The notes under the pieces were generated by a model. The model saw only the letters and a program-made list of their open reading frames with translations. It was not told where the DNA came from and searched no databases. Shown here piece after piece: positions 1 through 64,000 of a stretch of DNA of 64,000 nt. The stretch lies in contig RECJ01000102.1 of NCBI GenBank assembly GCA_007694115.1, positions 1 through 64,000 of the forward strand. Direction: 5' to 3'. The position numbers and the translations under genes were made by a program. Position 1 is the stretch's first letter. The number at the start of each line of letters is the position of its first letter. This DNA is from Leptolyngbya sp. DLM2.Bin27 (GTDB lineage: Bacteria > Cyanobacteriota > Cyanobacteriia > Phormidesmidales > Phormidesmidaceae).

Positions 1-46
1 ATCTGCGCTGAAATAGCCTTGACTTCTAGCCTAATGGTTTAACCTG

Positions 47-430
47 TCACCAATGGAATTTAACTAATGCCTTCATCACCTCACCAGGCGCAAATTGGAT
101 CGGTCTATCGGCGTTGGGGGCGCTGAGAAAGTCTGTCCACTCAAAGATTTCGGCAAAGCCGAGCTGATGAAGGGCTGCGACGATCGCACTGACCGATCGC
201 TTGCTGCCGATGACGAGGATTTTGACGGGTTCGCGGTCGGGGTCGGGGTAGCTGTGGAGTTTGAGGGTGAGTTCGAGGCGGACTTGGCCGGGGTCGGCCT
301 GCGCTGAGCCTGTGGTGGGGTCGGGGGTGATGATGCGGGCACTGTAGCGGGCGGTGGAGTCGGGTTGCATGGAGAAAACCTTGCTTGGTGTCAACAGCAT
401 GATTATAGTAGCCGTTTTGGATGCCGTCAA
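47..430 (-). CDS. hypothetical protein (127 aa)
   Basis: ORF track; coherent globular sequence, no family recognised; start uncertain. Confidence 0.5.
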   Translation of the reverse strand: MTASKTATIIMLLTPSKVFSMQPDSTARYSARIITPDPTTGSAQADPGQVRLELTLKLHSYPDPDREPVKILVIGSKRSVSAIVAALHQLGFAEIFEWTDFLSAPNADRPIQFAPGEVMKALVKFHW

Positions 431-494
431 CAGTTAGGCTCTCGTCTACCGAATGGACATTTACGTGGTTATAGTCCTCTGACACCATGAAGAC

Positions 495-731
495 ATGGGA
501 AAAGCAGGATTTGTGCTCAGGCAGGTGCTTGAAGAATATGAGGTGAGCCAATACAGCCTTGCCATGGCTCTCGATATTGAGCGCAACAGCGTCTACCGAT
601 GGGCAAATGAGAAGCGCGACCCGTCGGCTGAGACAGTGTTGGAAATTGTTAGAGCCTTAAAAACCCTAAACCCGCTAGCGGCCAAGGCTTTCGTAGAGCG
701 CTATCTGGGCGAAGAAGTCAAAGACTTGTAG
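495..731 (+). CDS. small XRE-family HTH regulator (78 aa)
   Basis: HTH pattern VLEEYEVSQYSLAMALDIERNSVYRWANEKRDPSAETVLEIVRALK. Confidence 0.8.
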   Translation: MGKAGFVLRQVLEEYEVSQYSLAMALDIERNSVYRWANEKRDPSAETVLEIVRALKTLNPLAAKAFVERYLGEEVKDL

Positions 732-820
732 GTGGATGCTGCCCGCCTCATGTACTCACTCACTTACGCTGGGGTTGGGTTTGTATAGACTGAGGAAGTC
801 AGCATAGGTAGCCTGCTCCA

Positions 821-1027
821 ATGCTTAGAGATTCGTCGATTGTCAGTATGTCGTCTGAGGTGATGGGCGGTGCGTTGGTGTTTGCGGGTACCCGTGTCCC
901 TGTGGAGACGCTGTTGGACTACCTCAAGGCAGGAGAGTCGATTGACGATTTTTTAGCAGGTTTTCCAACTGTTAGCAGGGAGCAGGTGGTTGGTTTGCTG
1001 ATTGAGCAATATCGAAATAACTGCTGA
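821..1027 (+). CDS. DUF433-family antitoxin-like protein (68 aa), no toxin partner adjacent
   Basis: DUF433 hallmark GG.LVFAGTRVPVETLLDYLKAGESIDDFLAGFPTVSREQV. Confidence 0.8.
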   Translation: MLRDSSIVSMSSEVMGGALVFAGTRVPVETLLDYLKAGESIDDFLAGFPTVSREQVVGLLIEQYRNNC

Positions 1028-1030
1028 ACC

Positions 1031-1351
1031 TCAATATTGATAGATAAGCAGGCGATCACAGGAGATCGCTTGCAAGAAGTAGGGGTTTTTGGCGGCAGCA
1101 AGGTCAACTAAATCGACTGTGCGACCTAGAAGGGCAGATAACCCGTGCTTTAACCCAAAGAAGCGATCGGCGGCACCCTCTGGCGTATCGGTAGCGAACT
1201 CGACTAAGAAATCAAAATCGCTGGTCTGGGCATCGAAGGTGGGCCGGGTAGCAGAGCCGAAGAGGTCGAGCCGAGCGACCTGGTTGAGGCGGCACAGCTC
1301 CGTAATTTGCGCCTGATTGTGTTTAACTAACTCAGTGGCTGTTGTATCCAC
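1031..1351 (-). CDS. MNT-type minimal nucleotidyltransferase (MntA-like antitoxin), no HEPN partner adjacent
   Basis: LFGSATRPTFDAQTSDFDFLVEF nucleotidyltransferase GS...DxD motif. Confidence 0.8.
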   Translation of the reverse strand: MDTTATELVKHNQAQITELCRLNQVARLDLFGSATRPTFDAQTSDFDFLVEFATDTPEGAADRFFGLKHGLSALLGRTVDLVDLAAAKNPYFLQAISCDRLLIYQY

Positions 1352-1509
1352 GGCTGGATTTTTTTAATTGGAACAGAAACTATAGAAATTAAGCCATTCT
1401 AATTACAACGCCTATGTTAGCTTGGGGCGCGTGAGAGTTTTAGAGTTTTCGGTAGCTTGCGTAAAAGAATTAGATATAGGGAGTAAGAGTTGAATATTGG
1501 GTAATACTA

Positions 1510-2412
1510 TTAAACGTCGCAGAACTGATTTAAATAAGTAATTAAGCAGCTAGGCGTTTCCGCATATTGAGAAAGCTCTGAAATAGTATTGCCATCTGAT
1601 AAGCTTAGTAAAACATTGATTTTTTCGGAAAAGTAAATTGGATTTCCTTTTCTTGCCTCTTCCCTGAATTTTCGCAAGATCTTTAAAAAGAACTCTATCT
1701 CAAATTTACCTCTAAAACTTTTTTGAGGATCTTTCTCTCGAAGCTCTTTCTCTTTATCTAAAATCTCATCAGAGGTAAGAACAACTGCGGTTTTAACTTT
1801 TGCATGCAAGTCTTCAAGACTGTAGCTCTTAGTAATACCGTCGAGGCTAATCTTAACGAACTTACAAATACTCCATTTGCTCATTTTCAATTCGACATTT
1901 CTGTCTTTTTGACAGGCTGCCCAAGCATTTAACTGGCTAACAGCATCATGGAACTCTGTTTGAAGCTTCTCGAATAGTTGAATACTCTTCAAAAAATCTT
2001 CACCTCCATCTACTAATTTGAATTCATCCCTCAAGATTTCTGAAAAGCATTGGCAAGATGTATAAAGATTTTCGATGGCGTAGCATGGCGTTTCGTAGAT
2101 TGAATCTAAGTCTTTTTTATATATAGACTCGTCAAAATCTCTATCAATAAAATAGGCTGTTTTTGACGTTTTGTAGTATTCTTCTGAAGAAATAATTTGG
2201 TAAATCTTAAGCACTCCATTTTTGCCTCCACAAGGGAGAAAGAAATACTTTCTAGGCTTCGCTATATTTTTTATTCTGATTCCATAATACTTACTATCTT
2301 CCCCTTCAAAAAAGCAATAAAGGGCAAACGGGAAAGATTTGTAATATCTAGTGAACTCTGTGTAAGCTACAACATGACTTCTTCGAGCTTTTCTTAAATT
2401 TTCTACTGACAT
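1510..2412 (-). CDS. DUF4435 / TOPRIM-like protein, AriB-like component of a putative PARIS system (300 aa)
   Basis: CFFEGEDSKYYGIRI (acidic TOPRIM-like start) and AYFIDRDFD (DxD) motifs; ATG directly abuts stop of upstream AAA ATPase (TAGATG). Confidence 0.75.
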   Translation of the reverse strand: MSVENLRKARRSHVVAYTEFTRYYKSFPFALYCFFEGEDSKYYGIRIKNIAKPRKYFFLPCGGKNGVLKIYQIISSEEYYKTSKTAYFIDRDFDESIYKKDLDSIYETPCYAIENLYTSCQCFSEILRDEFKLVDGGEDFLKSIQLFEKLQTEFHDAVSQLNAWAACQKDRNVELKMSKWSICKFVKISLDGITKSYSLEDLHAKVKTAVVLTSDEILDKEKELREKDPQKSFRGKFEIEFFLKILRKFREEARKGNPIYFSEKINVLLSLSDGNTISELSQYAETPSCLITYLNQFCDV

Positions 2413-3792
2413 CTAATTTTCCTGAACATAAATATCTAAATCTCTCGCATTCAAATCTAGTTCGTTGTCAAATATGAATGGTGAGTGCGTTACAGCCAGC
2501 ATAAAGCTGCATTTATGAGAATTTAGGATATCTGGCAGCAAAAGCTTCTGCCACTCTAAAGACAAAGATAATTCCGGCTCGTCAAATAAAAGAATAAATT
2601 CCTTTGGAGATTCCAAGTATATTTTAGAGAAAAGAGATATTATTTGCTTTTCCCCTGACGAAAGATTCTTGATTTCGACCACGCTATTATCTCTAGTTTG
2701 AACAATAGATATTTTGACGCTAGCCTCATCATATATAATCTGCTTCTTGTTTAAATACTTATTGCAAACTTTTGCAAATTGATTGATAGACTCATCTCTC
2801 TCTTTCTGTTTTTCATAAAGATCAACCAATTTAGATAAAAAATACACCAACTGCTCATATTTACTGGCATTTATATCGCCTGACGCAACCAACTCTTCTA
2901 TCTTTTCTCTGTCTAATCTTGAAATATTTTTCTCTCCGACTCTACTCAAAACGATGCTCAATGTTTCAGGTTGAATTTTATCTCTCATTGCTTGGGTGAC
3001 TACAGTATCATCCAAGAACTGTGAAAGTATTTCTCCTGACATTTCTGAAAAAAGATTAAAGGTTGAATCAATTATTGAGCTTTGAATTTCATTAAATCTG
3101 GCAATAACATCATCCATTCCAAACTGGATGAGCTTTCCTTTATTTTCATCAAAATTAATCTGTTCAAATTTTTCCTCTTCGTATCCAAGATTCTTTAAGT
3201 CTTCCTCAATTCTTCTGTAGGTTGGGAAATATAAAATATCTTCGTTAAAATTTTCTTGGATTAAGTTTTTGATTTTTTTTAATTTCTCTTCTAGCTCATC
3301 TAGTTCTACTTGACTGCTGTTTTGAAGGCTGAAATCACTTAGAAGCGTTAGCTGTTGGTAGGCTAATGGTGTAGGATAGCGTTTAGCTATTTGCAATAAC
3401 CTTTGTCTAAAAGCACTAGAATATTGGCCCTTTCTTGCTTCCCTTCGCAGCATTTCATAGTCTCGCACAGGAATAAATTTCCTAAGTGAATATATGATTT
3501 CATGCACGTTAAATTGCATTGAAAAGCTCACTTCACTTTTTTTAAGTTCAAATTTATCTCCCGATTCAAATTCTATGGACATTGAATCAAACTCAATGTC
3601 TGAAAGCTTCTCGAATTTACAGGCCAGCAGATAATATAAGGAGTTTAGAATCGTTGTTTTGCCAGAGCCGTTTTCAGCGATTAGTATCAGTGCCTCTTTC
3701 CCAAAAGGTATGTGGACGTCTTTGTATCCAAAAAGATTTTTAATAGAAAAGGACTTTATCTGAGATTTTTTTGGCTTGATATTTGGAGTCAC
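2413..3792 (-). CDS. AAA (ABC-like) ATPase, AriA-like component of a putative PARIS system (459 aa)
   Basis: Walker A AENGSGKTTILNSL, signature LSSGEKQIISL, Walker B FILLFDEPELSLS, switch AVTHSPFIFD. Confidence 0.8.
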   Translation of the reverse strand: MTPNIKPKKSQIKSFSIKNLFGYKDVHIPFGKEALILIAENGSGKTTILNSLYYLLACKFEKLSDIEFDSMSIEFESGDKFELKKSEVSFSMQFNVHEIIYSLRKFIPVRDYEMLRREARKGQYSSAFRQRLLQIAKRYPTPLAYQQLTLLSDFSLQNSSQVELDELEEKLKKIKNLIQENFNEDILYFPTYRRIEEDLKNLGYEEEKFEQINFDENKGKLIQFGMDDVIARFNEIQSSIIDSTFNLFSEMSGEILSQFLDDTVVTQAMRDKIQPETLSIVLSRVGEKNISRLDREKIEELVASGDINASKYEQLVYFLSKLVDLYEKQKERDESINQFAKVCNKYLNKKQIIYDEASVKISIVQTRDNSVVEIKNLSSGEKQIISLFSKIYLESPKEFILLFDEPELSLSLEWQKLLLPDILNSHKCSFMLAVTHSPFIFDNELDLNARDLDIYVQEN

Positions 3793-3888
3793 TTTATTGC
3801 CTTCCTAGAAAACAGTCCTTCTACAGAGCGAACTCACTCAACAGGATAAGCCCAAGAACTTTTTGAGTCTGCACCAATTTCGAAAATC

Positions 3889-3963
3889 TCAAAAAACAAG
3901 CACTTTGTCCAAAAGATCAGTAGGAGCCTGCTCCAGATCCTGCCAAATCAAACCTTTGGTCAT
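3889..3963 (-). pseudogene. truncated short antitoxin-like ORF (MTKGLIWQDLEQAPTDLLDKVLVF*), possibly DUF2281/VapB-like remnant
   Basis: Manual translation of minus strand; preceded by AGGAGGTGACCACG ribosome-binding-like sequence; stops after 24 aa. Confidence 0.4.
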
Positions 3964-4115
3964 CGTGGTCACCTCCTATCGCGCTAGCCAGTTCGTTCAA
4001 TTATGCCAGCATCCCAAAATAAGGGCTAGACAGCGCGATCGTCTTTATCCTCCCGCCAGGCTTACCTAGCTAGCCGCATTAGCATACGGTTGTTGGCGAG
4101 TGTGGTCACCCCTGA

Positions 4116-4325
4116 TCAATCATCAATTGTCTCTACCTGCTCTAACAGCTCAGCCAGCCTAGGTTTCAGCTCCGGTAGGTCTTGCTCAACCACCACTTAG
4201 ACCTCAACCATATCCAACCGTAAATAGTCAAAGGGGAACGTAAGTTTATTTGAATATACATTCTGCGCAATCGCCTCAGCCATCTGCTTCAGCAACTCTG
4301 GAGCCAGTGGGGGCAGAGCTACCAT
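4116..4325 (-). pseudogene. small decayed ORF with one in-frame TAA (MVALPPLAPELLKQMAEAIAQNVYSNKLTFPFDYLRLDMVEV*VVVEQDLPELKPRLAELLEQVETIDD*)
   Basis: Manual translation; single frame of 70 codons interrupted by TAA at 4197-4199. Confidence 0.45.
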
Positions 4326-4346
4326 GCCTATAGCTTAGCCAGCATT

Positions 4347-4889
4347 CTAATTAACCCAAGAAATATCATCCGGGTCAGCCCCAGTAGAAGGTTCAGCTGG
4401 CGGGCCGGGTTGCGCCTGATCAGCCTGCGATTTTAAACGAGCCTGACCAGCGCGATCGCCCTCCTTCGCCTGCTTCCGCTTCATAAAAGCCGACGATGCC
4501 GACTCCTCCGGTGCCAGCGCTTGCAAAAACCAATCTAGCGTCTCCTGAGACAGCCAGCCGTGCAACACCGCCAGCGCCCCAATTCTCAGCCCCGCCTGCG
4601 CCTGCTCCTTGAGCAGAGCATCTATCTGCTGAGCATCCAGCAGCCCCGCCTGCTGAAAATAGTAGCCAATGGGGTTATCCCGACTGTCTGTGGCCAGCTT
4701 CGGCCACTGTTCAGCAAAAAACTCAATGGCGTCGCGCTTAACCCAGCCGCGCAGCTCAAGAATATCGCCGATTCGCAGATCAGGTTGCCATTTTTGATCT
4801 TGCAGCACCACCTCAAGCTGCGCCGTCGAGAGCAACCCCGCTCGCTGCAACACTTCGCCGAGGGGTCTGGTTTTAGGCAGGGCAGACAT
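4347..4889 (-). CDS. hypothetical protein with two GspE/MshEN N-terminal-like repeats
   Basis: Repeats PLGEVLQRAGLLSTAQLEVVLQDQ and PIGYYFQQAGLLDAQQIDALLKEQ; start set at MSALPKT (track ORF begins 4922). Confidence 0.6.
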   Translation of the reverse strand: MSALPKTRPLGEVLQRAGLLSTAQLEVVLQDQKWQPDLRIGDILELRGWVKRDAIEFFAEQWPKLATDSRDNPIGYYFQQAGLLDAQQIDALLKEQAQAGLRIGALAVLHGWLSQETLDWFLQALAPEESASSAFMKRKQAKEGDRAGQARLKSQADQAQPGPPAEPSTGADPDDISWVN

Positions 4890-5154
4890 AGCTAAACGGT
4901 TGCCACAAACAACACTGTACACACAAAATAAACTCCCATACCAACAACCCCTAGAACTATTGATTTTTCGTGATCTTTTTAAAGGTAGGGATTTTAAACT
5001 TGTGTACTAACCGGGGTCAAAGTGGGGACGAATCTCCATAGTACAAGGCAAAATGGGGAGCTGCTGTAAAGCTGCTCCCCTACTAACACACAGATTGCGC
5101 CGTCAGAATCTAGAGCAAACCCAGGTCTGAGCTATCGTCTGGTTGTATCAGAGA

Positions 5155-5712
5155 TCAAGATTCTGCCCAAAGTAACCGTAGCCTGCGGTCAAAGGTGCCT
5201 CGTTCAATGCGCCGCTGCATTTGGCAGGCCAAAACCTGATTGCGCTGAATGCGGTAAGCGCTCATGGTTGCCTCAATGACTTCCCAGAGGTCAGCAAGTT
5301 CTGTAATCAGGTCATGATCGGTTGCTTCTGCGGCTTCTCGGGCTTCTTCAATTAATTTTTGCCGCAATGCGTGACAATATTCACTGTGGCTCATGGTCTC
5401 AATATCAAACTGGATCTGTTGGCTGGCTAGAAGCTCAGGAATGCGATCGCGCACCAGCTTGTTATATTCCTTGCGCACCATAAACGTAGATTCCTCGTCG
5501 GGGGGATAGTAGAGCAGTGTGTAATCGCGATCAGCGGCAGCGCGGCGCAGCACCCTTAGGCATTCTTCCGCATCAGAGCGGCGACGAAAGCGCTTGACCA
5601 CCACCCGCTGCATGTCGGGCAGAAAGCGCACAATCGCCCAAACATGGAATGGGCTGATATTCATGCTGTAATAACTTGAACCAGGACAAAGGAGGGTGAG
5701 ACACTGATTCAC
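5155..5712 (-). CDS. MazG-like / phosphoribosyl-ATP pyrophosphohydrolase-like protein with N-terminal extension
   Basis: YNKLVRDRIPELL...KLIEEAREAAEA...LITELADLWEVIEA matches the all-alpha NTP pyrophosphatase pattern. Confidence 0.75.
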   Translation of the reverse strand: MNQCLTLLCPGSSYYSMNISPFHVWAIVRFLPDMQRVVVKRFRRRSDAEECLRVLRRAAADRDYTLLYYPPDEESTFMVRKEYNKLVRDRIPELLASQQIQFDIETMSHSEYCHALRQKLIEEAREAAEATDHDLITELADLWEVIEATMSAYRIQRNQVLACQMQRRIERGTFDRRLRLLWAES

Positions 5713-5737
5713 AGTGCCTTCCCGGTGTTTTCAGCCT

Positions 5738-5813
5738 GTTCTAGAACCAAACTAGAAACTAGTTTCTAAAAAAGCAGCCCAATTGTCAATAGATTCCTAG
5801 AATTTAATTTCTA
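5738..5813. promoter_or_regulatory. candidate operator array in divergent promoter (TAGAAACTAGTTTCTA 5753-5768; TAGAATTTAATTTCTA 5798-5813; GTTCTAGAAC 5738-5747)
   Basis: Perfect 16-bp palindrome plus imperfect second copy and a 10-bp palindrome between the XRE and MazG-like genes. Confidence 0.6.
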
Positions 5814-5814
5814 A

Positions 5815-6045
5815 ATGCCCCGACTTCAGTCCGATCAGCCTAACCAGTCAACCCTCAAAGACTTGAGAAAGCGAGCGGGGCTTTCCCAAGAGGCGCTAGC
5901 CCGAATTCTGGATGTCAGCGGTAAGACAGTGAGCAATTGGGAGCGAGGCATGAGCGTGGCCAGCCTCACCGTGCCTCAAATGAAGGCGCTATGCGACGCC
6001 CTCGGTGTAACACTGAATGAACTACCCAATGACTTCAGCTCTTAG
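5815..6045 (+). CDS. XRE-family HTH regulator (76 aa)
   Basis: LRKRAGLSQEALARILDVSGKTVSNWERG. Confidence 0.85.
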   Translation: MPRLQSDQPNQSTLKDLRKRAGLSQEALARILDVSGKTVSNWERGMSVASLTVPQMKALCDALGVTLNELPNDFSS

Positions 6046-6084
6046 CTGTTTAGTACTTGAAGGCGAAAGTAACCCATCGTAATC

Positions 6085-7992
<1,908 letters not shown>

Positions 7993-8094
7993 ACGCTGTC
8001 TCCTTGGCTGTTTGCCGGGTGCTACGGGTGCAAATGCTTTGCGCCGACATTCTAGGATACACGGTGCCCTGGGGGTGCGATCGCCAGAGTGCCG

Positions 8095-9372
8095 CTAAAA
8101 CAGTCCGACGATGTCGCCTAGGGGCAGGGGATGGCCCAACAGATAGCCCTGGGCTTGGCTGACCCGCAGCTGTTTGAGGGTCGCCACCTCGGCGGTGGTC
8201 TCGACCCCTTCGGCCACGATTTTACTGCCGGTTTCTTGGGCAAACCCGACTAGGGCGGCGGTGAGTGCCCGCCGGGTGAGGTCGGTGTCAAGGTCGCGAA
8301 TCAGGCCAATATCGAGCTTAATGATCTCGGGCTTGAGCTGCAAAATGTGGAGAAAACTGGCGTAGCCCGCCCCGGCATCGTCGACGGCGAGGCGCAGGCC
8401 GCGATCGCGCAGGGGGGCCAAACACTGGTCAAATTGGCTGTAGTCAGAAATTTCTTGATGCTCTGTCACCTCTAGCACCACCCGGTGGAGCGGCACCCCT
8501 TGCAGGGTGCGGTGGATCGCCCCGTTGAGAATGTTGTCGGGCGAAACGTTGAACGACAGGTAAACATCCTCAGGAATCTGGCTGAGACCGGCTAGGGCCT
8601 TAGCAATCGCCGCCATCTCCAGGGCTTCGCTGAGGCCTACCGTCGCCGCCTCGTCAAACCACACATCGGGGGGGCGCATCGGCGTCGACCAAAACCGGGT
8701 CAGCGTCTCAAAGCCGATAATCCGGCCCTCGAGTAGGTGCACAATCGGCTGGTAAACCGTGGTGAATGCCTCCCGGTCGAGCACCGTGGTCACCCGCTGG
8801 GTCATCTCTTGGTGCGATCGATCGGCATCTAGCTTGCGCCAGAGCTGGCGCGCGGTAAAGTCGGCAAACAGGTGCATGATCGCTAGATCGCGATCGCCCA
8901 GGCTAAAGTTAGGCCGCGTGCTAAAGCAGCAGAACGTACCGTAGATCTGCCCATCACTCAGCCGAAGCGGCACGCTGAGGTGCGCCCCAACGGGCATTGC
9001 CGCCGTGACCGACAGCTCCATGGCTGCCGGAATTTGTTTGGCATCTTGAATCAGCTCTGGCAGTCGACCATCCACCACCCGCTGACAATAGCTCAGCTCT
9101 AGCGGGTCAGAATCGCCTACGGCAATGGGCGAATTTTCCCAAGCCGAATCGACGTAGCGAAATCGGCGTCTACCGTTTGAGAACTCCGCCACAAACGCCA
9201 CCTCCATATCGAGGTGCAGGCGAATGGCAACCAGGGCGTCTAGCACTACCTCATCAATCGACCCTGCCCCCTGACTAGAAGTCGACAAAAAGACGTAGGG
9301 AATCAGCGATAGCTGACTAGCTACTGGATCTAGGATCGGCTGTCCGTCCATTTGTGCAATACTCCAACCCAC
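8095..9372 (-). CDS. GAF-EAL domain protein, putative c-di-GMP phosphodiesterase
   Basis: GAF region followed by GFETLTRFW, FNVSPDNIL, LEVTEH, VDDAGAGYASF, IKLDIGLI, IVAEGVET. Confidence 0.9.
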   Translation of the reverse strand: MGWSIAQMDGQPILDPVASQLSLIPYVFLSTSSQGAGSIDEVVLDALVAIRLHLDMEVAFVAEFSNGRRRFRYVDSAWENSPIAVGDSDPLELSYCQRVVDGRLPELIQDAKQIPAAMELSVTAAMPVGAHLSVPLRLSDGQIYGTFCCFSTRPNFSLGDRDLAIMHLFADFTARQLWRKLDADRSHQEMTQRVTTVLDREAFTTVYQPIVHLLEGRIIGFETLTRFWSTPMRPPDVWFDEAATVGLSEALEMAAIAKALAGLSQIPEDVYLSFNVSPDNILNGAIHRTLQGVPLHRVVLEVTEHQEISDYSQFDQCLAPLRDRGLRLAVDDAGAGYASFLHILQLKPEIIKLDIGLIRDLDTDLTRRALTAALVGFAQETGSKIVAEGVETTAEVATLKQLRVSQAQGYLLGHPLPLGDIVGLF

Positions 9373-9402
9373 ATTCTGCAGCGGTACTGTAGACGAGCCC
9401 TG

Positions 9403-9506
9403 ATACCAAATCCGAATTCCCTACCTCCGATTGCCAATCGGCCAACCTGTAGGGGCAAACGGCGGTTTGCCCAGGGGTATCGGGGGTAGCCAAACAGGAT
9501 TCGGTA
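9403..9506 (-). repeat. dispersed ~104 bp repeat element, copy A
   Basis: Reverse complement closely matches 28034-28138; termini ATACC(A/G)AATC. Confidence 0.85.
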
Positions 9507-9817
9507 GGAGAACTAAATCCTAGCCAAAATCACACCCTAGTACAGGCAGACGGCAGGCAAAGAGGGGATTTTCTGTATTCCCCGGACTCAGCCTTGGGGG
9601 AATCGGGGGGCTAGTTCTGCCTGCGACTCCTAGGCTCAGCAGTTCCATGCCAAAGGGTAGGTCAAACAGGTAGATTTCACCCTTTTCGCCGCCGCCAGCG
9701 CCATGATGCCATGATCGGCCTGTTTATGTTGCCCAGGTTTATAGAGCAGGAAACAGCAGGAATGAGTTTGGCCTGCCTGGGCTTTTTGCCCCGCCGCCAG
9801 GGGGCAGGGATCGAGTT

Positions 9818-11890
<2,073 letters not shown>

Positions 11891-11926
11891 CTAAAATCGC
11901 CCGGTGGCTAGTGTAGCGCCAGAGGA

Positions 11927-14620
11927 CTAGTTTACCTGGGGTTTACTGGCGGCGTTGATGGCCAAGGGGATCAGGGCCGCCGCCGCAATCACGCCATAAT
12001 CACCCAGGGCCAGGGGCACAAGGTGCAGCATCTGGCCTAGCCCAGGCAGCGCCAGGGGCAGCAATTGCAGCGCCAAAGCCCCCACCACCGCCACCGTCAG
12101 GTAGTCATTGGCGGGCAGCGGAGCCTGGTCGGGCCGTCGCCGGGTCTCGCTGCGGCAGGTGAAGGCGTGGAGCACCTGGGCCAGGGTCAGCCCCATAAAA
12201 GCAATGGTGCTGGCAGCGGCCCCGGCCCCGTAGTGGGCGAGACCATAGCCGTAGGCCACCAGGGCAAACAGCGAAATCACGCTGGCCTCGGTTGCCATGC
12301 GGCGAAAGTCGGCGGGTTTGATAATCGGGTCATCGGCGGGGCGGGGGGGCTGATCTAGCACGGCGGGGTCGGCGGGGTCGAGGGCCAGCCCCAGGCCCGG
12401 AAAAATATCGGTGACCAGGTTGAGCCACAGCAGTTGGATGGCGTTGAGGGGTTCCCCCAGCCCCACCAGGGTGGCAGCGGCGACCACGATGATTTCGCTG
12501 AGGTTGGTGGCTAGCAGGTAGTGCACCACCTTGCGAATGTTGGTGTAGGTGGTGCGCCCCTGGGCGATCGCCTCGATCACCGTGCCCAGGTTGTCGTCTT
12601 GAATAATCACATCGGCTACTTCATAGACGCCCACCGCTTGGCCCGACCCCATGGCCAGGCCCACGTTGGCGGCCTTGAGGGCAGGGGTGTCGTTGATGCC
12701 GTCGCCGACCATGGCGACGACCCGGTTGGTCGCCTGCAGGGCGCGCACCACTTGCAGCTTGTCGGCGGGGCTAATGCGGGCAAAGATGTCGATCTGCTGG
12801 CCCAGGGGATGGCGATCGCCTGGCCCTAGGGGGGCCAGGTCGTAGGCATCGACGATGGTCAACTCGCCCCGGCGGCTGAGCTTAATCTGCTCGCCAATGG
12901 CCTTGGCGGTCGAGCGCTGGTCGCCAGTCACCATCACCGGATCAATGCCCGCCCGGTGCAGGGCGGCGATTAGCTCAGGCACGCCGGAGCGAATCGGGTC
13001 GGCGAGGCCAACCAGCCCCAGCCAGGTGAGGTTTTGCTCGTAGGTGGCGGGATCGAGGGGAAGGCCCTGATCCGGGGGGATGCGGCGATCGGCAATCGCC
13101 AGCACCCGCAGCGCCTGGTTGGCCAGGGTCTGGTTGCGGGCCTGGAGGCCCTGGCGATCTGGGGCCGTCAGGGGCGTGGGGCGATCGCCCTGCAGCCAGT
13201 CGCTACAGCGATCGAGCACCTGGGCCGGGCTGCCCTTGACCACCACTAGGCCGCCGCCCTCGGGGCAGTGGTGCAGGGTGCTCATCAGCAGGCGGTCGGC
13301 CTGGCGCAGGTTGAGCGCCACCTGGGGGTAGCGCTGCCGCAGCGAGGCAATGTCTACCCCGGCGGCAATCGCCAGGGCGAGCAGGGCATTTTCGGTGGCC
13401 GACCCTTGCAGATCAGACGAATCGTCGTCGGTCAGCCCCAGCTGGCTCTCGTTGCAGAGCACGGCGGCGGTCAGCAGGCGCTCAAGGGTGGGGCCGGGCT
13501 GGCTGAGGGCCACCGCACTGGGCATGATATCGCCCTCAGCCAGGGCCACCGACTGCACCGCCATGTGGTTGGCGGTGATGGTGCCGGTTTTGTCGAGGCA
13601 GAGCGTCTGCACCGTGCCCAGGGTTTCGACGGCACCGAGGGTGCGAATCAAAATCTGGCGCTGGCGCATGGTCTGAATGCCCAGGGCCAGGGTGGTGGTG
13701 GCCACGGCGGGCAGCCCCTCGGGCACGGCGGCCACCGCCAGCGAAATGGCAATTTTGAGGCTGTGCAGCAGACCGTAGCCGCGCCCCGCCCCCACGGCAA
13801 AAATCACCGCACACACGGCACTACACAGCAGCACCAGCTGGCCGCTGACTCGATCGAGCTGGTGTTGTAGGGGGGTGTCGAGGGTCTCAGTCGAGTTGAC
13901 CAGAGCCTGAATGTGGCCGATCTCGGTGGCGGCCCCGGTGGCTACCACCACCGCTCGGCCCGATCCGCCAGTCACCAGGGTGCCTTTAAACACCAGGTTG
14001 CGCCGATCGGCCAGGGGCATGTCTTCGGTTAAACAGTCGGGCTGCTTGGTGACGGGCAGGCTTTCACCCGTGAGCGAGGCTTCGTCAAGGCTGAGGCGAT
14101 CGCAGTCTAGCAGTCGGGCATCGGCGGCCACGGCCTGCCCGGCCCGCAGCAGCAGCACATCCCCCGGCACCACCGCAGCGCTGTCTACGGTGATCGCAGT
14201 GCGATCGCGCCACACCTGGGCCTTGGGCGACACCTCCTGCTGCAGCGAGCGAATGATGCGCTCAGACTGGCTTTCGGTGGTGTAGCCAATGATGGCATTG
14301 ATCACCACTACGCCCAAAATCACCCCCGCATCCACCCGGCTGCCGGTGATCGCCGAGAGCAGCGCCGCCACCGCCAGCAGCCCCACTGGCCAGCTGAGAA
14401 ACTGCTGCACCCACAGGCCCAAAGCCGAGCGGCGGCGGGGCTCGGGCAGGGCATTGGGGCCGTAGGTGCCGAGGCGATCGCCCGCCACCGCCGCACTCAA
14501 CCCCGATTCAGGGCTGGCTGCCAGCCGGCTCAGCACCTGATCGAGGGGCAGGCTGTGCCAGATAGGTGGGCCAGACTGGGCGGGGGGGGCTTCTGGCCGG
14601 GTATTGAGTCCAAAAACCAT
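11927..14620 (-). CDS. cation-translocating P-type ATPase
   Basis: LCLDKTGTIT phosphorylation motif, VMVTGD, MVGDGINDTPAL; multiple TM segments. Confidence 0.95.
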   Translation of the reverse strand: MVFGLNTRPEAPPAQSGPPIWHSLPLDQVLSRLAASPESGLSAAVAGDRLGTYGPNALPEPRRRSALGLWVQQFLSWPVGLLAVAALLSAITGSRVDAGVILGVVVINAIIGYTTESQSERIIRSLQQEVSPKAQVWRDRTAITVDSAAVVPGDVLLLRAGQAVAADARLLDCDRLSLDEASLTGESLPVTKQPDCLTEDMPLADRRNLVFKGTLVTGGSGRAVVVATGAATEIGHIQALVNSTETLDTPLQHQLDRVSGQLVLLCSAVCAVIFAVGAGRGYGLLHSLKIAISLAVAAVPEGLPAVATTTLALGIQTMRQRQILIRTLGAVETLGTVQTLCLDKTGTITANHMAVQSVALAEGDIMPSAVALSQPGPTLERLLTAAVLCNESQLGLTDDDSSDLQGSATENALLALAIAAGVDIASLRQRYPQVALNLRQADRLLMSTLHHCPEGGGLVVVKGSPAQVLDRCSDWLQGDRPTPLTAPDRQGLQARNQTLANQALRVLAIADRRIPPDQGLPLDPATYEQNLTWLGLVGLADPIRSGVPELIAALHRAGIDPVMVTGDQRSTAKAIGEQIKLSRRGELTIVDAYDLAPLGPGDRHPLGQQIDIFARISPADKLQVVRALQATNRVVAMVGDGINDTPALKAANVGLAMGSGQAVGVYEVADVIIQDDNLGTVIEAIAQGRTTYTNIRKVVHYLLATNLSEIIVVAAATLVGLGEPLNAIQLLWLNLVTDIFPGLGLALDPADPAVLDQPPRPADDPIIKPADFRRMATEASVISLFALVAYGYGLAHYGAGAAASTIAFMGLTLAQVLHAFTCRSETRRRPDQAPLPANDYLTVAVVGALALQLLPLALPGLGQMLHLVPLALGDYGVIAAAALIPLAINAASKPQVN

Positions 14621-14804
14621 GGCAGGGCAAGGGCAGTGGGGTGATCTTATTCCAGCCTAGGGGTCTACAGAGAGCCTGGGGCAAAGCTGCATCACAACGC
14701 AATATTGCCACCCCCACCCCCACCCGATCGATCACTCCTGTCCGAGCCAGCCTAGGATAGTTATAGCTAGCCCCAAGCTCCCCGTTGTTATCCCGGTTAC
14801 TTCC

Positions 14805-16865
<2,061 letters not shown>

Positions 16866-16903
16866 AGGCAAATGGATCGATGGGAGGTGAAAAATCCCTG
16901 GGC

Positions 16904-18409
16904 CTAGCTCTCAAACAGGTTGAGCTGTAGCTCGGGCTTAACTCGCATTACCACTAGGGTCATATCGTCGTCGTTACTGCGATCGCCCCCAATGAAGCGA
17001 TCGAGCAGGTCAAAGGTATAGTCTAAAATTTCCTCAGCCGAAGCGCAGTTGCGGCAGGCCCACTGGAGGGCTCGCTCCAGATTTTCTTCCTCAAACCGCT
17101 CGCCGCGCGGGTTGGCCGCTTCGGTAAAGCCGTCGGTGTAAAACACCACCGTGTCGCCGGGCTGTAGCTCTACCTCGGCCTCGCAGTACTGGGTGTTCAT
17201 GTCGAGGCCCAGCAGCATGCCGGGGGTGTCGAGCCGAATAAACGAGTTGGTCGCCGCCTGCCACAGCAGCGGCGGGTTGTGGGCCGCATTGCCGTAGGCC
17301 AATCGGCGGGTTTTGGGGTTGTACTCGGCGTAAAACAGGGTCACAAAGCGATTCGAGCTTTCGAGATCGCTGTGCATGACAAAATTTAGATCTTGCAAAA
17401 TGCGGGCCGGGGAATGGCCGTTGAGCACCTCTGTACGCAGCATGCCCCGCATCATGGTCATGATCAGCCCGGCGGGCACACCCTTGCCCATGACGTCGCC
17501 GATGGCAAAGCTCCAGGGGGCCACCGCCGTTTGCTGCGACCCGGCGTAGCGCAGTTGGTCAAAGGTGGTGGGGATAAAGTCGTAGTAGTCGCCCCCTACC
17601 CGGTGCGCCGTGCGGCATTTGGCCGCTAGATCCATGCCCTGAATGGCGGGGCACTCGCGGGGCAGCAGCTGTAGCTGAATTTCAGCCCCGATCTCTAGCT
17701 CGCGGTCAAGGCGCTCTTTTTTGCGCACCGCCGCCGTCAGCTCGTTGTTTTCGATCGCCACTGAGGTCTGGTCGGCCACCAGGCGCACCAGCTTTTGGCG
17801 AGTCTCCGTCCAGGCGTAGTCGGGGTCGCGGCTAAACACGTAGAGCCGCCCACGCTCCACATTTTGCACGATGATAGCGGTGCCAAACAGCTGAAATTCG
17901 TCGCCCAGGTAGCGGTTGACCTGGTGGTCAAGGGCCAGCATGGCATTGCGCGCCATCGACATAACGCTGCTCTCGGGGGCAGTTTGAAAGCTGGCGGTCA
18001 CCTGGCGGGTGGCCGCTTCTAGGGCCGATCGCACATTTTGGCACTGGTCTTCGCTCTGGCAGTGCAGCCGCTCTAGGCGCACCTGGCCATCGGCGCGAAA
18101 CAGCACCAGGGCACCGCCGCCAGCGTCGGTCACCCGACTGGCGATCATCGGAATCAGCTCCAGGAACTGGTTGAGGTTGTTGAGGCTGCGCAGGGCAAAC
18201 CCCAAAGAACTCAGCAAATCTTGAATTTTGTACTGCTCGCGCTGCAGTCTGGCCACCAGTTCCTTCAGGGCAAACACGGGTGGCGGGTCGGGCAAGGGAT
18301 TACTGCTAGCGTTGTCAAATGATGGTGATGACCCTGATTGCATGGGAAAAGCTGTCATGGACGACCTGGCAGAACAAGCTCTTAAAAACTCAGCGAGCGG
18401 AACGACCAA
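16904..18409 (-). CDS. GAF + PP2C (SpoIIE/RsbU-type) serine phosphatase
   Basis: EIGAEIQLQLLPRECP, VGGDYYDFI, AIGDVMGKGVPAGLIM, FYTDGFTEA. Confidence 0.9.
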   Translation of the reverse strand: MVVPLAEFLRACSARSSMTAFPMQSGSSPSFDNASSNPLPDPPPVFALKELVARLQREQYKIQDLLSSLGFALRSLNNLNQFLELIPMIASRVTDAGGGALVLFRADGQVRLERLHCQSEDQCQNVRSALEAATRQVTASFQTAPESSVMSMARNAMLALDHQVNRYLGDEFQLFGTAIIVQNVERGRLYVFSRDPDYAWTETRQKLVRLVADQTSVAIENNELTAAVRKKERLDRELEIGAEIQLQLLPRECPAIQGMDLAAKCRTAHRVGGDYYDFIPTTFDQLRYAGSQQTAVAPWSFAIGDVMGKGVPAGLIMTMMRGMLRTEVLNGHSPARILQDLNFVMHSDLESSNRFVTLFYAEYNPKTRRLAYGNAAHNPPLLWQAATNSFIRLDTPGMLLGLDMNTQYCEAEVELQPGDTVVFYTDGFTEAANPRGERFEEENLERALQWACRNCASAEEILDYTFDLLDRFIGGDRSNDDDMTLVVMRVKPELQLNLFES

Positions 18410-18664
18410 CTAAATATAGGGGCTAAAGGAAAATTTGGCGCATCTCATTGGACTAAAGCGCAAAAAGACCTGATTTATGGCGGTATACCGAGACTTTGAC
18501 CCAGGCAATCTCGGCAGCCAATACTAGGCGGTAGCTCATAGTAGCGCACAAATTGAGGGCCAAGAATAGCAATCTAGAGATAGCTGTAGCCAGGTGGGTA
18601 GAGACATTTGCCCATGACTATGGCTGTGATTAAACTATCCAGCGGTTCAGCAGTGCCGTTGAGG

Positions 18665-19471
18665 TTAGGTGTGATCAGGTGGCTCGCGGTGCTGGTGCCA
18701 CCAGGTACGACAGCGGGCGATCGCATCCGGCTGGCTGTGGCAGACCGTGGGATAGTTGAGCCGGGGACGGTTGAGAATGGTCAGGGCGAGGCCGAGTTCT
18801 TGGGCAATTGCCCGCTTGGTGTCTTCGCCACCGGGTGTGCCGGAGGCTTTGGTAATTACGCGGGTGATGCGCCACTGCTGCCAGAGGGCTTGCTCTAGGG
18901 CAGCCGTGATGGGCGGGCGGAGGGCAATGAGGCGCTCGGGGGTAAACCCCGCTGCCAGGGCTGCCTCCAGGGCCACCATTGAGGGCAAAATGCGGGCAAA
19001 CAGCGTGGATTGGGCTTGCCAGGGAGCAAAGTGGTGCAGCCAACGATAGCCCAGGGTGAGCAACACCCGCTGCCCCGCTAGGGTTTCGCGATTGAGCACC
19101 GCCTCCAGATTGTCTACGTAGCGAATTAAATTAGCGTGAGCTGACGGTTGGGGAACCGTCGGGCGCTCGTAGCGCCAGTAGGGCAGGTTGTGGGTGGCAG
19201 CGGCTGCGATCGCAGCCGCTGAAATTTCCACCGCAAACGGATGGGACGCATCCAGCACCGCCCCAATGCCCTGGGCCTCAATAAACTCCCCCATTGCCCC
19301 CGCCGCCAGCGCCCCTACCCCCACAGTGAGATAGGCACTCTCTGGGTAGGCCCGCCGCGCCGCCGCTGTCGTCACCGTCACCACACAGGGGATCTGATCC
19401 GCCGCCAGCGCCGTCGCCAACGCCACGGCTTCCCCTGTCCCCCCAATCACCCAAACCCGCTTACTCACCAC
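18665..19471 (-). CDS. cobK: cobalt-precorrin-6A reductase
   Basis: VWVIGGTGEAVALA, DASHPFAVEISAAA, YWRYERP, TKASGTPGGEDTK. Confidence 0.85.
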   Translation of the reverse strand: MVSKRVWVIGGTGEAVALATALAADQIPCVVTVTTAAARRAYPESAYLTVGVGALAAGAMGEFIEAQGIGAVLDASHPFAVEISAAAIAAAATHNLPYWRYERPTVPQPSAHANLIRYVDNLEAVLNRETLAGQRVLLTLGYRWLHHFAPWQAQSTLFARILPSMVALEAALAAGFTPERLIALRPPITAALEQALWQQWRITRVITKASGTPGGEDTKRAIAQELGLALTILNRPRLNYPTVCHSQPDAIARCRTWWHQHREPPDHT

Positions 19472-19501
19472 GATCTCTCACCCTGTAGAATCCCCACACC
19501 C

Positions 19502-19565
19502 CAGGGCAGACACATAGGTCTGCCCCTACCCATCCACCCATTCACCCATCCACCCCGCCCCCACA
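19502..19565. repeat. 27-nt hairpin (AGGGCAGACACATAGGTCTGCCCCTAC) followed by C-rich degenerate CCCATYCA repeats, copy 1
   Basis: Hairpin core identical to 20990-21016; sits about 40 nt before murT start. Confidence 0.85.
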
Positions 19566-19604
19566 GTCTGCTACCCTTGCCCTCATAATCTGCCTTCCCC
19601 GGCC

Positions 19605-20921
19605 ATGAACCAACTGCTGCTGATTCCCATTGTTGCCTTTGCCAAGCTGCTGACCCTGGCCCTGCGAATGTCGGGGCGGGGGTCGGGCACGGCGCTGCCC
19701 GGCTATCTGGTGGGGCGCTACTTTCCCTTTGTGCTCGAAGCGCTGGTCAGCCAGGTTCCGATTGTGGTGGCGATCACCGGCACCAACGGCAAAACCACCA
19801 GCCAGACCATGCTCAGCGCCGTCTTAGACCAAATGCCAGAGGCCAGGGTACTGCGCAACAAAGCCGGGGCCAACCTCAGCCAGGGAATTTTGTCAGAGCT
19901 GCTGAAGCAGAGCAATGCCCTGGGGCGGCTCGACTTTACCCACGCGGTTTTAGAGATCGAAGAGGCCACCCTGCCCCGCATCGCCACCCTGCTCAAGCCC
20001 ACTATCATCGCCGTCACCAACCTCTACCGCGACCAGCTCGACGCCTACGGCGAAATCGACCGCACCGAAAAGCTGATTCGCGACGGCATTGCCCAATGCC
20101 CCAGCGCCGCCGTGGTGGTCAACGGCGATGATCCCCGCACCTCGCGCCTCACCCAGGGCCTGGGCAATGCCACCTACTATGTGTCTCTGGCCCCCGAATA
20201 CGCCCGGTACCTGCCCTACGAGGGCCAGGTCAATAGCCGCATTCCCGGCAGCGAGGGGCTAGAGGCCACCAATATTTGCATTAACCCAGACCTGACCACC
20301 GACTTTTCGGTGCAGGGGTTGATCCGGGGGGAGACCGTCCATTTGCCCCAGGCCAAAACCCTGTCGCCGGGGTTCTTTCATGTCTACAACGGGCTAACGG
20401 CGATTGCGATCGCCTACCTGCTCGGCATGGATGGGGCGACTGCGATCGCCGGCCTGCAAACCTTCAAACCCGCCTTTGGCCGGGGCGAAATTCTCACCCG
20501 CCGCCAGGGCGACAGGTTGGTCAACTACCGCCTGCTGCTGGTCAAAAACCCGGCCAGCTTTAGCCTCAGCCTAGAGCTGCTGCGAAATATCCCTGCCCTC
20601 AAGCTAATTCTGGCCATCAACGACAACACCGCCGACAGCAAAGATGTCTCCTGGCTGTGGGATAGCGAGCTAGAGCGGCTCAACCCAGCCGATATTGACT
20701 GGATCATCTGCACCGGCATTCGGGCTAAGGACATGGCCGTGCGGCTCAAGTACGCCCTCGACGCGCCCCCCGGCCCGATTCCGACCGTAGAATCGATCCG
20801 CCAGGCAATTGATTTATCCTTTGAAAAAGCCAGCCCCGGCGACACGGTCTTTGTGCTGCCCACCTACACCGCTATGCTCGAATTCCGCAAGCTGATGGGC
20901 AAAACTCTCGATATTGTTTAG
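19605..20921 (+). CDS. murT: Mur ligase family, MurT-like lipid II isoglutaminyl synthase subunit
   Basis: ITGTNGKTTSQTM, DFTHAVLEIEEATLP, NLYRDQLDAYGE, NDNTADSKDVSWLWD; adjacent to GatD. Confidence 0.9.
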   Translation: MNQLLLIPIVAFAKLLTLALRMSGRGSGTALPGYLVGRYFPFVLEALVSQVPIVVAITGTNGKTTSQTMLSAVLDQMPEARVLRNKAGANLSQGILSELLKQSNALGRLDFTHAVLEIEEATLPRIATLLKPTIIAVTNLYRDQLDAYGEIDRTEKLIRDGIAQCPSAAVVVNGDDPRTSRLTQGLGNATYYVSLAPEYARYLPYEGQVNSRIPGSEGLEATNICINPDLTTDFSVQGLIRGETVHLPQAKTLSPGFFHVYNGLTAIAIAYLLGMDGATAIAGLQTFKPAFGRGEILTRRQGDRLVNYRLLLVKNPASFSLSLELLRNIPALKLILAINDNTADSKDVSWLWDSELERLNPADIDWIICTGIRAKDMAVRLKYALDAPPGPIPTVESIRQAIDLSFEKASPGDTVFVLPTYTAMLEFRKLMGKTLDIV

Positions 20922-20949
20922 GGTCTACCCTCCAGAAACCCGAGACCAT

Positions 20950-20966
20950 GGTGGGCAGTGCCCACC
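20950..20966. repeat. palindromic repeat GGTGGGCAGTGCCCACC
   Basis: Related sequences at 37305-37320 and 39418-39434. Confidence 0.7.
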
Positions 20967-20988
20967 TACGGGACTACCCATTCACCTC

Positions 20989-21064
20989 TAGGGCAGACAC
21001 ATAGGTCTGCCCCTACGCACCCACCTACCCGCCTACCCATCCACCCACCTACCCGCCTACCCAA
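20989..21064. repeat. 27-nt hairpin followed by C-rich degenerate octamer repeats, copy 2
   Basis: Same 27-nt core as copy 1; runs to the gatD start codon. Confidence 0.85.
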
Positions 21065-21856
21065 ATGCCCCCCTCCCTCACCATCACCCACCTCTACCCC
21101 GACCACCTCAACCTCTACGGCGACACCGGCAACCTGATCGTGCTGCGCCGCCGCTGTCAGTGGATGGGTATTGACTGCATAGTGAAGGTGCTCTCCATGG
21201 GCGAGGTGGCCCAGGCGGGCCAGAGCGACCTCTACTTTATGGGCGGCGGTCAAGACACCGACCAGGTGGCGGTGGTGGCAGACTTTCACCAGCTCAAGTA
21301 CGACGCCATTCGCGCCGACACCGAGGCGGGGGTGCCTTTTTTGGGGGTGTGCGGCGGCTACCAGCTGATGGGCCACACCTTCTTAATGGGCAATGGTGAA
21401 GAGACACGCGGGTTGGGCATTATCAACGTCAGCACCCGCGCGCCGGGCACCGAGGTCAAGCAGCGGTGCATCGGCAACCTAATTGCTGAAATCAACCCCA
21501 CCACCTACGCCGACATGCAGACGATGTACGCCACCCCCCGCGAGATTCCCCGCACCCTGGTGGGGTTTGAGAATCACTCGGGCCAAACCTACCTGGGCGA
21601 GGGCGTCGAGCCCCTGGCCAAGACCATCGCCGGGTTTGGCAACAACGCCGCCGCCGCGTACGAGGGGGCACGCTATAAAAATGTCTTTGGCAGCTACATG
21701 CACGGGTCGCTGCTGCCCAAAAATCCCCACTTTGCCGACTACCTGATCGGCCTGGCCCTGCGCCGCCAGCAGCCTGACGCCACTCTGCCCGCCCTGGCCG
21801 ACACCGAAGAACTGGCCGCCCACAGCTACGCAGTGCAGCGCTATAGCCAAAAATGA
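21065..21856 (+). CDS. gatD: type 1 glutamine amidotransferase, GatD-like
   Basis: ITHLYPDHLNLYGDTGN, FLGVCGGYQLMGH (Cys), FENHSGQT (His). Confidence 0.92.
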   Translation: MPPSLTITHLYPDHLNLYGDTGNLIVLRRRCQWMGIDCIVKVLSMGEVAQAGQSDLYFMGGGQDTDQVAVVADFHQLKYDAIRADTEAGVPFLGVCGGYQLMGHTFLMGNGEETRGLGIINVSTRAPGTEVKQRCIGNLIAEINPTTYADMQTMYATPREIPRTLVGFENHSGQTYLGEGVEPLAKTIAGFGNNAAAAYEGARYKNVFGSYMHGSLLPKNPHFADYLIGLALRRQQPDATLPALADTEELAAHSYAVQRYSQK

Positions 21857-22926
21857 CCAAGGCAACCCCCAAGGTGTTAGTGGGTAAGGCGCAACCCAAA
21901 AGCCCTTGGCTGGCGGTCAACCTGTCGGCGGCGCTGCCCGGTGTGGGGCAGATGTACGACGGTGCGATCGCACGCGGCCTGATCATCTTCGTCGGCTTTT
22001 GGGGCCTGATTGGCTTTATTCTCTGGTCGATCTTTGCCCCGGCGGGCAACACCCTGCGGGGGCTGATCTGCCTGATTCCCCTGATCAGTCTCTATATATT
22101 TGGCCTGTGGGATAGCCACCATGCCGCCAAGCGGGGAATTACCCTCGACGAGTTTAGCCCACTGCGATACCAGTCCCGAGATCCGTGGTATCCGGTGTTT
22201 CTCTCCCAGGTGCTGCCGGGGCTGGGGCAGCTGTTTTTGCAGCGGGCGGCGGTGGGCGGGGCGCTGCTGATTTTGGGCATTCTAGTCGGCTACCTGGCCA
22301 ACTTTGCCCCGGTGCTGCTGCCGGTGCCGCCGCTGATCTGGGCAGCGGCCTGCGGGCTGGCCTACTGGGCGGCCCCGAGCCCACGACGGCAGTGGGGCAT
22401 GTTGGCGCTGCTGCTGGCGGCGGTGATGGTCACGCGCCTGACCATTAGCTCAATTCCCTTTGTGGTACCCAGACTGGTGGTGCAGTGCATTGTGCCCAGT
22501 GAGTCAATGCTGCCGACGCTGGCGGTGGGCGATCGCATCTTTGTGCGCCCCCGCCCCGCCGACCAGCCGCTGGCGGTGGGCGACATCATTGTGTTTACCA
22601 ACCCCGAAAATACCCCCCTGGCCGAGGCCGGGGGGCTCGATAACCTGGTGGTCAAGCGGGTGGTGGCCCTGGCCGGTCAGCGAGTCGAGGTGCGCAACGG
22701 CCAGGTGTGGCTCGACGGCAGCCCCCTGATTGAGCCCTATATTGCCGAACCAATGGGCTATCAATGGGGGCCAGCAACCGTACCCGAGGGCCACCTGTTT
22801 GTGCTGGGCGACAACCGCAACCACAGCCGCGACTCAAGTGTTTGGGGCTTTTTGCCCCGCGCTCACCTGGTGGGCAACGCCTACAAAATCTACTGGCCAC
22901 CACAGCGGGTGCAGCCGTTGGTTTAG
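21853..22926 (+). CDS. lepB: signal peptidase I with N-terminal multi-TM extension
   Basis: PSESMLPTLAVGD (Ser), VVKRVVALAGQ (Lys), GDNRNHSRDSS; ATGA overlap with gatD. Confidence 0.92.
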   Translation: MTKATPKVLVGKAQPKSPWLAVNLSAALPGVGQMYDGAIARGLIIFVGFWGLIGFILWSIFAPAGNTLRGLICLIPLISLYIFGLWDSHHAAKRGITLDEFSPLRYQSRDPWYPVFLSQVLPGLGQLFLQRAAVGGALLILGILVGYLANFAPVLLPVPPLIWAAACGLAYWAAPSPRRQWGMLALLLAAVMVTRLTISSIPFVVPRLVVQCIVPSESMLPTLAVGDRIFVRPRPADQPLAVGDIIVFTNPENTPLAEAGGLDNLVVKRVVALAGQRVEVRNGQVWLDGSPLIEPYIAEPMGYQWGPATVPEGHLFVLGDNRNHSRDSSVWGFLPRAHLVGNAYKIYWPPQRVQPLV

Positions 22927-22983
22927 CAAACCGCAACGATTCGCCAAAAAAACGTTCCACTTCTTCAATCTGGGATAAGCTAA

Positions 22984-23721
22984 TTGGCGATGTTTGCTGC
23001 TCCCACATCACCAGTTTCAACCATGACTTGGCGACTTCGCAATTTGTTTCGGCTGACCTCGGCCACCCCCTCTGAACCCGGCTCTGCGAGGGTTCTTACC
23101 CAGCCTTTATCCCATCGTTTGAGAAAGCTGTTGCCTGGGCGGCGGCTCCGGCCAACGGTGTTGCTAGGCCTAGTGCTGACCACCATCGTGACGATGACCC
23201 TGCCCCGGTCATTGCCCGAGGCCTCAGCCCAAGAGCTCGCCGCCGCCCTCTGGACCCGGGCCTCCTTTCCGGTCGAAGACTTTCAAACCTACACGTCTCC
23301 CTTTGGCTACCGCAGCGACCCCTTGAGCGGCAATGCTCGGTTTCACTACGGGCTAGATTTGGCCGCCCCCAACGGCAGCTACATTCGCAACTGGTGGGGC
23401 GGTGAAGTGCTGTGGGTCGAAGACAAGGGGGCCTGCGGCACCTCTATCGGCATCAAATCGGGAGAGTGGACGCATATCTACTGCCATATGCACGGCCATG
23501 TGGAAGGCAGTGGCCAAAATAAAACCATGGTCGACCGCAATGGCGGCATTCAGCTGCGGATCGGGCAGGCGGTGCCCGCCGGGGCGCGCATTGGCCGAGT
23601 GGGAATGACGGGCCGCACCACCGGGCCACACCTGCACTGGGGCCTCAAGTACCAAGACAATTGGGTCGATCCGGCCCTGGTGCTGCGGGCCATGTATGTT
23701 AGCCAGCAGGCGGCGCTCTAG
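22984..23721 (+). CDS. M23 family metallopeptidase
   Basis: YRSDPLSGNARFHYGLDLAAPNG, GPHLHWGL. Confidence 0.9.
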   Translation: MAMFAAPTSPVSTMTWRLRNLFRLTSATPSEPGSARVLTQPLSHRLRKLLPGRRLRPTVLLGLVLTTIVTMTLPRSLPEASAQELAAALWTRASFPVEDFQTYTSPFGYRSDPLSGNARFHYGLDLAAPNGSYIRNWWGGEVLWVEDKGACGTSIGIKSGEWTHIYCHMHGHVEGSGQNKTMVDRNGGIQLRIGQAVPAGARIGRVGMTGRTTGPHLHWGLKYQDNWVDPALVLRAMYVSQQAAL

Positions 23722-25945
23722 GGCGGCAATGCCCAATCTCCGCTGGCTCAGGCGACGATGGCTCAGGCGACGATGGCTCAGGCGACGATGGCTCAGGCGA
23801 CGATGGCTCAACTGGCTATGGCTAAACTGGCTGGGGATCGGTGTGCTGATCGCGGCGTTGACCTGGGGCCAACCAGCCCAGGCGGCGGAGAGTCACCCAC
23901 TGCTGACGGTCGATCTTTTGCGCCAGCGGCTAGCCGCCCCCGTGCAGCGGGAGGGTAGACCCACCCTTGATCTACGCAACTACACGATCGATCTGCGGGC
24001 CGACAGTGCCCTCACCGACAGCTTCTACCGATTGCTCAGCAGTGGGCTACAGCGACCCGCTACGGCCCCTACCCTCGATCTCAGCTATGCCGTGGTGCAG
24101 GGCGATCTCGATTTGCAGCGGCTAGGTCAGCGAGAGCCCCTCTACGGCAACAACCTATCGCCCCTGCTGAGCGAGGCTGGGCAGGCGCAGCTAAAGCGCG
24201 ATCGCACTCGGCTGCTTCAGCTCAATCGCCTGTCACAGTCGCTGCTGATTCAGGGCCAGAACAGCAGCCAGCAGATCTATGTATTTAAAGCGCCCCTGGT
24301 GGCGGTGCAAACTCGCTTTACTGGGGCAGTGCAGGGGGGCGACACATTTTTTTTAGGCCGGGTGCTGGCTTCGGGGGCGGTGTTTGACCAGGGGCTGTCG
24401 GTGGCCGGGGCGCGGTTTAACCGGGCGGTCGACTTCTCTGGGGCCGACTTTCGCCAGGGGGTGCAGGCCAAGGGCAGCCTGTTTTTTGAGACCACCCGCT
24501 TCGACCAGGGCCAGTTTCGCAGTGGGGCCAATTTTCAGGGGGCCGAGTTTAAGGCCAACGCCAACTTTAGCCGGGCGGTGCTGGCGGGCGAGACCAATTT
24601 CAGCCGGGCGCAGTGGCAGGGGGTGGCCGACTTTGCCCGCACCACCTGGCAGAGCACCGCTTTTTTTATGCGCAGCTACTTTGCCAGGGCGCTGTTTTTT
24701 ACCGAGGCCCGCTTTGACGGGCCGCTGGTGCTGCGGCAGACCCGCTTTGGGGAGCCGGTCAACCTGCGCAATGTGATGTTGGGCAGTGAAATCGACCTGG
24801 GCGATGCCCTGTTTCCGCCCTCGGCCTACCTCAACGTGGCGGGCATGGAGTTTAGCCTAGAGCAAACCCAGATCTTGGGCACCCCCGGCAAGATTGGTCG
24901 GGTGTTCTCGGTGCCCCAGCTGGCGGGCAACGAAACCCTGCTGCGCAACCTGGAGCGCAATTTTCGTCGCCTAGAGCAGATCAGCGACGCCAACTACATT
25001 GCCTACACCGCCGAGCGGCTGCGGCTCAAGGCCTGGCAGCAGCGGCTGTTGGGCACCAACATCAACACCGCCCCGGTGGCGGCTTTGGTGCGGGTCGGCT
25101 TTACTGAAGCCCAGGCCATGGCGGTGGTGCAGCAGCGCCAAACCCAGCCGTTTATTGGCATTGAGGGGGTACTGGGCGTGGCGGGGGTTGACCTGGCGGC
25201 CTATGTGAAGGTGCGCGATCGCATCTTTGCCCTGAATGCGTTTCCCCTGACCCGGCGACTGACCCTGGCCCTACAGTGGCTGTGGCTAGGGGGGCTGGTG
25301 GTGCTGAGCCGCTACGGCACCAGCTTTGGCCTCACCTTTGGGTTGGGGCTGGTGGCCATTCCCACCTTTGCGCTGATGTTCTGGCTGGTAGATCGCTACC
25401 GCCGCCGCCGGATGCCGCCGATTTTGCCGCCGCTGGCGGAGGGGCTGTGGCTGGGGGGAGGCTGTGCTGTGCTGCTGGGGCTGGGGCTGAATGCGCTGCG
25501 CTCCGCCGACTATCCGCTGTTGGCCCTGGGGTTTTTGTCGGTGCTGCTGGTGCCCGTGCCAGCCCTGCTGATTGGCCTGGTGCTCAAGCAGGGCCGCTAC
25601 CACGACCTAATGGACGAGAGCTACTTTGTCGAAGACGGCAGCCTACGCCAGCTGCGGCTGCTGATTGCGCGGCTGCCGGTGATTCCCAAATTTCCGTTTT
25701 TTCGCGATCGCTACACCTACCTGCTGCTCGATCGCCGCTGGAACTGGCTCAACTACCTCGACTTCAGCATCAACAACTGGCTGAAATTTGGCTTCAACGA
25801 CATCCGATTGCGAGATCAGCATGTGCCGGGGTTGATTACGGCTCTCGTGTGGTATCAATGGGGGTTGGGTCTGCTCTACACGGCATTGCTCCTGTGGACG
25901 CTATCGCGCACCATTCCAGGTTTAAATCTGTTGATCTACTTCTAG
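23696..25945 (+). CDS. pentapeptide-repeat membrane protein with repeat-expanded Arg-rich N-terminus
   Basis: F/L-x-x-A-x pentapeptide stretches (GADFRQGVQAKGSLFFETTRFDQGQF); C-terminal TM segments; start could be 23729. Confidence 0.8.
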   Translation: MLASRRRSRAAMPNLRWLRRRWLRRRWLRRRWLRRRWLNWLWLNWLGIGVLIAALTWGQPAQAAESHPLLTVDLLRQRLAAPVQREGRPTLDLRNYTIDLRADSALTDSFYRLLSSGLQRPATAPTLDLSYAVVQGDLDLQRLGQREPLYGNNLSPLLSEAGQAQLKRDRTRLLQLNRLSQSLLIQGQNSSQQIYVFKAPLVAVQTRFTGAVQGGDTFFLGRVLASGAVFDQGLSVAGARFNRAVDFSGADFRQGVQAKGSLFFETTRFDQGQFRSGANFQGAEFKANANFSRAVLAGETNFSRAQWQGVADFARTTWQSTAFFMRSYFARALFFTEARFDGPLVLRQTRFGEPVNLRNVMLGSEIDLGDALFPPSAYLNVAGMEFSLEQTQILGTPGKIGRVFSVPQLAGNETLLRNLERNFRRLEQISDANYIAYTAERLRLKAWQQRLLGTNINTAPVAALVRVGFTEAQAMAVVQQRQTQPFIGIEGVLGVAGVDLAAYVKVRDRIFALNAFPLTRRLTLALQWLWLGGLVVLSRYGTSFGLTFGLGLVAIPTFALMFWLVDRYRRRRMPPILPPLAEGLWLGGGCAVLLGLGLNALRSADYPLLALGFLSVLLVPVPALLIGLVLKQGRYHDLMDESYFVEDGSLRQLRLLIARLPVIPKFPFFRDRYTYLLLDRRWNWLNYLDFSINNWLKFGFNDIRLRDQHVPGLITALVWYQWGLGLLYTALLLWTLSRTIPGLNLLIYF
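23746..23835. repeat. 15-bp tandem repeat GCTCAGGCGACGATG, 4 perfect + 2 degenerate units, in frame
   Basis: Direct reading of sequence. Confidence 0.97.
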
Positions 25946-25988
25946 CGCCGCCGTCGGTTCACTCACCATCAGACTGTGCACATTTCCT

Positions 25989-26582
25989 GTGATTCAACCA
26001 TCCTCTTCCTCAGACCTCAATCAACCGGCCAAAGCTGACCTGCGCCGTCGCTTGATCAGCGCCCGCCAGAGCATTCCGCCCCAGCTGTGGCGACAAAAGA
26101 GCGATCGGATCTGCGCCCACCTGCTCAGCTGGAGCTACTTTCAAAAGTGCCGTATTATCTTGGCCTACACCAGCTTTCGCCAAGAGCCCGACCTCAGCCC
26201 CCTGGCCGCCCACCACCCGCACTGGGGGCTACCCCGCTGCGTTGACCATCAACAGCTGCATTGGCACTACTGGTCGGCCCAGAGCAAATGGCCCCTGCGC
26301 AAAGGGGCCTACGGCATTGTCGAACCCCACCCCCGATCGCCCCAGGTCGATCTGTCTCTAGTCGATTTGATCTTGGTGCCCGCCGTCGCCTGCGATGTGC
26401 GCGGCCATCGGCTCGGCTACGGCGGCGGCTTTTACGACCGGCTGCTGAGCAAGCCCGCATGGCAACATATCCCCACCGTGGGCATTGTGTTTGAGTATGC
26501 TCGCCTGCCCAGCCTGCCCCAAGACCTGTGGGATAAGCCCCTAGCGGGCGTTTGCTCCGAAAGTGGCCTGTTTTTAGGGTAG
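25989..26582 (+). CDS. 5-formyltetrahydrofolate cyclo-ligase
   Basis: KADLRRRLISARQSI, ILAYTSFRQEPDLSPL, LILVPAVACDVRGHRLGYGGGFYDRLL. Confidence 0.93.
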   Translation: MIQPSSSSDLNQPAKADLRRRLISARQSIPPQLWRQKSDRICAHLLSWSYFQKCRIILAYTSFRQEPDLSPLAAHHPHWGLPRCVDHQQLHWHYWSAQSKWPLRKGAYGIVEPHPRSPQVDLSLVDLILVPAVACDVRGHRLGYGGGFYDRLLSKPAWQHIPTVGIVFEYARLPSLPQDLWDKPLAGVCSESGLFLG

Positions 26583-26636
26583 CTCTAGGATTTAGAGTTG
26601 CTGGGAAGATTTATCTGTTGCTCTCTAGGTTTCTCT

Positions 26637-27266
26637 ATGGCCTACGGCCCTAGCCCCGCTACCCGCTACCCCATCCCCGGTATCAGCCGTACGGTGTTTC
26701 TCAATACCATCGTCACCAACCCCAACATCGTTGTCGGCGACTACACCTATTACGACGATTTTGAGCACCCTGAGAACTTTCAGCGCAATGTGCTCTACCA
26801 CTTTGATTTCATTGGCGACAAGCTAATCATCGGCAAGTTTTGCTCCATTGCCTCCGACGTCAAATTCATCATGAACGGCGGCAACCACCGCACCGACTGG
26901 TTTACCAACTACCCCTTTCCCATCTTTGGCCAGGGCTGGGAGAGCGTCATGCCTGACGAGTGGCCCCACAAGGGCGATACCGTCATCGGCAACGATGTGT
27001 GGATTGGCTACGGGGCCACCCTGATGCCCGGCGTGCAGGTGGGCGATGGGGCAATCATCGCGACTCAGGCGGTGGTAACAAAATCGGTGCCCCCCTACGC
27101 TGTAGTGGGCGGCAACCCGGCCCAGGTGATCCGCTACCGCTTCGACGAGGCCACCATTGAGGCGCTGCTAAAAATTCAGTGGTGGCGCTGGGAGGTTGAA
27201 AAAATCACCCGCCACCTAGGGGCGATCTGCGGCGCAGATCTGGCGGCCCTGCGCGAGGCTGTTTGA
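26637..27266 (+). CDS. CatB/Vat-type xenobiotic O-acetyltransferase (left-handed beta-helix)
   Basis: NIVVGDYTYYDDFEHPENFQRNVLYHFDFIGDKLIIGKFCSIASDVKFIMNGGNHRTDWFTNYPF, NDVWIGYGATLMPGVQVGDGAII; internal Met chosen (track ORF 26598). Confidence 0.92.
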   Translation: MAYGPSPATRYPIPGISRTVFLNTIVTNPNIVVGDYTYYDDFEHPENFQRNVLYHFDFIGDKLIIGKFCSIASDVKFIMNGGNHRTDWFTNYPFPIFGQGWESVMPDEWPHKGDTVIGNDVWIGYGATLMPGVQVGDGAIIATQAVVTKSVPPYAVVGGNPAQVIRYRFDEATIEALLKIQWWRWEVEKITRHLGAICGADLAALREAV

Positions 27267-27300
27267 GGCCTTCGCCCAGCTGAGACTGGGCGAAGGCCTC
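27265..27300. terminator. perfect 15-bp stem hairpin GAGGCCTTCGCCCAG-ctgaga-CTGGGCGAAGGCCTC
   Basis: Overlaps stop codon region of acetyltransferase; second small hairpin AACGCC..GGCGTT follows. Confidence 0.75.
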
Positions 27301-27382
27301 ATAGTATAAAAACGCCCGTTCGGCGTTCTTAGGCCCAGAAACTGCGCTATTCTTTGGTCAAAGCTTTTCTGGGGGCCAGGGC

Positions 27383-27943
27383 ATGAAACGGCGCGGCATG
27401 GTTTACGGTTTTCTGGGGGCGATCGCAACGGCCCTGCTTCTCGTTTGGCCCCTGGGGCTGCGCGCCCCCGCCCAGCAGAGCCCCCCCCTGGGTAGCCTAG
27501 AGCGTGAGTTTGAAGCGGTGACCATGCCCACGGCGACGGCCTACTCGGTCTACACCACCAGCACCGCCATTCCCCACCAGGTGTGGTACCGCATCTCTGG
27601 CGGCGACGCGCTGTTTCGCCAGCGGCTGCGGGTCTACCAAGAAAATGCTGGCCCGCGCCCGATTAACCAGCTGCCCCCCGACTCAGAGCTGCACCAAGAA
27701 CTGACCAGCAACGCCCCTACCCCTTGGTTTCGTTTTCCCACCGAAACCGGCGTCTTCACCTATTATTTCGACGGCGACAACCGCCTCACCGCCACCAGTC
27801 CCTGGCGCGATGCCTTTGGCATTCGGGTCAAACGCAGCCGCTTTACCAACGGCAACCGCTACGAAATCGGCTTTGAAGATCAAGCAACCCTCGACGACTA
27901 CAACGACCTGGAGGTGGAAGTCGTGATTATTCAGCCCGCTTAG
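27383..27943 (+). CDS. hypothetical secreted/exported protein (186 aa)
   Basis: Signal-peptide-like N-terminus GMVYGFLGAIATALLLVWPLGLRAPAQQ. Confidence 0.7.
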   Translation: MKRRGMVYGFLGAIATALLLVWPLGLRAPAQQSPPLGSLEREFEAVTMPTATAYSVYTTSTAIPHQVWYRISGGDALFRQRLRVYQENAGPRPINQLPPDSELHQELTSNAPTPWFRFPTETGVFTYYFDGDNRLTATSPWRDAFGIRVKRSRFTNGNRYEIGFEDQATLDDYNDLEVEVVIIQPA

Positions 27944-28033
27944 GCAACCAGCAGCATAGCCGTCCCAGATCTTGCGGTGCATGGCGACACGGTAGCGGTG
28001 CCTCGCCTTAGCGCGCTGCCCCCCATGGGACTA

Positions 28034-28138
28034 ATACCGAATCCTGCTTGGCTACCCCCGATACCCCTGGGCGAACCGCCGTTCGCCCCTACGGGTTGGC
28101 CGCTTGGCAATCGGGGGTAGGGAATTCAGATTTGGTAT
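28034..28138 (+). repeat. dispersed ~104 bp repeat element, copy B
   Basis: ATACCGAATCCTGCTTGGCTACCCCCGAT...ATCGGGGGTAGGGAATTCAGATTTGGTAT. Confidence 0.9.
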
Positions 28139-28251
28139 AAAACCCAGACTTGAGGCTGCTCTAGCCTGAAAAAAGATCGAAAAACCGCCCTCAGTGCGTC
28201 AGCGGGGGAAAATTGCGCCAAGATAGAGCAAAGGTATGGGTGGGGTAGGCC

Positions 28252-28737
28252 ATGAATCGCTTTATTATCGGTGGCATTTTAGCCGCTATCGTGATCGGTT
28301 TGACCGGGGGCCTAGGGCGCATATTCACCGACACCAACGCCCGGCAGGAGGGCGCTGGGCAGACAACCGCCGGGCAAAACAACGGCGCAGCAGGCGATCT
28401 GGGCAGTCTGCCCATAGAGCAGGCCGGGCAGCTGGCCCGGCGGCAGAGTGAGGTCGGCAACAACGGTGTTGGCATCACCTCCGATTTTTTGGGCCAAGAC
28501 CCCGTGGGCATACCCCCCGGCGGACGCCCCGACATTTCTCCCCCGGCAGCGGGCCAGACGGGAACCGCTGGTATGACTGGCTCTAACGGCAACGTGATTC
28601 CGCGCACGGGCGAGACGGCCACCTTCCCCACCACCGGCGGCGACATTGCCCCGATTCAACCCGGTCTGGTGCAGCCGGGCGTAGACTTGCAGCGCCCCAG
28701 CGACCCTGATTTAGACTCGATTCCGGCCCTCTGGTAG
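28252..28737 (+). CDS. hypothetical membrane-anchored, Gly/Pro/Gln-rich protein (161 aa)
   Basis: N-terminal TM IIGGILAAIVIGLTGGLG, low-complexity tail. Confidence 0.65.
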   Translation: MNRFIIGGILAAIVIGLTGGLGRIFTDTNARQEGAGQTTAGQNNGAAGDLGSLPIEQAGQLARRQSEVGNNGVGITSDFLGQDPVGIPPGGRPDISPPAAGQTGTAGMTGSNGNVIPRTGETATFPTTGGDIAPIQPGLVQPGVDLQRPSDPDLDSIPALW

Positions 28738-28799
28738 AGGCGCTGCGATCGCATCCCCCGGTGGCCTAAAATAGACAAACAGCAATTTAGTTAAACGGC

Positions 28800-30779
28800 A
28801 TGGCAAATCGGGGATGCGACGTCCTAGTAGTGGGCGGCGGTGTTATTGGCCTGGCAATCGCCCTAGAGCTACAGCAGCGGGGGGCGGTCGTTACCGTGCT
28901 CAGCCGCGACTTTGCCCAGGCGGCTAGCCATGCCGCAGCGGGGATGCTGGCCCCTAGGGCCGAAGGGCTGCCCCCCGGCCCCATGCTTGACCTATCCCTC
29001 GCCAGTTTGGCCCTGTACCCCACCTGGGTCAGCAAGCTCGAAGCCCTCACGGGGCAGTCGGTGGGCTACTGGCCCTGCGGCATTTTGGCCCCGCGCCGCG
29101 CCGCACCGGCCAATAGTTCAGCAACCTGGCTGGATGCGGCCACCCTAGGCCACTACCAGCCCGGCCTCGACCCCGCCCTCGGCGGAGCCCACTGGTACCC
29201 CGACGAGGGCCAGGTTGACAATCGGCTGCTGGTGCAGGCCCTGCGATCGGCGGTAATCGATCTGGGAGTGACCCTCCACGAGGGCACCGGAGCAATTGCC
29301 CTGGGCCATCACCAGGGCCGCATTGAGCGCGTCTGCACCGCCCAGGCGGGCGACTTTGTAGCCGACCAGGTGGTGCTGGCCACCGGAGCCTGGGCCCGCG
29401 AACTGCTGCCCCTGCCGGTGTTCCCCAAAAAGGGAGAAATGGCCAGTCTGCGGGTGCCCCCGGGCCACAGCCTGCCCCACCCCCTACAGCGGGTGCTGTT
29501 TGGCGAAAACATCTATATTGTGCCCCGGCAGGATGGCCGGATTGTGCTGGGGGCCACCAGCCAGGAGGTCGGATTTGCCCCCGGCAACACCGCCGGGGGG
29601 GTAAATCAGCTATTGAACCATGCGATCGCGCTGCTGCCCCAGCTGAGCGACTACGTGCTCGACGAAACCTGGTGGGGCTACCGGCCCACCACCCCCGACG
29701 AGTGGCCCATCCTTGGCCCCGGCCCCGCCGCCAACCTCACCCTGGCCACGGGCCACTACCGCAACGGCATTCTGCTGGCCCCGATCACCGCCCAACGGGT
29801 GGCCCAGACCGTGCTGGGCCAGGGCGATGGCCAGCTAGATCCCTTCTCCTGGCGGCGTTTCCATCGGTCTGCCCCCAGCCCCCTGCCAGCCCAGCCCCCA
29901 ATTTTTTCTACCCCCCAGGCTATGACCCTTACCGATACCGCTCCCGCCAGTCTCGCTGTCGCCTCGACCGACCAGACGGCCCTGATCGACTCGCCCCTAA
30001 CCATTGCCGGGCGCACCTTTACCTCGCGCCTGATGACCGGCACCGGCAAGTACGACGACTTTGAGGTGATGCGCCAGAGCGTGGCCGCCAGCGGCTGCGA
30101 GATCGTCACCGTGGCGGTGCGCCGGGTGCAGACCAATGCCCCCGGCCACCAGGGGCTGGCTGAGGCCCTCGACTGGTCAACGATCTGGATGCTGCCCAAC
30201 ACGGCGGGGTGCAAAACCGCCGAAGAGGCCATTCGCGTGGCCCGCCTGGGCCGGGAAATGGCCAAGCTGCTGGGCCAGGAAGACAACAACTTCGTCAAGC
30301 TCGAAGTCATTCCCGATGCCAAGTACCTGCTGCCCGACCCGATTGGCACCCTAGAGGCCGCCGAGCAGCTGGTCAAAGAGGGCTTTGCGGTGCTGCCCTA
30401 CATCAACGCCGACCCGCTGCTGGCCAAGCGCCTAGAAGAGGCGGGCTGCGCCACCGTCATGCCCCTGGGGTCGCCCATCGGCTCGGGCCAGGGCATTCGC
30501 AACGCCGCCAACATTCACATCATCATTGAGCAGGCCACGGTGCCGGTGGTGGTCGATGCGGGCATCGGCACCCCCAGCGAAGCCGCTGAAGCGATGGAAA
30601 TGGGGGCCGATGCGCTGTTGATCAACACGGCGATTGCCAAAGCGGCCAACCCCATCGCCATGGGCCGCGCCATGGGCCTAGCGGCGCTAGCGGGTCGCCT
30701 GGCCTACCGAGCCGGGCGCATTCCCATCCAGGGGGTGGCCAGCGCTAGCTCTCCCCTCACCGGGCGGATCACAGAGTAA
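28800..30779 (+). CDS. thiO/thiG: bifunctional glycine oxidase ThiO / thiazole synthase ThiG
   Basis: N-terminal [17 protein letters not shown]-terminal [15 protein letters not shown] and [32 protein letters not shown]. Confidence 0.95.
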
Positions 30780-30837
30780 AGACTCTGCCCACAACCCCCA
30801 GGGAGCCACTCCCTAGCACCTTTGGCTGGGCCGACGC

Positions 30838-31647
30838 CTAGAACTGGCGACGCGAAAAAATTGCGATCGCAACGGTGAGCAGTAGCGCCGTATAGAGCAG
30901 GCCGTATAGCCCGTGACCCCACAGCTCAGGGGCCGTGGGCAATAGCCCCATTCCGTAGACGGCCTCGTTGCGCAGATTGAGGCGCTCCAGGTCGGGCAGC
31001 ACCAGGTAGAGGGTGTTGGTCAGCCGCTGCACCGCCGGGTTGTCGCTGAGTTCGCCAAAGGCCACCAGGTCTTGGCTGAGGTGGCCCATCAGGTAGACCG
31101 CAAAGGTGAGCAGGGTGGCCAGCAGCGAGCTGGTAAACACCCCAAACACAATGGCCACCGCCACCAGCAGCGCCGCCTCTAGCACCATAAACAGCAGCGA
31201 CAGCCCCATGCTGCCCAGCTCAAAGGGAACCCCGCTGACTGCCAGCAGCCCCAGGAAAATTAGCCCCAGGGCGGCAATTAGCACCGCCAGCACGGCGGTT
31301 AGCCCCAGGTGTTTGCCGACAATAAATTCGGCCCGGCTGACGGGCTTGGCAATCAGAACCAGCACCGTGCGTTTTTCAATTTCTTTGTTGATTAGGCCGG
31401 TGCCGACAAACACCGCCACAATCACGCTCAGGAGGTGAATGGCCGCCAGGCCCAGATCGAGCAAGATTTTGTCCTGCGCCCCGGCGGCAATGTCGGGCAG
31501 CAGCGCGTTAGCCACCACCAACAGCAGGGCAAACAGAGCCACTAGGTAGAGAATGCGATCGCGAATTACTTCCAAAAACACCGTACGAGCAATCACCCCG
31601 ATCCGAGATAGCACCATTGGCGTTGCCTTTCTACTCGTTATGCCCAT
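30838..31647 (-). CDS. fraE: ABC-2 type permease, FraE-like
   Basis: ABC-2 permease topology with INKEIEKRTVLVLIAKPVSRAEFIVGKHLG; downstream of fraC/fraD-like genes; start may be 31614. Confidence 0.75.
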   Translation of the reverse strand: MGITSRKATPMVLSRIGVIARTVFLEVIRDRILYLVALFALLLVVANALLPDIAAGAQDKILLDLGLAAIHLLSVIVAVFVGTGLINKEIEKRTVLVLIAKPVSRAEFIVGKHLGLTAVLAVLIAALGLIFLGLLAVSGVPFELGSMGLSLLFMVLEAALLVAVAIVFGVFTSSLLATLLTFAVYLMGHLSQDLVAFGELSDNPAVQRLTNTLYLVLPDLERLNLRNEAVYGMGLLPTAPELWGHGLYGLLYTALLLTVAIAIFSRRQF

Positions 31648-31787
31648 GCCGACTCGCTTTTCAAGTTTTCTATCACTAATGCTGAGACAGACTGATCATA
31701 GTAACGGTCTGGGGCCAGGGATTCACGGTTTAAGGCAGGCCGTAACCCGCAACTCCAACCGACTGCCCCCTCAGCCTGGCCGATTGC

Positions 31788-32870
31788 CTAGGTTCTAGAC
31801 AGCGTGTCCCTAGGATGCCCTGACTGGCGGGGGGTGGCTAAATCGCAGGTGAGGTTGGCCCACTGGGTACTGGCGAAGCCCGGCGGCATCGACGCATCTC
31901 GGTTTAGATCACGGCCCGGATCACGGCCCAGATTCTGGTTGAGATCGCGCCCCAGGTCACGGCCCAGGCTGCCCTGGGAAACCGGCATCAGCAGGCAGGT
32001 TTTTTCGAGGTAGTAGCCGCTTTCGGTGGCGGCGGGGCCTGACCAAATCGCCCAGAGTTTGAGGGTGTAGCCGTCGCCCGTGGCCAGGGGCTGAAAGTCG
32101 AGCTGCCACAGGGAATTTTCTAGGGAGGGGTTTTGGCCCATCTGACTTTGCACCTGGCGCTGCAAGGCCTGGCGCTGGCCATCTAGGTTGAGCAGCCACC
32201 GCTCCACCGAGGGCCAGGGCTTGTTGTGCACCTCCTGCCGCAGGATGTCTTCGGCCAGGGTGAGGTGGGTGACCCCGGCGGGTAAAGCGATGGTCTGCCC
32301 CGGAAACCGGTAGACAAAGGCGCTGTTGTCGACGCTGTCGGCCACTAGGCTGGGGTAGTCGCGCACCCAGGTTTGAATGCGAAAGTAAAACTGAAACCAG
32401 CTGCTGAACAACAGGCTGAGGCAAAACAGCAGCACCAGCTGCTGGCGCACGGGGCCAGACGGGTTTTTCAGGTCAAAATCCCAGCTCACCAGCTTGGGAA
32501 CGGCGATGACCATAAAGGAGATCAGAGGCCACGACACCAGCGCCGGCTGTAGCCAGCGTCCGCCCCAGGAGCCAAACAAAAAGATGCAGACAATCGCCCC
32601 CGACACCCAGGGGGCAATGGGGATGCCAAAGGGCCGAATTTTATTGGCCTCTAGCGCCCAGCCCACCCCAATGGCCAGAAAGATCCAGCTGAGGGTAGCC
32701 AACAGGGCCACGGTAAAGGCCAGGGTCGCCACTAAACCAGCCACCAGCGACGCCACCCACGAAAACAAACTCATGTAGATGATGGTTTGCCAGGCAAAGT
32801 AGCGGGGCGGCAGCAGCAGATTTTTGAGCGTGTTGAAGAGATTGCGCAAAAACTCGATGATTATTGCCAT
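31788..32870 (-). CDS. fraD: FraD-like septal junction/filament integrity protein (DUF5357)
   Basis: Multiple N-terminal TM then large soluble domain FYFRIQTWVRDYPSLVADSVDNSAFVYRFPG; overlaps fraC stop. Confidence 0.75.
   Translation of the reverse strand: MAIIIEFLRNLFNTLKNLLLPPRYFAWQTIIYMSLFSWVASLVAGLVATLAFTVALLATLSWIFLAIGVGWALEANKIRPFGIPIAPWVSGAIVCIFLFGSWGGRWLQPALVSWPLISFMVIAVPKLVSWDFDLKNPSGPVRQQLVLLFCLSLLFSSWFQFYFRIQTWVRDYPSLVADSVDNSAFVYRFPGQTIALPAGVTHLTLAEDILRQEVHNKPWPSVERWLLNLDGQRQALQRQVQSQMGQNPSLENSLWQLDFQPLATGDGYTLKLWAIWSGPAATESGYYLEKTCLLMPVSQGSLGRDLGRDLNQNLGRDPGRDLNRDASMPPGFASTQWANLTCDLATPRQSGHPRDTLSRT
31906..31965. repeat. 12-bp tandem repeat (AGATCACGGCCC-type, 5 units) in 3' part of fraD-like gene
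   Basis: Encodes GRDLGRDLNQNLGRDPGRDLNRD. Confidence 0.9.
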
Positions 32871-33460
32871 CCCAGCACCCCCGCCTGGGTCACCAGCAGC
32901 AGCACCACTAAAATGGCCGTAAAGCTGGCGGCATTGGCCTGGAGCACCGCCAAGGCGCGGGGAGAATTGCCCCTGAGGACATCTACCGTCTGGCCTCGGC
33001 GGGCGCGCTCGTAGCGCTGGCGGCGGCTGGCCGACAACAATGGCACGGGTTCAGGCTCCAGCGGCAGCTGACCCAGCAGCCGCTGGAGCCAGGTCAGCCC
33101 CTGGAGCTTGATCCAGTAGGTGACAAAAAACGCTGCGATCGCAGTCACCACCACCACCACCGGCAGCACATCGCGCCAGCCGTTGAGGTAAAACCGATTG
33201 AAAAACACATAGCTAATTACCTGGCTGCGCAACGCCACCGGCAGCAGCGCCTCAATCGCCAAAAAGGCGACCCATCCCAGGCTGGTGGCCAACAGGTTGA
33301 GGGTGGCGGCATACTGCATACTGGTGCGATAGCCCAGGCGCAGCTGCTGACGCAGCACCATGGCTTCGAGCACAATGGCCATCATCAGCAACAGCGTCTG
33401 AAAGGCGATCGCCCGCAGCGGCAAAATGCCCAGTTCTGACAGCAGGTTAGTAGTTGGCAT
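32861..33460 (-). CDS. fraC: FraC-like filament integrity protein
   Basis: PLRAIAFQTLLLMMAIVLEAMVLRQQLRLGYRTSMQYAATLNLLATSLGW; operon order fraC-fraD-fraE. Confidence 0.75.
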   Translation of the reverse strand: MPTTNLLSELGILPLRAIAFQTLLLMMAIVLEAMVLRQQLRLGYRTSMQYAATLNLLATSLGWVAFLAIEALLPVALRSQVISYVFFNRFYLNGWRDVLPVVVVVTAIAAFFVTYWIKLQGLTWLQRLLGQLPLEPEPVPLLSASRRQRYERARRGQTVDVLRGNSPRALAVLQANAASFTAILVVLLLVTQAGVLGWQ

Positions 33461-33594
33461 GGGGCGCTGGGGGTAGGTCGCAAATATCGACCCAAAGCAA
33501 AGAATTTGCGGTGCACTCTCAAGGGTATAACCTCGGCCCAGCTTTCGCTAAGATTTTAGACCGAGCCTCTCAATAAAACGCAATACGCAACACC

Positions 33595-34725
33595 ATGGTC
33601 AGAACCGGCATCGGCATTCGCACCGCCCAGCAGGGCAACGAGCGGCTTACAGGTCAAATTCACGTCTACGACGGCGAAGGCAAGGGCAAGTCCCAGGTGG
33701 CCCTAGGGGTGGTGCTACGCTCCATTGGCCTGGGCATTCACCAATTTTTAGACAGCCGGGTGCTGCTGCTGCGGTTTCTCAAGGGGCCAGGCCGCACCTA
33801 CGACGAAGACGCGGCAATTGAGGCCCTCCAGCGCGGGTTTCCCCACCTGATTGACCAGGTACGCACCGGGCGAGCCGAGTTTTTTGGCCCCGAAGACATC
33901 ACCAAATTTGACCGGCAGGAGGCCCAGCGGGGCTGGGATGTGGCCAAGGGGGCGATCGCCTCCGGCCTCTACTCGGTGGTGGTGCTCGACGAAATTAACC
34001 CGGTGCTCGACCTGGGCCTGCTCGACATCGACGAGGTGGCCCGCACCCTGTGCCACAAGCCCGACCACCTGGAGATCATCGCCACCGGGCGCGGCGCTCC
34101 CCAGCCCCTGCTCGATATTGCCAACCTGCACTCAGAGCTGAAGCCCCAGCCCAAACCCGAGGGCATTGAGGGCATTGAGGGCATCGAAATCTACACCGGA
34201 TCGGGTAAGGGCAAGTCGACCAGCGCCCTGGGCAAGGCGCTCCAGGCGATTGGCCGGGGCATCAGCCAAGATCTCTCCCACCGGGTGCTGATTATCCAGT
34301 GGCTTAAGGGGGGCAATGGCTACACCGAAGATGCGGCCATCGCCGCCCTGCGCAAGATCTACCCCAACCTAGTCGACCACCAGCGCTGTGGCCGCGATGC
34401 CATTGTCTGGCGCGGCCAGCAGCAGGAAATTGACTACGTAGAAGCCGAGCGCGGCTGGGAGATTGCCCGCACTGCGATCGCATCGGGCCTCTACAAAACC
34501 ATCATTCTCGACGAGCTCAACCCCACGGTAGACCTGGAGCTATTGCCCGAAGAGCCCATCGTGCAGGCGCTGCTGCGCAAGCCGCGCGGCACCGAGGTGA
34601 TTATCACCGGGCGCTGCAAAAATCGCCCCGCTTACTTTGAGCTGGCTAGCACCCACTCAGAGGTGTTTAACCACAAGCACTACGCCGAAAAAGGTATTGA
34701 CCTCAAGCGCGGGGTTGATTTTTAA
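33595..34725 (+). CDS. tandem-domain CobA/CobO/BtuR-like P-loop protein (cob(I)yrinic acid a,c-diamide adenosyltransferase-like)
   Basis: Two homologous halves: IHVYDGEGKGKSQVALGVVLRSIG and IEIYTGSGKGKSTSALGKALQAIG. Confidence 0.9.
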   Translation: MVRTGIGIRTAQQGNERLTGQIHVYDGEGKGKSQVALGVVLRSIGLGIHQFLDSRVLLLRFLKGPGRTYDEDAAIEALQRGFPHLIDQVRTGRAEFFGPEDITKFDRQEAQRGWDVAKGAIASGLYSVVVLDEINPVLDLGLLDIDEVARTLCHKPDHLEIIATGRGAPQPLLDIANLHSELKPQPKPEGIEGIEGIEIYTGSGKGKSTSALGKALQAIGRGISQDLSHRVLIIQWLKGGNGYTEDAAIAALRKIYPNLVDHQRCGRDAIVWRGQQQEIDYVEAERGWEIARTAIASGLYKTIILDELNPTVDLELLPEEPIVQALLRKPRGTEVIITGRCKNRPAYFELASTHSEVFNHKHYAEKGIDLKRGVDF

Positions 34726-34743
34726 GCTGATTTAAAAATCAGC
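34726..34743. terminator. hairpin GCTGATTT-AA-AAATCAGC after CobO-like gene
   Basis: 8-bp perfect stem right after stop codon. Confidence 0.6.
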
Positions 34744-34934
34744 GCTTCTAGGCAGCGATCCAACCAGCGTGCGCCCCTCCAGGGGAGGGATTTAGGCTGT
34801 CGAGGTCTTGTAAGACCAAGTTGAATCGTATCACCCCGATGCGAAACAGGCGGCTTGCGTAATCGGAGCACTTTGGGGCTGTTTCAGCAATCCATGCTCT
34901 CGACCAATTGCGGCCCCGGTGGGGCTAGGCCAAT

Positions 34935-34970
34935 GGCTTGATTCTCTATCTAGAGATGGAGAATCAAGCC
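34935..34970. other. strong intergenic hairpin GGCTTGATTCTC-tatctagagatg-GAGAATCAAGCC
   Basis: 12-bp perfect stem plus ATCT/AGAT in loop. Confidence 0.7.
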
Positions 34971-35016
34971 AGTTGATCTTGATAGCTTGAGGGCAAGCTG
35001 GGCGCGATCGCCTTTC

Positions 35017-35112
35017 ATACAAATCCTGCTTGGCTACCCCCGATTTAGCTGGGCAAATGCCATTTGCCCCTACGGTTTGGCCTTTTAGAAGTCGGGGTTA
35101 TGTGATTCGGAT
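35017..35112 (+). repeat. dispersed repeat element, copy C (diverged)
   Basis: ATACAAATCCTGCTTGGCTACCCCCGATT...GGGCAAATGCCATTTGCCCCTACGG. Confidence 0.75.
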
Positions 35113-35144
35113 GGCACCACCCCTGACGGTATGGAGCAAACCCA

Positions 35145-37181
35145 ATGATGCCAAAACACTCCCCTCAGACGAGCGCAGATCAGTCCTCTGCCCATCCCCC
35201 TCGGCGACGACGGCGGTGGCTCTCATACCTGGCAATCGTCCTGGTGGCCGCTCTGATCTCCATGCTGGCTTTGGGCAGCTTTAGCTTGAGCTATTTGCCG
35301 GCCCAACGCGCGGTGCTCAATGCCGAAATGGCGGATTTAGACGAGGCCTACGATCTGTGGGGACGCATCATTACTGCGGCAGAAGCAGAGCAGCTTTTAG
35401 CCACTGAGGCCGGGCAGCAAACCCTGAGTGCCGCCAATGGGGCGGTGCATATTTCAGACGATCTGGTGCAGCTGGGGCGAGACACCTTTTACACCGAAAC
35501 CTTTAACAGCGAGCAATTTTTTACCGACATCGTGGGCTGGCTAGACGGCGGCATTCGCCTAGGAGACTATGTTGGGGCCTTGCTGCGGCTGGCTGGGCGC
35601 GGTACCGACAATCTGCAGGTTCGCCTGGGGCGAGACGTGACCGTGGGCGGCCAGACCTTTGAGCGGGGCACTATGCTCAACACCGGCATTGATGTGGCAC
35701 GGGGATCGTTGATCCCGATCGGGGCCAAGGTGAGCTACGACCGGGGCCGCATTCGCATGGGGTTGACCTGTGCGGTGTGCCACTCCGTCTTTGACCCCGA
35801 GTCGGGGCGGGTGATCGACGGGGTCACTAACCAAAACCTCAATGCGGGGCTGATTTTGGCGATGGCCTCTAATACCGCCGCCTACTTTACCCACACCGGG
35901 GTAGATGTGCGAGAGATGGAGAGCGATGCCGTCATGACACTGCCCGATGGCACTGAGTACCCCCTGCCCAATGCCCAGGCCCTGGAAGACGCCGTCGATG
36001 CCAATCTGCTGGCCTGGCCACCGGGCAGCTTTGACACCACCACCGATCTGGTCTCCAACCCAATTCGGGTGCCCGACTCGTTTACCCGGGGCGATCACCC
36101 CTTTGCCTGGTCGGGCAATCAGGCCATTGGCCCCTTTCGCGGGCTGAGCAGCCTTAACAACAACGTGTTTACGATCGGTGCCGATACCCTCGCCGACGCC
36201 GACGCGGTAGAGAATCTCTACGACATCGATGCGGAGGCCTATCGAGCCATTCTCCTGCGCAATGCCGCCCTGCCCGACCTGCGCTACGACCCCGCTAACC
36301 CCGATCGCACCCCCTCTGCCCTGATCGACGACCAGGGCCACTGGTCGCCTGCGCTGACCCTGGCCGATGGCATTCAACTGCCCTCCTTCCCCATGCCATC
36401 GCTGATGAGTTTGATCAGCTTTGTGGCGGGCACCCCCGGCTCCACCGTTTGGCAAGAGAACAATGCCATGTCTGCCTACCAAGACCGACTCGTGGCCCCG
36501 CCACCCCCCACCATTGCCGACAGCGCCGTGCGAGAACGGGGCCGCCAGGTGTTTCAGGGGGCGGGGTGTGCGGCCTGCCACGTGGGGGCGGCCCTGACCA
36601 ACAACCAGGTACTGCCGCTGGCCGAGATTGGCACTGCCCCCACCCGCGCCCAGAGCATGGAGGGCATCTGGGACGAGCTAGCCCCGCCTCTGACCCAAAG
36701 TTTCGACACCCCTGTGCCCGTGCCTGACAATGCCCGGGTGATTGAGGTGCCCCTAGACGATGAAGATATCGATCAGCTGCAGCTGGCCTGGGCGGTGGAC
36801 GGCACCGGCGGCTACAAGGTGAAGGGGCTGCTGGGCACCTACTGGAATGCGCCCTACCTCCACGATGGGGGCGTTGCCGTGGGCCAAGATCTAGAGACCC
36901 AGGTGGGGGTACCGGCTACCCTAATGGCCAACGTACCTGTCGATCCGGCCAACAGCCTGCTGGGGTTGATCGACCGACAGCTGCGCGATCGCATCATTGA
37001 GGCCAACCTGGCCGCTGGGCTAGACGAGTTAGTCGATGTCCAAGGCATTGGCCACGAGTTTTGGGTCGATGGCGAAGCGGGGTTCACCCCTGACGACCAG
37101 CAGGATTTGATCCAATATCTGCTTTGGCCGGTGGATTTGCCGAGTCCCGTTGCGACTGCACCCGTTGCGCCTGGTGCTTAG
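35145..37181 (+). CDS. di-heme c-type cytochrome, membrane-anchored
   Basis: CAVCH (35769-35783) and CAACH (36567-36581) heme motifs; N-terminal TM. Confidence 0.85.
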   Translation: MMPKHSPQTSADQSSAHPPRRRRRWLSYLAIVLVAALISMLALGSFSLSYLPAQRAVLNAEMADLDEAYDLWGRIITAAEAEQLLATEAGQQTLSAANGAVHISDDLVQLGRDTFYTETFNSEQFFTDIVGWLDGGIRLGDYVGALLRLAGRGTDNLQVRLGRDVTVGGQTFERGTMLNTGIDVARGSLIPIGAKVSYDRGRIRMGLTCAVCHSVFDPESGRVIDGVTNQNLNAGLILAMASNTAAYFTHTGVDVREMESDAVMTLPDGTEYPLPNAQALEDAVDANLLAWPPGSFDTTTDLVSNPIRVPDSFTRGDHPFAWSGNQAIGPFRGLSSLNNNVFTIGADTLADADAVENLYDIDAEAYRAILLRNAALPDLRYDPANPDRTPSALIDDQGHWSPALTLADGIQLPSFPMPSLMSLISFVAGTPGSTVWQENNAMSAYQDRLVAPPPPTIADSAVRERGRQVFQGAGCAACHVGAALTNNQVLPLAEIGTAPTRAQSMEGIWDELAPPLTQSFDTPVPVPDNARVIEVPLDDEDIDQLQLAWAVDGTGGYKVKGLLGTYWNAPYLHDGGVAVGQDLETQVGVPATLMANVPVDPANSLLGLIDRQLRDRIIEANLAAGLDELVDVQGIGHEFWVDGEAGFTPDDQQDLIQYLLWPVDLPSPVATAPVAPGA

Positions 37182-37187
37182 AGCTGG

Positions 37188-37230
37188 AAGCCCCCCAGGC
37201 TCCGGACCTTGTTCGGAGTCTGGGGGGCTT
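37188..37230. terminator. hairpin AAGCCCCCCAGGCTCCG-...-CGGAGTCTGGGGGGCTT
   Basis: 17-bp stem with one G-T wobble just after cytochrome stop. Confidence 0.8.
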
Positions 37231-37304
37231 ACCTTACACCTAGATGTAGGGGTTGCTAGAAAATGAAGATACCCGCTTTAATCCAGTAGCCATAGCCGCC
37301 GTAG

Positions 37305-37320
37305 GGTGGGCACTGCCACC
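37305..37320. repeat. GGTGGGCACTGCCACC palindromic repeat (imperfect copy)
   Basis: Compare 20950-20966 and 39418-39434. Confidence 0.6.
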
Positions 37321-37349
37321 ATGGGAGCAACTATTTTCCAGAAGTCGCC

Positions 37350-38000
37350 TTAACTGCGATTGTGCCGCCCAGCTAGACGATCTTCATAGGATCGCAGCAG
37401 GCCGTGATTGTCTGCTGCGCTCAGCCCGTAGTAACCGGTTTCTCGGTCATAGATGCTGGTGCCCTGTTGCGGTCTGTCGGGGTGGGTTGCGGTGCGGTGG
37501 GTGCCAGAGAGAGCCGTTTCGCGCTCTCCGAGGGCCTGCATGCGCCGCAGGTCGCCAGCGACTTCACCAGATCGAGCGGTGCTGCTAGCGGGTGCGTAGG
37601 TGTTGCCGAGAAACTGGCGGCTGGAGCGGCCCTGGGCCATGGGTTGATAGACGCCTCTAACCCGTTCTTCGTAATGCTCATCGACCACCATATCGTCATC
37701 GTACTCGGGCAGATGCTCGACCTGCTGTTTGCTGAGACCATCGACATAAACGCAGGTTTGATCGTAGTCAAACCTGGCGAGGCCAATGGGCAACAGCACG
37801 TTTTTACCAAAGATCCAAGGCCCAGTGTCAACTACTAAGTAGCGAAAATAACCAGCGTCATCTACTAGCAGATCCTTGGCGCTACCCACCTTGTCATTAC
37901 CCTGGGCATAGACCGAATAGGATGTGATTTTATCCATCTGCCCGTCAGCTAAAGTCTCGCGATAGTTAGGATAGAAATCTTTGAGTCGATGTAAAGGCAT
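37350..38000 (-). CDS. PRC-barrel domain protein
   Basis: GSAKDLLVDDAGYFRYLVVDTGPWIFGKNVLLPIGLARFD; start set at MPLHRLKDF (track ORF begins 38063). Confidence 0.75.
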   Translation of the reverse strand: MPLHRLKDFYPNYRETLADGQMDKITSYSVYAQGNDKVGSAKDLLVDDAGYFRYLVVDTGPWIFGKNVLLPIGLARFDYDQTCVYVDGLSKQQVEHLPEYDDDMVVDEHYEERVRGVYQPMAQGRSSRQFLGNTYAPASSTARSGEVAGDLRRMQALGERETALSGTHRTATHPDRPQQGTSIYDRETGYYGLSAADNHGLLRSYEDRLAGRHNRS

Positions 38001-38162
38001 ATCCAGCCTCCTGTAATTTGTATTGACCTCAACTCTAAGAAAAAGGCGTGTTTTCACCATCATTCAAGAGAGAGAAGCAGGCAGTCTCGGGGGGCAAATC
38101 CCTCCCTCGACCTAGTCAGTAGGCCTACATTAGAAAGTAGTAGGAATAGATAGACACAGACC

Positions 38163-40541
38163 ATGATGCAGACTCAACCCGAGATCGCCACCGACGTAGT
38201 GCTGGTGGGCGGCGGTCACACCCACGCCCTGGTGCTGCGGCGGTGGGGCATGGCCCCCATCCCTGGGGTGCGGCTGACGCTGATCACCGACCTGGTGGAT
38301 ACGCCCTATTCGGGCATGCTGCCCAGCTACGTGGCCGGGCGCTATAGCTTCGACGAGGCCCACATTGACCTGCGGCCCCTGGCGCGGTTTGCCCAATGCC
38401 GCCTGGTGGTGGATCGGGCGGTGGGGGTTGACCCAACTCGGCAGCGGGTGCAGTGCGCCCACCACCCGGCCATTGCCTACGATGTGCTGTCAATCGATAC
38501 GGGCAGCACTCCGGCCACGGTGGCGGTGCCGGGGGCAGCGGAGTATGCGATCGCAGCCAAACCCGTGCCCGCCCTGCTGCGTCAGTGGGATATCCTGCTG
38601 GCCGAGGTGGAGCGCCATCCCCAGCGACCGCTCACCCTGGCGGTGGTGGGCGGCGGCGTGGGCGGCGTCGAGCTGACCATCGGCCTGCACGAGCGGCTGA
38701 TAAAACTGCTGGCTGACCTGGGGCAGCCCTCCTCAAACCTCACCCTACACCTGTTTCACCGGGGCCGAGAGCTAGCGGCAGAGCGCAACCACTGGACCCG
38801 GCGACGGCTAGAGACAGTGATCAGGGCGCGCGGCATTCAGCTGCATCTCAATGACGCTGTCGAAGCAATCTCGCGGGATGAGGCGACGGGGCAGCGGCTG
38901 GTGCGGGGCGCGTCGGGGGTGCAGGTGGGTTGCGATCGCGTCTTTTGGGTGACCAGCGCCAGCGCCCCCGACTGGCTGCCAGATTCTGGCCTATCGCTGA
39001 CCGACCAGGGCTTCATCGCCCTGGGCGACACCCTGCAAACCCTCTCCCACCCCAATGTGTTTGCCGCCGGCGACGTGGCCACCATGGTGCACCACCCCCG
39101 CCCCAAGGCCGGCGTGTTTGCCGTCCGCCAGGGGCCACCGCTGACCGAGAACCTGCGCCGCTACGTGCAGGGGCAGCCGCTCAAGCCCTTTCGCCCCCAA
39201 AAGCAGTTTCTCACCCTAATCGAGACTGGGGACGGGCGAGCCATCGCCTCCCGTGGCCCCTTTGCCCTAGAGACCGCCCTCGCCCACCGCTGGAAAGACC
39301 GCATCGACCGTAAGTTCATGGCCCGCTTCTCTGACCTGCCCCTGGGCCAGATGACGGCCCAGGGGCACAGCGCCAGCAAAACTCCCAGTTTTGCCGCAGC
39401 GATCGCCGACACCATAAGGTGGGCAATGCCCACCACGAGAAAAACCCTTGCCCTGCCCTCTAAAGCTTCTCCCGCAGCCGGGGCACCCCCGCTGCCCCAG
39501 TGCGCTGGCTGTGGCTCCAAAGTCGGCAGCAGCGCTCTAGCCGCAGCCCTCCGCCGAGTAGGCGAAGACTTTCCCAAAACTTCCAGCGAGGCGGTTTTAA
39601 TTGGCCTCGACGCCCCTGACGATGCCGCCGTGGTCACGGTGCCCCCCGGCCTGGCCATGGTGCACACCGTCGACTACTTTACCGCCCTAGTAGACGACCC
39701 CTTTGTGTTTGCCCAGATCGCCCTCAAGCACTGCCTCAGCGACCTCTACGCCATGGGTGCCCAGCCCCACACCGTGCTAGCCCTGGTGCAGGTGCCCTAC
39801 GCCACCCCGGCCAAGCAGGCCGAGATGCTCTACCAAATTTTGGCGGGCACCACCAAGGGGCTGCTGGCCAGCGGCACTCCCCTGGTGGGGGGGCACACCA
39901 CCGTTGGCCCCCAGCTGGCCCTGGGCTTTGCCTGCAACGGTGTCGCCGACCCTCAAACGCTGCTGAGAAAAACCGGCCTGCGGCCCGGCGACAGGCTGAT
40001 TCTCACCCAGCCCCTGGGCACGGGGACGCTGTTTGCCGCCGAGATGCAGGGCCAGGCTAAGGGAAGGTGGATCGAGAATGCGATCGCCGCCATGCTCACC
40101 CCCAACCAGGCCGCCGCCGCCATCTTTCGCGCCCACGGGGTCACCGCCTGCACCGATGTCACCGGCTTTGGCCTAGCCGGGCACCTGATCGAAATGACCC
40201 GCGCCTCCGGTGTAACAGCCACGCTTAACTTAGATGCCCTCCCCCTGCTCACGGGGGCCACAGACACCCTGGCCGCAGGCTTGCTCAGCAGCCTCCATCC
40301 CCAAAACCTCCAGGCTGGTGAATTCATTGACCCGAGGGGAGCTAGCCACCCGCTCTACCCGCTGCTGTTTGACCCTCAAACCGCTGGGGGGCTGTTGGCC
40401 GCTGTGCCCGCTGCGATCGCCCAGACCTGCCTAGACGACCTCCGCCGCAGCGGCTACCCCGCCGCTGCCCTAGTGGGGGAAGTCAGCACCGCCGCAGCGG
40501 CTCAATATGCGCTCTCGATTGCTTCGCCAGGGGGAACCTAA
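38163..40541 (+). CDS. selD: fused FAD-dependent pyridine nucleotide-disulfide oxidoreductase / selenide, water dikinase
   Basis: N-terminal DVVLVGGGHTHALVLRRWGM; C-terminal PQCAGCGSKVGSS, YFTALVDDPFVFAQIALKHCLSDLYAMGAQP. Confidence 0.95.
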   Translation: MMQTQPEIATDVVLVGGGHTHALVLRRWGMAPIPGVRLTLITDLVDTPYSGMLPSYVAGRYSFDEAHIDLRPLARFAQCRLVVDRAVGVDPTRQRVQCAHHPAIAYDVLSIDTGSTPATVAVPGAAEYAIAAKPVPALLRQWDILLAEVERHPQRPLTLAVVGGGVGGVELTIGLHERLIKLLADLGQPSSNLTLHLFHRGRELAAERNHWTRRRLETVIRARGIQLHLNDAVEAISRDEATGQRLVRGASGVQVGCDRVFWVTSASAPDWLPDSGLSLTDQGFIALGDTLQTLSHPNVFAAGDVATMVHHPRPKAGVFAVRQGPPLTENLRRYVQGQPLKPFRPQKQFLTLIETGDGRAIASRGPFALETALAHRWKDRIDRKFMARFSDLPLGQMTAQGHSASKTPSFAAAIADTIRWAMPTTRKTLALPSKASPAAGAPPLPQCAGCGSKVGSSALAAALRRVGEDFPKTSSEAVLIGLDAPDDAAVVTVPPGLAMVHTVDYFTALVDDPFVFAQIALKHCLSDLYAMGAQPHTVLALVQVPYATPAKQAEMLYQILAGTTKGLLASGTPLVGGHTTVGPQLALGFACNGVADPQTLLRKTGLRPGDRLILTQPLGTGTLFAAEMQGQAKGRWIENAIAAMLTPNQAAAAIFRAHGVTACTDVTGFGLAGHLIEMTRASGVTATLNLDALPLLTGATDTLAAGLLSSLHPQNLQAGEFIDPRGASHPLYPLLFDPQTAGGLLAAVPAAIAQTCLDDLRRSGYPAAALVGEVSTAAAAQYALSIASPGGT
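39418..39434. repeat. perfect-type palindrome GGTGGGCAATGCCCACC inside selD fusion linker
   Basis: In-frame, encodes RWAMPTT between the two domains. Confidence 0.85.
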
Positions 40542-40763
40542 AAAGTAGGGTACAGCCGCGCCGCGATGCACCATCCCAGGGTCATTTTCAGGGCAATGAC
40601 GGGCATTTACCCAAGGTCATGCAGCGTGCAGGCTAGACTCTAGCCGAGACCGATCTAGAAAATTTGCCAGATTTTTTGGCTAGATGTTGCAAAGTGGCGC
40701 AACCCGTATGTTATGTTTATAAGCCGTGTCTGGTTCATAACCAAACACCACTTCCCCGGATGG

Positions 40764-40835
40764 GGGTCGCTAGCTCAGCGGTAGAGCACTCGGCTTTTAA
40801 CCGATTGGTCCTGGGTTCGAATCCCAGGCGACCCA
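40764..40835 (+). tRNA. tRNA-Lys (anticodon TTT)
   Basis: GGGTCGC acceptor pairs GCGACCC; D-loop AGCTCAGCGGTAGAGC; anticodon loop CTTTTAA; GGTTCGAATCC T-arm. Confidence 0.97.
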
Positions 40836-40914
40836 TTTTTTAAATACATTGCCCCCGTAGGTAGCTCAACCCATGGACTGTGTGCCGCAGTGATCTATGA
40901 TGGGGCAAAGCGAT

Positions 40915-41001
40915 GGGATGTACACATCCCGGCTGGGTGAGGAGTTGTCTTAAGCTTAGTTTTAGCTTGTCCAAACATTTCGTTATAGATCATCGATCTA
41001 T
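40915..41001 (+). promoter_or_regulatory. hairpin-bearing fba leader region (GGGATGT-AC-ACATCCC; ATAGATC-ATC-GATCTAT)
   Basis: Two perfect small hairpins between tRNA-Lys and fba. Confidence 0.35.
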
Positions 41002-41076
41002 TCTAAGATTGATGAGTAAGGCTACCTACTCAAATGTCTGAAGGCCTAACGGCGAGAACACACTAGGAGGATTTTT

Positions 41077-42156
41077 ATGGCGCTTGTCTCACTGAGGCTA
41101 CTGCTAGACCACGCGGCTGAGAACGGCTACGGCATTCCGGCTTATAACGTAAACAACCTGGAGCAAATCCTGGCAATCATGAAGGCGGCGGACGAAACCG
41201 ACAGCCCCGTGATTTTGCAGGCTTCCCGCGGTGCTCGCTCCTACGCTGGCGAAAATTTCCTGCGTCACCTGGTGCTAGCTGCGGTCGAAACCTACCCTCA
41301 CATTCCCGTGGTCATGCACCAAGACCACGGCAACTCCCCCGCCACCTGCTACTCGGCCCTGCGCAACGGCTTCACCAGCGTCATGATGGATGGCTCGCTT
41401 GAAGCCGACGCCAAAACCCCTGCTAGCTTTGAGTACAACGCCGCTGTCACTGGCGAAGTGGTAAAAGTTGCCCACTCCATTGGCTGTAGCGTAGAAGGCG
41501 AGCTGGGCTGCCTCGGCTCCCTCGAAACCGGCGCGGGCGAAGCCGAAGACGGTCACGGCTTTGAGGGTACCCTCAGCCACGACCAGCTGCTCACCGACCC
41601 CGATGAAGCGGTGCAGTTTGTGGAAGCAACCCAGGTAGACGCTCTGGCCGTTGCCATCGGCACCAGCCACGGCGCGTACAAGTTTACCCGCAAGCCCACC
41701 GGCGAAATTCTCGCCATCAGCCGGATCGAAGAGATTCACCGCCGCCTGCCCAACACCCACCTGGTCATGCACGGCTCGTCTTCTGTGCCCCAGAAGTGGC
41801 TCGACATGATCAACGAGTACGGCGGCAATATCCCTGAGACCTACGGCGTGCCCGTAGAAGAAATTCAGAAGGGGATCAAGAGCGGCGTGCGCAAGGTCAA
41901 CATCGACACCGACAACCGCCTGGCAATTACCGCCGCCATTCGTGAAGCCGCTGCTAAGGATCCGTCGAACTTCGATCCTCGCCACTTCATGAAGCCCTCG
42001 ATGAAGTACATGACCGAGGTGTGCAGCGATCGCTACACCGCCTTCGGCACCGCCGGCCAGGCTAGCAAGATCAAGCAACAGCCCGTGGAAGTCTACGCCG
42101 TCAAGTACGCCAAGGGCGAACTCGACGCCAAGATTGCCAAGACTGCTGCGGTCTAG
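41077..42156 (+). CDS. fba: class II fructose-bisphosphate aldolase
   Basis: [55 protein letters not shown] upstream. Confidence 0.97.
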
Positions 42157-42208
42157 GCACTGCCTGATTAACTTCCCTGAGAAATCTGAGGGAAGTTTAA
42201 CTCAACTT

Positions 42209-42249
42209 AAAAAGGCAGGCTTTTTGCATTGTAAAAAGCCTGCCTTTTT
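42209..42249. terminator. bidirectional-type terminator AAAAAGGCAGGCTTTTT-gcattgt-AAAAAGCCTGCCTTTTT
   Basis: 17-bp perfect stem with U-tract downstream of fba. Confidence 0.92.
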
Positions 42250-42298
42250 GTGTGGCTTGTCGTACATTAGGGGGGCTCTGCCACCGAAGACGTCACCG

Positions 42299-43195
42299 AT
42301 GCTGCCGACCTCTACTCCCAAAGCCCAAACCCCCAAGGACATGCTCGCAGCGCTGCTGCCCTTCCTCAAAACCGCCGGGGCTTATGCCCAGCAGATTCAG
42401 GCTCAGATTGCGGCCCAGCCCGACAAAAACGGCAAGGGCGACAACTTTTTTGCCTCCGCCCTCAGCGATGCCGATTTATCCATCCAGACCATGATGGAGG
42501 TGGTGCTGTTGGGGCTGTATCCCCAGGTGCGGTTCTACGGCGAAGAGCATGAGCAGACCTACAACACCAAATACTTTCGCGCCCTTGATCTGGGGCCAGC
42601 AGGCGACTACCTGATCACCCTCGACCCGATCGACGGCACCCAGTTTTACCTCGATGGCCACTCTAACTATCAGATTATTTTGGCCATTCTCAATGCCGAT
42701 GAGTACGAGGCGGCGATCGCCATCACCCCCGGCCAGGGCATTTACTACTACAGTCTGCGGGGCCAGGGCACCTTCAAAGGCACCCTCGATCAATCATTAG
42801 AGGAATGCCTTCGGATCACGGTTAACAACCCCACTCCAGCGATCTGTCTGGGCTGGCAGATGGGTCACGTGGTGCCGCACATTGGCGATCGCTATCGGGT
42901 CTACCACACCAAAACCGACTACTCCAGCGAGACCCAGATGCCCAACTTTAACGGGTTGCTCAGCGGTGATTTGGCCGGGGCGGTGCTGGCCAAGGGGCAA
43001 TTTATCGACGGGGCGGTGCTGGCCTTTATGGCGCAGGAGATGGGCTACATCGTCACCACTCTGGCGGGCGACCCGCCGCCGCCACTGCACACCTGCAATC
43101 ACTATCTGCGCCCCGGCATGGTGATTGGCTGCTCGAAGGTGGTGCACGGCGATCTGCTGGCCGCCGTCACCGCCGCTCGGGTGGCGGGGTCTTGA
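42299..43195 (+). CDS. inositol monophosphatase-family phosphatase
   Basis: TLDPIDGTQFYLDGHSNYQIILAI motif; start moved to MLPTSTPK because longer ORF start would include the terminator. Confidence 0.85.
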   Translation: MLPTSTPKAQTPKDMLAALLPFLKTAGAYAQQIQAQIAAQPDKNGKGDNFFASALSDADLSIQTMMEVVLLGLYPQVRFYGEEHEQTYNTKYFRALDLGPAGDYLITLDPIDGTQFYLDGHSNYQIILAILNADEYEAAIAITPGQGIYYYSLRGQGTFKGTLDQSLEECLRITVNNPTPAICLGWQMGHVVPHIGDRYRVYHTKTDYSSETQMPNFNGLLSGDLAGAVLAKGQFIDGAVLAFMAQEMGYIVTTLAGDPPPPLHTCNHYLRPGMVIGCSKVVHGDLLAAVTAARVAGS

Positions 43196-43201
43196 TTGCC
43201 A

Positions 43202-46200
43202 TTACTGCCACACGTCTAAGTCTTGGCCCCAGCTCTGGGTGAGCTGGAGCCACTGGTCGCGGCGGCGTTCTACATCGGCGGCAATCCAGATCAAGGCGAT
43301 GCCCACCACAATGCCCACCACCCACTTGATGAAGGGGAAGGCGGCGTTGAGCACCACCAGCTGGTTGAGGGCGTTGAGCACAAAGACCATGGTGCCCACG
43401 TAGAGCAGGGCGCGAATGCGGAGCAAGAGACCGGCTGCGATCGCACCCAGGGCCAGCGCCCCCACCGGCAGCCCCGCCCACCGCTCGGTGACCAGCGCCG
43501 TGAGCAGGATGATCGCTAGAGCGATCACCCGCAGCCAGTGCCGCCGCTCTTTGCCCTCAGCGCGCTTTAGGGCCGGGTCGACCTGGGCGATATAGAACAG
43601 GGCCAGGCCCAGGGGCAATACCCAGGCCAGGCTGTCGTCAATGGAGCGGTTCGCCAGCCAGACCCAGATCGCCCAGGTGGCACAGAGTACCGAGAGGTAA
43701 GACAGGCGAATTTTGCCGCTGTGCCAGGCCAGCCAGCCGTAAAACCCCGCCAGCACCCATAGGGTGGGGATGTGGTCAAAGCCGCCAGTGACCAGCGCGA
43801 TCGCCAGGGGCACCGCCACCGCTATCGCCCGCCAGGGGCGCTGGGGCCAGCCCCAGGTGGCCCAGGGCAGCCAGTACACCGGCACCGCCACGGCGCAGGC
43901 CACCACCCCCCACCAGTTGTCAAAAATTCCTAGGGCAGGGAAGACCATTCTCCCTAGGGCAAACCAGCCCATGATCTCTACCAGGCCCGCATAGACCCAG
44001 GCTGACTGGATCGGGGCGGGCGACTCCAAGCGCCCCTGGCTGAGGGCGTAGAACACCAGGGCAGCGGCGATTCCCAGTCCCAGCCAGCCCAGGCTCGCCT
44101 GGCCAAAGCCAAAGCCGATGGCACCTCCCACCATGAGCAAACTGCCAATCAGCCAGTGCAGGTGTGCTGCCCACACCAGCTCCACCTGGGGCAGGCCCAG
44201 ACGGCGATCGAGCTGCCCCGCCGCCAGCCGATACACCGCCATGATCAACACCGCCACCCCAGCCAGCACCAGCAGCGCGTCGGCGGCAGCCCCGCCAGCG
44301 CGTTGCAGCATTTGGTAGATCACCAGCTCGTACCAGCCCACCGACAGCAGGCCCAGGGCCAGCCACCGCGCCAGGGCCGTCTGGGTGCGGCGACCCACCT
44401 CTAACAGCAGCAGCGCCGCTGCGATCACCAGCCAGCCCGTCCAGGCGGTGGCGGCGGTGGCCCGCAGCGCCAGGGCCAGCCCGGCGTAGATCAGGGTGAG
44501 GGTGTACAGCGCTGGGGCGATCGCCGGTCGATCGCGCCCTAGGCTCGCCGCCAGCGCCAGCGCAGCTGCCCCCAGCCCCAGGGTGGGCACCGCCAGGGCG
44601 ACCGTGGTGGGGTAGCGCTCGACCATTAGCCCTGCCACCAGCAGCTCTAGGCCCCAGCCTGCCAGGTAAATGGCCAAGGGTCGTAGGTTGGCCCAGTAGC
44701 GCAGCGCCAGGGTGAGCAAGCAGGCGCTCAAAACGGCGATCAGCATGGGCTGAGGTTCCCGCAGACCCAGGTAATAGAGAGAAACTGCGACGGTCGAGAG
44801 GACGAGCACGCTGAGGGCGAGAATGTGCCCCCAGCGATCGCAGGCCACCCAGTACAGAGACTTCAGCGGGGGAACGTGACCCGATGCGCCTGCCGCCTGG
44901 CCTGCCTCGGGGCCTGTAGACAAAATTAGCCATCGTCTCCCCCCCCACAGCGCCGCCATCAGCCCCACCGTCACCAATCCCCAGTCAACCAGATGCACCG
45001 GAAAGCCCGGCAGCCAGGCTTCCAAACTACTGTAGACCCAGCCCAGCCCAAAGCCCACCGCCAAAAACGCCACCCCAGGCCGTCGGTAGACGACACTATT
45101 GACCCCCGTCAGCGCCGTGGCGGTGCCCAGGCCCACCAGCCGAGCCCAGGGCAGGCCCAGGGTAAAGGGCAGGGCAATGCCCGTGGTCACTACGCTGGCG
45201 CGGGGGCGACCAATCAGCGCCAGCACCAGCGGGATCACCAGCCCCACCCAGCTCAGCCCGGTGCGCCACTCGCTGTCGACCAGGTGCCCCCACAGCAGGG
45301 CGTAGGTGAGGGCCGACAGCCCCACGCCGTAGAGCCAGGCGGTGTGCCCCCAGAGGCCGCGCAGCAGCTTGCTCAGCACCAGCGCCGCCGTCGCCAGCGC
45401 CACCATCACCACGATCCAGCGAGTCAGGGGGAGATTGGGCCAGCGATCGCCAATGGCAACCACAATGCTGGCTAGCCCCAGGCCGTAGGTGACTACCATG
45501 CGCCACTGAGACTGCGATCGCCGCCGCGTCACCACCCAGCTGGTGACCGTAGAGGCGATCAAATTCACCACCAGCACGGGCATACTGGCCAAGCTGATCA
45601 GGGTGAGCAGAACATTGCTGCCCAGGGCAATACCGTCGCTAAAGCCCCCCAGCCTGGGCTGCCCCCGCCGCCAATACCAGTCTGCCAGCGCTACCATGCC
45701 CACCACGTAGGGGAACAGCGACATCCCCAGCAGCGGCCATTGGCCAAAGGCTAGCCCAGCCCAACCGGTAAAGGGAGACAGCAGGAACTGCCGCAGCGCT
45801 AGGGGCAAAACTTCCCAGCCCACAAAGGCGAGCTGGACTGCGATCGCATAGCCAATCAGCAAATCTCGCCGCTGGCCCAGCTTGCCCAAGGCCTGAATTC
45901 TCAAGGCCAAGCCCAGAACGCTGACCCCAAGGGCCTGAAATAGCCAGTCTGAAATAGCCAGCAGCCAGCCCCACACCAGCAGACTTCGCCCCACCGCAAT
46001 ACCCCAGCGCCAGGGCCGAGTCGCCAAAGCTGCGGTCGAGGCCTCTGCATTTGCCCCCTCTGGATTGGGGATGGGATCAATGTCTGGTCGACGCAGCCGC
46101 CGCTGGCCCAGCCACACCAGGGTGGCCCCATAGAGACCAAAGGCCAGGCCCAGCTGGCCCAGCTGGGCGGCATCGGTCACGGTGATGCCCCGCACTAGCA

Positions 46201-47116
46201 AAATGCCCAGGGCAGCGGTCGTCACCACCGTGGGCCAGCGGGGGCCGGGCGTAGCGATCTGCCGCCGCTGACCATAGACCATGGCAACGGCTGTGCCCAA
46301 CACCCCGCCATAGACTGCCAGCAGGGGCACCCCAGCGCTCCAGCCCCAGCCCGTATGCAGGTAGGCCAAGCCCAGAGCATTCACCTGATCTAGGGCGGTG
46401 CTGTTTTGCTGTCGCAAGATCTGTAGGGCCGCCAGGGTGAGCAGAATGGCTGCGATCGCCCCCACCAGCAGCCCGCCGCCGCCCCACACCCCCAACCCGT
46501 CTAGCGCCCAAAAATTCAGCGGCACCAGCAGCAGGGTGATCAGTTGCAGGGTCTTAGCCGTCAGCTGCAAGTTGGCGCTGCGCCGACACCACCGCCCCGC
46601 CGCCCAAAACACCAGGGTGTAGGCCAGCAGCACCAGGTACTGGCCCACTGCGCCAAAGCGCTCCCACTGGGTGGCCGCCAGCACCGCCGACGACAGCACC
46701 ACGAGAAATACGCCGAGGCCGAGCAGCCAGACCACGCTGAGTTCGCTCATCAGGCGGCTGAGCCAGAGGTGGGTGGGTGAGTGGGTGGGGGAGGTTCTGA
46801 GGCGGCGGCGGCGGGGAGTTGCGGCGGGGATGAAGTCGGTAATGGGTTCACCAATTCCTTCCTCGGCAGCGGTGGCGGCGGCGGCGGGGTCTAGGAAGGG
46901 ATTGGTGGTGTTGGTAAGAGCTGGGTCGGGGACAACGGCTGGGTCTACCTGGGGGGGCAGCTCGCAGCTGAGCTGGGTCTGGCAGAGGTCGCGCACCTGG
47001 GCCTCAGACACCAGCCCCAGGCGTAGCCAGCTGTCTAACCCCTCCAGCAGCCCTGGTTGGTCGGGCGACAGATCGAGCTGTAGCCGAATCGTCGAGTCGC
47101 GATCGTCAGCCATCAT
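43202..47116 (-). CDS. very large multi-spanning membrane protein (about 1300 aa), DUF2157-like
   Basis: Soluble N-terminus then dozens of hydrophobic segments. Confidence 0.7.
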   Translation of the reverse strand: MMADDRDSTIRLQLDLSPDQPGLLEGLDSWLRLGLVSEAQVRDLCQTQLSCELPPQVDPAVVPDPALTNTTNPFLDPAAAATAAEEGIGEPITDFIPAATPRRRRLRTSPTHSPTHLWLSRLMSELSVVWLLGLGVFLVVLSSAVLAATQWERFGAVGQYLVLLAYTLVFWAAGRWCRRSANLQLTAKTLQLITLLLVPLNFWALDGLGVWGGGGLLVGAIAAILLTLAALQILRQQNSTALDQVNALGLAYLHTGWGWSAGVPLLAVYGGVLGTAVAMVYGQRRQIATPGPRWPTVVTTAALGILLVRGITVTDAAQLGQLGLAFGLYGATLVWLGQRRLRRPDIDPIPNPEGANAEASTAALATRPWRWGIAVGRSLLVWGWLLAISDWLFQALGVSVLGLALRIQALGKLGQRRDLLIGYAIAVQLAFVGWEVLPLALRQFLLSPFTGWAGLAFGQWPLLGMSLFPYVVGMVALADWYWRRGQPRLGGFSDGIALGSNVLLTLISLASMPVLVVNLIASTVTSWVVTRRRSQSQWRMVVTYGLGLASIVVAIGDRWPNLPLTRWIVVMVALATAALVLSKLLRGLWGHTAWLYGVGLSALTYALLWGHLVDSEWRTGLSWVGLVIPLVLALIGRPRASVVTTGIALPFTLGLPWARLVGLGTATALTGVNSVVYRRPGVAFLAVGFGLGWVYSSLEAWLPGFPVHLVDWGLVTVGLMAALWGGRRWLILSTGPEAGQAAGASGHVPPLKSLYWVACDRWGHILALSVLVLSTVAVSLYYLGLREPQPMLIAVLSACLLTLALRYWANLRPLAIYLAGWGLELLVAGLMVERYPTTVALAVPTLGLGAAALALAASLGRDRPAIAPALYTLTLIYAGLALALRATAATAWTGWLVIAAALLLLEVGRRTQTALARWLALGLLSVGWYELVIYQMLQRAGGAAADALLVLAGVAVLIMAVYRLAAGQLDRRLGLPQVELVWAAHLHWLIGSLLMVGGAIGFGFGQASLGWLGLGIAAALVFYALSQGRLESPAPIQSAWVYAGLVEIMGWFALGRMVFPALGIFDNWWGVVACAVAVPVYWLPWATWGWPQRPWRAIAVAVPLAIALVTGGFDHIPTLWVLAGFYGWLAWHSGKIRLSYLSVLCATWAIWVWLANRSIDDSLAWVLPLGLALFYIAQVDPALKRAEGKERRHWLRVIALAIILLTALVTERWAGLPVGALALGAIAAGLLLRIRALLYVGTMVFVLNALNQLVVLNAAFPFIKWVVGIVVGIALIWIAADVERRRDQWLQLTQSWGQDLDVWQ
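46771..46791 (+). other. G-quadruplex-capable motif GGGTGGGTGAGTGGGTGGGGG
   Basis: Fits G3N1G3N5G3N1G3. Confidence 0.6.
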
Positions 47117-47188
47117 CTGCCTTTAAACGGTTCTAGAATTATGGGCGCTGGTCTAGCCGGTGGATAGCCAAGGCCGAAATTCTTTACC

Positions 47189-47806
47189 TCAAATCGCCAG
47201 GACTGACTCAGGGCGCAGCGGTTTGAGCAGAATCGCCAAAATTTTGTCGATCTGGTTGATGTAATACTCGTCTAGGTCAATGGCGACCTGGGCATCGGTT
47301 AGGGTGATAAATTTCCAATTAGTGCCCGTGGTTACGGCTCCGTAGATCGTAGTCACCTCATTGCCAGACCGTTGATTAAACAGCATTGCCGCCACCATGG
47401 CGGCAATGCACTGGCCTAGCCCGGCGACAATGTTCTCGTTTTTGGCTTCAATAATCACCGCTACGGGCGCAGTGACGTAGTACTGCTCTGGGGAGCGGCT
47501 GAGAATGTAGTCGCAAAATCCCTTCAGCCCTCGATCAGGGGCGACGTTAAACTCAACCCCTGAAAACAGACTCACCGGCGAGTCTGTCTGCCGCCTCACC
47601 TCCGTCAAAATCGGCGCAATCAAAAATTCTGACCGAGCCTTTTCGCTGTTGATGGCGATTGCCAGCGGCCGATTCTCGTCTAGATCAGTCTGCAACCGCG
47701 CCGAGGGCGGCACGCCAGCTAGTCCAGCAAATAGAGAACGATTCTCTTCAATTGCTAGGTCAAAGGCTGACCGCACCGTAGCCAGGGTGAAATCGCTGTA
47801 TGCCAT
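47189..47806 (-). CDS. conserved cyanobacterial protein, possible PD-(D/E)XK-like fold
   Basis: GFCDYILSRSPEQYYVTAPVAVIIEAKNENIVAGLGQCIAAM; start set at MAYSDF. Confidence 0.6.
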   Translation of the reverse strand: MAYSDFTLATVRSAFDLAIEENRSLFAGLAGVPPSARLQTDLDENRPLAIAINSEKARSEFLIAPILTEVRRQTDSPVSLFSGVEFNVAPDRGLKGFCDYILSRSPEQYYVTAPVAVIIEAKNENIVAGLGQCIAAMVAAMLFNQRSGNEVTTIYGAVTTGTNWKFITLTDAQVAIDLDEYYINQIDKILAILLKPLRPESVLAI

Positions 47807-47841
47807 GTCAACCTCGCCAACTTTACTCTCAAACCCTATCT

Positions 47842-48807
47842 TCACTCTATATCAGCGTAAAGTCGCCCCTGCTTGCCCAGGGTGGTGACCAGGGTGTAGA
47901 CAGTGTAAAGCCACCCGGCCACAAAAAATATTCCCCGGCTGAGTACTTTGAGCGGGTGGCCGCTTTTGTTGCAGGGGGGGTGCCCTAGTACGTGACAGTC
48001 AAACAGGCGAGCGTAGAGGCGCAGGTTTTGACCCAGGGTGAGGTTTTTCAGCGCCAGCAGAAAGTGGTTGTGGTAAAAGTGCATTTGGTAACGCAGCGAT
48101 CGCGTCGCAATGTCATGGCACCCGCCCGTCTCTTCCCCCAAATGCACCAGGTGGGCCGCCGGGTCATACCAGATGATGTAGCCGGTGGAGCGAATATGGA
48201 GGCAAAAATCTGACTCTTCGCGCACGGCGCTGCCGTAGAAGCGCTCGTCAAACCGCAGCCCGTGCTGGTCGAACAATTCTCGCCGAAACGACATATTGCA
48301 CCCCCGCGCCGTCAGCACCCGCTGGGGCCGGGTGGTGTGTACCAGGTCGATGTGGTACCAGGCAATGCCGGGGTCCATGGCGGCGGGCGGTAGATACTCA
48401 ATTTCTAGCTCCCTTTGCTCCGCCAGCTTCATGCGGTCAAACACCCGCCCCGCCACCGCCCCCACCTCGGGCCGATCTAAAAACGTGCGGGCGTGGGCGT
48501 AGAGGTAGCCGGGGGGCAGCACCACATCATCGTCGATAAAGAGCACCAGATCGGAGTGCGATCGCGCTACCCCCAAATTTCGCGCCGCTGGCAAACTCGC
48601 CCAGGGCACCGTATACAGCGAAATTTCCCCCGCCGCCGCCCAGGTCTCCAGCGATCGCTGGGTCTCCGGCTCGTGCCTCTGGGTCTGATCCACCACCACC
48701 ACCTCGTAGGCCGGATACTCCTGGGACAGCAGGCTGGTGATGGTGTCGCACAGCACCACCTCCCGCTGGTAGGTCGGAATAATCACAGCAACGGTGGGCC
48801 AATCCAT
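47842..48807 (-). CDS. family 2 glycosyltransferase
   Basis: VAVIIPTYQREVVLCDTITSLLSQEYP, LVLFIDDDVVLPPGYL; start set at MDWPTVAV. Confidence 0.9.
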   Translation of the reverse strand: MDWPTVAVIIPTYQREVVLCDTITSLLSQEYPAYEVVVVDQTQRHEPETQRSLETWAAAGEISLYTVPWASLPAARNLGVARSHSDLVLFIDDDVVLPPGYLYAHARTFLDRPEVGAVAGRVFDRMKLAEQRELEIEYLPPAAMDPGIAWYHIDLVHTTRPQRVLTARGCNMSFRRELFDQHGLRFDERFYGSAVREESDFCLHIRSTGYIIWYDPAAHLVHLGEETGGCHDIATRSLRYQMHFYHNHFLLALKNLTLGQNLRLYARLFDCHVLGHPPCNKSGHPLKVLSRGIFFVAGWLYTVYTLVTTLGKQGRLYADIE

Positions 48808-48850
48808 AGCGCTCTGGGGGTAAGGGCTGACAGCAGTATGCCCACTCCCC

Positions 48851-49768
48851 CTACGGCAGCTCCACCGACGTCGGCTTTGCAATATGCGGCAGCCCCCAGC
48901 CCAGCTTCTCCCGCAGCACCGTAAAGAACTCCGGCGGCTTCAGGCGAATAAACCGGGCCGAGTGGGGGGCGCGGCAGGCGCTCACCTCATCCTTGGGCAT
49001 CACGTAGCAGCCCGCGTTGCCGTCCACAATCATCACTAGCGGGTCAGGGTTGGCCGAGCGAATCACCACCTGCTCGCGGTCGGGAAACACCAGCCCCCGC
49101 GACGCCAGAGAGTGCGGGCAGATCGGAATCAGCTGCGTCACCGACACCCCAGGGGAAATCACCGGCCCCCCCGCCGAAAGAGAATAGGCCGTAGACCCGG
49201 TTGGGGTCGAGATAATAATGCCGTCGGCGGCGATATCGACCGGGGAGTGGCAGCCAATCGCCACCTCAAAATGGCACATGCTGGTCAGCGGCTCTCGGTG
49301 CAGCACCATCTCATTCAGGCACAGCGCCTCCCACACCAGTTCGCCGCCGTGGTGCAGCCGCACCGCCAGCATGCCCCGCTCTTCGATTTCATACTCGCCC
49401 GCCAGCACCTGCTCCATCGCCTGGGGCAGCTGGTTTAGATAGGTCTCGGTCAAAAACCCCATGTGGCCCGTATTCACCGTCAGCAGCGGCACCCCAATCG
49501 GGGCGAGCTGCCGAAAGGCTGACAGCACAGTGCCGTCCCCCCCCAGCACCACCGCAAATGCCATATCGGCGTCGAAGTTGGGCGGCACTAGGCTGTCGAG
49601 GGGGGTATGACACACCGGGCGATCGGGCTGCGAATAGCCCAGAATGCCGCCCATGCCCGTGGCCAGGCTGACAGCGCAGCCCTGGCGAGTCAGCTTTTCC
49701 TCCCATTCGAGAGCGACCTGGTGAGCCACAGGTTTAACGTCGTTGTAGATAATGCCAACCTTGGGCAC
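48851..49768 (-). CDS. NAD(+) kinase
   Basis: [42 protein letters not shown]. Confidence 0.95.
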
Positions 49769-49947
49769 AGGCAGGGTCCAACCTTACAATCGTGGGTAAT
49801 GGGGTAAATAAAACGTGCCCTACATCCACTCAGATGCCGAACACACTGGAAGAATCATACTTGAGCGTCTCCCTAGGCTACCGTTTTTTCGTCTAGGGTA
49901 AAACAGCTCGGGGCCAAATTGCTGGGCTGCGGTATGCAGGTCGGGCA

Positions 49948-50340
49948 TTGGGCCGTATCGTTGCCCACAATATCGGGGTAGACCACAGCCTACGCTACGG
50001 TTATCTTACCGATGGGGGTTTGCCCAAGCCCCGGCTTGACTCACTGCCTACTTTTGTATCGCTCTGTTTGCTTACTGCTGTGACCCGTCGCCCCTCTGAG
50101 ACCACCGCCTACGTTCGCATTACCCACCAGTCGTGGAGCCAGGGCCGCATTGAAGGCGAAGTGCGGGCCAGCACCTACGAGTGGCAGTTTCAGTGGCGCT
50201 TTCGCCAGGGCAACCTGCGGGTAGAGCCGTCCTTGGGCCGGGCGCTGATCTGTGAGCCGCTCAGTCGCTTTCTCGAACGCTGTGACTATCAGCTCGAACC
50301 CGGCGGCGATTACTCGTTTACCATTCGAGCCAAGCTCTAG
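49948..50340 (+). CDS. hypothetical cyanobacterial protein (possibly DUF3146-like); translation start probably internal near 50080
   Basis: Coherent C-terminal domain RPSETTAYVRITHQSWSQGRIEGEVRASTYEWQFQWRF. Confidence 0.55.
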   Translation: MGRIVAHNIGVDHSLRYGYLTDGGLPKPRLDSLPTFVSLCLLTAVTRRPSETTAYVRITHQSWSQGRIEGEVRASTYEWQFQWRFRQGNLRVEPSLGRALICEPLSRFLERCDYQLEPGGDYSFTIRAKL

Positions 50341-50429
50341 GGCAACAGGTCGCGATCTTGGCGATCGCAACCCTACGAAACTTGCGCCTATAGGCCTGCG
50401 GCGCGGCTTCAATCATCGCTAGACGAACA

Positions 50430-50909
50430 TTACTCACTGGTTAGGCGGTTGAGGTAGCGCTCGATCAGCAAGATCGCCACAATGTCGTCGATGGGGCGAG
50501 AAATTTTGCGCAGCGACTGGGGAATTAGCCCTGCCAGCTTGGAGGGCGGGTACATCTGCCAGTAGCGATCGCGCGCTTCCAGCGTCGTATAGCGCTCATC
50601 GACCAACATGATGCGCGGTGGGTCAGGAAGCTGGCTGAGGGCATCTTTCCAGCCACTAGAAGCGGTCTGGTCGCCCAGCACAATCATAGAAATGGGGAAC
50701 TGCTGGCGCAGGGCGGTGATTTCAGCGATCACATCGGTGGCGGCGACCACCTGCTGGTAGCAGAGAATGCGGTCTAGCCCCATCACCGCCAGACCACATT
50801 TTTGTCGTCCGGGGTCAAAGCCCAAAATTACCGGTTGAGACAGGGGGGTTGGGGGCGGCTGGCTCACGGGGGCAAGGGGTGGAGTGCCTCTACATTGTGC
50901 CATTCCCAT
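50430..50909 (-). CDS. YqgF/RuvX-like putative resolvase / pre-16S rRNA nuclease
   Basis: VILGFDPGRQKCGLAVMG, MLVDERYTTLEA, IDDIVAILLIERYL. Confidence 0.85.
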   Translation of the reverse strand: MGMAQCRGTPPLAPVSQPPPTPLSQPVILGFDPGRQKCGLAVMGLDRILCYQQVVAATDVIAEITALRQQFPISMIVLGDQTASSGWKDALSQLPDPPRIMLVDERYTTLEARDRYWQMYPPSKLAGLIPQSLRKISRPIDDIVAILLIERYLNRLTSE

Positions 50910-51185
50910 TGGGGTTGCTGAGAAAATTGAGCTTCTGGCTATCTAGCGCCCAAAGCGAAGGTTATGCACTAAACTTAGTCGGCGGTAGCGGCGCTCAGCG
51001 CTGCGGGTTCTGACTTAATGGGCAATGGGCCAACTTAATGGGTCAAGCGTGGGTGATGTGGCAGCTATCCATGCAGGCCACCCCCCCAGGCCACCGAGCG
51101 AGCGAGCGACGCCAGCCCTCAAACCAGTTGGCCAAAATTCTTGCTTTACAGTACATTTGCTTTACGTCTGAGGTAACGCTGGCCA

Positions 51186-54100
51186 GTGCACATTAAGCGC
51201 GTCGAACTGTCCCACTTTAAGTCGTTTGGGGGTACGACCCAGGTTCCACTACTGCCTGGGTTTACTGTCATATCTGGGCCAAACGGCTCCGGTAAATCCA
51301 ACATTTTAGATGCGCTGCTGTTTGGCCTCGGGTTGGCCAGCTCTAAGGGCATGCGGGCCGAGCGCCTGCCCGATCTGGTCAACCAAAATCAGATGAGCCG
51401 CCGCGCTACCTCTGAGGCCAGCGTCACCGTCACCTTTGACCTCAGCGATGTGCCCGCCGATCTGTTAATTGACGACGACGAGGGCAATAGTCTGGCGGCA
51501 GTCCCTGGGGTCGGGGCCAATGGGGCCGGGTCGAATGGCAGCTCCCCTACCCTATCGATCTCAGGGGCTGAGGCGGGTGCCGCCGACAACGTGGTGCGTC
51601 TGCCCCTAGGCCGCGAGTGGAGCGTCACCCGGCGGCTGCGGGTGACCAGCCAGGGCACCTACACCTCTAACTACTACATCAACGGCGAGCCCTGCACCCT
51701 CAGCCAGCTCCACGAGCAGCTGCAAAAGTTTCACGTCTACCCCGAGGGCTACAACGTGGTGCTCCAGGGAGACGTCACCAGCATTATTTCGATGAACTCC
51801 CGCGAGCGGCGAGCCATTATCGACGAGCTGGCCGGGGTGGCTGCCTTTGACCGCAAAATTGATCAGGCTCGGGGCAAACTTGAGGCCGTGCGCGACCACG
51901 AAGAGCGCTTTCGCATCGTTGAGCGCGAGCTGCAGACCCAGCTTGAGCGCCTGGCCCAAGACCGCCAAAAAGCCGAGAAGTACAAGCGTCTGAAAGAGAC
52001 CTTTCAAACCAAGGGCCAGTGGGAGTCGGTGCTGCTGTGGCAGAGCCAGCAGCGGGCGATCGCTGCCCTACACCAAACCCTAGAGCAGGGGGAGGCCAAG
52101 GCAACCCAGCTGGCGGCAATGATTACCGGAGGGCAGAGTGCGATCGCCGCCCTCGACGCCGAACTCGCCACCCTCAACGCCCACATTCGAGCCATGGGTG
52201 AAGACGAGCACCTGGCGCTGCAAGCCCAGGTCGCCACCCACGAGGCCGAGCTGCGCCAGCTCCAGCGCCAGGAGCAAGAAAACCGCACCGCCACCAATCA
52301 GGGGGCGGCCCAACGCCGCGATACCGAGATTGCCCAGCTCCAGCAGCAGCGAGAGTTAGAGCAGGTAGAGCAGTCGATTGCATCGCTCAGCCAGGGTGAA
52401 CTGGTGGCCCTGACCGAGGCCAAAGCCCAGGTGCAAAAAGCCTTAGAAGAACGGAGACAGGCCACCCTGGCGATCGCCTCTGCCTCCCAGACCAGCCTGC
52501 AACAGCAGACCCAGATCCGCCAGGCGATCGAGACTCTGCGCAGAGAGGTCGAGCCCCAGCGAACCGAGCAGATTCGCCTACAGGAGCGCCTGCGCCAGCT
52601 AGAGCAGCAGATCGCCGCCCTCACCGAGCAGAGTCGCACCCTGGGAGACACCCCTGCGGAGTCTGAGGACTCTAGCCTGGCCCAGCGCCTAGCCGCCGCT
52701 GAGGCCGAAATCCAGCAGATTGCCGCCCAGATTGCCGCCGCCGAGGCCGAGATCTCGGTACAGCGCGACACCCAAACCCGCCTGCTCAAAGAGCAGCGCG
52801 ACAAACAGCGCGAGCTCGACAAGCTCGAAGCCCAAACCCAGGCCATGCAAGAGAGCCAGGGTACCCATGCCACCAAGCTGCTGCTTGACAGCGGCATCGC
52901 GGGCATTAGCGGGCTGGTGGCCCAGTTGGGCAGGGTTGACCCCAAGTTTCAGCTAGCCCTAGAGATTGCTGCCGGGGCGCGTCTGGGCTACCTAGTGGTG
53001 GAGAATGACCAGGTGGCGGCCAAGGGCATTGAATTTCTCAAGCAGCGGCGGGCCGGACGGGCCACCTTTTTGCCCCTAAACAAAATTCGCGCCCCCCGGT
53101 TTACCCCGGTGCCCGAATGGAAACGTCCCGATGGGTTTCTCGACTACGCCGTTAACCTGATCGACTGCGACCCCCGCTACCGCGATATTTTTGGCTACAC
53201 CTTTGGCAGTACCGTAGTCTTTGACAGTTTGGCCACCGCTCGGCAGTACCTGGGCGACTACCGCATTGTCACCCTAGAGGGTGAGGTGCTCGAAACCAGC
53301 GGCGCCATGACCGGGGGCAACATCTCTGCCCGCTCGGGCAGTCTGCACTTTGGCACCGTAGAACCGGCAGAGTCTACCGAAGCCCAGGCCCTGCGCCAGC
53401 GCTTGGGGGATATCGAGGTGATGCTGGAGCGCTGCGATCGCGACCTCAGCACCAGCTCCACCACCCTGCAAACCCTCAGTCAAAGCCTGATTGCCAAACG
53501 TCAGCAGTACCGCGAGCTACAACTGGCAGGCGAGCAGCAGCAGAGCCAGCGGCAGCAGCAGGCCCAGCAGCGCGCCCAGATTGAAACTCAGCTCACCCAG
53601 GGCCAGCAGGAGCTGGTCACCACCCAAACCCGCCTGCAAGAATTGGCCCATGCTCTGCCGGGACAGGAAGCGGAAATTGCCCGGCAGCAGCAGGCCCTCA
53701 GCGAGTTAGAGCAGTCCCAGGCCCACAGTGAGTGGCAGCAGGCCCAGGCCGCTGTGGGCGAGCTAGAGGCCCAGCTCAGCGATCGCCAGCAACAACTTCA
53801 GGCCGCAGAGCGTCGCCTACAAGATCTGCACAACCAACGCCAGCAGCTCGATCTGGCCCTCACCCAGGCCCAGCAAACCCTAGAGAGCCTGGCCCAGCAG
53901 CAGGGCGATCGCGACCAGCAGCTCACCCAGCTTCAGCAGCAGCAGGCCACCCTCAACCAGGAGGTTACCCAGCTGCGCCAGCAGATGGCCGTGCTTGACC
54001 AAACCCTCGCCGCCGAAAAAGCCGCTCGCGACGAGCTAGAGGGGCGACTGCGTACCCAGCGCACTCAAACCCAGCAGCAGGAGTGGGAACGGCAAAAGCT

Positions 54101-54872
54101 GCTCGAAACCCAGCAGGAGCGCCGTCAGCAGCTAGCCGAAGCTCAGGAACTACTAGCGACCCAGGCGGCAGATCTGCCCGACCCGCTGCCCGAAATTCCC
54201 CCCGAGACGGATCTGGAGGAGTTAAGGAAAGAGCTGCGATCGCTCCAGCGCCGCATGGAGGCCATGGAACCTGTCAACATGCTGGCCTTGGAAGAATACA
54301 ACCGCACCGAAGAGCGCCTGGGCGAACTCACCCAAAAACTCACCACCCTTGAAGAAGAGCGCACCGAGCTGCTGCTGCGCATCGAGACTTTCACCACCCT
54401 GCGCCGCCAGGCCTTTATGGAAGCCTATGAGGCTGTCAACCTCAACTTTCAGTCGATCTTTGCCGAGTTGTCTGACGGCGACGGCCACCTTCAGCTCGAA
54501 GATCCCGAAGACCCCTTCAACGGTGGCCTTAACCTGGTGGCCCACCCCAAGGGCAAACCCGTGCGACGGCTGGCCTCTATGTCTGGGGGCGAAAAATCTC
54601 TCACGGCGCTGAGCTTTATCTTTGCCCTCCAGCGCTACCGCCCCTCGCCCTTCTACGCCTTTGACGAGGTCGACATGTTCCTCGACGGGGCCAACGTAGA
54701 GCGCCTGTCGCGCATGATCAAGCACCAGACCCAGCAGGCCCAGTTTATCGTCGTCAGCCTGCGCCGCCCCATGATCGAAGCCGCCCAGCGCACCATCGGC
54801 GTCACCCAGGCTCGGGGGGCCTACACCCAGGTGCTCGGCATTGACCTAGAGGCCCAGAGCGCCACCCCATAA
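51186..54872 (+). CDS. smc: chromosome segregation protein SMC
   Basis: MHIKRVELSHFKSFGG, GPNGSGKSNILDAL, long coiled coils, hinge, MSGGEKSLTALSFIFA, FDEVDMFLDGANV. Confidence 0.97.
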   Translation: MHIKRVELSHFKSFGGTTQVPLLPGFTVISGPNGSGKSNILDALLFGLGLASSKGMRAERLPDLVNQNQMSRRATSEASVTVTFDLSDVPADLLIDDDEGNSLAAVPGVGANGAGSNGSSPTLSISGAEAGAADNVVRLPLGREWSVTRRLRVTSQGTYTSNYYINGEPCTLSQLHEQLQKFHVYPEGYNVVLQGDVTSIISMNSRERRAIIDELAGVAAFDRKIDQARGKLEAVRDHEERFRIVERELQTQLERLAQDRQKAEKYKRLKETFQTKGQWESVLLWQSQQRAIAALHQTLEQGEAKATQLAAMITGGQSAIAALDAELATLNAHIRAMGEDEHLALQAQVATHEAELRQLQRQEQENRTATNQGAAQRRDTEIAQLQQQRELEQVEQSIASLSQGELVALTEAKAQVQKALEERRQATLAIASASQTSLQQQTQIRQAIETLRREVEPQRTEQIRLQERLRQLEQQIAALTEQSRTLGDTPAESEDSSLAQRLAAAEAEIQQIAAQIAAAEAEISVQRDTQTRLLKEQRDKQRELDKLEAQTQAMQESQGTHATKLLLDSGIAGISGLVAQLGRVDPKFQLALEIAAGARLGYLVVENDQVAAKGIEFLKQRRAGRATFLPLNKIRAPRFTPVPEWKRPDGFLDYAVNLIDCDPRYRDIFGYTFGSTVVFDSLATARQYLGDYRIVTLEGEVLETSGAMTGGNISARSGSLHFGTVEPAESTEAQALRQRLGDIEVMLERCDRDLSTSSTTLQTLSQSLIAKRQQYRELQLAGEQQQSQRQQQAQQRAQIETQLTQGQQELVTTQTRLQELAHALPGQEAEIARQQQALSELEQSQAHSEWQQAQAAVGELEAQLSDRQQQLQAAERRLQDLHNQRQQLDLALTQAQQTLESLAQQQGDRDQQLTQLQQQQATLNQEVTQLRQQMAVLDQTLAAEKAARDELEGRLRTQRTQTQQQEWERQKLLETQQERRQQLAEAQELLATQAADLPDPLPEIPPETDLEELRKELRSLQRRMEAMEPVNMLALEEYNRTEERLGELTQKLTTLEEERTELLLRIETFTTLRRQAFMEAYEAVNLNFQSIFAELSDGDGHLQLEDPEDPFNGGLNLVAHPKGKPVRRLASMSGGEKSLTALSFIFALQRYRPSPFYAFDEVDMFLDGANVERLSRMIKHQTQQAQFIVVSLRRPMIEAAQRTIGVTQARGAYTQVLGIDLEAQSATP

Positions 54873-54926
54873 GCGCCCCAAAAAATAAGCGCCCCAAAAA
54901 CAGCCATCCCCCCTTCAAGTCACAGT

Positions 54927-55133
54927 CTATGGGCGAAACTTTTCGCGCAGCGACTTCAAGCTCGCTCCTGCGACATCAACTTGAATACTCGCTCCAGATT
55001 GATCGAGGTGCTGAAACTGTTGGTAAGCGTCAGCGGCACTGGCGTGAATCGAGCGCAGGCGCTCACCTTGGGCACGGATGTCGCAATAAATCCATCCCGT
55101 GCGCCATGGGCAGGCATAAATCCGAACTTCCAT
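54927..55133 (-). CDS. small hypothetical protein (68 aa)
   Basis: ORF track; between smc and PRC gene with no competing ORF on the other strand longer than 70 aa. Confidence 0.4.
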   Translation of the reverse strand: MEVRIYACPWRTGWIYCDIRAQGERLRSIHASAADAYQQFQHLDQSGASIQVDVAGASLKSLREKFRP

Positions 55134-55597
55134 GGGCCTAAATCACTCCGTTAGACAAATTAGCTCTAACAGATGAATCAGCGGCACTAGACAGCTTTAC
55201 AGATCAAACCTACTCTCAGCTCAAGAGATGGATGAATTCAGCTAGTTGAGCCAATATTTCGGCAACTATACCAAGTTCAGATACTGAGGTTTTTAAACAA
55301 TTGTGGCAGCCCCTGTGCACCCTGCGCCACCCTTTGATGCCGCAGCGAGCCAACGCTCTCATCTAGACAATATCCCCTGGTCAGATGCGGCTAAAACTGC
55401 CCCAGATAGCGAGAATATCGCGCCACTAATCTCTTGACCTGCGTCTGGTAGTTCGGTCTTCCCTCCTGTAAAATTAGACGATTCTAGCTAAGATAGCTAT
55501 TCAGGTTAAGTGCCGATTTACCTTGGGTAATGCGGCCTGCCCCCGGCCTGGCTATTTCCAGCGCTCTGTTGTCTCGGCCCACGAGATGGATTAAACA

Positions 55598-56521
55598 ATG
55601 ACCTTAGACAAGTATCGTCTCCGCTCTGACTTCTTAGGTACTCAAGTTATCACCCGCAACTCTGGCCAGCGGCTCGGGGTGGTGAGCCAAGTTTGGGTTG
55701 ATGTTGACCAGCGAGAAGTCGTGGCCATTGGCCTGCGGGAAAACATCATGTCTGGGCTGGTGTCGAGCATTCAGCAGGTCATGCCCTTGACCAGCATTCG
55801 TCAGATTGGCGACGTCATATTAGTCGATGACGAAGCCGTGCTCGAAGACGAGTTGGCCGTGGCTCCCTACAGCACCCTGGTCAACTGCGAAGTGATTACC
55901 GAAACGGGTGAGCCCCTAGGTCGGGTGCGCGGGTTTAAATTCGACGTCACCACCGGTCGGCTTGAAACGATTGTGATTGCCTCCTTTGGGCTGCCCCAGA
56001 TTCCTGACCAGGTGATTAGCACCTACGAGCTATCCATTGATGAAGTTGTCAGCAGTGGCCCCGATCGCCTGATCGTATTTGAAGGTGCCGAAGAAAAAAT
56101 GGTGCAGCTCAGCGTGGGTTTGCTAGAACGCCTGGGCATTGGCGGTGCTCCCTGGGATCGCAACGACGACAGCGAATACATCATGCCGGTGTCAACCGCC
56201 AACCAGCTGCCCTCTGGGGTACAGGTTCCCGCCGAGTTTAGCAAAGCTCGCCCTGCCACCACCGAAGAGCGCTGGAGTGACGATGACTGGGGTGAGCCCG
56301 AGCGCATCGAAGCCCCCTTCCAGGCCCAGCAGCCCGCCGAGCGCTACCAGGCCGCCACCATGGATGAGCCCAGCAGCTATCCAGCCTACGATGCCGATTT
56401 CCAAGATGTCACCGAAGATGTCTGGACGGAAGAAGACGAGGGCGAACCCTACGAGGCCAAGCCCCTGAATATTCCCCAAAAGAAGAAAGTCACCGAGTAC
56501 GAAGAAGAGCTGGACTATTGA
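55598..56521 (+). CDS. PRC-barrel domain protein (two barrels, acidic tail)
   Basis: SGQRLGVVSQVWVDVDQREVVAIGL and TGEPLGRVRGFKFDVTTGRLETIVIASFG. Confidence 0.85.
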   Translation: MTLDKYRLRSDFLGTQVITRNSGQRLGVVSQVWVDVDQREVVAIGLRENIMSGLVSSIQQVMPLTSIRQIGDVILVDDEAVLEDELAVAPYSTLVNCEVITETGEPLGRVRGFKFDVTTGRLETIVIASFGLPQIPDQVISTYELSIDEVVSSGPDRLIVFEGAEEKMVQLSVGLLERLGIGGAPWDRNDDSEYIMPVSTANQLPSGVQVPAEFSKARPATTEERWSDDDWGEPERIEAPFQAQQPAERYQAATMDEPSSYPAYDADFQDVTEDVWTEEDEGEPYEAKPLNIPQKKKVTEYEEELDY

Positions 56522-56537
56522 GATAGTTTTCGCCCCG

Positions 56538-57662
56538 TTACTGCCCCCCAGATGCCTTTTCCTGCAGCACATCATTCATCACTTCATCGACCCGGCTGAC
56601 CAAAAACATGAGTTTGTAGGGGCGGCCTAGCTCACGCTCCACAAATTGCTCTAGCAGTTGTACCTGCTTGGGGGTCACTGGTTCAGAAGCCCGCACGGTG
56701 AGGGCGATCTCAGGGGGAGTTGTCAGCCAGTTGGTGCTCATGTCCACCAGGCTGACCCGCTGAAAGGTGAGGGTGCGATCGAGCAAGGCGTTTCTGACGC
56801 TGGCTTCGAGCTGGTTTTGCTGGAGCAGCCGCAGGGTGCTAGCCCCCAAGGGCAGCACCAGCAAGGCCGTAAACATCAGAGTAATGCTGAGGGGTCGCCG
56901 GGCGCTGCGGGCCATCGAGTAGCCAAACAGCACAAAGGCCACCATACAGGCCAGGGTAATGCCAAACAGGTTGGTCATGTAGAGCAGCATGGCACCTAGG
57001 CTCAGGCTGAAATTGCCCTGGCCTAGCCACAGACCCACCACGCAAATCGGGGGCATGAGGGCAACTGCGATCGCAGTGCCTGCCACCGTACCCGCTACCT
57101 TAGGCTCGATCTTGGCGATCCCCGCCAGCGCCCCGGCCGTCACGGCAATACCCAGATCGAGCAGGGTCGGCTGGGTGCGGGCCATCACCTCGCTGCCAAA
57201 CTGGGCTAGGCCGGTCAATAACCCAATCAGCGCTGAGATGCTCACCGCCAGCAGCGACCCCACCCCCAACGACGACATGCTGGCGCGAATCAGCACCCGG
57301 TCAGCCTCTAAGATGCCAAAGGCCGCGCCGCGAATCGGCAGCATCAGCGGCGCAATCAGCATTGCCCCAATAATCACAGCGGCACTGTTGGAGAGCAACC
57401 CTAGGGTGGCGATGACGCAGGACCCCACAACCAGCACCAAATAGTGCCAGCTCAGCCGCGATTCTTCCAGCAGGTCTTGGCGCAGGCGGGTCAGGTCATC
57501 CGCCACCACCGTTCGCCGCAGCGGAGCGCGGATCGACTCCAGGCGAGCCGCTGCCCTGATCAGACCACCCCCCAGCCATAGCTGAGGAGGCCGACCGACT
57601 TGGTGAGCCAGCCGAGTCAGCTGTTTGACCCATCGCCGCAGTCCAAACTGATTAAAGTTCAT
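56538..57662 (-). CDS. DUF389 (TIGR00341-type) membrane protein
   Basis: SAAVIIGAMLIAPLMLPIRGAAFGI, LAGIAKIEPKVAGTVAGTAIAVALMPPICVVGLWLG. Confidence 0.9.
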   Translation of the reverse strand: MNFNQFGLRRWVKQLTRLAHQVGRPPQLWLGGGLIRAAARLESIRAPLRRTVVADDLTRLRQDLLEESRLSWHYLVLVVGSCVIATLGLLSNSAAVIIGAMLIAPLMLPIRGAAFGILEADRVLIRASMSSLGVGSLLAVSISALIGLLTGLAQFGSEVMARTQPTLLDLGIAVTAGALAGIAKIEPKVAGTVAGTAIAVALMPPICVVGLWLGQGNFSLSLGAMLLYMTNLFGITLACMVAFVLFGYSMARSARRPLSITLMFTALLVLPLGASTLRLLQQNQLEASVRNALLDRTLTFQRVSLVDMSTNWLTTPPEIALTVRASEPVTPKQVQLLEQFVERELGRPYKLMFLVSRVDEVMNDVLQEKASGGQ

Positions 57663-57693
57663 ACCTCAACTCCTGCTCGGCCTTAGAACATCG

Positions 57694-57750
57694 CCCATGA
57701 CCTTTATCACCCATGACCTTTATCACCCATGACCTTTATCACCCATGAAT
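57694..57750. repeat. 16-bp direct tandem repeat CCCATGACCTTTATCA, 3 full units plus partial
   Basis: Direct reading; abuts stop codon of pentapeptide gene. Confidence 0.97.
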
Positions 57751-58794
57751 AGTACCGTCGGGCATTGTAGTTCCGGTCAGGGTGACATTGACCACAGTAG
57801 TGCTGCTGATTTCGGCCCGCTCTAGAATGGCCTCGCTCAGATCAGCATCGGTGAGGTCTGCCCGGCCCAAATAGGCCTCAACCATAATAGCCTTGGTGAG
57901 AATCGAGCGGCACAGCGTCACCCGCGCCAGGTCAGCCCGACTAAAGCGAGCATTGGCCAGATCGCAGTCATTCATCTGGGCCAGGGCCAGCACGGCTTCG
58001 GTAAAGTCGGCTCCCTTGGCGCTGGTATTGTTCAAGTTGACCTGGCTCAGGTTGCTACGGGGAAAGCGGCAGTGGGTCAAATCAGCCGACTCTAGACAGC
58101 CGCCCGTCAGATCGACATCGCTCAGGTTGGCGTTGCACAACAGTGCCCCCTTCAGGTTGGCCCCTTTGAGGTTGGCGTCGCGCAGCACGGCTTCGCTCAG
58201 GTTGGCCCCGCTGAGATCGACGTAGGCCAGATCGGCCCCCGACAGGTTGGTGCCCCGCAGATCGGCCAAGTGCAGGTTAGCGCCACGCAGGTTGGTAGCG
58301 TATTTGCGGTTTTCTTGGCGCAGGTTGGCCCCGCGCAGGCAGGCTCCGGTGAGATTGGCCCCGCTGAGATCGGCGTTGCGCAGGTCGGCCCCGGTGAGGT
58401 TGGCATCGAGCAAATCGGCCAGGGTCATGTCGGCGCTGCGTAGATCGGCCCCTTGCAAACTAGCGCCGTGGAGGTCGGCATCGCGCAGTATCGCTGCCGA
58501 TAGGTCAGCCTGGTTGAGGTTGGCCCCGCCCAAACGCGCCCGCGACAAATTCGCCTGGCGAAACCGCACTCGGGTTAAGAATGCCAGCATCAAGTTGGCG
58601 TTCTCAAGATCGACCTGCACCATGTTGGCCCCAATCAGATCGGCTCCGGCCAGGTCAATGCCCACCAGAGTCTTACCCTTAAAATCCATATCGCCACGGG
58701 CATAGGCGTCGAGCAGTTCACGGGCATCCATATCGACAGGGGGCTTAGACAGATGGTCGGACGGAAGTGTGAGCCACAGCGGCGGGGCAATCAC
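57739..58794 (-). CDS. pentapeptide repeat protein
   Basis: Long A(D/N)LxxA series; start may be 58731 (MDARELLDAY). Confidence 0.92.
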   Translation of the reverse strand: MIAPPLWLTLPSDHLSKPPVDMDARELLDAYARGDMDFKGKTLVGIDLAGADLIGANMVQVDLENANLMLAFLTRVRFRQANLSRARLGGANLNQADLSAAILRDADLHGASLQGADLRSADMTLADLLDANLTGADLRNADLSGANLTGACLRGANLRQENRKYATNLRGANLHLADLRGTNLSGADLAYVDLSGANLSEAVLRDANLKGANLKGALLCNANLSDVDLTGGCLESADLTHCRFPRSNLSQVNLNNTSAKGADFTEAVLALAQMNDCDLANARFSRADLARVTLCRSILTKAIMVEAYLGRADLTDADLSEAILERAEISSTTVVNVTLTGTTMPDGTIHG

Positions 58795-60727
58795 TCGAGC
58801 TAGACGACTCAGTTGACAACTCAGAGGCGATTTCAGGATGGGTGAACTCAGACCCTACTGCGGTAGTCGCTAGGGGGGCCAGGGCTACATTGGGATCTTT
58901 GGGATAGTAGGCCCGCATCGCCTGGATGATGGTACTCGCCACCTGGCCACCGTCACCAACCTGGCTCAGGCAATGGGCAATTATGGTTAGCTTACTGTCT
59001 AAATCAGAGTAAGTGGGGCAATAGTCAAAGGTTTCCTGCAATAGGTCATCAAGGGTGCGGCGGCTGAGGCTCGCCCAGTCGTGGGTGGTGTAGCCAAAGG
59101 GGCCGTAGAGGCAGGAGTAGAGCAAAATTTTGGCCCGCAGCGGATTGGCGTACTGAATGATATCGCCCCGCAGGTCAAACAGAAAGCTGCGATCGCGCCG
59201 GGGAGCGCCATCTTCTGGATCGCTGCCCAGGGGAATAGAAAGGCTGCCCTGGAGGGTGGTCAAGTCAGCCCCCTGATCGGTTGGGGGGCTGGCCAGGCTA
59301 GTCAACGTGGTGTGGCCGCCCTCAGCGCTACCGCCCGAGGAGCTGGCAGGGCCAGAAGCAGGGCCAGAAGCAGGGCCAGAAGCAGGGCCAGAAGCAGGGC
59401 CAGCAGGGCCAGAAGCAGGATCAGAGGGATCGGCTAAGTCGGTCATCTCGCCTAGGGCCGTGGCCGCATCTTCAGCCTGGGCATCGGCTTGGCTTTGGTA
59501 GAGGGGCTGCATCCCCAACATAATTTGACTGGCCAGGCGAGTATACTGCTGGCGACGATTGAGATGCTTAATGATGCGCCCGAGGCGGTAGCGCAAGTCG
59601 CGGGGATGGGGGGCAATGGTGAGAATCTGCTGCACCAACCCTGGCAAATACAGCTGGTTGAGGCGGCTGGGGTCATTTTCCCAGCTGTTATAGCAGAGGC
59701 AGTAGATGAGCTTGCGCAGGCGCAGGGCCTCGGGACTTTGGTCAAATTGCTCGGTGATACTCCGGCAGCGCTCTTCCACAGAACGCATAGTCAGCCGCGT
59801 CAGCTCGTCGGTGACCTCGGGGTTTTGAAACAGCGATCGCCCATACCAGGGCTGAAGCTGCCGAATGACAATATTGGCCATCTCACGGTAGAGATCTTGC
59901 CGGTTGAGCCCGGCTACTACCTGCTGTAGCTGGTCTTCTAAATCACTCAGAGCCGGGTAGCGATCGCGCAGCGACAGCAGCAGCGACCTGAGATCAAACT
60001 GATCCAGTACAGTTGGATCGTTCTCCCAGGCCTTTTGATAGGTGGCAAATACCAGCTTTTTAATGCGCAGACTGTAGGGATTGGTGCTGAGGGCCTTGAC
60101 TGCGTTGGCCAACAACGCCTCGGTGGTCATGGGGAGGGTGCAGGTGTTTTCCTCTGACCCATGGGGGCCAGGCTCGGTGTCTTCGGGCTGGAGCGCCAGC
60201 TGGTAGGCCGGTACCGGTTCTTCAATATTTTTCAGGTGCAGCGGCCCTAAAAAAGTGGCATGCAGGTTGAGCCGCGCCTTGACCACATCGTAGATAGTGC
60301 GCGATACACACAGCCCCCTGGGTTTAGAGTAGGTCTGCAACCGGGCGGTAACATTCACCCCGTTACCCATCACGTCTTGTTCGCTGACTAAGATATCGCC
60401 TAGGTGAATGCCAATCCGGTGGTCGAGGTACTGATTGGGGTCTAACCCCTCAGCTAGGTCTACCAGCCGCCGCTGCATCTCTACACCACAGGAAACCGCC
60501 TCCACAGCGCTGAGAAAGTAAATCAGCAGGCCGTCGCCGGTCGACTTCAGCACGGTGCCGCCAAATTCTCGACAGGTATCGCCAATCAACGTCAGGTCAC
60601 GGTCGATCAGGCTGAGGGTGTGCTCTTCGTCTACCGACATGCGGGTGCTAAAGCCCACCGCATCGGTGATCATGATGGCGGCTAGCAGCCGTTGCCCCTG
60701 GGATAGGGATGACACTCGACGTTCCAT
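58745..60727 (-). CDS. adenylate/guanylate cyclase domain protein
   Basis: AAIMITDAVGFSTRMS, GGTVLKSTGDGLLIYF, HRIGIHLGDILV, MGNGVNVTARLQ. Confidence 0.9.
   Translation of the reverse strand: MERRVSSLSQGQRLLAAIMITDAVGFSTRMSVDEEHTLSLIDRDLTLIGDTCREFGGTVLKSTGDGLLIYFLSAVEAVSCGVEMQRRLVDLAEGLDPNQYLDHRIGIHLGDILVSEQDVMGNGVNVTARLQTYSKPRGLCVSRTIYDVVKARLNLHATFLGPLHLKNIEEPVPAYQLALQPEDTEPGPHGSEENTCTLPMTTEALLANAVKALSTNPYSLRIKKLVFATYQKAWENDPTVLDQFDLRSLLLSLRDRYPALSDLEDQLQQVVAGLNRQDLYREMANIVIRQLQPWYGRSLFQNPEVTDELTRLTMRSVEERCRSITEQFDQSPEALRLRKLIYCLCYNSWENDPSRLNQLYLPGLVQQILTIAPHPRDLRYRLGRIIKHLNRRQQYTRLASQIMLGMQPLYQSQADAQAEDAATALGEMTDLADPSDPASGPAGPASGPASGPASGPASGPASSSGGSAEGGHTTLTSLASPPTDQGADLTTLQGSLSIPLGSDPEDGAPRRDRSFLFDLRGDIIQYANPLRAKILLYSCLYGPFGYTTHDWASLSRRTLDDLLQETFDYCPTYSDLDSKLTIIAHCLSQVGDGGQVASTIIQAMRAYYPKDPNVALAPLATTAVGSEFTHPEIASELSTESSSSSDCPAAVAHTSVRPSV
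59349..59417. repeat. 12-bp tandem repeat GGGCCAGAAGCA (about 6 units, one shortened), in frame
   Basis: Encodes (ASGP)n in cyclase gene. Confidence 0.97.
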
Positions 60728-60859
60728 GACGACTCGCGATAGTGCACAGCAGATACCGGTAGCCTACCGGCACGGGGGCAATACGTGGGTAGCTTATAGC
60801 TTATATATTGCCCAACTGACGCCCTCGATGAGCCATACAGGAGCCAAAAACAGACCTGT

Positions 60860-62917
60860 TTATCCAGTCTTCATATCGGCGATTGCCCCTCGGGCCATCG
60901 AGGCAATGGCCTGGTCGGTCGCCTTAGGCAGCTGATAATAGCGCCCTCCAGCGGTTTTAGCCAGCTCTTTGCCAAAGCCGGTCGAGACAAACTTGCGTTC
61001 GGTGTCGATGATCAGCAGCTGGTAGCCCACCCCGCGAATGCGCCCGGCAATCTCCAGCAGCTCCTGTTTGATGTCGGGCTTGGGGGCGTCGGGTTCAGGC
61101 GGCTCACCCAGGGAACGGGCGAGAGACACATTGCCGCGACCGTCGGTGATGGCGACAATCACCACGCTGCCCACATCGCCCGACTGCTGGGCGTTGGTGC
61201 CCACCCGCACCGCCTGGGTAAGGCCGTGGGCCAGGGGCGACCCGCCGCCGCAGGCCATGCGCTCTAGGCGGCGGCGGGCCATGGCGATGGAGCGCGTCGG
61301 CGGCAGCAGCACCTCCGCCTGCTCGCCCCGAAAGGGAATCAGCGCCACCTGGTCGCGGTTTTGGTAGGCCTCAGTGAGCAGTTCGAGCACCGCGCCCTTG
61401 GCGCTCTGCATGCGGTTTAGGGCCATGGAGCCAGAGGCATCGACCACAAAGATGATCAGCGACCCGGCTTTGCGGGCCAGGCGTTTGGCACGAATGTCGC
61501 TCTGCTCGACTACGACCTTGCGGTTGGGCTCGCGCTCGCGGCGCGACTTTTGGTAGGGGGCGGCGGCCCGTAGGGTGGCATCTACCGCAATCCGGCGCAC
61601 CGGCCCCTGGGGCAAAAAGGGCTTGATGTAACGACCCCGCTCGTCAGAGAAAATCAGGTTGGCCTTGCCCGAGCTGCCCTGGCGGCCCATGGTCTGGGCA
61701 AACAGCAGCATCGACGGGTCAATGATCACCCCCTCGGGGTCAAAGATAAACTCCTCCGGAATGCTGGGGGGGCTGTCGTCTTCGTCGGGGGTGTCGTCTT
61801 CCTGGTCGTCTTCCTGGTCTTGGTCTTCGGTATTGTCCTGGGGTTCGTCTTGATCGTCGTTGCTGGGGGGCGGCGGCGGCGGCGGCGGCGGTTCTTCGGG
61901 CAGGTCTTGGGGCAGCTGCGATCGCGGCACGATCACCAGCTCCACCGCCACCCGCAGGTCGTCAGCGGTCACCTCGGCCCGGCCCTCCAGGGCGGCGTGG
62001 GCCTTGGCCACCCGCACCGCAAACAGCTCGGCCCGGTGGCCCTGAATGCCTCCCCGCAGCGCCTCGGTCACCAGGTACTGCATCTGCTCCCGGCTGATGG
62101 TGACGTCTTTGAGCCACTCCCGCGCCAGAATGATTTGGGTTCTGAGGGCGTCGATCTCGTCGGCATAGGCGGCAATCATCGCCCGAGGGTCATTGGCAAA
62201 CTGGGTCGATTGCTCCACCGCCGTCACTCGGTCGGCCAGGGTCATGGTGCTGTCTGCCGACAGGGCGATCGCAATCCGGTCGAGCAGATGCTCGCGCAGC
62301 GGCCCGGCCTCGGGGTTGTAGGTGGCGATCAGCAGCGGCTCGCAGGGGTGTTGAAAGCTCAGCCCCTCGCGCTCGATCTGGTTGCGGCGGGCGGTGAGGG
62401 CGGCCAGCAGTAGGTTGGCCACCTGGTCGTCAAGCAAATTGATGTCATCGACATAGAGCACGCCCCGGTTAGAGGCCGCCAGCAGCCCCGGCTGAAACAC
62501 GCTCTCCCCCGACTGAATCGAGCGGGCCACATCCACCGACCCCAGCAGACGGTCTTCGGTGATACCCAGGGGAATCTGCACAAAGGGGGCCGGGATCACC
62601 CGGGTGGGCAGGTCGGCCTGGGCAGGAAAATCAGGGAAGCGATCGCGGGTTTGATCATCCCACAGGCGGGGGTCGGTGGGGTCGGCGTTGCAGCAGGAGT
62701 CTTGGATCACCTCAATCGGCGGCAGCAGCTGGTGTAAGGCCCGTGCCATCACCGACTTAGCGGTGCCCCGCCGCCCAGCAATGACGACGCCACCGAGGCT
62801 GGGGTCAACCGCCGCCAGCAGTAGCGCCATTTTGATCGCGCCCTGCTCGACGACTGCCGCCAGGGGAAACACGACTGGAATTGAAGCATCTATCGGGGAA
62901 ACTACTGGGGCCGTCAT
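60860..62917 (-). CDS. chlD: magnesium chelatase subunit D
   Basis: [18 protein letters not shown]+ module, PPPPPPP-acidic linker, [19 protein letters not shown] vWA domain, [19 protein letters not shown]. Confidence 0.96.
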
Positions 62918-63246
62918 AGATAAAGCGTATAGTCTGTCTCTACACCCTATCAGGAATCACTCAGCCGTAGCCCCTGGGCTGGCTTGGGATGATAGGGTTG
63001 ACCCAGCGATTGCGGCGATGGATGCCAGAGAGATGACCAGAGGGATGGCCAGAGGGATTTAAGTTGCGCTTTGTTACAATCTCGGAGCTGTCTCAGTATT
63101 TTCTCCAGCTCGTGCACCTCTCTAGCAGCTAAACCTCCGTTATTTCAACATTGGGAAATTACGGATTTTCCCCCATGCTGTGGAAGGCCCTACGGCTCAA
63201 GATTTTGCTCCAGCAACGCCCCATCTAACTGCATCTCTATTCCCCT

Positions 63247-63855
63247 ATGAGCGTTTCTCCCCGCCTCGATTCCCTCTCTACCCTAGCGACTGTGTTTACC
63301 CCAGCAATGTCTTGCAAGCTGCTATTTGACCGCGATCTGTATACCCCCTGCCACATTCGGGTGCCTGACGCCGACCACCGGCTGTCGGCAATTTACGTCG
63401 ACAACCAGTTCTACAGCTTCCTCAAAATTGTGCCCGAGGCCCGTAAAGCCCTAGACATCATGATCCGCTTGGGCAAGCTCGACTCTACCGTAGCCCTCAC
63501 CCAAACGCCTCGGGGCTACGCAGTATGGGGTCATGAGCCGGTGGCTCACTACGCCCCGCCCAGCCGCCAGCCAGGCTACGGTATTAAGCCTGTGTTTGGC
63601 CCCCAGCCCTGCCTTCTGCTGGCCGATGAAAATGCTTACCAGACCTGCCGGTTGCAGGTGCCCGATATCAGCCAGCCCCTGATGGCGCTGAGCTACAACA
63701 ACCGCTACTACAGCTTTTTTAAGCAGGGCATTGATGCTGGCAAGGTGCTGGATATAGCGGCTAAGCTCGCCCGTCGCGGCGATGAAGTCCTGCTGGTGAT
63801 CGAGTCCGATACCTATACCCTGGCGCTACTGGAGCCCAATGCTCGCGTGATCTAG
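63247..63855 (+). CDS. hypothetical protein with two tandem homologous domains
   Basis: Internal repeat seen at about 63310-63540 and 63607-63837. Confidence 0.75.
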   Translation: MSVSPRLDSLSTLATVFTPAMSCKLLFDRDLYTPCHIRVPDADHRLSAIYVDNQFYSFLKIVPEARKALDIMIRLGKLDSTVALTQTPRGYAVWGHEPVAHYAPPSRQPGYGIKPVFGPQPCLLLADENAYQTCRLQVPDISQPLMALSYNNRYYSFFKQGIDAGKVLDIAAKLARRGDEVLLVIESDTYTLALLEPNARVI

Positions 63856-64000
63856 GGGATATCCCTAGGTCAGGGGATAATTGGTTCTGGGCTGAGGAAA
63901 TCTGTGCCGGGGGTAGCATGATCCTCTAAGGTAGAAGGCTGAAAACCTTTTTGCGCTATCTCTGGCACTGGAATATCCGCCATGACTGACACCACCGAGA

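Follow-up and report, generated by a model that had tools for sequence, protein, structure and literature searches.

A probable PARIS-family defence cassette of the core-DUF4435 branch in a gene-turnover locus of a Leptolyngbya genome

The mechanism of PARIS anti-phage defence is understood mainly from one E. coli system. In E. coli PARIS, a hexamer of the ATPase AriA binds up to three copies of the nuclease AriB, which are released on trigger. The freed AriB forms dimers that cut tRNA-Lys(UUU), tRNA-Thr(UGU) and tRNA-Asn(GUU) between positions 40 and 41, at the site U36AAUC/A41 (the stroke marks the cut). Two lysines of E. coli AriB, K60 and K64, grip the anticodon loop of the tRNA and are needed for defence. 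Mutation of E26 in the same protein abolishes tRNA cleavage (PMC12409363). A PARIS from Salmonella, by comparison, is not activated by Ocr or by T7 (PMC11341690). The discoverers of PARIS called the system wherever an AAA_15 or AAA_21 ATPase gene lies adjacent to a DUF4435 gene, at scores of at least 32, 27 and 27 bits, respectively (PMC9122126).

We compared these systems to a gene pair found in a 64,000-nucleotide stretch of the draft genome of Leptolyngbya sp. DLM2.Bin27 (contig RECJ01000102.1), referred to here as the window. The left edge of the window is the end of its contig (C94), where the leftward sequence stops, and the draft genome is 86% complete. The features of the locus are as follows.

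1510..2412, minus strand: ariB-like gene, DUF4435, predicted Toprim nuclease, 300 aa, ATG start
2413..3792, minus strand: ariA-like gene, AAA_15/AAA_21 ABC ATPase, 459 aa, GTG start
3800..3806, minus strand: Shine-Dalgarno-like AGGAAGG, 7 nt upstream of the ariA GTG (direct reading)
1427..3812, no strand: inserted stretch of inferred extent, about 2.39 kb (composite of blastn boundaries)
3813..3963, minus strand: decayed small ORF, antitoxin-like, start and ribosome-binding site kept (frames and stops read)

The two genes lie head to tail on the minus strand, the ATPase gene first and the DUF4435 gene second, and the TAG stop of the former abuts the ATG of the latter with zero spacer. The ribosome-binding site ahead of the GTG at 3792 is good (AGGAAGG, 3806-3800). 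The ATPase carries the motifs AENGSGKTT, LSSGEKQ and LLFDEPE, and the DUF4435 protein carries FFEGEDS and YFIDRDFD. An earlier sequence-only reading had given the same coordinates, sizes, spacing and motifs, all of which are present in the sequence, but had left the minus strand unstated. With 58.8, 52.4 and 161.7 bits for AAA_15, AAA_21 and DUF4435 and no spacer between the genes, the pair falls within the published calling rule for PARIS. The arrangement resembles that of E. coli B185 PARIS (PDB 8ux9, 8v45-8v49) in its order, an ABC ATPase and then an adjoining Toprim protein, and in protein size (464/308 aa in E. coli B185 versus 459/300 aa here). Walker, signature, Toprim and EN motifs and the fold of both proteins are shared as well, whereas sequence identity is only 20% for AriA and 16% for AriB.

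The ATPase is homologous to AriA and has its Walker A, Walker B and signature motifs. In Pfam it matched AAA_15 at 58.8 bits (9.7e-16, cut-off 32.1) and AAA_21 at 52.4 bits (cut-off 27), and its best PADLOC match was AriA (2.7e-30). AriA of E. coli PARIS was also the first match in a sequence search of the PDB (8ux9/8v45, 1.4e-11) and in a profile search of the PDB (2.4e-19), while hhalign aligned the ATPase to E. coli-type AriA with a probability of 99.7 (E 4.8e-27). A predicted model of the ATPase (pLDDT 76.9) gave AriA as its best Foldseek match in the PDB (6.6e-16), with AriA structures of PARIS filling ranks 1-15 and the PtuA proteins of retrons and Septu next. In the alignment to E. coli AriA, K45 falls on the Walker A lysine K39 and E405 on the Walker B glutamate E393.

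These searches bear on whether the pair could be a different ATPase-Toprim system that merely resembles PARIS, such as OLD or a Gabija-like system, AbiL, MADS or the PtuA type of Septu and retrons. Lower-ranking PADLOC matches of the ATPase are mad3 (1.4e-17) and many PtuA models (about 1e-16), and retron and Septu PtuA structures are found both by the PDB profile search and by Foldseek. PtuA belongs to the same ABC-ATPase superfamily and provides the next-best sequence and fold matches after AriA; whether or not a retron is present, however, its partner is the HNH nuclease PtuB rather than a Toprim/DUF4435 protein, and no HNH or reverse transcriptase gene lies next to the pair as a Septu or retron I-A system would have. 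OLD and GajA of Gabija have the logic of an ATPase combined with a Toprim unit in common with the pair, but carry both in one polypeptide, to which Gabija adds the helicase GajB. Here the Toprim unit and the ATPase are two proteins, not fused to each other, and no helicase is found among the neighbours. The profile match of the ATPase to OLD is weak (6p74, 1.4e-4), and no AbiL model was present among its best 25 PADLOC matches. For the ATPase, AriA ranks first in each search; for its partner, AriB alone gives a significant match by fold. The genes that define the rival systems (a UvrD-like helicase, HNH PtuB, a reverse transcriptase, the other MADS genes) are absent from the neighbourhood. We therefore rejected assignment to OLD or Gabija, Septu or retrons, and MADS, and consider it very improbable overall that the pair is a PARIS look-alike of this kind. 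The profile and PADLOC searches that the sequence-only reading had named as checks thus came out for AriA and AriB, with OLD and Gabija no closer.

The assignment of the second protein follows a different path. It matched Pfam DUF4435 at 161.7 bits (3.3e-47, cut-off 27) and its best PADLOC match was AriB (2.6e-42). These two calls are not independent, since the PADLOC AriB model closely resembles Pfam DUF4435, being of about the same length and covering the same stretch of the protein. Neither phmmer nor a profile search of the PDB matched the protein to the solved E. coli AriB, and hhalign between the two gave nothing significant (prob 0.3, E 0.21). The AlphaFold2 model of the protein (mean pLDDT 88.8), on the other hand, had two PDB matches below an E-value of 0.001, and both were AriB (8ux9_A, 8.3e-06; 8v46_D, 2.1e-05), superimposing with a TM of about 0.5 and an rmsd of 7.7 Å in Foldseek. 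The catalytic residues have counterparts: E26 of E. coli AriB corresponds to E36, and its DRE to D90-R-D92, while ENY corresponds to E114-N115-LY and R236 to R234. All 37 aligned sequences share E36, D90 and E114-N115, and at position 92 each has either D or E. The predicted homology to AriB thus draws on fold, motifs, family profile and gene partnership, not on direct sequence similarity, and the name AriB is to be used here with caution for this reason. The Toprim-like reading of this protein from sequence, together with the structural check proposed for E36 and the DRD motif, agrees with the match of the model to the AriB fold and with the conservation of these residues.

Pfam places the window protein at the core of DUF4435, whereas AriB of E. 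coli B185 is unmatched by the current family model (L140:4348-5274, PDB 8ux9_A). The AriB of this E. coli locus, which lies in a P4-like satellite, is the same as the PDB AriB at 293 of 294 aligned positions. Database records still label proteins of the E. coli AriB type as DUF4435.

Next, we explored how far the pair is conserved as a unit. A scan of genome contigs returned 19 relatives, of which 16 have cyanobacterial titles. Within the phylum, 42 of 386 sampled genomes have a DUF4435 match above the cut-off. Wherever a relative that we checked, mostly a cyanobacterium, had both genes complete, the two were adjacent. Both genes were read at 33 loci, which come from cyanobacteria, Bacteroidota, a planctomycete, Leptotrichia, proteobacteria and plasmids; at each of them the ATPase gene stands first and the DUF4435 gene follows after no more than 14 bp or with a small overlap. 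The nearest dozen pairs of this core-DUF4435 type are 57-63% (AriA) and 51-55% (AriB) identical to the window pair. Those of cyanobacteria, including Microcoleus vaginatus HSN003 (L003), Calothrix sp. NIES-4105 (L019), Anabaena azotica (L007) and others, consist of the same two genes with zero to four bases between them, and stand at different genomic places where checked. Our search of the literature found no experimental study of this branch. A variant arrangement is seen on a Paraburkholderia sabiae plasmid (L106, 3960-6419), in which one ATPase gene is followed by two successive DUF4435 genes.

Mobile DNA carries the pair as well. Four viral contigs in IMG/VR have it, and in one (L103) our own reading of the ORFs places it between the gpD- and ogr-type genes of a P2-like prophage, a type of site known to house defence systems (PMC9122126). 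No match to the pair was found in the INPHARED phages and no E. coli-type AriA in the viral contigs. The plasmid searches returned no copy above 60% protein identity and, at the DNA level, one short piece at 68%.

In trees of both proteins, an E. coli-type clade comprising E. coli, a Pseudoalteromonas plasmid (L104) and a Planktothrix plasmid (L105) stands apart from all other pairs. The branches that separate it measure 6.2+2.4 changes per column for the ATPase and 3.3+2.1 for the DUF4435 protein, with support of 100/100. The Planktothrix agardhii plasmid (NZ_LR882935.1) carries a PARIS pair of the E. coli B185 type; both PARIS branches therefore occur in cyanobacteria. The window pair itself terminates a long branch (0.64-0.68).

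Taken with the published rule, the PADLOC, PDB sequence and fold matches make a PARIS-like AriA/AriB cassette the best-supported reading, as had been proposed from the sequence. The family stands, but the pair forms part of a deep branch, well removed from the E. coli system that has been studied. We consider it highly probable that the pair belongs to the PARIS family and has an anti-phage function. AriA and AriB lead both in PADLOC and by fold, ahead of retron and Septu PtuA, the ATPase and nuclease residues align with those of E. coli, the genes are adjacent in every locus read and are carried by viral contigs, and the pair occurs sporadically within its own genus, as set out below. Against this stand the missing direct sequence match of the DUF4435 protein to a studied AriB and the tRNA-clamping lysines K60 and K64, which have no secure counterparts here. 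The pair adds a member to known PARIS and is not a new kind of system.

Within the genus, 2 of 28 genomes have the pair, the window's own included. The other carrier (G014) has it at a different place and at 63/52% identity. DNA of the same genus matches the window by blastn up to 1418/1426 (L047, L051) and, on the right, from 3813 onwards (L088), and because these matches lie on both sides of 1427-3812, the intervening 2.39 kb or so has the look of an insertion, its extent being a composite with left and right edges from different genomes. In another genome of the genus (G009), the same interval, which lies between an xre gene and the gene for a c-di-GMP-binding protein ahead of glmS, is occupied by a HEPN-nucleotidyltransferase pair instead. 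The decayed small ORF adjoins the ariA-like gene upstream on the same strand; it has no Pfam family and is intact as a 66-aa ORF elsewhere in the genus (L088:72-272, G026). Small toxin-antitoxin genes turn over at this site, and horizontal gain of the pair is likely.

The surroundings contain further small modules. To the left of the pair are a nucleotidyltransferase gene of the MntA/NTP_transf_2 type (1031-1351, minus strand; PADLOC PDC-S09, 4.3e-29), here without an adjoining HEPN partner, and the genes for a DUF433 protein (821-1027, plus strand) and a small Xre protein (495-731, plus strand); these are pieces of toxin-antitoxin modules. A related nucleotidyltransferase in L088 is followed by an apparent HEPN/DUF86 partner. 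To the right, the gene at 4347-4922 (minus strand) encodes a protein with two MshE-type c-di-GMP-binding motifs (NF053729) and makes up the right flank of the turnover locus; its counterpart adjoins glmS in G009. Beyond it, a MazG/PRA-PH-like gene (5155-5712, minus strand) and a divergent HTH gene (5815-6045, plus strand) form a unit that is found elsewhere in the genus (L048, L050, L055) and is missing before glmS in G009 (L042). This looks like a second mobile pair in the locus.

The base composition of the pair had been taken as a sign of recent acquisition. Its AT-richness is real: the GC content of the pair is 34.1%, compared with a median of 61.0% over all 2,283-bp stretches of the window, and the lowest-GC stretch of this length overlaps it. 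The flanks do have a higher GC content than the pair, although those immediately next to it, at about 50-57%, are below the rest of the window. However, the cassette has 29-36% GC in the ten relatives measured, regardless of host, and we rejected recent acquisition on GC alone since low GC is a trait of the family. No GCGATCGC site occurs inside the pair, as had been observed, but with 2.5 expected and a probability of finding none by chance of about 0.08 this is weak evidence, and we likewise set it aside as a sign of acquisition. Such sites are present in the right flank, the first at 4452, and not in the left. Of the proposed recent acquisition, horizontal gain holds as likely; its recency is not supported, the nearest relatives being about 55-64% identical and no close donor having been found.

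An acquired pair might also be degraded or silent, with no present function. Its locus is unstable and includes a decayed small ORF next to the pair, and fewer promoters are predicted near the ariA-like gene than expected by chance. Nevertheless, both reading frames are full length with intact motifs, and the ribosome-binding site and tight coupling of the genes are present, making a silent remnant very improbable.

We propose that the pair is a two-gene abortive-infection cassette belonging to the core-DUF4435 branch of the PARIS family, and that it reached this turnover locus by horizontal transfer. By homology with E. coli, the AriA-like ATPase would assemble into a ring that keeps the Toprim nuclease inactive. 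A candidate phage protein would bind the ring and alter its shape, and the freed AriB would dimerise and may then cut one host tRNA, or a few, within the anticodon stem. Such cutting would halt translation and hence phage production. By this analogy, we lean slightly towards tRNA cleavage as the effector act of the pair, while an Ocr-like trigger appears unlikely. The sequence-only reading had presented the sensing of phage anti-restriction proteins as a property of PARIS; this is not to be assumed for every member, or here, because the Salmonella PARIS failed to respond to Ocr (PMC11341690). Neither trigger nor tRNA target is transferable from E. coli to the window pair.

A type I restriction M-subunit gene is present in G000:C126:1493-3064 (L145; N6_Mtase, 9.5e-59), followed by a tRNA-Gly gene. 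This 5.6-kb contig showed no type I S or R subunit, and the draft genome yielded no full HsdR.

A related possibility, which overlaps with the PARIS reading, is that the pair is a PARIS relative with a shifted target (DNA or another RNA) or with a sensor that does not guard restriction. The great branch length separating it from the E. coli clade points this way, as does the Salmonella precedent (PMC11341690). The clamp lysines are also not securely kept: K64 of the window protein falls near K60/K64 of AriB, in a region that is ambiguously aligned. Moreover, the host tRNA-Lys(UUU) has UAACCG in place of the E. coli cleavage motif UAAUCA. Conversely, the window protein retains the two-metal Toprim residues and the RG motif near R236, and the host tRNA-Thr(UGU) carries an exact UAAUCA, so similar RNA targeting may still apply. 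This is the sole such gene among the predicted tRNA genes read from the draft genome, where some tRNA genes are missing, and we regard the match as a hint and not as evidence on the target. A shift of target or trigger is a reasonable minority view. We tentatively suggest, at a similar level of doubt, that the core-DUF4435 pairs common in cyanobacteria may be a functionally separate PARIS lineage, with a ring ATPase responding to a phage signal other than Ocr-like DNA mimics and a Toprim nuclease having a different tRNA preference, for example tRNA-Thr(UGU).

The window pair lies in a branch at the core of Pfam DUF4435, yet long branches separate it from the system on which the mechanism was worked out. 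If this branch works as PARIS, it would become possible to ask which phage proteins trigger the defence in cyanobacteria, and whether the choice of tRNA follows the tRNA set of the host.
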